Shown here in pieces: positions 1 to 41,123 of a stretch of 41,123 bases of DNA. Position 1 is the stretch's first letter. Every line of letters starts with the position of its first letter. Position numbers and translations under genes: made by a program. A model generated the notes under the pieces. That model was given only the letters and a program-made list of their open reading frames with translations, was not told the DNA's origin and did not search any database. Source of the stretch: Pirellulaceae bacterium (lineage in GTDB: Bacteria > Planctomycetota > Planctomycetia > Pirellulales > Pirellulaceae); assembly GCA_011087765.1 (NCBI GenBank), contig JAALLA010000009.1, positions 1 through 41,123 of the forward strand. The letters run 5' to 3'.

Positions 1-1
1 A

Positions 2-16
2 GCCCAGCCGTCGTGA
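2..16 (+). CDS. 3' end of an upstream gene (possibly prfA)
   Basis: A reading frame entering from the left edge ends in AQPS and a TGA at 14-16. The TGA overlaps the GTG start of the next gene as GTGA, the usual arrangement for translational coupling. In many bacteria prmC directly follows prfA, which encodes release factor 1, the substrate of PrmC. That makes prfA a reasonable guess from gene order only; four residues cannot identify the product. Confidence 0.4.
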   Translation, partial: AQPS

Positions 17-936
17 CGGCGACCACATTTTCGAATGAAACAAGCATGCCCGATACACCTGAACAAACTTGGACGATTAAACAGCTGCTAGACTGGACGA
101 GCGATTTTTTCTCAAAATCGACGATCGGAAACGCGCGTTTGGAAGCTGAAGTTTTACTGGCGGAAGCCTTAGATTGCCAGAGAATCCAACTCTACACCCG
201 TTTCGACGAGCAACCTCCTGCTCAACAATTGACTGAATTCCGTGATTGGGTCAAACGTCGTGCCGCGGGAGAACCCGTTGCTTATCTTGCCGGGCACCGT
301 GAGTTTTACTCCCTCCGCTTTCAAGTCGATTCAAATGTATTAATTCCAAGACCGGAAACCGAACACCTCGTTGTCGCCGCTGTGGAATTCGCAAAGAGTC
401 TAAACAGCAACCCAATTCGGATTATTGATGTAGGAACCGGTAGTGGGTGCATCGCCGTGACACTCGCGACCCTGATCGAAAATTGCAAAATTGCTGCGAC
501 TGACATTTCCGAGCCCGCACTCGAAATTGCGAAATCAAATGCGGCTCATCACGCCGTCGAGTCCAAAATGCATTTCTTTGCAGGTGACTTGCTAGATGCG
601 CTGCCGCCTGGAAGCAGCCCCGTCCACTTGATTGTCAGCAACCCTCCCTACATTGGCAAACTCGAAATTTCCACGGTGGATGATCAAGTCAAAAACCATG
701 AACCAGAGATCGCGCTTTTCTCGGGGGATCATGGCACTGAAATCATCCAGAGACTTGTCAACGATGCTGCCCAGTTCTTACTCCCCCAGGGCGCATTGAT
801 GTTTGAAACAAGCCCCATCATCATGGACCGCTGCGTTGATTTAGTGCGAAACAACCAAGCCTACTCAGAGGTACGAGTAATTAAAGATTACAGTGGCCAC
901 GATCGAATTGTCGTAGCTACCAGAACCGACCAATAA
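13..936 (+). CDS. prmC: PrmC/HemK peptide chain release factor N5-glutamine methyltransferase
   Basis: This is a cytosolic SAM-dependent methyltransferase that modifies the GGQ glutamine of release factors RF1 and RF2, which makes translation termination efficient. The family signature NPPY is at residues 210-213 within SNPPYIG, and the SAM-binding glycine-rich loop DVGTGSGCIAVTLA is around residues 140-153. The N-terminal 100 residues form the usual helical substrate-recognition domain with the (L/A)xxRxEAExLL-like stretch. The length, 307 aa, is near the family's usual 280-300. The GTG at 13 is chosen because it overlaps the stop of the preceding gene (GTGA). An in-frame ATG at 46 would shorten the protein by 11 residues and is a possible alternative. 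All key motifs look intact. Confidence 0.93.
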   Translation: MTATTFSNETSMPDTPEQTWTIKQLLDWTSDFFSKSTIGNARLEAEVLLAEALDCQRIQLYTRFDEQPPAQQLTEFRDWVKRRAAGEPVAYLAGHREFYSLRFQVDSNVLIPRPETEHLVVAAVEFAKSLNSNPIRIIDVGTGSGCIAVTLATLIENCKIAATDISEPALEIAKSNAAHHAVESKMHFFAGDLLDALPPGSSPVHLIVSNPPYIGKLEISTVDDQVKNHEPEIALFSGDHGTEIIQRLVNDAAQFLLPQGALMFETSPIIMDRCVDLVRNNQAYSEVRVIKDYSGHDRIVVATRTDQ

Positions 937-1026
937 CGTCCCACTGGCTCAGCTCGTTGAGCAATTAACTTAATTTACTCAGCAGGCCTCTCCAGGGTCG
1001 AACACCAACCCAACGACATCCTAAGC

Positions 1027-1977
1027 TTAGGCGCGTGGATGGAATTGCTGATGTACTTTTTTCAAACGTGACTGGTCAACATGAGTGTAAATTTGCGTTG
1101 TCGCAATACTTGCATGACCAAGCATTTCCTGGACTTGGCGCAAATCTGCTCCACCCGCAAGGAGATGTGTCGCAAAACTATGCCTCAACGTGTGAGGACT
1201 GATGGAAACCGAAACGTCCGCGATCAAGGCGTATTTTTTAACCAATTCCCAAACAGCCTCTCGTCTCAATCGCCGACCGCCGCGAGACAGAAACAACCAG
1301 TCGATTTCACTGGAGCGTACGGCTTCCAGGCGGGGACGTTGCCTATCGAGATAAGCAGTCACGGCCTCAATTGCTGCATCTCCCAGAGGAACCATCCGCT
1401 GCTTATTGCCTTTTCCTTCGCACTTACAATATCGCTCTTCAAGATGTAAATCACGCAGTCGCAAATTGGAAACTTCCGAAGCTCGACAACCGGTGGCATA
1501 TAACATTTCCAACAACGCTCGGTCACGGAAATAATAAATTTCGATTCGACGAGGTCCATTAAGAAATCGCTCGACCTCCCTTGGTGACAGAACCGAAGGA
1601 ACTCGGTGCCATAATTTTTGACTTCCCAACAACTCAACTTTATTATCGACCAACAAACCTTCAAGTTGGAGATAACGGAAAAACATTTTGACCGCTACGA
1701 TATGCCTCGCAATGGAAGCCGGAGCCAATTGCTGGGTGTTCAAGAAACCGACAAAATCAGACAACTCCGTGATCGTCAAGTCAGCCACTTTACGACCTTC
1801 AAGCCATCCGATAAATCGCCGCATATCCCGTGAATAGGCAGCCACCGTATTTTCTGCCAAATGGCACTCGGTTCGAAGGTAAAGCGTAAACGCTTCCGCT
1901 TGACGAACCGCGGCATTGGCATCAGGAACTGCGGCTCCTGCTAATCTTCGAAGTTTACCTTTTTTTAATTTTTTCAT
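1027..1977 (-). CDS. xerD: Tyrosine recombinase XerD
   Basis: Site-specific tyrosine recombinase that, with XerC, resolves chromosome dimers at dif. Numbered from the first possible start at 2004, the catalytic set is complete: R174 (in GCRASEV), K198, H271 and R274 (HTLRHSFATH), H297 (LGHASI) and nucleophile Y306 (TQIYTHV). Residues about 35-118 are the SAM-like core-binding domain. The C-terminal LKKVHQQFHPRA resembles the XerD rather than the XerC tail. A GTG at 2002-2004 also opens the frame, but it lies inside a terminator hairpin, so the ATG at 1975-1977 (316 aa, starting MKKLKKGK) is preferred. No clear Shine-Dalgarno is seen. It is downstream of the ExbBD operon and separated from it by that terminator. 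Confidence 0.9.
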   Translation of the reverse strand: MKKLKKGKLRRLAGAAVPDANAAVRQAEAFTLYLRTECHLAENTVAAYSRDMRRFIGWLEGRKVADLTITELSDFVGFLNTQQLAPASIARHIVAVKMFFRYLQLEGLLVDNKVELLGSQKLWHRVPSVLSPREVERFLNGPRRIEIYYFRDRALLEMLYATGCRASEVSNLRLRDLHLEERYCKCEGKGNKQRMVPLGDAAIEAVTAYLDRQRPRLEAVRSSEIDWLFLSRGGRRLRREAVWELVKKYALIADVSVSISPHTLRHSFATHLLAGGADLRQVQEMLGHASIATTQIYTHVDQSRLKKVHQQFHPRA

Positions 1978-1987
1978 TTCGCAAACA

Positions 1988-2020
1988 AAAAAAAGCCGAA
2001 ACACCTAGTGGTATCTTCGG
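1988..2020 (-). terminator. Rho-independent terminator of the TPR-ExbB-ExbD operon
   Basis: Read on the minus strand, AGCCGAA pairs with TTCGGCT around a 13-nt loop and is followed directly by a run of eight T. It lies about 120 bp after the stop of the last ExbD gene. The hairpin covers the alternative GTG start of xerD and so argues for the later ATG. Confidence 0.75.
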
Positions 2021-2141
2021 CTTTGCGTTCGACGAGCTTCGCAGTGTCATAAAAAAGAGCGATTTTGCGGAGGCGCAGGTTACCCAAACGAAATAATCGC
2101 GAATCTAACTGAACCCCAAGAGGGAATCAGCCTGCCCCCGA

Positions 2142-2636
2142 TCAAAGTCCATTCCCAACGTCTTTAAATTTGACCTTCTTGATAAGCGGTTTTAATTTAC
2201 CGTCTCCCAATACTTTTCCTGAAACCGCACCGATCGCTTTCACCGTATACGAATACTTCAAATTGTAATCGATATCAAACTCAACTTCGGTTTCAGAACC
2301 CTGCTCGGGGTTCCCTTCACCTGCCAATCGATCTTCGACAATATTCGTAAGATCAGGGAACATCGTCGCTTCGCGAAGCGTTTCACTGTCATCAACAATG
2401 ATGCTCGAGATGTTTCCATTTTCGCCAGCTTCGAGTCGTACCGTGATCAGATCAGGCAGTTCTTCATCAAGTGAATCGGCGGATTCGGAAGCCAGTGGCA
2501 TTTTGATATTAAAATCACCTTCCATCGCCACCACTTTGAATGTCATGATGAAGAAAACCAGCAACTGAAACACGATATCAATCATCGCGGTCATATTGAT
2601 CTTGATTTCTTCAGGTTCCGAAATTGACATTTGCAT
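2142..2636 (-). CDS. exbD: ExbD/TolR-family protein (second copy)
   Basis: Inner-membrane stator subunit of an ExbB-ExbD-type proton channel, which uses the proton motive force to energise an envelope partner. A single N-terminal membrane segment (about residues 15-36) carries the conserved proton-carrying Asp at residue 20 (MIDIVFQLL), and the rest is the periplasmic domain. At 164 aa it is slightly longer than E. coli ExbD (141 aa), with a longer acidic periplasmic part. It starts 17 bp after the first ExbD gene and is the last gene before the terminator. Two different ExbD proteins next to one ExbB suggest a heteromeric stator; this is inference. Confidence 0.88.
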   Translation of the reverse strand: MQMSISEPEEIKINMTAMIDIVFQLLVFFIMTFKVVAMEGDFNIKMPLASESADSLDEELPDLITVRLEAGENGNISSIIVDDSETLREATMFPDLTNIVEDRLAGEGNPEQGSETEVEFDIDYNLKYSYTVKAIGAVSGKVLGDGKLKPLIKKVKFKDVGNGL

Positions 2637-2653
2637 GGACGTACTCTACTGGT

Positions 2654-3094
2654 TTACTTTTGATTTTTGACGCGGAGGCTAAAGCTCTGCAGTTCAGATT
2701 CCTGACACTTAGCCATCAATTCCTGGACAATTCCAGTCGGGGTATCCTCATGCGATCGAATGATCACTGCAATGTCAGCAGGGTCTCGGATACCTTCTCG
2801 CGCGGCTGCGTCTACCTGACGGGACAGCAACGGATTTAACAGGTCAATCCCATTCTTTTGTCCCTCGAAGACCACCACACCACTCGGTTCCAAATTTAAA
2901 ATAATCTGGTAGTCCGGGCGAACCTCTGGCGGAACAGCAAGTACGCTGCTTGGCAACAAGATTTCCTCGGCTCGATCCACTTCCGAAAAGTTAATCAGAA
3001 GCATGAAAAAGGCGATCAACTGAAACGTCATATCGATCATAGGCGTCAAATCGCCTTCGAGAATCTCAGTACTTTTTTTCTTAAATAATCTCAT
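2654..3094 (-). CDS. exbD: ExbD/TolR-family protein (first copy)
   Basis: Second ExbD-like stator subunit. A basic N-terminus (RLFKKKST) is followed by LEGDLTPMIDMTFQLIAFF, where Asp21 in the membrane segment is the expected protonatable residue, then a periplasmic domain of about 105 residues. At 146 aa it is close to the family standard. It lies 33 bp after exbB. Its sequence is clearly different from the neighbouring ExbD, so the two are not a recent tandem duplication. Confidence 0.88.
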   Translation of the reverse strand: MRLFKKKSTEILEGDLTPMIDMTFQLIAFFMLLINFSEVDRAEEILLPSSVLAVPPEVRPDYQIILNLEPSGVVVFEGQKNGIDLLNPLLSRQVDAAAREGIRDPADIAVIIRSHEDTPTGIVQELMAKCQESELQSFSLRVKNQK

Positions 3095-3127
3095 GGCACC
3101 ACCGAAACAAACGGAAAAGGAATCAGC

Positions 3128-3967
3128 CTAGTCTTTTTTCTTTCCCACTTTTTCAAATCGGCCCATTAAATTTTCACTTGTGATTCCAACTTCAAGCACA
3201 AGTCGCTGAACTCTATTTCGCAAAATATTGTAAGCAGCAATCGCTGGAATCGCGATCGCCAATCCGATCAACGTAGTCAACAAAGCCGTGGAGATACCTT
3301 CGGCAAGCTTGTTCGGATCGGGTGTTCCGCCGCCGTTGGCGATCACATAGAACGAGTTAATCATTCCATGAACCGTTCCAAAAAGACCAATCATGGGACT
3401 AATCGTTCCAATCAAGGCAAGATAACTCAACCGGTGATCAAGTTTCATGTTCTCATCGGCTCCCACCTCTTGCATTGCGGCGACAGAAGCAGAGTAGCTA
3501 CTTGAGAGTTTTGCCAATCCAGCCGAGAGAACATTTCCAAGAAACGACTCATCAGTTTTGGCTAACTCATAGGCTTCTTGATATTGTTTTTCTTCTAGAT
3601 GGGCTTCAAACCCGTCAATTAAATGTTGGGGACAAACATATTCTCGCCTCGCCGATAGCAAGTTCATAATGAACAAGGCAACCAAAATGAACGACAGGGA
3701 GAGAAAAACAAGAATGTAGGTCCAACCTAACGAATCCGTTAACCAACCCAAGAGTGATTCCTCCGCCGGTGCCGGCTTGGCTGCGGCCGCTTCGGGAGCC
3801 GCCGGTTCAGCTGCTGGCTGAGCTTCTTCTTGCGCAAACACCCGTGACGACGAAACGGAAAATAGCGGTTGAAACGCGAATACCGAAAATACGATCGAAA
3901 AAATTAGTACTCGAGGTGCCCAAACAAAGACACCACGGCTGGCTTTCGACCCCTTAGTAAACTGCAT
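3128..3967 (-). CDS. exbB: ExbB/TolQ/MotA-family proton channel protein with signal peptide
   Basis: Core of the stator complex with the ExbD proteins. After a basic N-terminus and a hydrophobic segment at residues 18-38 there is a likely signal peptidase site near residue 45 (SRVFA-QEE), then an Ala/Pro/Glu-rich linker (46-70). Three further membrane segments follow: about 82-104, 182-206 and 228-248. The family motif LIGTISPMIGLFGTVHGM is at residues 185-202 and the last membrane helix has the expected small-residue-rich GISTALLTTLIGLAIAIPA. The cleavable signal and the linker make it longer (279 aa) than E. coli ExbB (244 aa). It lies in one transcription unit with two TPR proteins upstream and two exbD genes downstream. 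Confidence 0.9.
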   Translation of the reverse strand: MQFTKGSKASRGVFVWAPRVLIFSIVFSVFAFQPLFSVSSSRVFAQEEAQPAAEPAAPEAAAAKPAPAEESLLGWLTDSLGWTYILVFLSLSFILVALFIMNLLSARREYVCPQHLIDGFEAHLEEKQYQEAYELAKTDESFLGNVLSAGLAKLSSSYSASVAAMQEVGADENMKLDHRLSYLALIGTISPMIGLFGTVHGMINSFYVIANGGGTPDPNKLAEGISTALLTTLIGLAIAIPAIAAYNILRNRVQRLVLEVGITSENLMGRFEKVGKKKD

Positions 3968-4071
3968 AGCGTCCTGTCTCCAAAAATCATGTCAATGAAA
4001 GGTCTGATGTTACAACTCAGTTGTGCTAAGTATATCACACAAAACGAGCCAAGCCCTCGCCAATTAGGGCT

Positions 4072-5136
4072 TTATAATTTTCCCGCCCAATAAGAATTAC
4101 GATACCGAGACTTAAGTGTATCTCGCGCTATCGCTGCCCTATCGGTTTCATCCAATTGAGCCCAAATCTTGGACAGATGAAACAAAGCCTCTGCATGAAG
4201 CTCCCCTTCGGTTGCAAACAGCAGATCAGTGTGAAGATAGGCTGTTCTTGCCTCTTTCCAATTCGAGTTCTTTTGATGGACGGCACCTAACGCATTGTAA
4301 AGATGGGCAAACAACAGTTTGTTATCCGAGTTTTCCGTCGCAATCATTTCGTTAAGCTGAGAAATACTGGCAGCCGGATTTGCTCCCATTCCGGCGAGGC
4401 GAGCCTTCTCGCACTTGGCGAGAAGTTTGTAAAGCTGCGTCACGTCGTCATTCGAATTGTTATTGAGAATTGAATCAAATGCCGCGTTCGCGTCAGTGGC
4501 GTTGTCCATTGCCAACATTCCTAACTGAAGCGCTCCATTGAGCTTATACTTCGGCCAGGAGGATTGACTCAGCTTCGCGAATTGACCCATCGCTAAATCG
4601 GTCCGATCAATCGCAAAATACAATTTCCCTAATTGTTCAATCGCTGGATAAAGATGCCAGCTGGTCGGGTTTTCATTGATAAACGCAGCAACGACTCCAC
4701 CTGCCTCTTGAGGTGTCGTGCCGCCACCCCGCAATGAGTTCTGAGCCATGGAATAGGCCCGAATGAAGTCGACTTCGGCCTTCATTTGCGGCGTCAGCTT
4801 AGTTACATCAATTTTACCCAAGGACTCAATTGAATCGGCAAATCGCCCCGTTTCCATTTGATCTCTAGCCCGATTAATATCGCTAGGTTCCCTGGAAAAA
4901 GAAACTCGATCGATTTTGCTCGCCGGCACGAGTTTACCAGCAATGGTCACACCATCAGGAGATATCTCGGTAATCTTCCCACTGGTCTTCGAATTACCAC
5001 CAGACGCTTTCACTTGATACACGCCGTCTTGAGCTAATAGTCCGTGACTATTAGCAAGATTCGCGACTCCCACGAAGAGGGAGACAACAAAGATTACTTT
5101 CATTTGACCAACGATCGTCTTTTTAATTTGCTTCAT
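4072..5136 (-). CDS. Secreted TPR-like protein of the ExbB operon
   Basis: Not a named family that I can assign. The protein has a signal peptide (membrane stretch at residues 13-27, likely cleavage near LLA-QDG around residue 35), then a small beta-rich module (about 38-85) that ends in ASKIDRVSF. From about 90 to 350 it is helical, with spaced A/L/Y/G residues typical of TPR repeats. It is probably periplasmic. Its place directly before exbB, and after another large TPR protein, suggests that it is an envelope partner of the ExbBD stator. An ATG at residue 12 could also start it, but would weaken the basic n-region of the signal. The function is unknown. Confidence 0.75.
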   Translation of the reverse strand: MKQIKKTIVGQMKVIFVVSLFVGVANLANSHGLLAQDGVYQVKASGGNSKTSGKITEISPDGVTIAGKLVPASKIDRVSFSREPSDINRARDQMETGRFADSIESLGKIDVTKLTPQMKAEVDFIRAYSMAQNSLRGGGTTPQEAGGVVAAFINENPTSWHLYPAIEQLGKLYFAIDRTDLAMGQFAKLSQSSWPKYKLNGALQLGMLAMDNATDANAAFDSILNNNSNDDVTQLYKLLAKCEKARLAGMGANPAASISQLNEMIATENSDNKLLFAHLYNALGAVHQKNSNWKEARTAYLHTDLLFATEGELHAEALFHLSKIWAQLDETDRAAIARDTLKSRYRNSYWAGKL

Positions 5137-5208
5137 TGAAAAACTCTGACCTCAATTTTCCTATCGTTGTTTTTTCCCGCGGAAACCGCAGGATACTCTC
5201 TAAAAACA

Positions 5209-8200
5209 TTAGTTGATGTTCTGCTGAACTCTTGTTTCCAGTTCAGAAAACTTCTGCTTCCACATCTCGCTACCACTAAACGTAGCATCGCGTTTTCTTT
5301 CCTTGGCAATCTCACTACCCGCCGCTTTGATGGCAGATTGATTTCCGGCCAAGATACCATACTCAAGTCGACATTCGACAACATGATAAAGCGCGTTATA
5401 AAAAGTGCTACGGAATTTTTCGTTACTACGAGTCGCCAGAGCAATTTTCTCCCAACCCCAAATCCGCTTTTGGGTACGCTTCGTTTTGGGATTCTTGTAT
5501 GGGTCTCGTCCTTTGACTGCCTCAATGTATCGCTTTTGATTTTTTCCCACCTTGGCCCACATTTGCAACGTTTCCGCGGAATTAATTTGGACATTCAGTG
5601 AGTTCGGCGACTCTTTGAGTATTTCTAAAAACTCGTTCATTGCAGATTCAAAGTTGCCACTCCGCCGGGAGGCAAGCGCTCGTTGACGCTTCAACTCAGC
5701 AACCATCACTGCTTCCTTTGGATCGCCTGCAAACCCCATCGTCTGAGCTCGGGTCAGTGCAACCTGAGCCTCTTTCGCCATTTCTTTTGAAGAATCATCC
5801 AATCCTGATTTTGCCAAAGAATCAGCAACCGAAAGCAGGGTGGAACCAGCCCACAAAATGGTCTTGGCATCGTTCGATTCGGATTGAATTCCGCTCAAAA
5901 AACCGGACAGTGAATTCGCGAATTTACGTTTCTTTTCAGGCTCTTCAAGCAATTGAAACTGTTCCTTGAGCTGAATCGCGATGAGTTGGTAAATGGAAGC
6001 CACTCGCGCCGCATCATTTGGATCATTACTATCCTTGATGTCAGCCTTCATTGCGTCGATCACACCACGGGATTTGTCAATCCATTGCTGCTGATCATCC
6101 GCTCCCTTCATTGCCGCCAAGTACACCTTAATCGCTGTTTTATATACTTCGCGACGATAAATCTCACCCGTCGCCGTTCCAGTAACCGCTGGGTGCTGTT
6201 GCTTTAGCAGATCCAACGGTGCGATCTCTTTCGATTCAAGCCGGTCAATCGCTTGTTCAACCTCCCCCAATTTAAGTCTTGCATCGACTAGCAGCAAAGC
6301 TCCCAGAGCGACTTCATAATTAAGTTCATCAAAGAGGGTTTTATTGACCCCGTCCGCCATCAACTGAGTCGCCTCGTCCATCTGCGGCCGGAGCTGCTTT
6401 AGGTCTGCCCCGGTCGCTCGAGCTTTTGCTTTATAGTCAAACCAGAGTCGTTGACCTAGCTTGACGCTCATGATTGGTTGATAAACAGCATCTTTCGGAA
6501 TCTGACTAAAGTATTTCCTGGCACTATCAAAATCTTTGTCGTTTAGAGCTAATCGAGTCATAGTACTGGCAGCGACTCCCGCTTCGGTTGTCCCTGGCCA
6601 GCGCCGTAAAACAGCATCACACGCGGCATTCAGCCTCGATCGCTCAAAATCTTTGTCGCTCTCAAGGGCCTTATCCAGCAAAATCGAATAGCTTTGAATC
6701 AACAAAGTCATCGCCGATCGCGTGCCTTCGACATTCGGGTATTTTTTCAGCAAAAACTCGCCAATCAAAGCTGATTCAATGTATCGCTCGGTGGCAAAGT
6801 AACAGTAACACTGAAGGTAACGCACATTATTAATATCGGCTCGCAAAGTCGACTTTTCAGCTAACTGCAATGCCAGATCAAACATTCCCAGCGCCTCTCC
6901 ACTTTGCCGCAACGCCGCCTCAGCAGCCTCCTTGTACTCCGCGTCCAGCTCCACTTTTTCTATACCCTGAGCCGCTGCAGCTTTCTTTTTAGCTAAGCTC
7001 GCCTCACCCACGACAGACTCTAGATCCGTCACAAAGTCCTTACCCTTTTGCCGTGCGTCATCAAATGACTCAGGAGGGCCGGCTTCTCCCTCGGCAACTT
7101 CGGAAAAATCAACGTTCCACTCTGCAAGTAACTCCTTGGCACGATCTCGATAAGGGCTCGCAACGCGAGCCACGTTCCGAAGGACTTTGGCCGCCGCCCG
7201 ATCGACCCGGTTCGAATCACTCGTCGCCCGAGGACCGCCTGCAGCCTTGACCTCTTTTGCTTTTTCGTGCTTTGCAATCGAATACTCTAGTTGTACTCTT
7301 AACCAATCCGCCTGCCGCACTTCAACTTTATTTAACGAATTGACCGCCGGCTCTAAAATCTCGATGACTTGCTTATAAGGGTATTTTTTGGAAGCAGCCC
7401 AACAATCGGACGCCAACAGATACGATTCCAATTTGATTGGTTTGAGAATACTGTTGTCGCCGAGAATGAATACTTCATTCAACAGGTCTAACGCTTTTTT
7501 ATTGTCTCCGAGCTTGTAACTACAACGGGCAGCATAAACGCAAGATTTAAGGCCGGCTATGAATTTGGGATAGGCCTCCCACACCTTTTCATATTCATCA
7601 CGAGCTTCTGCTAGAAGCTTCTTTTGCTCATCATTATTTTCTAAATAAGTGTCGGCCAGTTGCTCGGTCACCTTGGGAATGCTCACGCGCACCTGAGTAT
7701 AAGTCGCCTGAAACTGATCCCGGCGGCGAAGCGTGGATGGATCCTCAGGGTCAATCTGAATTGCATCATCGCTTTGAGGATCAATCAACCGACGAACCTG
7801 TTTTCTGGCTTTCTGGTAACTAGCAAGAGCGCCCTTCAGATTTTGTCTTGCTTTCCCGAACAACACTTCTCGTTCAGCAGATGTTAAGCGATCCGATTCG
7901 GATTGTTTCAAATAGATATTAGACCGGCGGTAAAGAAGATTACCTTGGTAATGCAACGTTTTCGCTGAGACTTCGAGCGATTGGTTGTTGGCCGCATAAT
8001 TAGTCAATAACTCCTGCGCCTGATCGAGCCGCGATTCGACCGAAGCCAAGTCTCTCATCCGGGCAGTACTTCCAATCAAAGTCTGAGCCATTTCAAACGG
8101 CAACGCGTCTTTAAATTCCTTAGAGATAGCTTTGCTATTTTTTAGCCCTTCAAGGTAATCAATCGCGACATCGTAATAATTATTATCGCGAAGGGCATCG

Positions 8201-8307
8201 AGAAAGGCTTGGGCAGGTTCATCTGCACGTCCCACTGAACTAAAGAATCCCGTTACAATTACGACAATTAACGCAATGCTCTTCACAGGTAACGCAATTC
8301 TCTTCAC
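5209..8307 (-). CDS. Very large secreted TPR-repeat protein, first gene of the ExbB operon
   Basis: A 1032-residue protein with a clear signal peptide (KRIALPVK, then a hydrophobic core to about residue 25, cleavage near GRA-DEP). The rest is almost all alpha-helical, with degenerate tetratricopeptide-like repeats throughout, for example residues 36-60, 230-275, 490-535 and 880-920. It has no recognisable enzyme motif. It is followed after 72 bp by a second TPR protein and then by ExbB and two ExbD proteins. The arrangement suggests a periplasmic scaffold or receptor that couples stator energy to an envelope task; this is inference from context. Charged, Lys/Glu-rich stretches (about 440-465) may be coiled coil. 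Confidence 0.78.
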   Translation of the reverse strand: MKRIALPVKSIALIVVIVTGFFSSVGRADEPAQAFLDALRDNNYYDVAIDYLEGLKNSKAISKEFKDALPFEMAQTLIGSTARMRDLASVESRLDQAQELLTNYAANNQSLEVSAKTLHYQGNLLYRRSNIYLKQSESDRLTSAEREVLFGKARQNLKGALASYQKARKQVRRLIDPQSDDAIQIDPEDPSTLRRRDQFQATYTQVRVSIPKVTEQLADTYLENNDEQKKLLAEARDEYEKVWEAYPKFIAGLKSCVYAARCSYKLGDNKKALDLLNEVFILGDNSILKPIKLESYLLASDCWAASKKYPYKQVIEILEPAVNSLNKVEVRQADWLRVQLEYSIAKHEKAKEVKAAGGPRATSDSNRVDRAAAKVLRNVARVASPYRDRAKELLAEWNVDFSEVAEGEAGPPESFDDARQKGKDFVTDLESVVGEASLAKKKAAAAQGIEKVELDAEYKEAAEAALRQSGEALGMFDLALQLAEKSTLRADINNVRYLQCYCYFATERYIESALIGEFLLKKYPNVEGTRSAMTLLIQSYSILLDKALESDKDFERSRLNAACDAVLRRWPGTTEAGVAASTMTRLALNDKDFDSARKYFSQIPKDAVYQPIMSVKLGQRLWFDYKAKARATGADLKQLRPQMDEATQLMADGVNKTLFDELNYEVALGALLLVDARLKLGEVEQAIDRLESKEIAPLDLLKQQHPAVTGTATGEIYRREVYKTAIKVYLAAMKGADDQQQWIDKSRGVIDAMKADIKDSNDPNDAARVASIYQLIAIQLKEQFQLLEEPEKKRKFANSLSGFLSGIQSESNDAKTILWAGSTLLSVADSLAKSGLDDSSKEMAKEAQVALTRAQTMGFAGDPKEAVMVAELKRQRALASRRSGNFESAMNEFLEILKESPNSLNVQINSAETLQMWAKVGKNQKRYIEAVKGRDPYKNPKTKRTQKRIWGWEKIALATRSNEKFRSTFYNALYHVVECRLEYGILAGNQSAIKAAGSEIAKERKRDATFSGSEMWKQKFSELETRVQQNIN

Positions 8308-8812
8308 AGCCCGAAATCCTTAAAAATAGTTGGCTATTAAACCACCAGTTGTAAATCAAAGCACCCGAATCGAAGCGCCCGCCACATCCCGGAGGCCGAG
8401 GGGGTGCAATGTCTAGTTTCTACTACTTAACCTTACGAAGCAATCATACGAAGTTGCAAATCTGCAAACAACAATGAATGCACCTCACCACAGTCGAACT
8501 CACTTTCAAATACAACTCCGCGCGCCCCACCCTAATCGTCGACAATTCAGACGCAAAATCAAACAATTCAGCAGTCAGATTTAAATTTTTTGGACAATGC
8601 TGATCTAAAGAATAGGGTAGGTAGGGGTTTATCGTTTCTAATTCTTACCGATTCACCACACCGATTCGTTTACCAAAAACAACATCTATCCCATGTCCAC
8701 CTTCTCGGACCTTGAATTTTTGCAATAATTCATTCCTCTGGCATTACCAAACTGCGGCATTCAGGGCCGAGTCAATAAATATTGTAAAACTCGCAACCAA
8801 CAAGGCAAATCG
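8308..8812 (+). other. Intergenic region between divergent genes, no gene seen
   Basis: These 505 bp separate the leftward TPR-ExbB operon from the rightward gene at 8813 and must hold promoters for both. The longest frames are short and unconvincing, such as 22 codons from an ATG near 8409. A weak pair TTGGAC/TAGGGT with 17-bp spacing sits at about 8590-8618 on the plus strand, but is too poor to call. No repeat or RNA fold stood out. Confidence 0.6.
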
Positions 8813-10330
8813 ATGAGATTCGACCAATCCCCCAGAGAGGACAACCAAGTGGCGCGCCCTGAATCGATTGTGCCGCCGATTGACAAAACCTCCAAGGCGA
8901 TTCGGATCAGGCTTTTAATGCTTTTCTCGATGCTAATCTTGATCATCGTCGCCATGAATGAAGCCGGAAAACCTGAACGCTGGGAATGGATGGGCTTTGA
9001 ACAGCAGCCAACTTCCGTCAAAACAATCGAATTAGGCAACGATTCCGATGCCCCAGCGACCACGATCGAATTCAAGAACAACATCGACGATAGAAGCACT
9101 GCTCCCAACCGAGGTACCAACCCGGAAAACTCAAATCTAAAAAACTCCAGTTCGACATTTTCAGTTCGCCCTTCGTCTAACCAATCCGCTTCTGTCGTCG
9201 TTGGTACTTACCAAGGAGACTACCCAACCGCTGCCGTTCAATTCTGGGAACAATTATTCCGAGAACTTTCCCCCGATTCACAAAAGTGCTTTTTACAACT
9301 GATTTTCCGAATTCGCAATGGAATCACTACCCCCGAGGATCAACAGGCGGAAGCCCAATCCATCGTGCAACTCATCAAACGAGAGCACGATTCTTTTGAG
9401 CAATCCTTATTTGACAAACTCGCCGTTGCAACCGATGGAACTCCCGAAAAGATTGAGCTCTTGGATCAACTCAATGAATCGCAGACCATCTGGGCCAACA
9501 AAATTTTTCCCGCACTGTCGGAATCATCTTCGGGGAGAGACACAACTTTAAACCAGCAAAACGCGATCATGCGATTACAAGTAGTGATCGACAATCTCTT
9601 GCTTCAGCAAGTACAAGACCGCACATCTCTTGGCTGGACTGGCGACTCGGGAAGTTGGATTCGCACCTGGGAGAAAGTTATTTCTCCCAATGCTACTCAG
9701 AATGAATTAGTCGACGCCACTTCTGTCAATCGAATCGAACTCATGGGACAACCTGACATTTACCGTGGTAAACCAATTGCCATCGAAGGCTGGGTTCGTT
9801 CGGCTCGAAAAAAGAAACTACCGGCAGACACCGCCTTGGGAATCGAACACTATTACATCCTGTGGGTCCGACCACGCGAATCTAAACTCGGCCCGTATTG
9901 TGTTTATTCCCAACACATACCTGCAAGTTTCCCGAAACTTGGCAATGAATTCATCGATGTGAATCAGCTGGTGCAAATCCCGGGCTACTTTTTTAAAATT
10001 CGCAGCTATGTCGCTGCCGACTCTTCAGTTCAAGAATGTCCAGTAATCATTGCCCCCCAACTGTTAACCGTTGCCTCGGCCCCCATGCCGCTCCTTGACA
10101 AATGGCAACCTTCGCCGACGACCTTAATAACAGCATTTGTTGTGATTCCGTTGGGAGCAACATTTATTGCCTGGTTTGCATTTCAAACTTCGCGAACCAA
10201 ACGACAGTCTCCGGCGAAATCAACAAAAAAACGCATCCATGACTCACTGGACGCATTGGTAAAGAGTCCTGAAGTCCAAACTGATCAGGAAAAAATCATG
10301 GCACTCTACGAAACAAACCCCGATGACTGA
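8813..10330 (+). CDS. Membrane-anchored protein of unknown function, paired with the next gene
   Basis: Not recognised. The 505-aa protein has one membrane helix near the N-terminus (about residues 33-47) and one near the C-terminus (about 440-458), with a large domain between them that would face outside if the N-terminus is cytoplasmic. Residues 70-130 are a Ser/Asn/Thr-rich linker and 130-250 look helical. Residues about 305-415 form a beta-rich module with the pattern 'GQPDIYRGKPIAIEGWVR' and later GYFFKIRSY, reminiscent of an OB-type fold. The last 50 residues are basic and cytosolic. The stop overlaps the start of the next gene as ATGACTGA, so the two are translationally coupled. The next protein contains related modules. 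Confidence 0.75.
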   Translation: MRFDQSPREDNQVARPESIVPPIDKTSKAIRIRLLMLFSMLILIIVAMNEAGKPERWEWMGFEQQPTSVKTIELGNDSDAPATTIEFKNNIDDRSTAPNRGTNPENSNLKNSSSTFSVRPSSNQSASVVVGTYQGDYPTAAVQFWEQLFRELSPDSQKCFLQLIFRIRNGITTPEDQQAEAQSIVQLIKREHDSFEQSLFDKLAVATDGTPEKIELLDQLNESQTIWANKIFPALSESSSGRDTTLNQQNAIMRLQVVIDNLLLQQVQDRTSLGWTGDSGSWIRTWEKVISPNATQNELVDATSVNRIELMGQPDIYRGKPIAIEGWVRSARKKKLPADTALGIEHYYILWVRPRESKLGPYCVYSQHIPASFPKLGNEFIDVNQLVQIPGYFFKIRSYVAADSSVQECPVIIAPQLLTVASAPMPLLDKWQPSPTTLITAFVVIPLGATFIAWFAFQTSRTKRQSPAKSTKKRIHDSLDALVKSPEVQTDQEKIMALYETNPDD

Positions 10331-11735
10331 AGCCAATTACATGAAATTGAAAAAAGCATTTGGTTGGCCGCCTTCATGGGTAACTCTCAGCCTGTTGCTT
10401 GCTCTGCCGCTGACCGCCAGTGGAAAACAAGAACACGATGAAACTCCACTCGAACTGTCCGGCTATTCGCTCAGCGAGTCCTACCAAGTGGCCGATGACC
10501 AGCCGGCTGACTTCGAAGCGCCCATGCTGAAACAACTCTTGTACCGCGTGAGAAATACATCCCCCAAGAGTCGCGCCCGATACAGCCAGTTTTCCCAAAA
10601 TACAACCTGGCGAGACATGAAATCTCGCACCGAAGATTTTCGTTTTTGGACATTTAATCGCCCGGCACGATTAACCAAAATTGAAAAATTTGCCTTCAAG
10701 CAAAGCTCTTCTGATGACGAGATCAAAGGCGTTTATGTTTGCCACTGTGAGACAATCCCGCACTCGACAGATGACGGCACTGACCCTCCGCAAAAATTGA
10801 TCGTCTTGTCCCGAACTGTCCCCAAGGCACTCCCTGTCGATACAGAAATCAATCAACCCATCCGCATTTCCGGATTCCTTTATTCCAGAGTTCTTGATGC
10901 CAAGGGTGCCCGGCTAGTGTTTATCACTGACAGGATTCAATGGTACCCCCAAGAAAAAACAAATCAGATTTCAGCCAATCAAGTCGAACTCTCAAAACTC
11001 GGATTCGACTTAGGGCTGCTTGACTCGATCCAAGAAAACAATGCCCGCCCACTTATGGGCCGAGACGCGGAAGCGTTTTTCCAAATGCTTGCCGCGATGA
11101 ATCGCTTCGATGGAACACCGGAAAACCTATTCAAGGAATCAACCGAAGTACTTAGTTTCAGTGACATTTTTTCAGGGTCACCAGATCACTTTGGCAACGC
11201 TGTCCACCTTCAAGGAGTCATTCGATCCTGCTCACCTGTCAGTATTCCCCACCAGGACATCCAGAATCGTTTGGAAATTTCACAATACTACCAACTCATG
11301 ATCTTTCCCGATCTAGGTGGAGCAAAAATCATCATTCGGGGAAAAGACGGAAGCGAACTCGACTACCAACGATTCCCTATCACCGTCTGTTGTACCGAAC
11401 TGCCCGATGGGATGTCACCTCAGGAAATTGAACGGAAGCAATGCGTCATCGACGGCTACTTTTTTCGGTTTTGGAAGTACCAATCCGCCCGTACCGATTC
11501 CGTCGAATCCGCTGGCCAGTTAAGCCCTTTGATCATTGCAAAGCAGCCTATCATGGTCGAATCTGGCATCGACGTGCTCGACCGGGGGCTGCTGTTTTTC
11601 GTTCTTGGCGTCGTGGCGATGATTATTTTCTTAATCAGCTATTTTCGCTTTGTTGATCGAAAGCAAAAACCCCAGCAGGAGAATATCCTTGAAAACCTGC
11701 CCGATAAAATTGACATCACTGGTATCGACGGCTGA
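10323..11735 (+). CDS. Secreted/membrane protein of unknown function, partner of the preceding gene
   Basis: Not recognised. It has an N-terminal hydrophobic signal (about residues 12-35, LPLTASG then KQEHDE). Two beta-rich modules follow, at about 130-210 (ending in RISGFLYSR and LVFITDRIQWYP) and 290-420 (NAVHLQGVIRSCS, then GYFFRFWKYQ). The C-terminus has a membrane helix (about 428-450) and a charged cytosolic tail. The pair 'HLQGVI...GYFFRFWKY' parallels 'AIEGWV...GYFFKIRSY' in the preceding protein, so the two probably share an ancestral module. The start ATG at 10323 overlaps the previous stop by 8 bp. MKLKKAFG at residue 7 is an alternative start with a better signal n-region. Confidence 0.72.
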   Translation: MTEANYMKLKKAFGWPPSWVTLSLLLALPLTASGKQEHDETPLELSGYSLSESYQVADDQPADFEAPMLKQLLYRVRNTSPKSRARYSQFSQNTTWRDMKSRTEDFRFWTFNRPARLTKIEKFAFKQSSSDDEIKGVYVCHCETIPHSTDDGTDPPQKLIVLSRTVPKALPVDTEINQPIRISGFLYSRVLDAKGARLVFITDRIQWYPQEKTNQISANQVELSKLGFDLGLLDSIQENNARPLMGRDAEAFFQMLAAMNRFDGTPENLFKESTEVLSFSDIFSGSPDHFGNAVHLQGVIRSCSPVSIPHQDIQNRLEISQYYQLMIFPDLGGAKIIIRGKDGSELDYQRFPITVCCTELPDGMSPQEIERKQCVIDGYFFRFWKYQSARTDSVESAGQLSPLIIAKQPIMVESGIDVLDRGLLFFVLGVVAMIIFLISYFRFVDRKQKPQQENILENLPDKIDITGIDG

Positions 11736-12015
11736 TTGCTGGTTCGACTGAATTTAATCCAATGAAATTCGATGATCCACAGGGCCAAACAGCGACTCTC
11801 CCCTTGAAAGAGACGTTGCCAACAATCAAAATTCATTTTCTAGGGTTGTTCCTGTAAATCAACCAATGACCCGTACATCAAATCACCCATAAATCTGGGA
11901 TCTCCAAGACAAGAGAGTTTTTTAAAACGATAATTCCCAACTGTCACGAGATTTTGAATTATCAAATTAGTCTTATTAGTCCCAACTTCATCCCAGTTCA
12001 TTCGCCACTTAAATC

Positions 12016-12020
12016 AAGGA
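12016..12020 (+). promoter_or_regulatory. Ribosome binding site of mdh
   Basis: AAGGA lies 7 nt before the ATG at 12028. It is one of the few clear Shine-Dalgarno sites in the window and fixes the start of the malate dehydrogenase. Confidence 0.7.
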
Positions 12021-12027
12021 AAATTTA

Positions 12028-13005
12028 ATGAAAAGTCCGGTTCGAGTTACGGTCACAGGCGCTGCAGGCCAGATCAGTTACGGCTTGCTCTTTCGTATTG
12101 CCGCCGGTGAAATGCTAGGCCCTGACCAACCGGTCATTCTGCAACTACTTGAAATTACGCCTGCTATGAATGCCCTCAAAGGGGTCGTCATGGAACTTGA
12201 TGACTGTGCCTTTCCTCTACTTCACGGAATCGTCGCAACCGATGATCCCAATGTCGGCTTTGCTGATGCCGACTACGCCCTTCTCGTCGGTGCAATGCCC
12301 CGCCGAAAAGGAATGGAAAGAAAAGACCTTTTGACGGCCAATTCGAAGATTTTCTCAGTGCAGGGAAAGGCGATCAACGACCACGCCAACAAGGACATCA
12401 AAGTCCTCGTCGTTGGTAATCCGGCGAACACCAACGCGCTGATTACCATGGCAAACGCACCTTCGATCAAGCATGGAAACATCACTGCGATGACTCGCCT
12501 TGATCACAACCGCGCTCTGAGCCAACTAGCTTCAAAAACTGGCAAACACTCCTCCGACGTAAAAAAATTGACAATCTGGGGCAATCACTCCTCCACGCAA
12601 TACCCAGATATTAGCCACGCCTCCATTGCCGGCGAATCAGCTGCCCAGCAAATTGAGCAGGATTGGTATCGGGATACGTTCATTCCTACCGTTCAAAAAC
12701 GAGGAGCTGCGATCATCGAAGCCCGTGGAGCCTCAAGTGCAGCTTCTGCCGCCAACGCAGCGATCGATCATATTCGAACCTGGGAAGCCGGCACCGACGA
12801 GGGGGACTGGGTAAGCATGGCCATTCCGAGTGATGGAAGCTACGGAATCGACGAGGGCTTAATTTATTCTTTCCCCTGCACCTGTAACAATGGTGAATAC
12901 AAAATCGTACAAGGCTTAGAGATCGATGAATTTAGCCGGGAAAAAATGGATGCCACCTTGGCAGAACTTAAAGAAGAACGTGATGAAGTAAAAGATCTGC
13001 TGTAA
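12028..13005 (+). CDS. mdh: NAD-dependent malate dehydrogenase
   Basis: Cytosolic TCA-cycle enzyme that interconverts malate and oxaloacetate. It belongs to the cytosolic-type (Thermus-like) MDH group. The Rossmann loop GAAGQI is at residues 11-16, and E42 at the end of the second strand (LLEI) is the acidic residue that favours NAD over NADP. The substrate arginines are R92/R98 ([10 protein letters not shown]) and R162, and the catalytic pair is D159 (TRLDHNR) and H187 (WGNHSS). At 325 aa it is the normal length. It is a single gene with its own Shine-Dalgarno and a strong terminator. All catalytic residues look intact. Confidence 0.96.
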
Positions 13006-13040
13006 CGCGCGATCTCTTCGAACTCACAAAATTCAGCCAA

Positions 13041-13083
13041 AGCCAGTCATGTTCGACCAAGATCATGACTGGCTTTTTTTATT
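13041..13083 (+). terminator. Rho-independent terminator of mdh
   Basis: AGCCAGTCATG at 13041-13051 pairs perfectly with CATGACTGGCT at 13064-13074 around a 12-nt loop and is followed by a T tract. It lies 36 bp after the mdh stop codon. Confidence 0.92.
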
Positions 13084-13117
13084 CGACAACTCTTTTATTT
13101 TGCTAGCTCGCGAAAGC

Positions 13118-13176
13118 GGCCATCATGATTTCAAAAGGGTGTGCGCATCTCTTTTTGCTTGATGGCCCCACACCCT
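13118..13176 (+). repeat. Two interlocked inverted repeats (pseudoknot or alternative hairpins)
   Basis: GGCCATCA at 13118-13125 is complementary to TGATGGCC at 13160-13167. AGGGTGTG at 13136-13143 is complementary to CACACCCT at 13169-13176. The two stems cross, so a transcript could form either a pseudoknot or one of two competing hairpins. The second hairpin is followed by CTTTT and could be a back-up terminator for mdh. It lies about 100 bp before the start of the esterase-fold gene. Confidence 0.5.
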
Positions 13177-13276
13177 CTTTTGCCGCGTATGCAGTTGACT
13201 TTCATTTCCAAGTTATTTACAAACTGACACCTTGGAAAGCTCAAACACTCGTCAGTCAAGGAAATACGACAGACGC

Positions 13277-14014
13277 ATGAATAGAATCAAACTTAGCCCT
13301 CTGGCCTCGGTCGATACGGATGAAATCTCGTCCAAAGATTCAACTCTTAAAACACTCGATCAGTTCGATAAAATCACGAATCGTTCCGATCAGTATTCTT
13401 TGTTTGTGCCTCTTCATTATGAAAAGAACTACGCTTATCCGCTAATTGTTTGGCTCCACTCAGACGGGTCGCAGTCCAGCGAAATTCAACGCATTATGCC
13501 TCATGCCAGCGTCCGGAATTTCGTCGGTATCGCACCACAGTCTCCCATTGGAAATTTCGAAGCTGGATATTTCTGGGAACAAGAAGTCGACACAATTGAC
13601 CTGGCACACGACTCCATTCTTGCTGCAATCGATGCCGCCTCGATGCGCTACAACATCGCATCTAATCGGATTTTCATTGGAGGTGCCGGCACCGGTGGAA
13701 CGATGGCCTTTCGAATTGCGTTTGAGAGACCTGAACTTTTTGCGGGAGTAATTTCCATGAACGGACCGCTGCCCGAACATGAAAAACCGCTGGGCTGCTG
13801 GGCGGAAAGTCGACAATTGCCGGTATTCTGGGCACATGGCCGAACCAATAAGGAATTCGAGCAAAGTCAATTGTGCCAGCAACTTCGCTTACTGCACATT
13901 GCCGGGTTTTCAGTAACACTGCGGCAGTATCCAACCGAAACTTGCACTAACGAAAAAACGCTATCGGACATGAATCGCTGGATCATGGAAACGATCGACT
14001 CGTCAGTGGGTTAA
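13277..14014 (+). CDS. Alpha/beta-hydrolase-fold protein lacking the catalytic triad (pseudo-esterase)
   Basis: The fold resembles the phospholipase/carboxylesterase and poly-hydroxybutyrate depolymerase-like esterases: YSLFVPLHY and YPLIVWLHSDGS near the N-terminus, then IGGAGTGGTMAF where the nucleophile elbow (normally G-x-S-x-G-G) should be. Numbered from the ATG, Gly138 replaces the nucleophilic Ser, Asn191 (AHGRTNKEF) replaces the catalytic Asp, and the segment after Tyr218 has Cys/Thr (YPTETCTN) where the His is expected. It is therefore probably not a hydrolase, but could bind a ligand or partner. No signal peptide is seen. A TTG at 13232 would add 15 residues; the ATG at 13277 is preferred, although no good Shine-Dalgarno decides it. 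Confidence 0.75.
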   Translation: MNRIKLSPLASVDTDEISSKDSTLKTLDQFDKITNRSDQYSLFVPLHYEKNYAYPLIVWLHSDGSQSSEIQRIMPHASVRNFVGIAPQSPIGNFEAGYFWEQEVDTIDLAHDSILAAIDAASMRYNIASNRIFIGGAGTGGTMAFRIAFERPELFAGVISMNGPLPEHEKPLGCWAESRQLPVFWAHGRTNKEFEQSQLCQQLRLLHIAGFSVTLRQYPTETCTNEKTLSDMNRWIMETIDSSVG

Positions 14015-14189
14015 CCCCATCGACCTGGGTTGGATAAACCGCCAGTGCTCTGCCTCTCTCTTAAACTCGCTTCTTGCCGGTTTTTACGTTGACCATGCGC
14101 TAAAAACTACGCCTTCATTTACTGACTCATGCGAGAGCAGTAGGTTGCATCGAGTAAAAGATGCCTTGACTCTATCGCTGCGTTTCAGC

Positions 14190-14217
14190 TAAAAGTCCAC
14201 TCTGATGTTGCCGACAA
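14190..14217 (+). promoter_or_regulatory. Candidate sigma-28 (FliA-type) promoter of the flagellar cluster
   Basis: TAAA at 14190-14193 and GCCGACAA at 14210-14217 resemble the flagellar sigma-28 consensus TAAA-N15-GCCGATAA, with one mismatch in the -10 and 16 nt of spacing (15 nt if AAAA is used). It lies 58 bp before the start of the first gene of a flagellar gene cluster. Support is the sequence match plus context only. Confidence 0.45.
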
Positions 14218-14275
14218 AATTGCGTTTCAATCAACGCTTTTCTTGCACAAATAATCATCAACTGATCGAACGTCC

Positions 14276-14800
14276 ATGCAATTGAATCGCCGCCGAGTAA
14301 TGCCCGAAGGTGACAAAACCTCCGCTCAAAACATTGGACAATTAATCCACGATGTTCTTGAGAGCTATCGCCCTGAAATGGCTGGCAAAAACGTCTTGCT
14401 CGAAACAGACTTTGATTCAGTAGAGGCATGCGTTGCCACCTCGCAAATTCAATCCATCGTGTCATCTCTAATAGAAAATGCACTTGAACCAATGACACAT
14501 GGCGGTGAAATCTCAGTCACACTAATCGACGGCAAGTACCAATGGGAACTTGAGGTCGCCGATTCTTTGGGCATGACCCTTGGTAGCGTTGAGACCGCAG
14601 CTCAACCTACCGATAAAATGCTGCCCTTGATCATCCCATTCCCCGAATCAAAACAGCTTAGAGACGCTCACCGGACCGCAATTTCTCAAGGTGCCCAAAT
14701 CGACACCTGGAATTGCCCGCAAGGCGGAACCGCTCATGTTCTCACCGTCCCGCGACGACACAAAAACGAAAACCAGGAAAACTGGTTTTCGAAATTTTAA
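14276..14800 (+). CDS. Orphan GHKL/histidine-kinase-like ATPase domain protein
   Basis: The 174-aa protein looks like a stand-alone HATPase_c domain. Residues about 20-60 match the region that leads into the ATP-binding fold. The N box is SLIENALEPM (E67, N68), and a degenerate G1 box VADSLGM (D96, G99) lacks the first glycine of DxGxG. GGTAHVLTVP (residues 150-159) matches the G2/GT block. There is no phosphoacceptor histidine domain, sensor or membrane segment. It precedes the FliF-like gene by 51 bp, so it is likely co-transcribed with flagellar genes. It could be a regulator like an anti-sigma or CheA fragment, or a degenerate kinase. ATP binding is uncertain given the altered G1 box. Confidence 0.65.
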   Translation: MQLNRRRVMPEGDKTSAQNIGQLIHDVLESYRPEMAGKNVLLETDFDSVEACVATSQIQSIVSSLIENALEPMTHGGEISVTLIDGKYQWELEVADSLGMTLGSVETAAQPTDKMLPLIIPFPESKQLRDAHRTAISQGAQIDTWNCPQGGTAHVLTVPRRHKNENQENWFSKF

Positions 14801-14851
14801 ACTAATGAGTCCCTGACGCACTTGAGTAACCTCCAACCTACTGACAATCTG

Positions 14852-16366
14852 ATGGACACCAAGCCAATCACAATCGAAACCGTAATCAGATTCGCCAAAC
14901 AGCGGCGCATCCGGGCACTCTCTGTCGGCATTATCATGCTCGCTACCCTCGCTGCATTTCAAGTCAAACAACAGACGAGCGAATCACGTTTATGCGAACT
15001 TTACCCCAATGCTAAATTGACCGAAGGCGAATTATATCGCCTTGAATTCGCCCTAATCCGTGAAGGTCTCGAAGAATTTGAAACAAACACCGAAGGCAAG
15101 CTATTGGTTCCAACCAACAAACGACTTGAATACATCAAGGCGATTGCAAGGCAAAACGAAGAACCTGTGGACTACCGGAAATCAGATGACAATAACAAGG
15201 CAGCCCCGAGCATCTTTCTACCAAAGTCCGCACGCGATGCTATAACGCTCGAAACCAAGAAAAAGAAAATTGAGAAGACTATTCTTAGATTGCCATACAT
15301 CGTAGAGGCAAGCTTTGAAATGGACCAACCAATCGGATTTTCAGCCTTTCAAAAACAACAGAACCGAGCCGCCATTTCTCTTGCCACCAAAGACAATCTT
15401 CCACTCACAGAAGAACGTGCAAAAACGATCAAGGCGATCATTCAAGTCGCAGCCGGCGTCGATCTAAAAGACATTGTCATGATCGACCTTAAAACAGGGC
15501 TGATTCATAACGAACCCCAGTCACCCAACACCAACAACTCCCCCCAAGTCGCCACTGATATTTCCGAAGTACAGCGTTTTTGTGAAACTCAAATCAACCA
15601 GGCGCTTGCCATGTATCCGGAAATCAAAGCAACCGTAGCCGTCAGAATTAATAAGGACATTTCCAATTCCGCTATAGACCAACAAGTAGTAGAAAATCAG
15701 CCACAAGGATTGAATTCTCGCAAATCCTCATTTCTTCAGGCTGGAGCTAACGACGTGATAAAACTTGAAACCGCTGTCTATCCAAAGCCAACTGGTGAAA
15801 TACAAACGGATTCAACACAAGAGACAATGACTAAAGTCGTTTCGATTTCCATCGATGTTCCCGAGAAACTGATCACCGAACGCACCCAATCCTCGCCAAC
15901 TCAACTTACTCCGAGTGCTCAAAATTCTGGCAACTTGAATCAAGACGCGTTCAACACTCAGTTTAAAAAACTCCAATCCGAAATATCCCAGAAGGTCGAA
16001 TCATCCCTTTTATCTACACCCGACCTAAAATGCGATGAATCAATCGCTTTTAACTTGATTCCAGCAACCACAACTTCGACAGTCCCCTTGGATGTGAGAC
16101 TTAAAAAAATCGCCGCAGAGAACTGGCCATCGGGAATTGTCTTACTGGTAGGTTTGATACTTTTGGTATCTATTTCACGAGGGTCAGATCCGCTTCCACT
16201 GGCCGACAACTCCCAATTCTCAGGAAGTAGCCAGCACTCCAGTACAATTCCTGTAAGTGCTTCCGAATCTTCATCCGATTCAGAAACTCGACTAACGCAA
16301 TTGATTGAAAAAGATCCAGATGCGGCAGCAAGAGTTATTGAGTCCTGGATACGAGACGCTGCCTAA
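14852..16366 (+). CDS. fliF: Divergent FliF (flagellar MS-ring protein)
   Basis: MS-ring protein that anchors the flagellar basal body and houses the export gate. The FliF architecture is visible despite low similarity. A membrane helix lies at about residues 22-37, then ring-building motif 1 (about 48-105). Motif 2 (about 140-218) matches FliF around its 'SARV...LAIP' segment and ends in KDIVMIDLKTG. An RBM3-like collar region (about 238-345) is followed by the second membrane helix at 425-442. The C-terminal tail DPDAAARVIESWIRD matches the FliG-binding end of FliF. At 504 aa it is near the usual 550. A TTG at 14822 would add 10 residues; the ATG at 14852 is preferred. It stands four genes before fliQ in the same direction, which supports the call. 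Confidence 0.75.
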   Translation: MDTKPITIETVIRFAKQRRIRALSVGIIMLATLAAFQVKQQTSESRLCELYPNAKLTEGELYRLEFALIREGLEEFETNTEGKLLVPTNKRLEYIKAIARQNEEPVDYRKSDDNNKAAPSIFLPKSARDAITLETKKKKIEKTILRLPYIVEASFEMDQPIGFSAFQKQQNRAAISLATKDNLPLTEERAKTIKAIIQVAAGVDLKDIVMIDLKTGLIHNEPQSPNTNNSPQVATDISEVQRFCETQINQALAMYPEIKATVAVRINKDISNSAIDQQVVENQPQGLNSRKSSFLQAGANDVIKLETAVYPKPTGEIQTDSTQETMTKVVSISIDVPEKLITERTQSSPTQLTPSAQNSGNLNQDAFNTQFKKLQSEISQKVESSLLSTPDLKCDESIAFNLIPATTTSTVPLDVRLKKIAAENWPSGIVLLVGLILLVSISRGSDPLPLADNSQFSGSSQHSSTIPVSASESSSDSETRLTQLIEKDPDAAARVIESWIRDAA

Positions 16367-16606
16367 ACAAAACGCCACGTTGCATCACTTTCGGTCAACC
16401 GCAAAGCGAAAAGTGCTTTCCCGAGTTTAGCAAATGCTAGCGTCAATTGACCTTGCGAGGCTCGGTAAATTCCGCGAAAAGTCTTGCCCGTGATCCTCTG
16501 GAGAGATTGAGCGAGGCCCAGGCGATCATGCTGATTTTTTACGTGCGTCTTTAGAAGATTATTCCACACCGACCTGTAATCGTTATCGTCCGACAAGGCC
16601 TCTGAG

Positions 16607-17467
16607 ATGAGACAAATTTTCAAATTCAACAAAACAGTTTTGTCTCTCGGTAGATCCGTTAGAGCTTGCGGCTTACTTGCCTGCCTCCTGGTTTTATTGT
16701 CTACATGGATACTGCCTGACAGTTGTAGTTTTGCACAAACTAACTTCCAAAATGGGGCGGCAAAAATACCTGTGGAAGCGGATACTTTTAAAATAGAATT
16801 CCCGGAGTTTGACGACGACGAGTGGGATGGGACTAATCAAACAAACCACACTGCAGATCCCGCGCTCCCTCCAAAACCCGATCCAATTGTCACAATACCG
16901 CCCGCCAAGAACGAGCAAGATTCAACTGTTACAAAACTATCAAGTTTTGGAACTGCATTCACAGATGTTGAATCCTGGATTGGAAAATTCAAAAGACTGA
17001 CCGCCTCTTCCGACGTTGGAAGGATGCTCGGCAGCCTTGCCCTGGTACTCGGCCTTTACTTCGGATTCGTTTGGATCATGCGAAAACTAAGCCCGTCCGG
17101 CAATCAAAACCTACCCCGAGAAGTCCTTGAGCTGATGGGGCAAATCCCTTTCGGTCCTAAGCGGCACCTGCAACTAATTCGCTTGGGCAGCAAACTCTTA
17201 TTAATTATCAATAGCGCAGAAGGCTCCCAGGCAATTGGGGAAATCACTGACCCAAATGAAGTTGAGTACCTGGTCGCGTTATGCAGCGGCCGCCGACATC
17301 CTTTTCAACCGAAAATGAGACCTGCCCCTGCGGCCAACGCGCCCTCGCCTCCTTCGCCACCGTCTCCACCAGCCCAACCCCAGGCTCAGCAACAAAACAA
17401 CCTTGCCAATATCCTCCGGACGCTTGACCTGTCTGGCCATTCAAACAACTCGGTATTCGAAGCCTAA
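16607..17467 (+). CDS. fliO: FliO-like flagellar biosynthesis protein
   Basis: FliO helps assemble the FliP-FliQ-FliR export gate in the inner membrane. The 286-aa protein starts with a signal-like hydrophobic stretch (residues 20-37) and an acidic linker (about 60-130). The membrane helix at about 138-158 leads into the conserved FliO core: REVLELMGQIPFGPKRHLQL (171-190), the strand GSKLLLIIN and EYLVALCS. The C-terminal 50 residues are Pro/Ala/Gln-rich. The core looks intact, while the long exported N-terminus and the proline-rich tail are extra relative to E. coli FliO (121 aa). It lies 240 bp after the FliF-like gene and directly before fliP. Confidence 0.85.
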   Translation: MRQIFKFNKTVLSLGRSVRACGLLACLLVLLSTWILPDSCSFAQTNFQNGAAKIPVEADTFKIEFPEFDDDEWDGTNQTNHTADPALPPKPDPIVTIPPAKNEQDSTVTKLSSFGTAFTDVESWIGKFKRLTASSDVGRMLGSLALVLGLYFGFVWIMRKLSPSGNQNLPREVLELMGQIPFGPKRHLQLIRLGSKLLLIINSAEGSQAIGEITDPNEVEYLVALCSGRRHPFQPKMRPAPAANAPSPPSPPSPPAQPQAQQQNNLANILRTLDLSGHSNNSVFEA

Positions 17468-17484
17468 TCAGTAATATTTTTTAA

Positions 17485-18543
17485 TTGTTGACCTTGCACA
17501 CTTATCATTCAAAAACGATTCCTGAAACTGCCTTACTGCGGTGCTGCGCAATAATCGTGTTAAGCATTGGGTTTTTTATTAACACCCAGTCCGTTTCAGC
17601 GCAATTGTCAATCACAGAAACGCCTCCGCATACTAACCTCGATTCCACCGGTATTGATGCTGAGAAGCCCGGTTCAGAATTAACCAGCGTTCAAGATTCT
17701 CAAACGCAAACAGCTACAGACCAGCTGCCCCGCGAGGTGAGGAATCAACTTGGATTAGCAGATAATTCCTCTTCCAGCACACCTGCACAGACTCCTTCAC
17801 CTGAAACCACCCCTGCTTCCGACCAACCTTCGCTTACTGCTTTTCTATCTTCACCGACTGACCAACTCACATCTCCTACAGGTTTGACTTCATCGATTAA
17901 GGTTGCTCTGATTCTGGCAACTTTAAGTCTAGCGCCTGCGATTGTCTTAATGACCACCTGCTATGTAAGAGTAATTGTGGTTTTGACCCTGCTCAAACAG
18001 GCATTTGGCGCACAACAATTACCACCAACTCAAGTTTTGACAGCTCTTTCACTGTTCGTAACGTTGTTGATCATGACCCCTGTGTGGACCGAAGTAAAAC
18101 AGGAAGCAATCGATCCGTATACACAAACAGAAAACGGCATCAGTTGGGAAGAAGCGTGGACCCGCGGCATCGCGCCGGTGAAAACTTTCATGGCCAACCA
18201 AATTGAAGCGGCTGGAAACGCGGAATCGATTGCGGTGTTTTATAAATACGTACCGGAATACTCCGAGGCAGCACCCTCCAGCGCGCAAGATGTCCCAATC
18301 AATGTCCTGCTACCTGCCTTTATGGTTAGTGAACTCAAAGTGGCGTTCTTACTTGGATTTCAAATCTTCCTGCCGTTTTTAGTTCTCGACTTAGTTGTAT
18401 CTTCCGTCACTGTTTCCACCGGGATGCTAATGCTGCCTCCTACCATGGTTAGCTTTCCTCTGAAATTGATACTGTTTGTATTGGTTGACGGCTGGAATCT
18501 GGTTGTCGGAATGTTACTGCAGAGCTTCATTCCAATCACCTGA
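17485..18543 (+). CDS. fliP: Flagellar export gate protein FliP with long N-terminal extension
   Basis: Core membrane subunit of the flagellar type III export gate. Residues about 135-352 match FliP over its whole usual length, including APAIVLMTTCYVRVIVVLTL (about 150-169), LPPTQVL, the loop before FMVSELKVAFLLGF and the C-terminal LMLPPTMVSFPLKL. Residues 1-40 form a signal peptide (SVSA-Q), followed by about 90 residues rich in Ser, Thr, Pro and Gln. Many FliP proteins have a signal, but this linker is unusually long. The start is TTG at 17485; no ATG is available before the signal core, and no good Shine-Dalgarno is seen. It is 17 bp after fliO. Confidence 0.92.
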   Translation: MLTLHTYHSKTIPETALLRCCAIIVLSIGFFINTQSVSAQLSITETPPHTNLDSTGIDAEKPGSELTSVQDSQTQTATDQLPREVRNQLGLADNSSSSTPAQTPSPETTPASDQPSLTAFLSSPTDQLTSPTGLTSSIKVALILATLSLAPAIVLMTTCYVRVIVVLTLLKQAFGAQQLPPTQVLTALSLFVTLLIMTPVWTEVKQEAIDPYTQTENGISWEEAWTRGIAPVKTFMANQIEAAGNAESIAVFYKYVPEYSEAAPSSAQDVPINVLLPAFMVSELKVAFLLGFQIFLPFLVLDLVVSSVTVSTGMLMLPPTMVSFPLKLILFVLVDGWNLVVGMLLQSFIPIT

Positions 18544-18613
18544 CCTAGGTCAACAAGAAAACAAATTCCCCTCCGTCCTTCCGTCTAATTACGCGATCTC
18601 ACTGGATCACAAG

Positions 18614-19174
18614 ATGAACCCCGAAGATGCAATCGATTTCAGTCGCGAAGCCATGAAAACATGCATGCTAGTGGGAGGCCCGATCCTCGTAACAAGCCTG
18701 CTCGTCGGCTTAATCATTGGCATCATTCAGACCATGACTCAGGTTCAGGATCAAACCGTGTCGTTCGTTCCCAAAATCCTCATACTGGTTGCCGTGATTG
18801 GGATCTGCCTCCCCTGGCTTACCGAACGCATGACTGACTTTGCTCGGCTCTCATTTGAAAAACCAATGACTCAATGGTCCAATTCGCCACCCCCCACTCT
18901 ATTCGCCAAGACTTCAGCATTAGAAGCGGAACGCAACCCCATCGACCACGCCGCTGATACAATTGCGACAAAAGACGCCACCAATCAGGATGCCACTCAT
19001 CCACAGCCGGACAATTCTATCTTCTCGCTAATCGGGAAATTCCAAAAGCTTGAGCAATCGCCGTCGACACAGACCGAAGGCAACTCGCCCGCCCCCTCCG
19101 GCGCCTCCAACAACCCATTCTCACTACCTCATTATCGCGTATCCAAAATACCCCGGACTGAAAAAGGCGGGTAA
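18614..19174 (+). CDS. fliQ: Flagellar export gate protein FliQ with C-terminal extension
   Basis: Small two-helix subunit of the export gate. Residues 1-88 match FliQ: MNPEDAIDFSREAMKT, membrane helix at 17-38 with VGLIIGIIQT, MTQVQDQTVSFVPKI (41-55), and helix 2 at 55-72 ending in LPWLTERM. FliQ is normally about 89 aa. Here 98 more residues follow, rich in Ser, Pro, Asn, Thr and Gln, without membrane segments. The ATG at 18614 matches the family's start. The frame stays open further left only because it overlaps fliP. It ends 2 bp before fliR, which has a Shine-Dalgarno (AAGGCGG) inside the fliQ end. Confidence 0.9.
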   Translation: MNPEDAIDFSREAMKTCMLVGGPILVTSLLVGLIIGIIQTMTQVQDQTVSFVPKILILVAVIGICLPWLTERMTDFARLSFEKPMTQWSNSPPPTLFAKTSALEAERNPIDHAADTIATKDATNQDATHPQPDNSIFSLIGKFQKLEQSPSTQTEGNSPAPSGASNNPFSLPHYRVSKIPRTEKGG

Positions 19175-19176
19175 CG

Positions 19177-19953
19177 ATGGATTCGGCATTGATCTTTTTC
19201 CTTGCGTTCTCCCGGGTTGCATCATTAGTGATGACCGCCCCGATATTCGGCAGTCGAGCGGTACCACTCAAGATTCGACTCGGAATTGCAGTGCTTTTAA
19301 GCCTGACTGCATTCCCGTTGATCATTCCACCCGAATTCGAACCAACCAATCTTGAGAGTCTCTTCTCTGCAATCTTCTGTGAAGTTGTGATTGGCTCACT
19401 GTTAGGATTGGGAGTCATGATCATGTTTTCAGCTGCTCAATTTGCTGGAACCGTTATTGGCCAAATGGCTGGAATTCAAATTTCAAATACTCTAGATCCC
19501 CAAACTGGCGAAAACTCTTCTACCATCAGCCAAATGTTTGCCGTGCTCTCATTGGCTGCATTTGCCTTAGCTGGCGGCCCTGAATTAGTCGTCTCAGCAC
19601 TTCTTGATACCTTTATTTACCTGCCACTTGGGACCGAATTGGCACCCCATCGGGTAAGCGAAATTTTAGTCACGCTTTTACAACAAAGCTTCATACTAAC
19701 ACTTCGCGGTGTTGCCCCTGCAGTTGCCGCAATGCTTATCGCAACCATCGTAATAGGGTTCGTCAGCCGAACTTACCCGCAGATGAATCTCTTAGGCATG
19801 GGGCTCAGCTCCAATCTTATCGTGATGTTTCTCGCTGTGTTTTTGACGTTAGGAGGAAGTGTTTGGCTATTTGTCGACGATCTAGAACACTTCGTTTCGA
19901 TGATCACAGATTCCATGCAATCTTCGATCAAAGAGGTCGCAAAAAATGAGTGA
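19177..19953 (+). CDS. fliR: Flagellar export gate protein FliR
   Basis: Membrane subunit that completes the FliP5Q4R1 export gate. About six hydrophobic segments span the 258 residues. Family stretches are recognisable: FSRVASLVMTAPIFGSRAVP near the N-terminus (residues 7-26), FAGTVIGQMAGIQ (about 88-100) and the C-terminal half with SRTYPQMNLLGMGLSSN. The length is normal. The ATG at 19177 has an AAGGCGG Shine-Dalgarno about 8 bp upstream, inside the end of fliQ. Its stop overlaps flhB by 8 bp (ATGAGTGA), which indicates translational coupling. Confidence 0.93.
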   Translation: MDSALIFFLAFSRVASLVMTAPIFGSRAVPLKIRLGIAVLLSLTAFPLIIPPEFEPTNLESLFSAIFCEVVIGSLLGLGVMIMFSAAQFAGTVIGQMAGIQISNTLDPQTGENSSTISQMFAVLSLAAFALAGGPELVVSALLDTFIYLPLGTELAPHRVSEILVTLLQQSFILTLRGVAPAVAAMLIATIVIGFVSRTYPQMNLLGMGLSSNLIVMFLAVFLTLGGSVWLFVDDLEHFVSMITDSMQSSIKEVAKNE

Positions 19954-20698
19954 GTCAGTCCAAGACCGAATCCACCAGGCAACCCCCGGCCGTCGGCAAC
20001 AGGCACGACAGGATGGCGATGTCGTCAAAAGCCACGAACTGGCAGCCGCCGTCCAGATGCTGGGCGCGATTGCGATCACTTATTACCTGCTTGGCAATGT
20101 AAGCCACTGGATTCGCAACTGGACTACTGAAACCTGGACAATGGCTCCCGGTAACCTCAGCATGTCCAGTCAAGATTTCACGGAACAGATCCAACACACA
20201 ATCCTGGGGGTTGTTACGCAACTCGCGCCACTGTTGTGCCTTTTAGTTGTTGTTGGAGTGATTTCCCACTGGATTCAATCTGGACCACTCTTATTACCCA
20301 AACGAGTCTCCCTTGATCCGACACGATTAGCTTCCGGCACCTGGAGAAACATCTTTTCCATCAGTGGCCTTTTTACAATTATCACCGGGGTACCCAAAAC
20401 AATTCTCGCGGGAATCGCGGGTGGAACGAGCGTTTGGATTCAACAAGATAGTTTTTTTCAGTTGGCAAATCTGCCAATCGATTTAATGGCGTCCAAAATG
20501 TTTGGTCTCGTAATGAGTGTCTCGCTGCACGTCGCAATTACGCTTTTGTTTGCATCAATCTTTGACTTTTTCATGAAATTTGTCAGCCATGAAAATCGGC
20601 TAAAAATGACCGACCAACAATTGCGGGACGAAATGAGAATGCAAAACGGCGATCCTCAGATTCATCGGCGGAGACAGGAATTGAGCCGTTTAAGATGA
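19946..20698 (+). CDS. flhB: FlhB membrane domain only; autocleaving C-terminal domain absent
   Basis: FlhB normally forms the lateral part of the export gate and, through its C-terminal domain, switches export substrate specificity after self-cleavage at NPTH. Here residues 1-250 match only the membrane part: the N-terminal ATPGRRQQARQDGDVVKSHE (12-31), four membrane segments (about 36-50, 88-110, 140-162 and 186-208) and the cytoplasmic linker to NGDPQIHRRRQELSRLR. The protein ends there, where family members continue for about 110 residues. No NPTH-encoding frame follows: the next gene, on the other strand, begins its 3' end 42 bp later. Either the domain is encoded elsewhere or the gene is a functional shortened form or a remnant. 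Confidence 0.88.
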   Translation: MSESVQDRIHQATPGRRQQARQDGDVVKSHELAAAVQMLGAIAITYYLLGNVSHWIRNWTTETWTMAPGNLSMSSQDFTEQIQHTILGVVTQLAPLLCLLVVVGVISHWIQSGPLLLPKRVSLDPTRLASGTWRNIFSISGLFTIITGVPKTILAGIAGGTSVWIQQDSFFQLANLPIDLMASKMFGLVMSVSLHVAITLLFASIFDFFMKFVSHENRLKMTDQQLRDEMRMQNGDPQIHRRRQELSRLR

Positions 20699-20740
20699 AC
20701 TCCCTAAAACAACTGCCTTCCTAGCAATAACGCGATTGGC

Positions 20741-21901
20741 TCAGCCCGCACTCTGACCAGACGGACTTGAATATCCAAACACATCCATATAGCGATGCCA
20801 GTTGTTATCAATTTCAAGTTCAAGCGAAGGCTCAAGCGTAAACGGATTTTTCTGATGGTTCTTTTTACGTTCGAAATACTCGACCAATGCCGGCTCTAAC
20901 TCCCCAAATCCATCCATCTCAAGCTGATCATAAACTCGTTCCATCTCGGAAATCGGCTGGGTTGTGAGAGTTTCAAAATTCACTTCAACCAATTGATTTT
21001 TGGGAATTGAGTCACGTTGGTTGAAGTACGCCGAATACATCAAATCCTTGCATTCGAAAATATAATTTTTGAGCCAAGTATCATCGTATCTTGGAATCTG
21101 AAAACCCTGAAGTGAATCCAAGAGTTTCCAAAGCCTCATCGTGGAAGGCACCAACTTGTGCGGATGCCGCGCCATATGCACAAACTTCGCCCCCGGAAAC
21201 CACTCGACCAACTGCTCTAAACGCCCAGTATGAGGCGGTGACTTCAGGACCAATTGGGAATCATATCTAACGGTAAGCGCCTTGAGAAAATAATTCATTG
21301 CCCCATGCAATTTTTCCTGCACCTCGTGATCGGCATCGGATAATTTTAGATTCAGATGCTCTCGACTCGGCTGGTTGGGAAACGCAATTCTTCGGTATGG
21401 AGTTGGCGCGCCATAAGCACACAACGCGAAATCGTCTTCTTGAGGGGACCCAACACCCATCGACATGTTGTCCATAGGTCGTTGCCGGGGCATCAGCAAT
21501 TTTAAAAACGGGTAAAAAAAGAATCGAGATGCAAGAAAGTGATTGGGAATAAACGCATCAAAATTAGTTGGGAATGCTAAACGCGAATCCATTGACATTA
21601 ACTCATGCATCAATGTCGTACCTGATCGCCAGTGACCGATAATAAAAACTGGCGGCTTTTTTAACTGAACCGACTCGATTACATTCCCGTGAGTGACATC
21701 CTGAACCTGAGCCAGAATCGAATTCATCAACGCACACCCGCCACCCAAAGCAAACATTGGATACCTTAACGGATGGATCTTAAACCGGTTTTCTTTCATC
21801 AACCGCAGGTAGTCGCCTAGCCGCATTCCATTCCAAAACCTTGGTGCCCAGGGCGGATACCAATTAGGTTTCGGTTTTGATTTCGTTGATGTATTTGACA
21901 T
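20741..21901 (-). CDS. Sulfotransferase family protein
   Basis: Transfers sulfuryl groups from PAPS to an unknown acceptor. The 5'-phosphosulfate loop is PVFIIGHWRSGTTLMHELM (residues 84-102, GHWRSGTT core) and the 3'-phosphate motif is around RHPHKLVPS (R245, S253). VLKSPPHTGRL (218-228) is typical of the bacterial Sulfotransfer_3 group. There is no signal peptide; the hydrophobic stretches (about 46-60, 122-136) are short. At 386 aa it is normal for the group. It converges with the flagellar cluster and is upstream of nothing co-oriented within 95 bp, so it is perhaps a separate unit. Sulfated polysaccharide or lipid are possible targets, but the sequence does not say. Confidence 0.85.
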   Translation of the reverse strand: MSNTSTKSKPKPNWYPPWAPRFWNGMRLGDYLRLMKENRFKIHPLRYPMFALGGGCALMNSILAQVQDVTHGNVIESVQLKKPPVFIIGHWRSGTTLMHELMSMDSRLAFPTNFDAFIPNHFLASRFFFYPFLKLLMPRQRPMDNMSMGVGSPQEDDFALCAYGAPTPYRRIAFPNQPSREHLNLKLSDADHEVQEKLHGAMNYFLKALTVRYDSQLVLKSPPHTGRLEQLVEWFPGAKFVHMARHPHKLVPSTMRLWKLLDSLQGFQIPRYDDTWLKNYIFECKDLMYSAYFNQRDSIPKNQLVEVNFETLTTQPISEMERVYDQLEMDGFGELEPALVEYFERKKNHQKNPFTLEPSLELEIDNNWHRYMDVFGYSSPSGQSAG

Positions 21902-21996
21902 GGCCGTGCCGTGTTTATCCCTTTACCAGACGCTCATCGCAACCACTCCACCACTAACGAAAGTAAATCACATTAACAAAACGATCTACTCCTGCA

Positions 21997-23886
21997 TCAA
22001 GCTGCTTTCCCCAACGCTTCCCCAACTTCGTTGACTGGCGTGATTTTACCCTTGGGAGTCGTTAGATCAAACAGCCCAAAAATTTCGTTGCGTGATAATC
22101 CGCGCTTTGCAGGTGCATCACCGTCCGACAAAATTTCTCGAAACAACTCGCGCTTTTCTTCCAAAATCTGATGGATTCGCTGTTCGATTGTACCCGCCAT
22201 GATCATCCTGGTAATTGTCACACTTCCCGCTGCCCCAATTCGATGAGCTCGATTAATCGCCTGATCTTCGATTGCCGGATTCCACCAACGGTCAAACAAA
22301 AATACGTAACGGCAAAACTGGAGATTTAAACCAACAGCTCCCGCTCCGTAACTCATCAGAAGAACCTTGCGGTCTGGATTTTCCTTGAATTCTTTTAAAA
22401 TCGGATCTCGTTGCTTAGAAGGAATCCGTCCGTGGTATTCAAGCGGCTTGTGAACCGTCAATTGCTTACCAATAACCTCCAGGGAATCCACCCACTGACT
22501 AAATACAATTGCCTTCTGACCGCTTGCAGCTACCTCTTCCATATCCGCTTTGAGACGCTCTATCTTGCTACTCATACCAGTGGCAGGATCAAAATTACAG
22601 ATCTGCTTCAATCGTAAAACTAATTCGAAGACATGTTTAATCGTTAATTCATCCCCCATGTCATTGAGCCTCAGAACTCCATCCTTTTCTGCGCCGTCGT
22701 AACTAATTTGCTGCTCCGGTGAAAGTTCCAATTCCGCATCACGCATCAATCGTGGGGGCATGTCTTTCATGACCACATCTTTGGTGCGGCGAAGAATCAG
22801 ATCCTTTACCCGCCCCCGCATCTCCCGAGCCGTCATCCCGCTCGACACAGCTCCCTTGGCTGCAAATTCGCAAATCCCTACGAGATCCTCCACGCCATTT
22901 TCGATCGGGGTACCGGTCAATGCCCAACTTCTTTTCCGATTGATCCGGTGCACAACCTCGCTCGTCGCATTCGCCTTATTCTTAATCCGTTGAGCTTCAT
23001 CAAGAATCACTAAATCGTATTCGTTTTCCGGAGCTGTGACCAAGGCTTCGTCACGTGTCAAAAGCTCATAATTTGCCAGCTTGACCATCGCGGACTCAGT
23101 TTTCCAATGCCAGGCACGCTGATGCTGGTTCCCTTTGATGGCGGCAACGGTGATCTCAGGTGCCCAGGACTTAAACTCTCGCTGCCAATTGGTCACCAAT
23201 GGCTTCGGGCAAATAATCAAGACGCTCTTAATGAACCCGGCCCGGAGTAACATTCGGACGGTTGCAATCGTCTGCATTGTCTTACCCAACCCCATTTCGT
23301 CAGCCAGAATTGCACTATTGCGAGGGAACAAGAATGCAATTCCCGCATACTGAAATGGAAACGGCTCAAATGGAAACTCCATTGTCTTACCGTCGAGGAG
23401 ATTTTCCAACGGAGGTTGTAACAGATAAAACAAGCGATCTTCCAGCTTGATGACATCCGCCGGCGCCTTCATGCGGGTTCTCGTGGCTGCCTTTTTTTCT
23501 TTTCGCTTTACGCCCGACTTACTTTCTTCACTTACCGAATCCTGTGAGACTTCCGGCGCGTAAGGATCAAAAAGATCCGCAGCGATAGACGACTGTTTAC
23601 CACGCTTCGCCGGTCCGGTCTCCGAAAAATAATAACTGCTGGTTTTAATTCGGCGACCTTTGAATCTGGCAGAAACGACCAGAGGCCTATTAGGTGACTC
23701 CGCCTTCCAGCAGCTTAAAAGATCTGGCAACTGAGTTTCTATCGCATCGTTCCACGAAGTCGTATCCAAAACAATAGGGTTTATTTTAGGTAGACCAGCA
23801 TCGGTTCGAATCACTTGATTCCGCGGACTATCCAATGAAGAATTTTGGATGTTTAGCGATTCGGTTAATTTAAAATATTGATCCAT
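21997..23886 (-). CDS. SNF2-family DNA-dependent ATPase/helicase
   Basis: A Swi2/Snf2 translocase of superfamily 2. Motifs in order: LADEMGLGKTMQT (Walker A, 194-206), ILDEAQRIKN (motif II, 294-303), TGTPIENG (III, 324-331) and AGAVGLNLQ followed by QAINRAHRIG (motif VI, 542-551). The two RecA-like domains thus span about residues 175-575. The N-terminal 150 residues have no clear domain. At 629 aa it lacks the long N-terminal additions of RapA/HepA, and looks like the short bacterial Snf2 type. A small unknown gene precedes it by 34 bp on the same strand and is probably its co-transcribed partner. Confidence 0.92.
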   Translation of the reverse strand: MDQYFKLTESLNIQNSSLDSPRNQVIRTDAGLPKINPIVLDTTSWNDAIETQLPDLLSCWKAESPNRPLVVSARFKGRRIKTSSYYFSETGPAKRGKQSSIAADLFDPYAPEVSQDSVSEESKSGVKRKEKKAATRTRMKAPADVIKLEDRLFYLLQPPLENLLDGKTMEFPFEPFPFQYAGIAFLFPRNSAILADEMGLGKTMQTIATVRMLLRAGFIKSVLIICPKPLVTNWQREFKSWAPEITVAAIKGNQHQRAWHWKTESAMVKLANYELLTRDEALVTAPENEYDLVILDEAQRIKNKANATSEVVHRINRKRSWALTGTPIENGVEDLVGICEFAAKGAVSSGMTAREMRGRVKDLILRRTKDVVMKDMPPRLMRDAELELSPEQQISYDGAEKDGVLRLNDMGDELTIKHVFELVLRLKQICNFDPATGMSSKIERLKADMEEVAASGQKAIVFSQWVDSLEVIGKQLTVHKPLEYHGRIPSKQRDPILKEFKENPDRKVLLMSYGAGAVGLNLQFCRYVFLFDRWWNPAIEDQAINRAHRIGAAGSVTITRMIMAGTIEQRIHQILEEKRELFREILSDGDAPAKRGLSRNEIFGLFDLTTPKGKITPVNEVGEALGKAA

Positions 23887-23920
23887 CGAAACCGCTTCTT
23901 AAGATTTGAGAGAAACCTGG

Positions 23921-24412
23921 TCACGCCGCGCGAAGCACGGAATGAGCCTCCTCAATTGCCTGCCGGATTCTTTCGAATGGCTCGTCGAGTGGCAGTCGAC
24001 TAGCAAACTCGTGTACACCCTTCGAGATTGCAGTCGCTTGCGTTCCACGGTGATTGACGCAGTAGACTGACTGCCCGGAGAGATCAAAATGCTCCAACCC
24101 GGAACCGTCAAACTCCGATTTGGAATCAACCGGTTCTGCAAAAACCAACGGATTATCAATCAACTCAGTTAGCGGTAACATCTCCGAACGGTCCGTCAGG
24201 AATACTGACGGTCGCTCGCGTGCTTTATCAATTAACGCCATTCCGATCTGATCAGAAAATAGAAAACCGCTATAGGTTTCACCGTACATGATCTGCTGGG
24301 CACGATTAGTTGCCACCGGCGCGGTGCAATGGAATTCAATCGGTCTTCCAATTCTTGAAACAACCAATAATCCGCCGCAATGCCCTATTGAAGGCAACTC
24401 AACAACGGTCAT
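23921..24412 (-). CDS. Unknown protein upstream of the SNF2 gene
   Basis: Not recognised. It is 163 aa from the ATG at 24412; a TTG at 24454 would add 14 residues. There is no signal peptide or membrane helix. The N-terminal part is beta-rich (MTVVELPSIG, GGLLVVSRIG) and the C-terminal part helical (about 130-163). One motif-like stretch is FSDQIGMALIDKARERPSVFL. It ends 34 bp before the SNF2 gene on the same strand, so co-transcription is likely and a shared role is plausible but untested. Confidence 0.72.
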   Translation of the reverse strand: MTVVELPSIGHCGGLLVVSRIGRPIEFHCTAPVATNRAQQIMYGETYSGFLFSDQIGMALIDKARERPSVFLTDRSEMLPLTELIDNPLVFAEPVDSKSEFDGSGLEHFDLSGQSVYCVNHRGTQATAISKGVHEFASRLPLDEPFERIRQAIEEAHSVLRAA

Positions 24413-24454
24413 AAAACCGAATGTTTGAAGTGAATGGGTAGTCGCTTGGGTCAA

Positions 24455-24858
24455 AAGCTCTGTCCTTATGAATTATCCAAATTCATGCTGCAAAAATGAA
24501 TTTCAATCGAAATTCGACGCATACAGAATTTGTTTTTTTGTCAACAACCAAAATATTTTTTTTCGTCAAATACCTGCTCTTAAAACTTTGGTCGGCGCGT
24601 GAACGCTCTTGTGACATCGGTTGATTCGGGTTTTTCACTTTAGATTACCAACGTCTTACCGAGGGCTTACTCCAAACCGAATTAATGGCACACATAGATT
24701 CTCTTAACAGCTCAATGAAAAACTTTTCGGGTCAGTCTATTTTTTCACTCAAGTGATTTTTCAAAAAGAATGAATACTCAAGCAAAAGCTCGACACTTTC
24801 CATGGCGCGGTTTATACTGTTTAGGTATTCATAAAAAACTTCCCGGAGTGTTGATCAT
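24455..24858 (+). other. AT-rich intergenic region between divergent genes
   Basis: These 404 bp lie between the leftward SNF2 unit and the rightward gene at 24859. They hold several T- and A-rich tracts (24530-24570) and one good promoter at 24790-24818, described separately. A frame from 24770 overlaps the real gene and is rejected. No repeat, tRNA or riboswitch fold was seen. Confidence 0.6.
24790..24818 (+). promoter_or_regulatory. Sigma-70-type promoter of the gene at 24859
   Basis: TCGACA at 24790-24795 and TATACT at 24813-24818 each differ by one base from the sigma-70 consensus and have the ideal 17-bp spacing. The predicted transcript start near 24825 gives a 5' leader of about 34 nt. 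A GGAG at about 24844 lies 11 nt before the ATG. The motif match is strong, but was judged by eye. Confidence 0.65.
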
Positions 24859-25320
24859 ATGCCTCACGATTCACAAGATATTTCCCCAGTTTTCCGGATT
24901 GACGTCGCCCAAAGTGCTAGCGATTCTGCCACCCCTCATTCGGGAGCAGCTCAAAATGATCTCGCGGCAATTCTTCAGCAACTTGTGGCCGGTCAGGACC
25001 GCCAGAATGAACTGATGGAAGAAATGATCGACCAAATGCACGCCAGTCAACGTCAACGCTCGAATGAGCTATCCCAGTGGAAGGACGCGAATCCCCTGCT
25101 GGCTCGACGCTGCCGCGCGGCCGCCGAGGCACTATCGCAAGTTCAAACAGAGTTCTTGCAAACACTGACGATTGATGTCAACGATAACCATGAAGAAATG
25201 ATGGACAGCGAATTCGTTTTGAACGAGTTTGTAGATCGTTACGGGCCACGGCTCGCTCACCTCAACGGAGTTTTACAACTGCTCTCGCAATTGAGCCTAC
25301 ACCCTGGTGATAACCACTAA
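24859..25320 (+). CDS. Small conserved-looking protein of unknown function
   Basis: A 153-aa cytosolic protein without known catalytic motifs. Residues 1-30 are polar. About 33-60 form an amphipathic helix (LAAILQQLVAGQDRQNELM, then EEMIDQMHA) likely to be coiled coil, followed by SQWKDANPLLARRCRAAAE (67-85). An acidic helix (around ENDNHEEMMDSEFVLNEFV) and the ending GPRLAHLNGVLQLLSQLS follow. I have the impression that similar proteins occur in other planctomycetes, but cannot verify it. It is flanked by a near-consensus promoter and a terminator, so it is its own transcription unit. Confidence 0.75.
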   Translation: MPHDSQDISPVFRIDVAQSASDSATPHSGAAQNDLAAILQQLVAGQDRQNELMEEMIDQMHASQRQRSNELSQWKDANPLLARRCRAAAEALSQVQTEFLQTLTIDVNDNHEEMMDSEFVLNEFVDRYGPRLAHLNGVLQLLSQLSLHPGDNH

Positions 25321-25357
25321 AAAATAACTACCTCCAAGGTAGCCATTCCAATGCAAA

Positions 25358-25573
25358 TCACGCCTCTGCCGGACCGGTTGAGGCTTTTTTTGTATAAAAG
25401 AAAACTGGCAGCCCTAAAGTTAGAAATGCAAAGAGATAGAGCGTTTTGATAGCGGCCTGATTCTGCCCACCCAGGGATAACAATTCCAACCCAGATTTTT
25501 CATTTTTGAGCCGAGGATTTTGATGCACGGCGAATTGGTTCACACCATCACTTCTGATTTCGTACGGCTCCAT
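25358..25573 (-). CDS. Possible small membrane protein, antisense between two genes
   Basis: The 71-aa frame encodes one convincing membrane segment (about residues 41-62: AAIKTLYLFAFLTLGLPVFF) followed by TKKASTGPAEA. The 5' part overlaps the start of the hydrolase gene by about 50 bp, and the 3' part contains the terminator hairpin of the preceding gene. A later start (GTG or TTG) within 25450-25540 would remove the overlap. No Shine-Dalgarno is seen. It could well be chance, so confidence is low. Confidence 0.25.
   Translation of the reverse strand: MEPYEIRSDGVNQFAVHQNPRLKNEKSGLELLSLGGQNQAAIKTLYLFAFLTLGLPVFFYTKKASTGPAEA
25362..25391 (+). terminator. Rho-independent terminator after the gene at 24859
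   Basis: GCCTC at 25362-25366 pairs with GAGGC at 25380-25384, with a partly self-complementary CCGG-rich interior, and is followed by seven T at 25385-25391. It lies about 40 bp after the stop codon. Confidence 0.8.
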
Positions 25574-26389
25574 GGATTTTACCGCGAGTCGACGAAAACG
25601 CTTTTAACCAATGCGGAAACCGGCGCGATCAACGCCGCCATTTTGACGCATGGACTCGGCGGGAACTTTTATTCGTCTAGACTTTTATTCCATCTAGCAG
25701 AAGTCTTTGAATCCATTGGCATCCATGTCGTCATCGCCAATACACGTGGCCATGACATGATCAACTCTTCCACATGGGCCGGAAAGACACGCTCCGTAGG
25801 CGCGGCCTTCGAGGACGTCGCAGACTCCAAAATGGACATCAACGCATGGGCAGACTTTCTAGTCAAACGCGGCCATACCAACATCGCCGCTGTTGGGCAC
25901 TCACTTGGGGCCATTAAATCTATTTATTCCCAGGCCTTTGCAGCGCACCCAAATATCAAGAACATCATCGCGTTATCAGCGACTAGGCTTAGCTATGCCA
26001 AACTAAGCGACTCCCCTCGTGGTGAGTTGTTTCGAGAGACAATAAATAAATGTGAATCACTGATCCAACAGAAGCAAGCACACAATCCAATTCAGGTACC
26101 GTTTCCATTTCCTACCTGGATGAGCCCTCAAGGTTACCTCGATAAATATGGGCCGTCAGAGTCTTTCAATTGGCTCGATTTTATCGATCGCATTGAAATT
26201 CCCACTCTGATGCTTTTCGGCGAGAAAGAGCTCAATGAAAACGTTGCTTTTGAAGGCCTGCGGGATGATCTCGCACTTTTAACAGCTGGCTGGAACTCTT
26301 TGACGATTCACGAAATCGAAGAAGCCGACCATTTTTACACTTCTAGATTTAACGAAGTGGGTGAAAATATCGTTCGCTGGTTGGCTTGA
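25523..26389 (+). CDS. Alpha/beta hydrolase (serine hydrolase)
   Basis: Predicted cytosolic serine hydrolase of unknown substrate. THGLGGNFYSS (about residues 42-52) forms the oxyanion region. The nucleophile elbow is GHSLGA, with Ser127. The acid is probably Glu234 or Glu236 in FGEKELNE, where Asp is more common, and His270 (EADHFY) completes the triad. The 288 residues have no signal peptide or membrane helix. A GAGG 6 bp upstream supports the ATG at 25523; a TTG just before it is in frame but less likely. Unlike the esterase-fold protein at 13277, this one keeps its Ser and His. Confidence 0.85.
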   Translation: MHGELVHTITSDFVRLHGFYRESTKTLLTNAETGAINAAILTHGLGGNFYSSRLLFHLAEVFESIGIHVVIANTRGHDMINSSTWAGKTRSVGAAFEDVADSKMDINAWADFLVKRGHTNIAAVGHSLGAIKSIYSQAFAAHPNIKNIIALSATRLSYAKLSDSPRGELFRETINKCESLIQQKQAHNPIQVPFPFPTWMSPQGYLDKYGPSESFNWLDFIDRIEIPTLMLFGEKELNENVAFEGLRDDLALLTAGWNSLTIHEIEEADHFYTSRFNEVGENIVRWLA

Positions 26390-26447
26390 ACAGCAACGCT
26401 TCCTTCCAAAGGAGGGCCGAGCAAAATAGATCTTACCCACATCGCCG

Positions 26448-26747
26448 CTAAAGGACTGCCTGCTCATCAGACGAGCCATCTTCAGAAAGCTCGTCAGCAT
26501 CGGGAACACTTTGCCTTAACCGGACAATGGTCGTTACCCAACAGGACAAAATAACGAAAGGCATCCCCATCATGAACAGGATACTCATCGCATAAGCTGC
26601 CGCAGAACCATCGGCGTGCAGGCCATCTTTGCAGGTGGGGCAGCCAAGTAAACTACCAGAAAATATCAGCTGCAGAACCAAAATCTGACACGCACAACCG
26701 GCGATCCGTGAGAATCGTCCTAGATTTAAGTCGCCCATCTCATCCAC
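26448..26747 (-). CDS. Small two-helix membrane protein with CPTC motif, last gene of the oxidase operon
   Basis: Not a named family. The 99-aa protein has two membrane segments (about residues 15-34 and 52-75) and, between them, CPTCKDGLH with C36 and C39 as a CxxC pair. The LLGC just before it could also serve as a lipobox. The C-terminal 20 residues are acidic. It follows the DUF420 gene by 46 bp at the end of the oxidase operon, so a role in copper or haem handling for the oxidase is possible but inferred from context only. An ATG at residue 4 is an alternative start. Confidence 0.6.
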   Translation of the reverse strand: MDEMGDLNLGRFSRIAGCACQILVLQLIFSGSLLGCPTCKDGLHADGSAAAYAMSILFMMGMPFVILSCWVTTIVRLRQSVPDADELSEDGSSDEQAVL

Positions 26748-26793
26748 CCTGCAAGCTCAAATAATTCAATCGGGAATGCTAACTACCGTTTCT

Positions 26794-27360
26794 CTACTGC
26801 CCATAATAAGGTTGCAGCATTAAATAGCAAATCGGCCCGGTCAGCGCGACATACAGCCAAACTGGAAAGACCATTTTCGCCATTTTACGATGCTTTTCAA
26901 ACTGATTGGTGAATCCATAAATCCACGTTTGCAGAATAAATGGAAGGCTTAACGCTGCCAAAACAATATGACTGATCAGTAAAACAAAGTACACAGTTTT
27001 TGCGAACCCCTCGCCGCCAAATTTGGTTTCTTCGTTGGTAAAATGGTAAGCAACGTAGCACAGAAGAAACAGCGCCGAACAAACCATCGCCGCTGAGATC
27101 GATAATCGGTGCAGCTGAATCTTCTTCTGTTTAACAAAGACCAATGCCAAAATTAGAAACAGAGCAACCAGACAATTCAATCCAGCATGCACCATCGGCA
27201 AAAACTCCAGAGTCACGCCATCGGGCAAAGGAATTTTCGCAGGACTTCTCATCAGACCCACCAAACCCCAGACTGCGACAGTCACAACCCAACTGACGAT
27301 CGTTAGCTTTTTACCAAGCGCCGGGTTTGATTCCAGCTTAAAAAACTCTTCTCCACTCAT
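26794..27360 (-). CDS. DUF420 membrane protein (CtaM-like, oxidase assembly)
   Basis: The 188-aa protein has five hydrophobic segments, consistent with the DUF420/CtaM family, whose members in Firmicutes support assembly of cytochrome oxidase. Typical features are the HAGLNCLVALFLI segment, the KKIQLHR stretch (KKxxxHR) and HFTNEETKFGG after the third helix. The segment LLISHIVLAALSLPFIL and the ending KHRKMAKMVFPVWLYVALTG are also typical. Its start overlaps the SCO stop by 4 bp (ATGA), so it is translationally coupled. Confidence 0.85.
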   Translation of the reverse strand: MSGEEFFKLESNPALGKKLTIVSWVVTVAVWGLVGLMRSPAKIPLPDGVTLEFLPMVHAGLNCLVALFLILALVFVKQKKIQLHRLSISAAMVCSALFLLCYVAYHFTNEETKFGGEGFAKTVYFVLLISHIVLAALSLPFILQTWIYGFTNQFEKHRKMAKMVFPVWLYVALTGPICYLMLQPYYGQ

Positions 27361-28619
27361 TCTTGTTCCTTAGGTTTCACTAATACTTCTGTTTCGCCAC
27401 CGCGAACGTTGGGCCGATCTTCACCTTCAAGCACTTTAACCAACTTGATCATCTCCATCTCGTCAGCAGCATTTTCCCAATCAAACTTCCCGCGAACTTG
27501 GCCCCACCGGTCAACAACATACAGCAGTGACGAGTGATGCTCCCCGCCCGAATCCGCCTTGAAAAACTCACTTCCAATCCTCTTAATCAACACCGGATTC
27601 CCCGTCAAAAACAGCCAGTCCTCAGGGTCGGCCCCAAGCGTATCGGCATATTCCCGGAGATGCTCCACTGTGTCTCGCGCAGGATCAGTTGTAATACTAA
27701 CAATCCGGGGACAATCCTCCCCAAGCCGTTTTTGCAAATTGCGAAGGTACTGATTCTGAGCCTTGCAGACGCCCGGACAGTTACTGAAAAAGAAATTGGC
27801 AATCCAGACCTCACCGGTCAAATCGCGAGAAAAGAACTTTTTACCCGTCCGTTCGGTCAGAAAAAAATCACGAACCCAGCGGATATCGTTTAGCTCTGCC
27901 CGCTCGACTCCGGCTAGAACATTTCTAGTTTCTACTTTTTCGCCGAGTGGCGGCTTCGTCTCCGCAGCAACTTCTTTTGCGACTTTGATAAACCGCTTCA
28001 TATCGTAGGGCTGATCCCATTTAAACCGATCGCGATAACGTCCCCATTTGTCCACCAAAAGAATATTATCGGTATGGGTCTCAGGATTCACTGGAACATT
28101 GAACATGTTCTCACCAATTTCTACTAACTGGTAATTCTGTCCAGTTAGAAATGCCCAACGATCAGGCTTCGCCCCGAATCCCTCCGCATACTTATTCAAA
28201 ACTTCAGGAGTATCATTTTTCGGGTCGACTGTCAGCGTCAAGAAACGGACATCAGTTCCCTTTAATGCTGAATTCACACGGTCTATCTCTTTATTCAGAT
28301 CCATACAAAAAGTCGGACAGCTTGCAAAAAAGAAACTGACAACGTAAGCCTGGCCTGCGAGATCCGCCGAATCAAACTTATTCCCATCCTGATCAATAAG
28401 TTCAAAACGATCGACACTGGGCAAGTGTTCCCATGGAACCTCGGCAAACGCTCTGCCGTTACTGTCAAGCTGAAGCTTTGTGCTGTCGTTTTCATCCTTA
28501 TCGACAAACGCTACCGGTGGTTGCTCCTCGGTGCTCCGGTCAATTGACCGGAGATAAATCACTCCCCCAGCGGACAGCACGACTAAAACCCACAGAAACA
28601 CTCTCACTTGTGCAAACAT
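27357..28619 (-). CDS. Tandem SCO1/SenC-type copper chaperone (two domains in one protein)
   Basis: SCO proteins deliver copper to the CuA centre of oxidase subunit II and act as thiol-disulfide exchangers. This 420-aa protein has an N-terminal membrane anchor (about residues 8-23) and two SCO domains in a row. Domain 1 (about 65-215) has C101 and C105 (ASCPTFCMD) with H182. Domain 2 (about 240-400) has C281 and C285 (SNCPGVCKA) with H361/H362. Each domain also has the WGxxR(D/G) strand. Both copper sites look complete. SCO proteins are usually about 200 aa with one domain, so this is a fusion or internal duplication. Confidence 0.92.
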   Translation of the reverse strand: MFAQVRVFLWVLVVLSAGGVIYLRSIDRSTEEQPPVAFVDKDENDSTKLQLDSNGRAFAEVPWEHLPSVDRFELIDQDGNKFDSADLAGQAYVVSFFFASCPTFCMDLNKEIDRVNSALKGTDVRFLTLTVDPKNDTPEVLNKYAEGFGAKPDRWAFLTGQNYQLVEIGENMFNVPVNPETHTDNILLVDKWGRYRDRFKWDQPYDMKRFIKVAKEVAAETKPPLGEKVETRNVLAGVERAELNDIRWVRDFFLTERTGKKFFSRDLTGEVWIANFFFSNCPGVCKAQNQYLRNLQKRLGEDCPRIVSITTDPARDTVEHLREYADTLGADPEDWLFLTGNPVLIKRIGSEFFKADSGGEHHSSLLYVVDRWGQVRGKFDWENAADEMEMIKLVKVLEGEDRPNVRGGETEVLVKPKEQE

Positions 28620-28638
28620 ATTTTTTCGCCACCTGATC

Positions 28639-29058
28639 TTAGTCTAGTTTTGGAGTCTGAGCGCTGCCTATAACCGTTTCGCTAACCACGGATTCACTGA
28701 CGATGGGCTTAGGAGCATTCTCCCGGCGATCTTTTGAGTAGGTCATCGTACGAAAGCCAACGTCCGGAACCAGTAACAGAACAAGTAAAACTCCCATGAT
28801 CAAAGCTGGAATTGTGAGTACATATTTCCACGCACGCTCCCACCACAGGTGCATAAAAAACAAAATGACCAACAATGCCTTGGCTACTGAAACCATCATC
28901 ATTGCCGCCCAGCCAACTACCTTATTCTCCATCAAATAGGAGTTGGCGACCCAAAACGAAATCCCCGTCAACACGCACAGCATTAGAAATACAAACACAA
29001 AAACCTTTGTGTTTGAATCCTGCGCCGAATTGTGATCGAGGGTGTCTGTTTCAATCAT
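28639..29058 (-). CDS. ctaF: Cytochrome c oxidase subunit IV family protein
   Basis: Small integral subunit that stabilises the oxidase core. The 139-aa protein has three membrane segments (about residues 20-38, 48-68 and 78-97), with FFMHLWWERAWKY after the second, as in bacterial subunit IV/CyoD-like proteins. The last 35 residues are polar. It lies 4 bp after subunit III, so it is tightly coupled. Confidence 0.85.
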   Translation of the reverse strand: MIETDTLDHNSAQDSNTKVFVFVFLMLCVLTGISFWVANSYLMENKVVGWAAMMMVSVAKALLVILFFMHLWWERAWKYVLTIPALIMGVLLVLLLVPDVGFRTMTYSKDRRENAPKPIVSESVVSETVIGSAQTPKLD

Positions 29059-29062
29059 GAAT

Positions 29063-30340
29063 TTAAAATAAGTAAAGCAGAGGGAACAAAAATATCCAAA
29101 CGATATCGACGAAATGCCAGTACAAACCGACGTTCTCCATCAAACCAGCCCGGGAACGATCCAACCGAAACATCAGCAAAACAACAAAAGCGACGAGGCC
29201 TCCTAATACATGCAACGCATGAAAACCGGTCATCAAAAAATAGGTATTCGCCCACGTGTTACCGCTTGGAATCACCATCGGAAGTCTGAGATGAAAATGT
29301 TCATTAAGCCCGTCATGAATTTCATTAAACTGATCATAGGCAGCAACCCGGTTTTCTAAAGGTGCGAGCAGGTCAACGACCTCGGTTGCCCTCGTCGCAG
29401 CCGTCTTCGATTTTTCAGTCGCGGTCGCTAACCTACTTTCGATGTCTGCCTTTTTTTCCTCATCCTGCTCACCTTCGAGCTCTCCCGACAACGCATTGAC
29501 GGTTGCTTGCAGCTCCCGGACTTCCTCGTCAACGATCTCCTGCTGCCCCATCAATTCAGCGATTTGATTTTTGACATCAGCAGTTTCGCTCGCCAGATAG
29601 GCGTCCACTCTTGGGTTGGGACCGCGAGGATTAATTTGGTGAGCCAGACTTTCGAGAGCTAACTCTCTCATTATCGGGCTCTCAGCTTCACCAACCGTTT
29701 TCTGAGTCCATTGAACCAACCCTGCTCGAATTAGGACTAGGTTATCCAAACCGCCGCTGTGACTGTGCTCCGCTGCGGAGTTGGAAACGAGGGCGGTTTT
29801 CGATTTTTCGATGCTTAAGATCTCAGCATCTAAATTCGCCTTTACCGCAGAGAGATAATTTAAATCAGCGCGATCGTAAAGCAAACTTCGCGGGGTCCCG
29901 GGGTGGATGCCGTGTTCGAACTTCGAGTTATATTCATACGCCTTGATTCCAAGAAAAACGCAACCAAGAACAAACGTAGCAAGTAACCAGGTCTTTGCCT
30001 TGCTGGGCAAGTTCTGCTTCGCCGCCTCCATCCCAAACACAATCGTCACACTGGAACAGATTAAAACGAACGTGTTAACAGCACCTAGCCATTCAAGAAC
30101 ACGGACATCCTTGGGTGTCGGCCAACTTCCTTCTGGCGCCCCAAAACGAAGCACAATGTAGGTACCTATCAAGGCCGTAAAAAACATTATTTCTGTCGAC
30201 AGAAATAGCCAGACGGCAAGTTTACCTTTGGGCACAGGCACCGCAGGCTGATACTTCAATTTAATATGCCCATGCGAACCCTCATCCCCGGCACCTTTGG
30301 CGGTGCTTGTTGCTTCGGACGGATTCACTTTTGAATTCAT
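29063..30340 (-). CDS. ctaE: Cytochrome c oxidase subunit III with a coiled-coil insertion
   Basis: Membrane subunit of the aa3-type oxidase, normally about 200-270 aa; here 425 aa. Residues 38-135 hold the first three membrane helices ([20 protein letters not shown], with E50). Residues 360-425 hold the last ones with [15 protein letters not shown] (H374, H377) and [13 protein letters not shown] (H409, W415). Between them, about 155-350, lies an extra segment rich in Glu, Ala, Lys and Leu, for example the stretch around [19 protein letters not shown], that looks like a coiled coil. No sign of a frameshift: both ends are in one continuous frame. The core residues appear intact. Confidence 0.9.
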
Positions 30341-30407
30341 TATTCTATTAAAATCTGAGGTCTAAATTTCACAAACTCGACATGTCTTGAGCATACAATC
30401 CGAAACA

Positions 30408-31328
30408 CTAGGTCAAACAAGCAAGAATCAAAACCAGCATATAAGCCGGAAGGTATAGCAATGAAGCACGCAGCAACTGTCTAGCCACCGGATCACTACG
30501 ATCGAGACGAAATGCCCAGGCAGCTTTGAAGTAATAAGCCCCCAGCAACAAAGCGGCGATTGCGAAAATCCAAATATGCACCTGCGTCCTCAAAGCCAGA
30601 ATCGGAAGTAGACTGACGGCAATGAGCATCGCCGCTGTGACTACCGATTTCACACCTGCGACTCGACCAGTTGGCTCGGTGACTGTAATCATTTTCAACC
30701 CACCCTTGCGGTACTGATCACGGTACATCCATGCGATCGCCATAAAATGGGGAAACTGCCAGAGCACTAACACAGCAAAGAAAGACCAACACACCAAGCC
30801 AACAGTTTCGGTGGCTGCCAGTGAGCCCATAATAATGGGCATCGCTCCCGCGATGGCGCCAATCTCTGTGTTGAGCGGTGTCTTGAGTTTTAGTGGCGTG
30901 TAAATCACAACGTAAAGCAACCAATTCGCAACACCACAAACCGCCGTCTGCCAGTTTACCATCCCGTATAGAAACGCGACCCCTACACCAAACGTCACGG
31001 CCACAAACATTGCAACCTCTGTAGATGACAATCGCTGAGAGGGCAGGGGACGTGAGGCAGTTCTGGGCATCAGAAAATCAGTGTACCGCTCAAGGTACAT
31101 ATTCATGGCATTGCCACTCGAAGCAATCATCAACATCCCTACCAAAGCACCGAACATTGTGCCGATGCCCATTGTCTGGTCCGCAAAATGCGCAGCCAGC
31201 ACGGCCGCAACCGCGAATGTGATTAATACCATTACCGAAATTCGCAATTTCGTCAGCGCTACATAGGTTTGCAACCTAGTGGTTTCTTTGGCCGTCGTGA
31301 TTTCTGGGTTGGTTGACATTGCTGACAT
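30408..31328 (-). CDS. ctaB: Protoheme IX farnesyltransferase (haem O synthase)
   Basis: Attaches a farnesyl group to haem B to make haem O, the precursor of haem A used by the oxidase. The UbiA-type prenyltransferase of 306 aa has about nine membrane helices. The polyprenyl-diphosphate motif is around NMYLERYTDFLMPRTASRPL (about residues 86-105), with the family's MxRTxxRPLP block; the first Asp of NxxxD is Glu here. A second loop YRDQYRKGGLKM (about 216-227) carries further conserved residues. It sits between subunits I and III in the operon, a usual position. Confidence 0.93.
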   Translation of the reverse strand: MSAMSTNPEITTAKETTRLQTYVALTKLRISVMVLITFAVAAVLAAHFADQTMGIGTMFGALVGMLMIASSGNAMNMYLERYTDFLMPRTASRPLPSQRLSSTEVAMFVAVTFGVGVAFLYGMVNWQTAVCGVANWLLYVVIYTPLKLKTPLNTEIGAIAGAMPIIMGSLAATETVGLVCWSFFAVLVLWQFPHFMAIAWMYRDQYRKGGLKMITVTEPTGRVAGVKSVVTAAMLIAVSLLPILALRTQVHIWIFAIAALLLGAYYFKAAWAFRLDRSDPVARQLLRASLLYLPAYMLVLILACLT

Positions 31329-31383
31329 GCGAGTTAACTCGTCTTTTCAGAGTTTTGTGGGATGTAAAATGAATTGAGTTCGC

Positions 31384-33123
31384 TCAACTCGTTTCGGTTT
31401 GTGGGAAAAAATCGCATTCTGTGGACGGATGACTATATTCGTAAGGGCCTCGGCGAACGATGGGCTGGACGTCAAAATTTCCGTGCGGCGGTGGACTAAC
31501 GGTCGTCCACTCCAGCGTATTTGCATTCCAGGGATTGCGGCCGGCTTTCGCCCCAAAAAACATACTGCTGAAAAAATTAGCTACAAAGATAAGTTGTGTC
31601 AGGCCCATTCCGATCGCACAGATCGTCATGAACTGGTTAAGCGGCAACAGATCCTTAAGCCCCTCGTAAATGTAAGGGTCAGCTACGCGTCGAGGCATTC
31701 GACTTAGAAAATGCATCGGGAAAAATGTGCCATTCAAAAAAACAAAGGTCAGAAAGAAATGAATCTTTCCTAACTTTTCATTCATCATTCGACCGAACAT
31801 TTTCGGAAACCAAAAATAGATTGCCCCGAGGACACCCAATACGCTACTGGCGAACAGGACGTAGTGAAGGTGAGCGACGATGTAGTAAGTGTCATGAATC
31901 ACGATATCCACCGGCGGTGCCGACATCACAATTCCGGACAATCCTCCGATCACGAACATGGAAACGAACCCGACACAAAACAACATCGGGGTCGTCAGTT
32001 GCAGTTTCCCGCCCCACAAGGTTCCGATCCAGTTAAAAACTTTGATCCCACTGGGCAAGGCAATTAACATCGTCGAAACCATAAAACTCATGGCCAACGT
32101 ATGATTCATGCCGGAGATAAACATGTGATGACCCCAGACGATAAAACCAAGCCCGGCGATTGCGGTAATGGAGTACACCATCGGCCGGTATCCGAAGAGC
32201 GGTTTTCTTGAGAAGCAAGAGATAATATCAGAGACCATTCCCATCGCCGGTAGAATCATGATATAGACCGCAGGATGCGAGTAGAACCAGAACAAGTGTT
32301 GCCAAAGCAATACTTGCCCACCGCCACTGGTCGCAACACCATTGTTAACTGCAATGTTCTCCGGTAGAAAAAAGCCGGTCATTAACAACCGATCTGACAA
32401 CTGCATAAGCAGGGCCGCAGTCAAAACAGGCAGTGCAAAGGCTTGCATGATTGCCGTGATAAACATCCCCCAAACGGTCATTGGCATTCGAAACATTGTC
32501 ATGCCCGGTGCCCGCATTTGAATAATCGTCGTCAGGTAATTGATCGATCCCATCATGGATGAAATTCCAACAAAGACCATCGCCAACAGCCATAACGACT
32601 GTGCATCCCCCTGAAACACGCTCAACGGCGGGTAGGAAGTCCAACCCGCTGCAGCACCGTATTCGGGCATGAAAAAGCTGAGGATGATACAGACGAATGC
32701 GGGCCACATGAACCAGTAACTCATCATGTTTAATCGCGGGAATGCCATATCCTCACCACCGACCATCAACGAAATCAAGTAGTTTCCAAACGCCCCCGCA
32801 AGAATTGGAATGATCACGAAAAAAATCATGATTGTCGCATGCATCGTGAACAACATATTGTAGAAACCGGGCGACATTTGCCCTCCCGATTCAGCAAACA
32901 GCATATGTCCAAAAATTGGCATATCCGACCAGGGCCATGCCAATTGCCAGCGAACCGCTAACGCTAGAAATCCACCTACAAAAAACCAAATCAATGATGA
33001 AAAAAGAAACTGTAGGCCAATGACCTTATGATCTGTTGCAAAAACGTAGGTCCAGACAAACCGGGAAACAACATTCCCCTTTGGTTCCGGTGTAATCGAA
33101 TTTTCAACAGTAACTTCTGCCAT
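31384..33123 (-). CDS. ctaD: Cytochrome c oxidase subunit I (A2-type haem-copper oxidase)
   Basis: Catalytic subunit that reduces O2 to water and pumps protons. Haem and copper ligands are all present: H95 and H420 for haem a, H418 for haem a3, and H283, H332 and H333 for CuB. Tyr287, which cross-links to H283, is present. The helix VI motif is YSHPAVYI (281-288) rather than GHPEVYI: the D-channel Glu is replaced and the YS motif is present, which marks the A2 subfamily. K361 (GIKVF) corresponds to the K-channel lysine. At 579 aa with 12 expected helices it is normal. It follows subunit II by 25 bp. Confidence 0.96.
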   Translation of the reverse strand: MAEVTVENSITPEPKGNVVSRFVWTYVFATDHKVIGLQFLFSSLIWFFVGGFLALAVRWQLAWPWSDMPIFGHMLFAESGGQMSPGFYNMLFTMHATIMIFFVIIPILAGAFGNYLISLMVGGEDMAFPRLNMMSYWFMWPAFVCIILSFFMPEYGAAAGWTSYPPLSVFQGDAQSLWLLAMVFVGISSMMGSINYLTTIIQMRAPGMTMFRMPMTVWGMFITAIMQAFALPVLTAALLMQLSDRLLMTGFFLPENIAVNNGVATSGGGQVLLWQHLFWFYSHPAVYIMILPAMGMVSDIISCFSRKPLFGYRPMVYSITAIAGLGFIVWGHHMFISGMNHTLAMSFMVSTMLIALPSGIKVFNWIGTLWGGKLQLTTPMLFCVGFVSMFVIGGLSGIVMSAPPVDIVIHDTYYIVAHLHYVLFASSVLGVLGAIYFWFPKMFGRMMNEKLGKIHFFLTFVFLNGTFFPMHFLSRMPRRVADPYIYEGLKDLLPLNQFMTICAIGMGLTQLIFVANFFSSMFFGAKAGRNPWNANTLEWTTVSPPPHGNFDVQPIVRRGPYEYSHPSTECDFFPQTETS

Positions 33124-33148
33124 TTACAGATCCAACCCAATCAAATTC

Positions 33149-34045
33149 TCAATTAATCTTTAATTTCAACAGTGGTCTGGCAACATTCGACAATTTCGCA
33201 GAAAACGACTTATTCGACTCTCGCAAAAACGCCGCTGGCTCCGCCTCATTTTTGAACTCTGGCGAGTAAGCAGATTTTTGCTCCTCGATCCAGGCATCGA
33301 ACTGTGCCCGTGAAACAAAATTCAATTTAGCCTTCATCATGTAATGCCCCCAGCCGCATAACTCGGTGCACATAATTTCAATCTCTTTTTCCTCGCGAGC
33401 ATTGAACCAAACGAACTGGGTCATCCCGGGAACAATATCCTGCTTCAACCTCAACTCAGGAACATAAAAACTGTGAATTACGTCGCGACTCTCCATCTGC
33501 AGGACAATTTCTTCACCCGCCGGAAGCACGAGTAGATTCTCCACAAAAATATCATCCTCGGTTTCAACAACCCCATCGTCGCCCGCGTAATAAAACTCCC
33601 AGCCAAACCGTTTAGCTTTGACCATGACCATTGGGGGCTTAAAGTCAGTGACTCCGTCGACCGTTACCGTAGGACGATCCATCTTATTTTCAGCCCAGGA
33701 CTTCATTTGAAAAAATGCGAGAAAGATAAGTATTAGAGCTGGAATCACCGTCCACGTAATCTCCAGTTTGGTGTTGTGAGTGACGTAGAGGGCTTTCTCA
33801 TTGGAATCTCCCCGATCGCTAAATCGCCACAGTGCCCAACCAATCGTAAACACAGTTCCCGCAAGAATGAACGCCGACAAAAGATGGATGCCATTGAACA
33901 GTTGATCGATGGTATCCCCGGCTTGGCTCAAAGACTTTGGCAACCATGCTGACTCTAAAGGCGCAACCCCGTACATCGCCATCAGAACCGAGGCGATTCC
34001 CAAAACAGGAACCAGTAGAAATAAAACGCTCCAGAAACGGTTCAT
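33149..34045 (-). CDS. ctaC: Cytochrome c oxidase subunit II
   Basis: Carries the binuclear CuA centre that takes electrons from cytochrome c. Two membrane helices (about residues 6-24 and 50-74, with a further hydrophobic stretch at 95-113) precede the cupredoxin domain. The CuA ligands are H191 (IHSFYVPE), C226, E228, C230, H234 and M237 (CTELCGWGHYMM). At 298 aa it is normal, with a slightly long C-terminal tail of 45 residues. The ATG shares a base with the stop of the cytochrome c gene (TAATG), so the two are coupled. Confidence 0.94.
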   Translation of the reverse strand: MNRFWSVLFLLVPVLGIASVLMAMYGVAPLESAWLPKSLSQAGDTIDQLFNGIHLLSAFILAGTVFTIGWALWRFSDRGDSNEKALYVTHNTKLEITWTVIPALILIFLAFFQMKSWAENKMDRPTVTVDGVTDFKPPMVMVKAKRFGWEFYYAGDDGVVETEDDIFVENLLVLPAGEEIVLQMESRDVIHSFYVPELRLKQDIVPGMTQFVWFNAREEKEIEIMCTELCGWGHYMMKAKLNFVSRAQFDAWIEEQKSAYSPEFKNEAEPAAFLRESNKSFSAKLSNVARPLLKLKIN

Positions 34046-35328
34046 TATCTCATCACCTGCTTCTCATTCACAGGCTTTACTGCCCCATTCTTTTTTGAGT
34101 CCAGGTAGGGCATCGCCCGGACGTAAGCGACAACTGCCCAAATCTCATCGGAGGTCATGGCAGTGGATGCAGGCATCGGAGTTCCCTCAATGCCGTTCCT
34201 CAGTCGCAGATAAAGATCATCCGGATGATCGCCTCCCCGATAATAATGACGAGTCAAGTTCCTCGGTTTCACTGGCCGAGGTGGAAGTGCACCCACCGCA
34301 GAAAAATCAGAGTAGGTCGCCGGGTCCTCTGGATCGACCTCCGCAGATTTAATCCAATCGTTCGTCCAATCATCGAAATTGTTTAACTGGCCATCGCCGA
34401 TTCCAGTGTCTCCGTGGCACTGCATACAATTGCCCTTGGCAAAAAACAATTCCCTGCCTTGCTGAACAAACTCGGAGTGCCCCTCGTGCTTAAGATCAAA
34501 CTCGGGCGGCGCTGGCTCAATCTTTGTGACTTTCCGCTCAGTCCGGAGCCAACGATCAATGATCCGCTCCTGCAAACCTTCACCAATCACGATATACATC
34601 TGCTCTTCGAATTCCTCAATATCGTCGTCCGAGGGTTCTTCCCCGTCTGGTTTGTCAACCAAACTCAGATCAATCAAAGGTTCACCATCCAAGGCTGCCA
34701 ATTCCCCCAACAGAAAACGCTCAAACTGTCCTCGCATGGTCAGGTATTTGACATACTCGACCAAAGACTGAATCTGCTCCGGCGGCAAGGTCCTAAACGA
34801 TGGCATCGCCGACCCGGGAATTCCATTGACCAAAATTTCAGTTAAGTCGTGATCGGTAGGTGGTGACCTGAGAGGTGTTGATTTGAACTTGAATTTCCCC
34901 AACCGAAAATCGCGAGGATATGGCTCCAGAGACGCAGCGGTATCACCGGCTCCGTTTCCTGTAATCCCGTGACAGTGCGCACAGTGCTCGCGATACAAAC
35001 CAGAGGCACTCTTCCTTTTATCCACGCGAGTCGGGCCCGCCGACATTCTAAGATTATCAATTGAGATGATATCGTGAGCGGGATCCTCATCGCCAAGAAA
35101 GAATGGAAACTTGGGATCATCCGGCGTCCCGAACAGAGCCGTCATGATCGTTCCGATTTCCGTCTTGTATTCCTCAGGAAAATGCTCTCCCTCTGAGAGA
35201 TGCGTCTTTTCCTGTTTCACCCATTCGACAGAGTTAAATCGAAAAACCGGAGGTTCGGATCTCTCGCAACCTGCCGTTACCAGCAATGCGGAACTGATGA
35301 TTGTGAGTTGGAAAAACAGTCGAAACAC
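34045..35328 (-). CDS. Dihaem cytochrome c lipoprotein, electron donor of the oxidase operon
   Basis: A 427-aa exported protein with a lipoprotein signal (lipobox VTAGC, C21) and two cytochrome c domains. Haem sites are CAHCH (116-120) with Met175 (SAMPSF) as probable distal ligand, and CMQCH (301-305) with Met385 (TPMPAS). The region between (about 205-280) is acidic. As the first larger gene of the operon and coupled to subunit II, it most likely passes electrons to CuA. Similar proteins head oxidase operons in other bacteria. Its own partner, an upstream quinol oxidase or alternative complex III, is not in the window. Confidence 0.9.
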   Translation of the reverse strand: MFRLFFQLTIISSALLVTAGCERSEPPVFRFNSVEWVKQEKTHLSEGEHFPEEYKTEIGTIMTALFGTPDDPKFPFFLGDEDPAHDIISIDNLRMSAGPTRVDKRKSASGLYREHCAHCHGITGNGAGDTAASLEPYPRDFRLGKFKFKSTPLRSPPTDHDLTEILVNGIPGSAMPSFRTLPPEQIQSLVEYVKYLTMRGQFERFLLGELAALDGEPLIDLSLVDKPDGEEPSDDDIEEFEEQMYIVIGEGLQERIIDRWLRTERKVTKIEPAPPEFDLKHEGHSEFVQQGRELFFAKGNCMQCHGDTGIGDGQLNNFDDWTNDWIKSAEVDPEDPATYSDFSAVGALPPRPVKPRNLTRHYYRGGDHPDDLYLRLRNGIEGTPMPASTAMTSDEIWAVVAYVRAMPYLDSKKNGAVKPVNEKQVMR

Positions 35329-35527
35329 GAAATTTCCAATCTTGGAAGATTGGCCTAACAGTTCGGAGCGGAATGGCGCAAAAATTATCGGTAAAGCAAC
35401 ACTATATTTTGTCTGATTTTGCCAATTTGTCGACCGGACAAATTGTCACAGAACTACTGTAAAACCCGTTCTCAGCCCATTTCCTTAACCTGAGCCACCG
35501 GATTCGCCCAAAACAGCGACTCAGCGA
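35329..35527 (-). other. Leader region of the oxidase operon
   Basis: This 199-bp gap separates the small lipoprotein gene from the cytochrome c gene, both on the minus strand. It holds the palindrome at 35423-35445 and an AT-rich stretch near 35400-35420 with a TATAGT-like hexamer on the minus strand. No complete promoter with good spacing could be assigned. The operon could start here or upstream of the lipoprotein. Confidence 0.5.
35423..35445. promoter_or_regulatory. Palindrome, candidate operator of the oxidase operon
   Basis: CAATTTGTC at 35423-35431 and GACAAATTG at 35437-35445 are perfect inverted repeats with a 5-bp spacer (GACCG). The 23-bp palindrome lies about 95 bp before the start of the cytochrome c gene and has no T run on either side, so it is unlikely to be a terminator. 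It fits the size of a dimeric repressor site. The regulator is unknown. Confidence 0.5.
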
Positions 35528-35683
35528 CTAATCCCACTCCATTTTTTTAATTTCATTATCGAGAGTTTCGGCATTTTTTTGATCAAAAGTCAACGCAGGT
35601 GCTACAGTACGCTGATAACAACCAACAAAACTGCCCATTAAAACGATCAACACGATCAGAAAACACGAATTTCGGATCACCAT
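35528..35683 (-). CDS. Small lipoprotein (51 aa) preceding the oxidase operon
   Basis: A short frame on the minus strand starts with ATG at 35681-35683 and ends with TAG at 35528-35530. The 51-aa product begins MVIRNSCFLIVLIVLMG, then SFVGC, which fits a lipoprotein signal with Cys22 as acylation site, and ends in a short polar tail (DNEIKKMEWD). AAGGG lies about 12-16 nt upstream as a possible Shine-Dalgarno. It is 199 bp before the cytochrome c gene, so it may be co-transcribed or independent. No family is recognised; entericidin-like size is the only comparison. Confidence rests on the clean signal, lipobox and Shine-Dalgarno. Confidence 0.6.
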   Translation of the reverse strand: MVIRNSCFLIVLIVLMGSFVGCYQRTVAPALTFDQKNAETLDNEIKKMEWD

Positions 35684-35753
35684 CAAAAAATCCATCCCTT
35701 CGAAAACTTGGCCGTTTTAATAAAGCTGTCGGCGTGCCTGGCTTCCAGATTAA

Positions 35754-35790
35754 TAAAAACACCCTTTTGCCAATCGAGGCAAAAGGGTGT
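35754..35790 (-). terminator. Rho-independent terminator of the cupredoxin gene
   Basis: ACACCCTTTTGCC at 35759-35771 and GGCAAAAGGGTGT at 35778-35790 are perfect inverted repeats with a 6-nt loop. On the minus strand they are followed by TTTTTATT. The site lies about 105 bp after the stop of the gene at 35896 and separates it from the small lipoprotein gene. Confidence 0.88.
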
Positions 35791-35895
35791 CGATTGATTC
35801 AGTCTCATACACAAACCCGCCCCGTCCGTGAGATATCCATTCGACCGAGCAAACGGTTGTCAGTCAATCTCTTCTAGAGCGAACCGTGGCATTCA

Positions 35896-36699
35896 CTACT
35901 TAGTCAACGCTTCTCCTGGCAACGAAAGAGTACCAAGATCGAGAGTTTCGCCGGATTTAATCGTTGCTTCAATTGTACCGCGCCGATCCGGTTCATACCC
36001 TTTTACCTCAATGGTCTTTAGGTAACCTCCCTTTTTATGCCAAAACTGGAACTTCCAGTCGCCCGCAGGAATATTTTCAATCTTAAACTTTCCGTCTTTG
36101 TCAGAAATGGACACGTAGGGATTGTCCCGGATTAGAATAATCGCGTCCATCCATTGATGGATGTCACATTTCACCTCACCCGGAATCTTATCGCTCTCTT
36201 CACCCAAGACAATTTCCGACGCCGCATTTTTCACAATGTTGACGTTATGCTCATGCTCCATGGTCGCAATGCGACAGTTGTGCCCGACGTTATCACTGTT
36301 CTTGAGTATTAAAGTTTGACCCGGCCTGGCAAAACTGGCCTTGGGGACAAACCGGCACTTAACGTTGTCCAGTGTCAACTTAACTTCTTTTTGAGCATCA
36401 TAAGACGGGTGATAAGTATCCGGAGTATCTGCTCCCCGCCCGGTATACATCATTACGTAGACATCACGGAGCTGGTTCTTGTCATTGACGACAACACCAT
36501 CATCGAGTGGGATTTTCCCGTCGACCAAGCAAACCTCTTTGTCCGGATTATCCTTAACATCCTCCGGTTGGTTGACGGGAACATCACCTGAAATGACGAT
36601 CTGGCCGGTCAAATTACCCCAACCATCCTGTGCCAACGCCACAGAACTCATCGTAACGCATAAAACAAACAACAGTGTGCAGCAAAAAACTCGCTTCAT
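35896..36699 (-). CDS. Secreted cupredoxin-like protein with carboxypeptidase regulatory-like domain
   Basis: A 267-aa exported protein with a signal peptide (cleavage near ALA-QDG, residue 23/24). A cupredoxin-like domain (about 25-190) shows a full type 1 copper set: H140 (NVGHNCR), C178, H181 and M184 (KCDIHQWM). A carboxypeptidase-regulatory-like beta domain follows (about 193-235: SDKDGKFKIENIPAGDW). Such proteins are sometimes annotated as methylamine utilisation-like, but the function is not known. It lies upstream of the oxidase operon on the same strand, with its own terminator. A soluble copper electron carrier for the oxidase is a reasonable inference. Confidence 0.85.
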   Translation of the reverse strand: MKRVFCCTLLFVLCVTMSSVALAQDGWGNLTGQIVISGDVPVNQPEDVKDNPDKEVCLVDGKIPLDDGVVVNDKNQLRDVYVMMYTGRGADTPDTYHPSYDAQKEVKLTLDNVKCRFVPKASFARPGQTLILKNSDNVGHNCRIATMEHEHNVNIVKNAASEIVLGEESDKIPGEVKCDIHQWMDAIILIRDNPYVSISDKDGKFKIENIPAGDWKFQFWHKKGGYLKTIEVKGYEPDRRGTIEATIKSGETLDLGTLSLPGEALTK

Positions 36700-36909
36700 T
36701 ATCGATTCCTGAATGTGGATTAGGATTTTCTTATATTATTAAGACGCTTAAAGCATCTGTCCTATTGTAACAAAATTGGCCATGGATTTCATGAACTCGA
36801 CTCGGAAGTCCATTGTTGCCCCTGTCATTCATCTTTCAATCCCTTAAAATCGTTCTTCAGTCAAATGACGCCTGTTTGAAGTCAACCATTTCAAGAAAAT
36901 CGTAACATC

Positions 36910-38211
36910 ATGAAAGTTCTCGTTGTTGGTAGCGGAGGGCGTGAACACGCCATCGCATGGAAAATATCGCAAAGCCCTCGTGCGGATCGTGTTTTCGTTG
37001 CCCCTGGTAATGCCGGTACTGCAAAAGATGTGGAAAACATCGAAATTGCGGCTGACAATATCACCGAACTGGTTAACTTCGCCAAACAAAATGAAATTGG
37101 ACTTACGGTCGTCGGTCCGGAAATCCCACTCTGCAATGGAATCGTCGACGCTTTTGAAGATGCTGGCTTGAAAGTCTTTGGCCCCTCGCGGGCCGCTGCC
37201 CAACTCGAAGGCAGTAAAGTATTTTGCAAAAACGTTCTCCGAGCGGCCGACGTTCCCACCGCTGATTTCCAAGAATTCCACAGCGCTGAACCGGCTGAAC
37301 GATTCATTAATGAACGATACAGCGAAACACCCGAGGATTGCCCCGTCGTCATCAAAGCAGACGGATTGGCCGCCGGAAAAGGCGCCATTGTCTGCGGCAC
37401 CCGGGACGAAGCACTTGAAGCAATCGACATCATTGCTCGCCAAAAACAGTTTGGCGATGCCGGCAATAAAATGATCATCGAAGACCGACTTCAGGGAATA
37501 GAAGCCAGTATCCTCGCGATTACTGACGGACAAACGATCCTCACACTTCCCCCCGCCGAAGACCACAAACGCGCCCACGACGGAGACACCGGCCCCAACA
37601 CAGGAGGTATGGGAGCCTACTGTCCAACGCCGTCGATTGACGACAAAACGCTTCGCTGGGTTGAATCAAACGTCCTGGTTCAAACCGTACACGTGATGAA
37701 ACGAAAACGTAATCCATTCCGCGGCATCTTATATGCCGGCATGATGATGACGCCCCAAGGGCCGAAAGTTCTCGAATACAACGTTCGATTTGGTGACCCC
37801 GAATGCCAGCCACTCTTAATGCGACTTAAAACTGACTTCCTGGACCTACTGGAAGCAACCGTCGATCGCAGACTTAGTGAAATTGGACCGCTCCAATGGG
37901 ACGAACGCCCCAGCGTCTGCGTGGTCATGGCTTCCGATGGCTATCCGGGGAAATATGAAAAAGGAAAAGTCATTCGGGGTCTTGAAGATGCTGCAGCTAT
38001 CGAAGACGTCAAAGTCTTTCACGCTGGCACCCGACTGGATGCCGAACAAAATGTGGTCACCAACGGCGGCCGAGTCCTCGGTGTCACCGCATTAGGAGAT
38101 TCCGTTGCCACCGCAAAACTCCAAGCCTACAAAGCAATTAAATGCATCCGCTGGGACGGAGCCTGGTGCCGAAAAGACATCTCGGACAAAGCGATCACCC
38201 TCAGTCGTTAG
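36910..38211 (+). CDS. purD: Phosphoribosylamine-glycine ligase (GAR synthetase)
   Basis: ATP-grasp enzyme of purine synthesis that joins 5-phosphoribosylamine and glycine. Recognisable segments are VLVVGSGGREHAIAWK (residues 3-18), TVVGPEIPLCNGIVDAF (around 65-81), KADGLAAGKGAIV (about 150-162), HDGDTGPNTGGMGAYCPTP (about 222-240) and NVRFGDPECQ (about 290-299). The 433 residues match the usual length. The start ATG at 36910 is set by the conserved N-terminal KVLVVGSGGRE. It is divergent from the cupredoxin gene and convergent with the muramidase gene. No operon partner is visible. Confidence 0.96.
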   Translation: MKVLVVGSGGREHAIAWKISQSPRADRVFVAPGNAGTAKDVENIEIAADNITELVNFAKQNEIGLTVVGPEIPLCNGIVDAFEDAGLKVFGPSRAAAQLEGSKVFCKNVLRAADVPTADFQEFHSAEPAERFINERYSETPEDCPVVIKADGLAAGKGAIVCGTRDEALEAIDIIARQKQFGDAGNKMIIEDRLQGIEASILAITDGQTILTLPPAEDHKRAHDGDTGPNTGGMGAYCPTPSIDDKTLRWVESNVLVQTVHVMKRKRNPFRGILYAGMMMTPQGPKVLEYNVRFGDPECQPLLMRLKTDFLDLLEATVDRRLSEIGPLQWDERPSVCVVMASDGYPGKYEKGKVIRGLEDAAAIEDVKVFHAGTRLDAEQNVVTNGGRVLGVTALGDSVATAKLQAYKAIKCIRWDGAWCRKDISDKAITLSR

Positions 38212-38321
38212 GTGATTACTCTCGAAGATCAGCGGAACCATGACTAGCGTTTCGCCGACTGACGATGAAAACCAACCTCAACGGGCATTTTAGATCGTTG
38301 CGATAATTAAGTTCCTCGCGA

Positions 38322-38933
38322 TCAACATAAGTCGACGCGGTTTAGCCACCCCCGAGCAAACCGCTCCTGGGTCGAATCTCGGTTCATGACATCGAGATAA
38401 TGCGCAGCCTGCATCAAATTCAAAAGCTTCAATAAATAGTCCGGGCGCCCTTTCTCCAATTCGAGAAACTCCCCAATTGTCGCTAACGTACGATCTCCAA
38501 ATTTTCCATCGACTTGAATATCTGCATAATCTTTCTCATTCCGATTGAGACGATTTAACCCAACCTGAAGATAGCGTACGGATCGCGCGACCCCTTGATT
38601 CACCCCTGTATCAAACACCTTGTTTGCAATGTGCTGATCCGGAATCTCATCCCCGCGGACGGGAACCCAATACCTTACGCGAAACAGTTCCTTTGCCAAT
38701 AAACTGAGCTCTACATTTTCATTGATTACTGCCTTAAAATTCTGAGGATTCTCTCGCTTAAGGCGATCCACCAATGCCCACCCCTTCCAGTCGGGATTGA
38801 ATTTTCTCGCCACTCCACGATGAGTTTCACCACCGCGGTCGACCGGGTCATTGACGTAACCGCCTTCACGCAACTCAGTTTCGCCGTACGCAATATCAAA
38901 ATCAGCCACCGTTACCCCCAATTTTTGAAGCAC
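38322..38933 (-). CDS. GH108-family N-acetylmuramidase-like protein
   Basis: Related to glycoside hydrolase family 108 lysozymes (secretion activator-like). The catalytic motif E-G-G-Y is present as REGGYVNDPVDRGGETHRG, with Glu23 as the likely acid. The C-terminal half has the peptidoglycan-binding-like segment DGKFGDRTLATI (about residues 144-155). No signal peptide is seen, so delivery to the wall is unclear; a phage-derived or cytosolic form is possible. The start is a GTG at 38931-38933. The 203 aa length fits the family. No other phage genes are nearby. Confidence 0.82.
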   Translation of the reverse strand: MLQKLGVTVADFDIAYGETELREGGYVNDPVDRGGETHRGVARKFNPDWKGWALVDRLKRENPQNFKAVINENVELSLLAKELFRVRYWVPVRGDEIPDQHIANKVFDTGVNQGVARSVRYLQVGLNRLNRNEKDYADIQVDGKFGDRTLATIGEFLELEKGRPDYLLKLLNLMQAAHYLDVMNRDSTQERFARGWLNRVDLC

Positions 38934-38980
38934 TCATTAGGTGCACCCAAATTACTCCACACCCACAACGCCGCGACTCA

Positions 38981-39619
38981 TTACGATTCATTGCCACCCA
39001 GTAAATCGTCCGCGTAACCCGGCGGAAAAGGATCATAATTAGAAGACTCCTCTGATTTGGATCGCTCATCAGAACTCTGACTGCCGCCTGATGCCCCTTG
39101 GGCTAACCCAAATTCCGCCATCCAATCAACGTCACTCAAGTTCTCGATCTGCGGTTTCTCCTCTTCACTTGGCTTGCCTGCCATTTTCTTTGGTGACTCG
39201 CCAGTAATTTGATCAAACCATTGGTCACTATCAATGGGAATTGATTTTCGTCGAAGAGCCGCCTTATGAAGCCGATGGTCACTTGAAACGACGGTTAATT
39301 TCTTGGGGGTCGAATTCTTTTGAATCAATAATTCAATCAGCGTGTCGGCGTCTTCATGATCGATCGCATAGATGATGGTCAAACCACTATCGGTTTGTGT
39401 TGGCTCAGACTCCCCTGAAGGCAAACGAGTTGCATCAAAGACAATTGCTGTGCGTTTCCTTATCGAATCGGTCAATCCGACCTTCAATTCTCCAATCAAT
39501 CGGTGCCTTGCCCGTTGCAGCGAGGCGGGCGTCCGCGACCTGCCTTCCAGCCCACACTGGAAAATCAGATTGTACCCGTCGATCAAAATCGAATAGTCGT
39601 TAACCAATCTAAATCTCAA
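38981..39619 (-). CDS. YacP-like NYN-domain ribonuclease
   Basis: The NYN (PIN-like) domain is a metal-dependent ribonuclease fold. The four acidic positions are present: D14 (LIDGYNLI), D62 (IVFDAT), D90/D92 (HEDADTLIE) and D114 (VSSDHRLH). Residues 1-130 form the domain. The remaining 80 residues are polar, rich in Ser, Glu and Lys, and probably disordered. YacP/Rae1 of Bacillus is the best-studied relative. The start is a TTG at 39617-39619, since no ATG is in frame. It precedes the muramidase gene by 47 bp on the same strand. Confidence 0.85.
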   Translation of the reverse strand: MRFRLVNDYSILIDGYNLIFQCGLEGRSRTPASLQRARHRLIGELKVGLTDSIRKRTAIVFDATRLPSGESEPTQTDSGLTIIYAIDHEDADTLIELLIQKNSTPKKLTVVSSDHRLHKAALRRKSIPIDSDQWFDQITGESPKKMAGKPSEEEKPQIENLSDVDWMAEFGLAQGASGGSQSSDERSKSEESSNYDPFPPGYADDLLGGNES

Positions 39620-39643
39620 TTCTCAATACTATGATTAGCGCAT

Positions 39644-39675
39644 AAAAAAAGCGGCCATCCAAAGATTAGCCGCTT
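39644..39675 (-). terminator. Rho-independent terminator of the PEP-CTERM gene
   Basis: AAGCGGC at 39649-39655 pairs with GCCGCTT at 39669-39675; on the minus strand the stem is followed by a run of T. It lies 22 bp after the stop of the gene at 39697. Confidence 0.8.
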
Positions 39676-39696
39676 CTTGTATTTTCAAATATTGTT

Positions 39697-40455
39697 CTAG
39701 CTTCTTCGGCGACGAGCTAAACCCGCAAAGCCAACCATCCCGAGTACGAAAAGACTACTCGGCTCTGGAACGGAGCTAAAGGTGACGACATCTGCGAAAG
39801 TTGTACCGACAACCAAGTCGTCGACAACAGTTGTTTCGTTGACCGTTGAACTTGATTCACGGAAATAAAATCCCTCAACATTATTGCTGTCTGAGGTCGT
39901 TGTTACGATGGACGTATCCGATTCTTGCGTCGCATCGATCCACAGATTTGCGATTCCGGAATCTCGATCGTAACCGATGATTGCCCTGTAAACGGTGTCG
40001 TAATCTAAAGTCGTGCCCCAACTAGCCTGGGCTGTGCTTGTGTGACTGATTCCAACTAAGAATCCATTGGCATCCGCAGTGTTGATGTCCATTCTAGAGG
40101 TGAAATCCGATGTGCCATTCCCGAAGTGTGCGAAATACTCAAAGTCAGTTCCACCCGGATTCGACGCCGAAACAGAGAAATCAAATCCAGCGAACACTGT
40201 CCCGGTGGTGACTGTGGTGCCGATCAAGCGATTCACGTCTTCCGACTGTGAGTCGGTCAAAGTAATTTTTCCGCCTGAAACTTGGATTTGACCTTCGGTT
40301 CCACTGTGCCTGGTCCAGTCTGAAGAAACGGTGGTCAAAGAACCATCCGCGTAATCAAATCCTTCGGAAAAATAAACATCAGCTCGAAGAACATTCGACC
40401 ATGCTCCCACGGCGATTATCGCAGAAGCGACTCCAAGAAATAACTTTTTATTCAT
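39697..40455 (-). CDS. Secreted PEP-CTERM protein
   Basis: The 252-aa protein starts at ATG 40455 with a clean signal peptide (MNKKLFLGVASAIIAVGAWS, cleavage near LRA-DVY). The open frame extends upstream to a TTG, but those residues do not belong to a signal. The body (about 25-220) is rich in Thr, Ser, Asp and Gly with a LamG/jelly-roll-like beta pattern. The C-terminus is SSVPEPSSLFVLGMVGFAGL plus RRRR, a canonical PEP-CTERM sorting signal (PEP box, hydrophobic helix, basic tail), which directs export by the exosortase system. The function is unknown; a surface or matrix protein is likely. Confidence 0.9.
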   Translation of the reverse strand: MNKKLFLGVASAIIAVGAWSNVLRADVYFSEGFDYADGSLTTVSSDWTRHSGTEGQIQVSGGKITLTDSQSEDVNRLIGTTVTTGTVFAGFDFSVSASNPGGTDFEYFAHFGNGTSDFTSRMDINTADANGFLVGISHTSTAQASWGTTLDYDTVYRAIIGYDRDSGIANLWIDATQESDTSIVTTTSDSNNVEGFYFRESSSTVNETTVVDDLVVGTTFADVVTFSSVPEPSSLFVLGMVGFAGLARRRRS

Positions 40456-40812
40456 CAATAAATCCAGATTTGAGGCATCAAAGTGCAAAAATTCAAAGTT
40501 GTTGCCGAGTAGTCTAACCCCATCAAATTTAGAATTCAAGGACTAAACCTCCCAATCTCTAAATATTAACAATTTGTAACAATCGGCAATTCTAGCTTCA
40601 CACAACTCACAAGGGGGCAATGACAACCCTTAGAAGCGACCATTGTTTTGCTTCAATTAGAGGCAGTTTAAGTTCGCTAAATGGTGGATAGAGCCGATAT
40701 TCAACATGTCTTACAATTCGAGGCCACCGCTAGAGGAAGACAGATGATCTGAACACGGCTGCCACATGTGTCGCTTTGTTTTGTCTCCAAGAATTCTAAC
40801 AAGGAATGCAAA
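40456..40812 (+). other. Intergenic region before pyruvate kinase, no gene seen
   Basis: These 357 bp separate the leftward PEP-CTERM gene from the rightward pyk start. They contain AT-rich stretches near 40560-40590 and a short CACATGTG palindrome at about 40765. No promoter could be placed with confidence and no small gene or RNA fold stood out. Confidence 0.55.
40801..40806 (+). promoter_or_regulatory. Ribosome binding site of pyk
   Basis: AAGGAA at 40801-40806 lies 6-7 nt before a TTG at 40813. It decides the start of the pyruvate kinase, since no in-frame ATG or GTG is better placed. Confidence 0.7.
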
Positions 40813-41123
40813 TTGAGCGTCCAATCTCTGAGTAACGCACGAACGAAAACAGTCGCCACGGTAGGTCCGGCGTCTCACACTCTAGCCATTTTAGAAAACC
40901 TACTCCGAGCGGGCGTCGACGTATTTCGAATCAATATGGCCCACGGCTCTCGAGAATCTCATGAACTGGCTGTCTCTAACATTAGAACTGCCTCACAAAC
41001 GACCGGACTTCCTGCAGGAATTTTAGTCGACCTGGCCGGCCCTAAAATTCGCTTAGGTCAACTAAGCCAAAACCCACTGGTGCTCAACAATGGGGATGAG
41101 ATCAAATTCGTACGTGGAACCCA
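40813..41123 (+). CDS. pyk: Pyruvate kinase (5' part, runs off the window)
   Basis: Glycolytic enzyme converting phosphoenolpyruvate and ADP to pyruvate and ATP. The visible 103 residues match the N-terminus of pyruvate kinase: ARTKTVATVGPASHTLAI, LLRAGVDVFRINMAHGSRE with the substrate-binding Arg of FRINM, and ILVDLAGPKIRLG. The start is TTG at 40813, with AAGGAA in front. The 3' end lies beyond the window edge. The canonical NFSHG is NMAHG here; the other visible key residues are as expected. Confidence 0.93.
   Translation, partial: MSVQSLSNARTKTVATVGPASHTLAILENLLRAGVDVFRINMAHGSRESHELAVSNIRTASQTTGLPAGILVDLAGPKIRLGQLSQNPLVLNNGDEIKFVRGT

Follow-up and report, generated by a model that had tools for sequence, protein, structure and literature searches.

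A flagellar export gate without an intact FlhB switch is kept by many planctomycetes

INTRODUCTION

The closest described counterpart of the locus studied here is the flagellar FliPQR-FlhB-FlhA export gate (PDB 6s3l; PMC7064499), in which FlhB carries a switch domain with an NPTH motif, and its N-terminus and linker sit at the gate entrance. The locus shares the proteins and gene order of this gate, but its FlhB lacks the switch domain, and relatives with comparable sets were found without rod, hook or filament genes. Consequences of losing the domain have been described in Salmonella, where its loss halts export of hook protein and the gate is locked in late mode once both the cleaved domain and Fluke are removed (PMC13344023). 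In a strain lacking the rod-hook genes and Fluke, either a stop at FlhB residue 258, which was one selected mutation, or a deletion of residues 270–383 led to FliK-independent export of FlgM, measured as a FlgM fusion (PMC13344023). Because the domain-less FlhB needed both the absence of Fluke and raised flagellar gene expression, truncation alone is insufficient in Salmonella (PMC13344023). The features of this locked gate, namely a FlhB without the cleaved domain and no rod-hook genes in the presence of FlgM and sigma-28, are likewise found in planctomycetes; the Salmonella case is engineered and also needs loss of Fluke, whereas in planctomycetes this state occurs naturally and repeatedly.

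Export-gate proteins have also been tied to a non-flagellar structure, the FliOPQR-FlhBA core complex or hat structure, which in C. jejuni persists without the FlhB C-terminal domain (PMC9380563). The genes involved there are those of a working flagellum, whereas the planctomycetes carry a dedicated gene set that has a FliA and a FlgM to itself. The secretin-less type III secretion system (T3SS) of Myxococcales is a flagellum-related core without motility parts that is conserved and has been argued to be functional; however, it belongs to a non-flagellar T3SS clade (PMC3459982), while FlhB, FliP, FliQ and FliR of the present locus favour flagellar models. Chlamydia, which is non-motile and belongs to the same superphylum, has flagellar FliF, FliI and FlhA, giving at least three flagellar orthologues beside an injectisome and no annotated FlhB (PMC2830194), whereas here the whole gate is kept. 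Incomplete sets of flagellar genes, and flagella lost in scattered lineages, have been described for bacteria and for freshwater planctomycetes (PMC12199754, PMC6461901); the former report mentions neither FlhB nor Planctomycetes, and the available parts of the latter, on flagellar loss, do not mention FlhB. One paper, as far as its available text goes, brings together Planctomycetes, FlhB, type III secretion and the term flagellar (PMC12316311). In the accessible portions of the literature searched, a FlhB lacking the switch was not reported for Planctomycetes, and no paper joined FlhB, autocleavage and planctomycetes.

RESULTS AND DISCUSSION

A core-only export gate operon with a short FlhB

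The stretch of DNA analysed, referred to as the window, comprises positions 1–41,123 of contig JAALLA010000009.1 from a Pirellulaceae bacterium (GCA_011087765.1), a MAG of 4.76 Mb in 371 contigs, 88% complete with 1% contamination. On the forward strand, the span 14276–20698 holds in order genes for a small histidine-kinase-like ATPase protein (174 aa, 14276–14800), a divergent FliF of the MS-ring (514 aa, 14822–16366), FliO (16607–17467), FliP (17485–18543), FliQ (186 aa, 18614–19174), FliR (19177–19953) and a short FlhB (19946–20698), the last two overlapping by 8 nt (flhB starts at 19946, fliR ends at 19953). The gene downstream of flhB lies on the opposite strand and ends at 20741. FliO was assigned by Pfam FliO above cut-off, FliP by Pfam FliP (4e-66) and TIGR01103 above cut-off, FliQ by Bac_export_3, FliR by Bac_export_1 and FlhB by Bac_export_2. 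For FlhB, FliP, FliQ and FliR, flagellar models outscore those of non-flagellar T3SS; the FlhB bit scores are 131 for the flagellar flhB model vs 111 for the SctU model, both under the cut-offs. The N-terminal extension of FliP and the C-terminal extension of FliQ are long relative to the family models.

The ATPase-like gene at the head of the operon, a position it also takes in some relatives, encodes a protein with 7 jackhmmer matches, itself counted, and a weak HATPase_c match under cut-off. The FliF-like protein had no Pfam match when searched alone, but jackhmmer tied it, from round 2 onward, to the genome's canonical FliF; two of its homologues in relatives match YscJ_FliF. Its C-terminus resembles the end of canonical FliF, which we take to be a putative FliG-binding motif.

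The flhB frame encodes 250 aa and terminates in MRMQNGDPQIHRRRQELSRLR directly before the stop codon. Pfam Bac_export_2 (PF01312) aligns to residues 6–248 at profile positions 1–237 of 335 (1.3e-44), and the protein therefore lacks the last ~98 profile positions, which correspond to the cytoplasmic switch domain. The N-terminal membrane domain common to FlhB and SctU is present and complete, the frame ends just past the GDP linker, and the autocleaving C-terminal NPTH domain is absent, so that reading frame and profile match bear out the original prediction, made from the letters alone, of a FlhB that stops at residue 250 beyond the linker. An AlphaFold model built with 29 sequences (mean pLDDT 87.7) had a single PDB match at E<=0.001, FlhB in chain K of the FliPQR-FlhB complex 6s3l, and the structural search returned nothing besides FlhB at this threshold. 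Residue 248 aligns to residue 249 of a 383-aa FlhB chain in the PDB, and the window protein thus ends ~7 residues before the Salmonella stop at 258.

The short FlhB retains 24 of the 32 residues conserved at >=85% across 38 canonical FlhBs, including the N-terminal gate residues and D207. Across 34 short FlhBs, R16, R17, A20, R21, G24 and S29 of the N-terminus, D207, and the linker residues M221, T222 and E229 are kept at 82–100%, and several loop residues fall to 21–58%. The helix 2-3 loop, the most conserved part of FlhB in PMC7064499, is less conserved in short FlhBs (0.44 vs 0.57 in canonical ones). As a separate observation, 25 of the 38 canonical planctomycete FlhBs read NPTE and not NPTH at the cleavage site (L005-L010, L013, L014, L016, L017, L021-L034 and others).

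A separate flagellar set in the same genome

The short FlhB had been considered as the organism's only FlhB, which was rejected: a second FlhB of 354 aa with NPTH intact is encoded at C370:16437-17450, adjoined by fliR, fliQ, FliF, FliG, rod/hook genes and FliI. This FliI is the only one above the curated cut-off in the genome, and none above cut-off was found for the window's own gate. The genome gave 6 rod/hook matches and 2 flagellin matches, the flagellin lying apart from the C370 set. Of two FlhA genes, one is on contig C206 with rod/hook genes, FliO, FliP and a FliA-type sigma factor; the other is on contig C141 together with a second FliA-type sigma factor and a FlgM-like protein (Pfam FlgM 1.2e-09, above cut-off). 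A second, divergent FlgM-like frame (L264:744-1091 in G000:C234; E 0.0013) lies directly 5' of a flagellin gene, so that a separate FlgM may serve the canonical flagellum.

The original prediction had named a second complete flhB as grounds for regarding the short one as a remnant. Such a gene is present; it belongs, however, to a flagellar set that is phylogenetically distinct from that of the window. The working flagellum of the organism is most likely this other set, with its full-length NPTH FlhB, rod/hook genes and flagellin. The window, with FliP, FliQ and FliR in the operon and the second FlhA on C141, belongs to a second, core-only flagellar export gate. The suggestion that the switch domain had become a separate, FlhX-like gene was not supported: a six-frame search of the MAG (88% complete) with TIGR00789 gave one match, within the full-length FlhB, and no stand-alone C-terminal domain.

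Distribution of FlhB classes among relatives

A FlhB match was found in 238 of 297 genomes of the class, from which 80 were picked to cover the FlhB classes and not as a random sample. Genomes were classified by FlhB alone, with a second-type FlhB defined as short, or full-length without N-P at the cleavage site. Second-type FlhB only was present in 43 of the 80 (25 short, 18 full-length without N-P), all 43 read through to the C-terminal end. The full-length class numbered 30, of which 12 were read to the NP motif and 16 assigned by a Pfam match to the profile end, the class of G002 and G192 resting on E-value; six genomes had no FlhB. G242, with a full-length FlhB carrying NSTH, a second FlhB match, one rod/hook match and no flagellin, stands outside these three classes, and G258 carries a second FlhB match without a class. 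In 12 further genomes a short FlhB occurs beside a full-length one, and the short FlhBs of these and of the 25 end within ~50 residues of the same linker. Comparison of FlhB length across relatives, which had been proposed as a check, thus shows that the short form recurs, and the short flhB is accordingly not a simple pseudogene, as had been argued.

Every genome of the full-length class had rod/hook genes, flagellin and FliI (30/30 each), and 23/30 had FlgM at E<=1e-5. Among the second-type-only genomes, rod/hook and flagellin matches were absent from 42 of 43; both occurred in G231, which has a short FlhB only and one FlhA, yet 3 matches to rod/hook and 1 to flagellin, perhaps from a canonical set that is fragmented. 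For rod/hook genes the difference between the two classes gives a Fisher p of 1e-19, a figure that overstates the evidence because the genomes are related, the tree being the better guide. FlhA was found in 43/43 second-type-only genomes and FlgM in 38/43 at E<=1e-5 (42/43 at E<=0.01), FliI above cut-off in 15/43 and a FliM/N domain in 31/43; neither of the latter two was found in 12/43. The six genomes without FlhB had no rod/hook, flagellin or FlhA match (0/6 each) and no FlgM at E<=1e-5, yet 4/6 matched FlgM at E<=0.01, so that weak FlgM matches mean little. No rod/hook or flagellin match was found in G277.

A FliA-type sigma gene adjoins FlhA in 19 of 21 second-type FlhA loci, and the remaining two (G152, G020) are cut near FlhA. 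FlgM, whose C-terminal region is conserved and alignable, adjoins both FlhA and FliA in the window genome, G098, G209 and G191, and lies mostly away from the gate genes in second-type-only genomes. Among minor features of the survey, the filament-less G098 has a single frame that fuses FliF to FliG (L079:4858-6762; Pfam YscJ_FliF and FliG_M), perhaps likewise at L072 and L094. Frames of ~500 aa whose match is restricted to the C-terminal half of FlhA (profile 309–321 to 654–656) occur apart from full FlhA at G005:C10:357603-358631, G016:C38:36083-37069, G035:C1:5629209-5630222 and G230:C1:2744771-2745808.

Phylogeny of the gate proteins

In a tree of concatenated FliP, FliQ, FliR and FlhB (59 rows), the window's set and the G260 second-type set form a group (100/99) close to further second-type sets from the f1 family, and the window genome's canonical set belongs to a different clade, shared with family f18, G018 and G025 (100/98-99). 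Presence versus absence of NPT required 5 changes (bootstrap range 4–6; at least 2 forced by starred branches) and short form versus the rest 7 changes (6–7; at least 4 forced). These counts come from a tree that leaves 17 of its 56 inner branches open, with less than half of the alignment filled in 7 of the 59 rows and long branches in several. A single origin, of the NPT-less state or of the short form, was shown by 0 of 200 bootstrap trees of the concatenated alignment. A quick tree of FlhB only was poorly resolved. In records titled Phycisphaer-, 14/14 FlhBs keep N-P at the cleavage site, which makes loss the likely direction of change. The tree needs several such losses, and FlhB would accordingly have lost either the N-P site or the full domain on several independent occasions. 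Named strains show both states: Rhodopirellula solitaria CA85 has a full-length FlhB without N-P, and the isolate Stieleria tagensis TO1_6 a short one. Stieleria is a member of the Pirellulaceae (PMC12254169), and the description of S. tagensis mentions neither motility, flagella nor swimming (PMC10541342).

A model for the switchless gate

The system is a variant of the flagellar export gate and not a new machine, with a function that we infer. That many planctomycetes keep the inner gate without the switch, also where hook and filament genes were not found, suggests that it is kept for another job, perhaps signalling. In the proposed course of events, the window's gate would derive from a planctomycete flagellar lineage inherited with the taxon. 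In many lineages the rod, hook and filament of that flagellum would have been lost and the gate kept, after which FlhB may have dropped either its NPTH site or the entire domain, in several separate events. On the strength of published work, the part now missing would hold the pocket in which rod/hook cargo docks, as well as the lock on early mode. Once rod and hook are gone, early cargo no longer exists, and the switch domain would be useless and so lost; a gate lacking it should therefore export no early cargo and stay in late mode. The original prediction had allowed that the switch might be done differently; more probably it is simply unnecessary, as 42/43 of the relatives' second-type-only genomes have no rod, hook or flagellin match. 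Complete loss of the domain does not appear to be required, because 18/43 keep a degenerate C-terminal domain. The putative retained cargo would be chiefly the anti-sigma factor FlgM, whose export could free FliA with no filament involved; with FlgM as its chief cargo, the gate would be a device for freeing FliA.

The short FlhB gate is probably still in use, and by analogy with Salmonella export of FlgM is the leading candidate function. The explanation as a whole, in which the core gate outlives the flagellum, the FlhB switch is repeatedly lost and the putative cargo is chiefly FlgM, is on balance favoured by a little. Held against it are the further needs of truncated FlhB in Salmonella, absence of Fluke and raised flagellar gene expression, the weak or missing FlgM in 5/43 and the 28/43 genomes without FliI above cut-off. 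More tentative, and rather short of probable, is the fuller proposal that the gate has recurrently been turned into a filament-less signalling device, locked in late mode, exporting FlgM and ruling a non-flagellar FliA regulon. Nature appears to have repeated a late-locking FlhB deletion several times, in bacteria without rod, hook and filament that mostly keep FlgM and sigma-28. If so, a flagellar assembly checkpoint would outlive the flagellum as a regulator, touching on two old questions, what use a type III export gate has without its structure and why FlhB bears a self-cleaving domain.

FlhA, sigma-28-like sites and possible non-flagellar use

The foremost alternative, somewhat unlikely in our estimate, is that the gate exports some other protein or builds a membrane structure, with FliA and FlgM kept for gene control only. 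The proposed FliOPQR-FlhBA core complex of nanotubes would be one possible example, and the gene content fits a nanotube-type core set. FlhA is consistent with such use. The FHIPEP-region loop is well kept in 21 second-type FlhAs, but an aromatic residue at 459 is found in only 2/21 vs 4/4 canonical rows, and T490 in 3/21 vs 4/4. These positions, in Salmonella numbering, are presumably the docking residues of the late-chaperone dimple. Their apparent erosion argues against export of chaperoned filament proteins, leaving FlgM a possible cargo. It would fit loss of filament-type cargo and lends no support in itself to a late-cargo gate. Standing against the alternative, no candidate cargo was found for it, and FlgM is the one known late cargo found retained in most of these genomes.

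Sigma-28-like sites were sought with a general sigma-28 consensus and a spacing of 16, picked after scanning 14–16 in the same loci. Within 350 bp 5' of flgM, sites resembling TAAA-N16-GCCGATAA occurred in 5/34 cases at <=1 mismatch (0.065 expected) and 10/34 at <=2 mismatches (0.295 expected), with expectations taken from random stretches of the same loci; this excess over chance counts for the favoured explanation. Second-type-only genomes (25 of the 34 flgM) accounted for 5 and 9 of these sites, canonical-only genomes (5) for 0 and 1, and genomes with both sets (4, the window's included) for 0 and 0. The window genome's own flgM has no such site at <=2 mismatches within 350 bp upstream. The window operon is preceded by TAAA-N16-GCCGACAA (14190–14217, forward strand; 86 bp before the first gene), with one mismatch to the consensus. 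This promoter match is suggestive only, since 0.4% of 2000 random 350-bp window stretches match as well at this spacing, four spacings were tried and a match just as good is found within another gene, at 32118. The consensus gave no clear site 5' of flagellin genes in 10 flagellin loci, and the promoter evidence therefore rests on flgM and the window operon.

In 12 filament-less genomes, TMAA-N16-GYCGATAA occurred 67 times vs 14 for its reversed control, in which dinucleotide content is not preserved. This excess, together with sites shared by three genomes, would suit a gate put to other use with FliA serving gene control. The pattern was found 48 times vs 4 in eight f16 genomes and 19 vs 10 in four g122 genomes, but it is no commoner than the control in G150 and G171 (5 vs 5 and 6 vs 4), and a good many of the sites fall within long frames. 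Sites recurring in three genomes each 5' of related genes were seen at L283/L302/L307, L280/L285/L295 and L322/L323/L327. The genes 3' of such shared sites may belong to a FliA regulon that is not flagellar; two of them gave no Pfam match in the short stretches tested.

Constraint on the short FlhB

The favoured reading, a gate retained mainly for FlgM, must also be set against a functionless, decaying remnant of a lost flagellum, which we judge improbable. Such decay would agree with the complete separate flagellar set of the window genome, the unequal presence of FliI, FliG and FliN among second-type sets, and proteins that are long-branched, less conserved and mostly higher in dN/dS than canonical ones; canonical FlhBs are the more conserved in every region compared. 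It would not account for FlhA and FlhB in 43/43 genomes across many genera, in frames without reported internal stops, or for the conserved FHIPEP-region loop and the FlgM kept in most. The one pair of short flhB genes with unsaturated dS (G150/G171) has dN 0.086, dS 0.574 and dN/dS ~0.15. Four more distant pairs range from 0.17 to 0.45 with dS near saturation, and three canonical pairs from 0.02 to 0.07. As dN/dS is low yet above that of canonical pairs, short flhB is, judged from codon changes, under purifying selection of looser constraint than canonical flhB.

It is very doubtful that the short FlhB uses, in trans, the switch domain of the other flagellum's full-length FlhB; both proteins are present in the window genome, but 25 genomes with a short FlhB have no other FlhB match. 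A sequencing error or assembly break near 20690, raised originally as a possible refutation and conceivable in a MAG of 371 contigs, can be set aside almost entirely, as no C-terminal domain lies elsewhere in the six frames searched and similar FlhB ends are common to dozens of genomes, the isolate Stieleria tagensis included.
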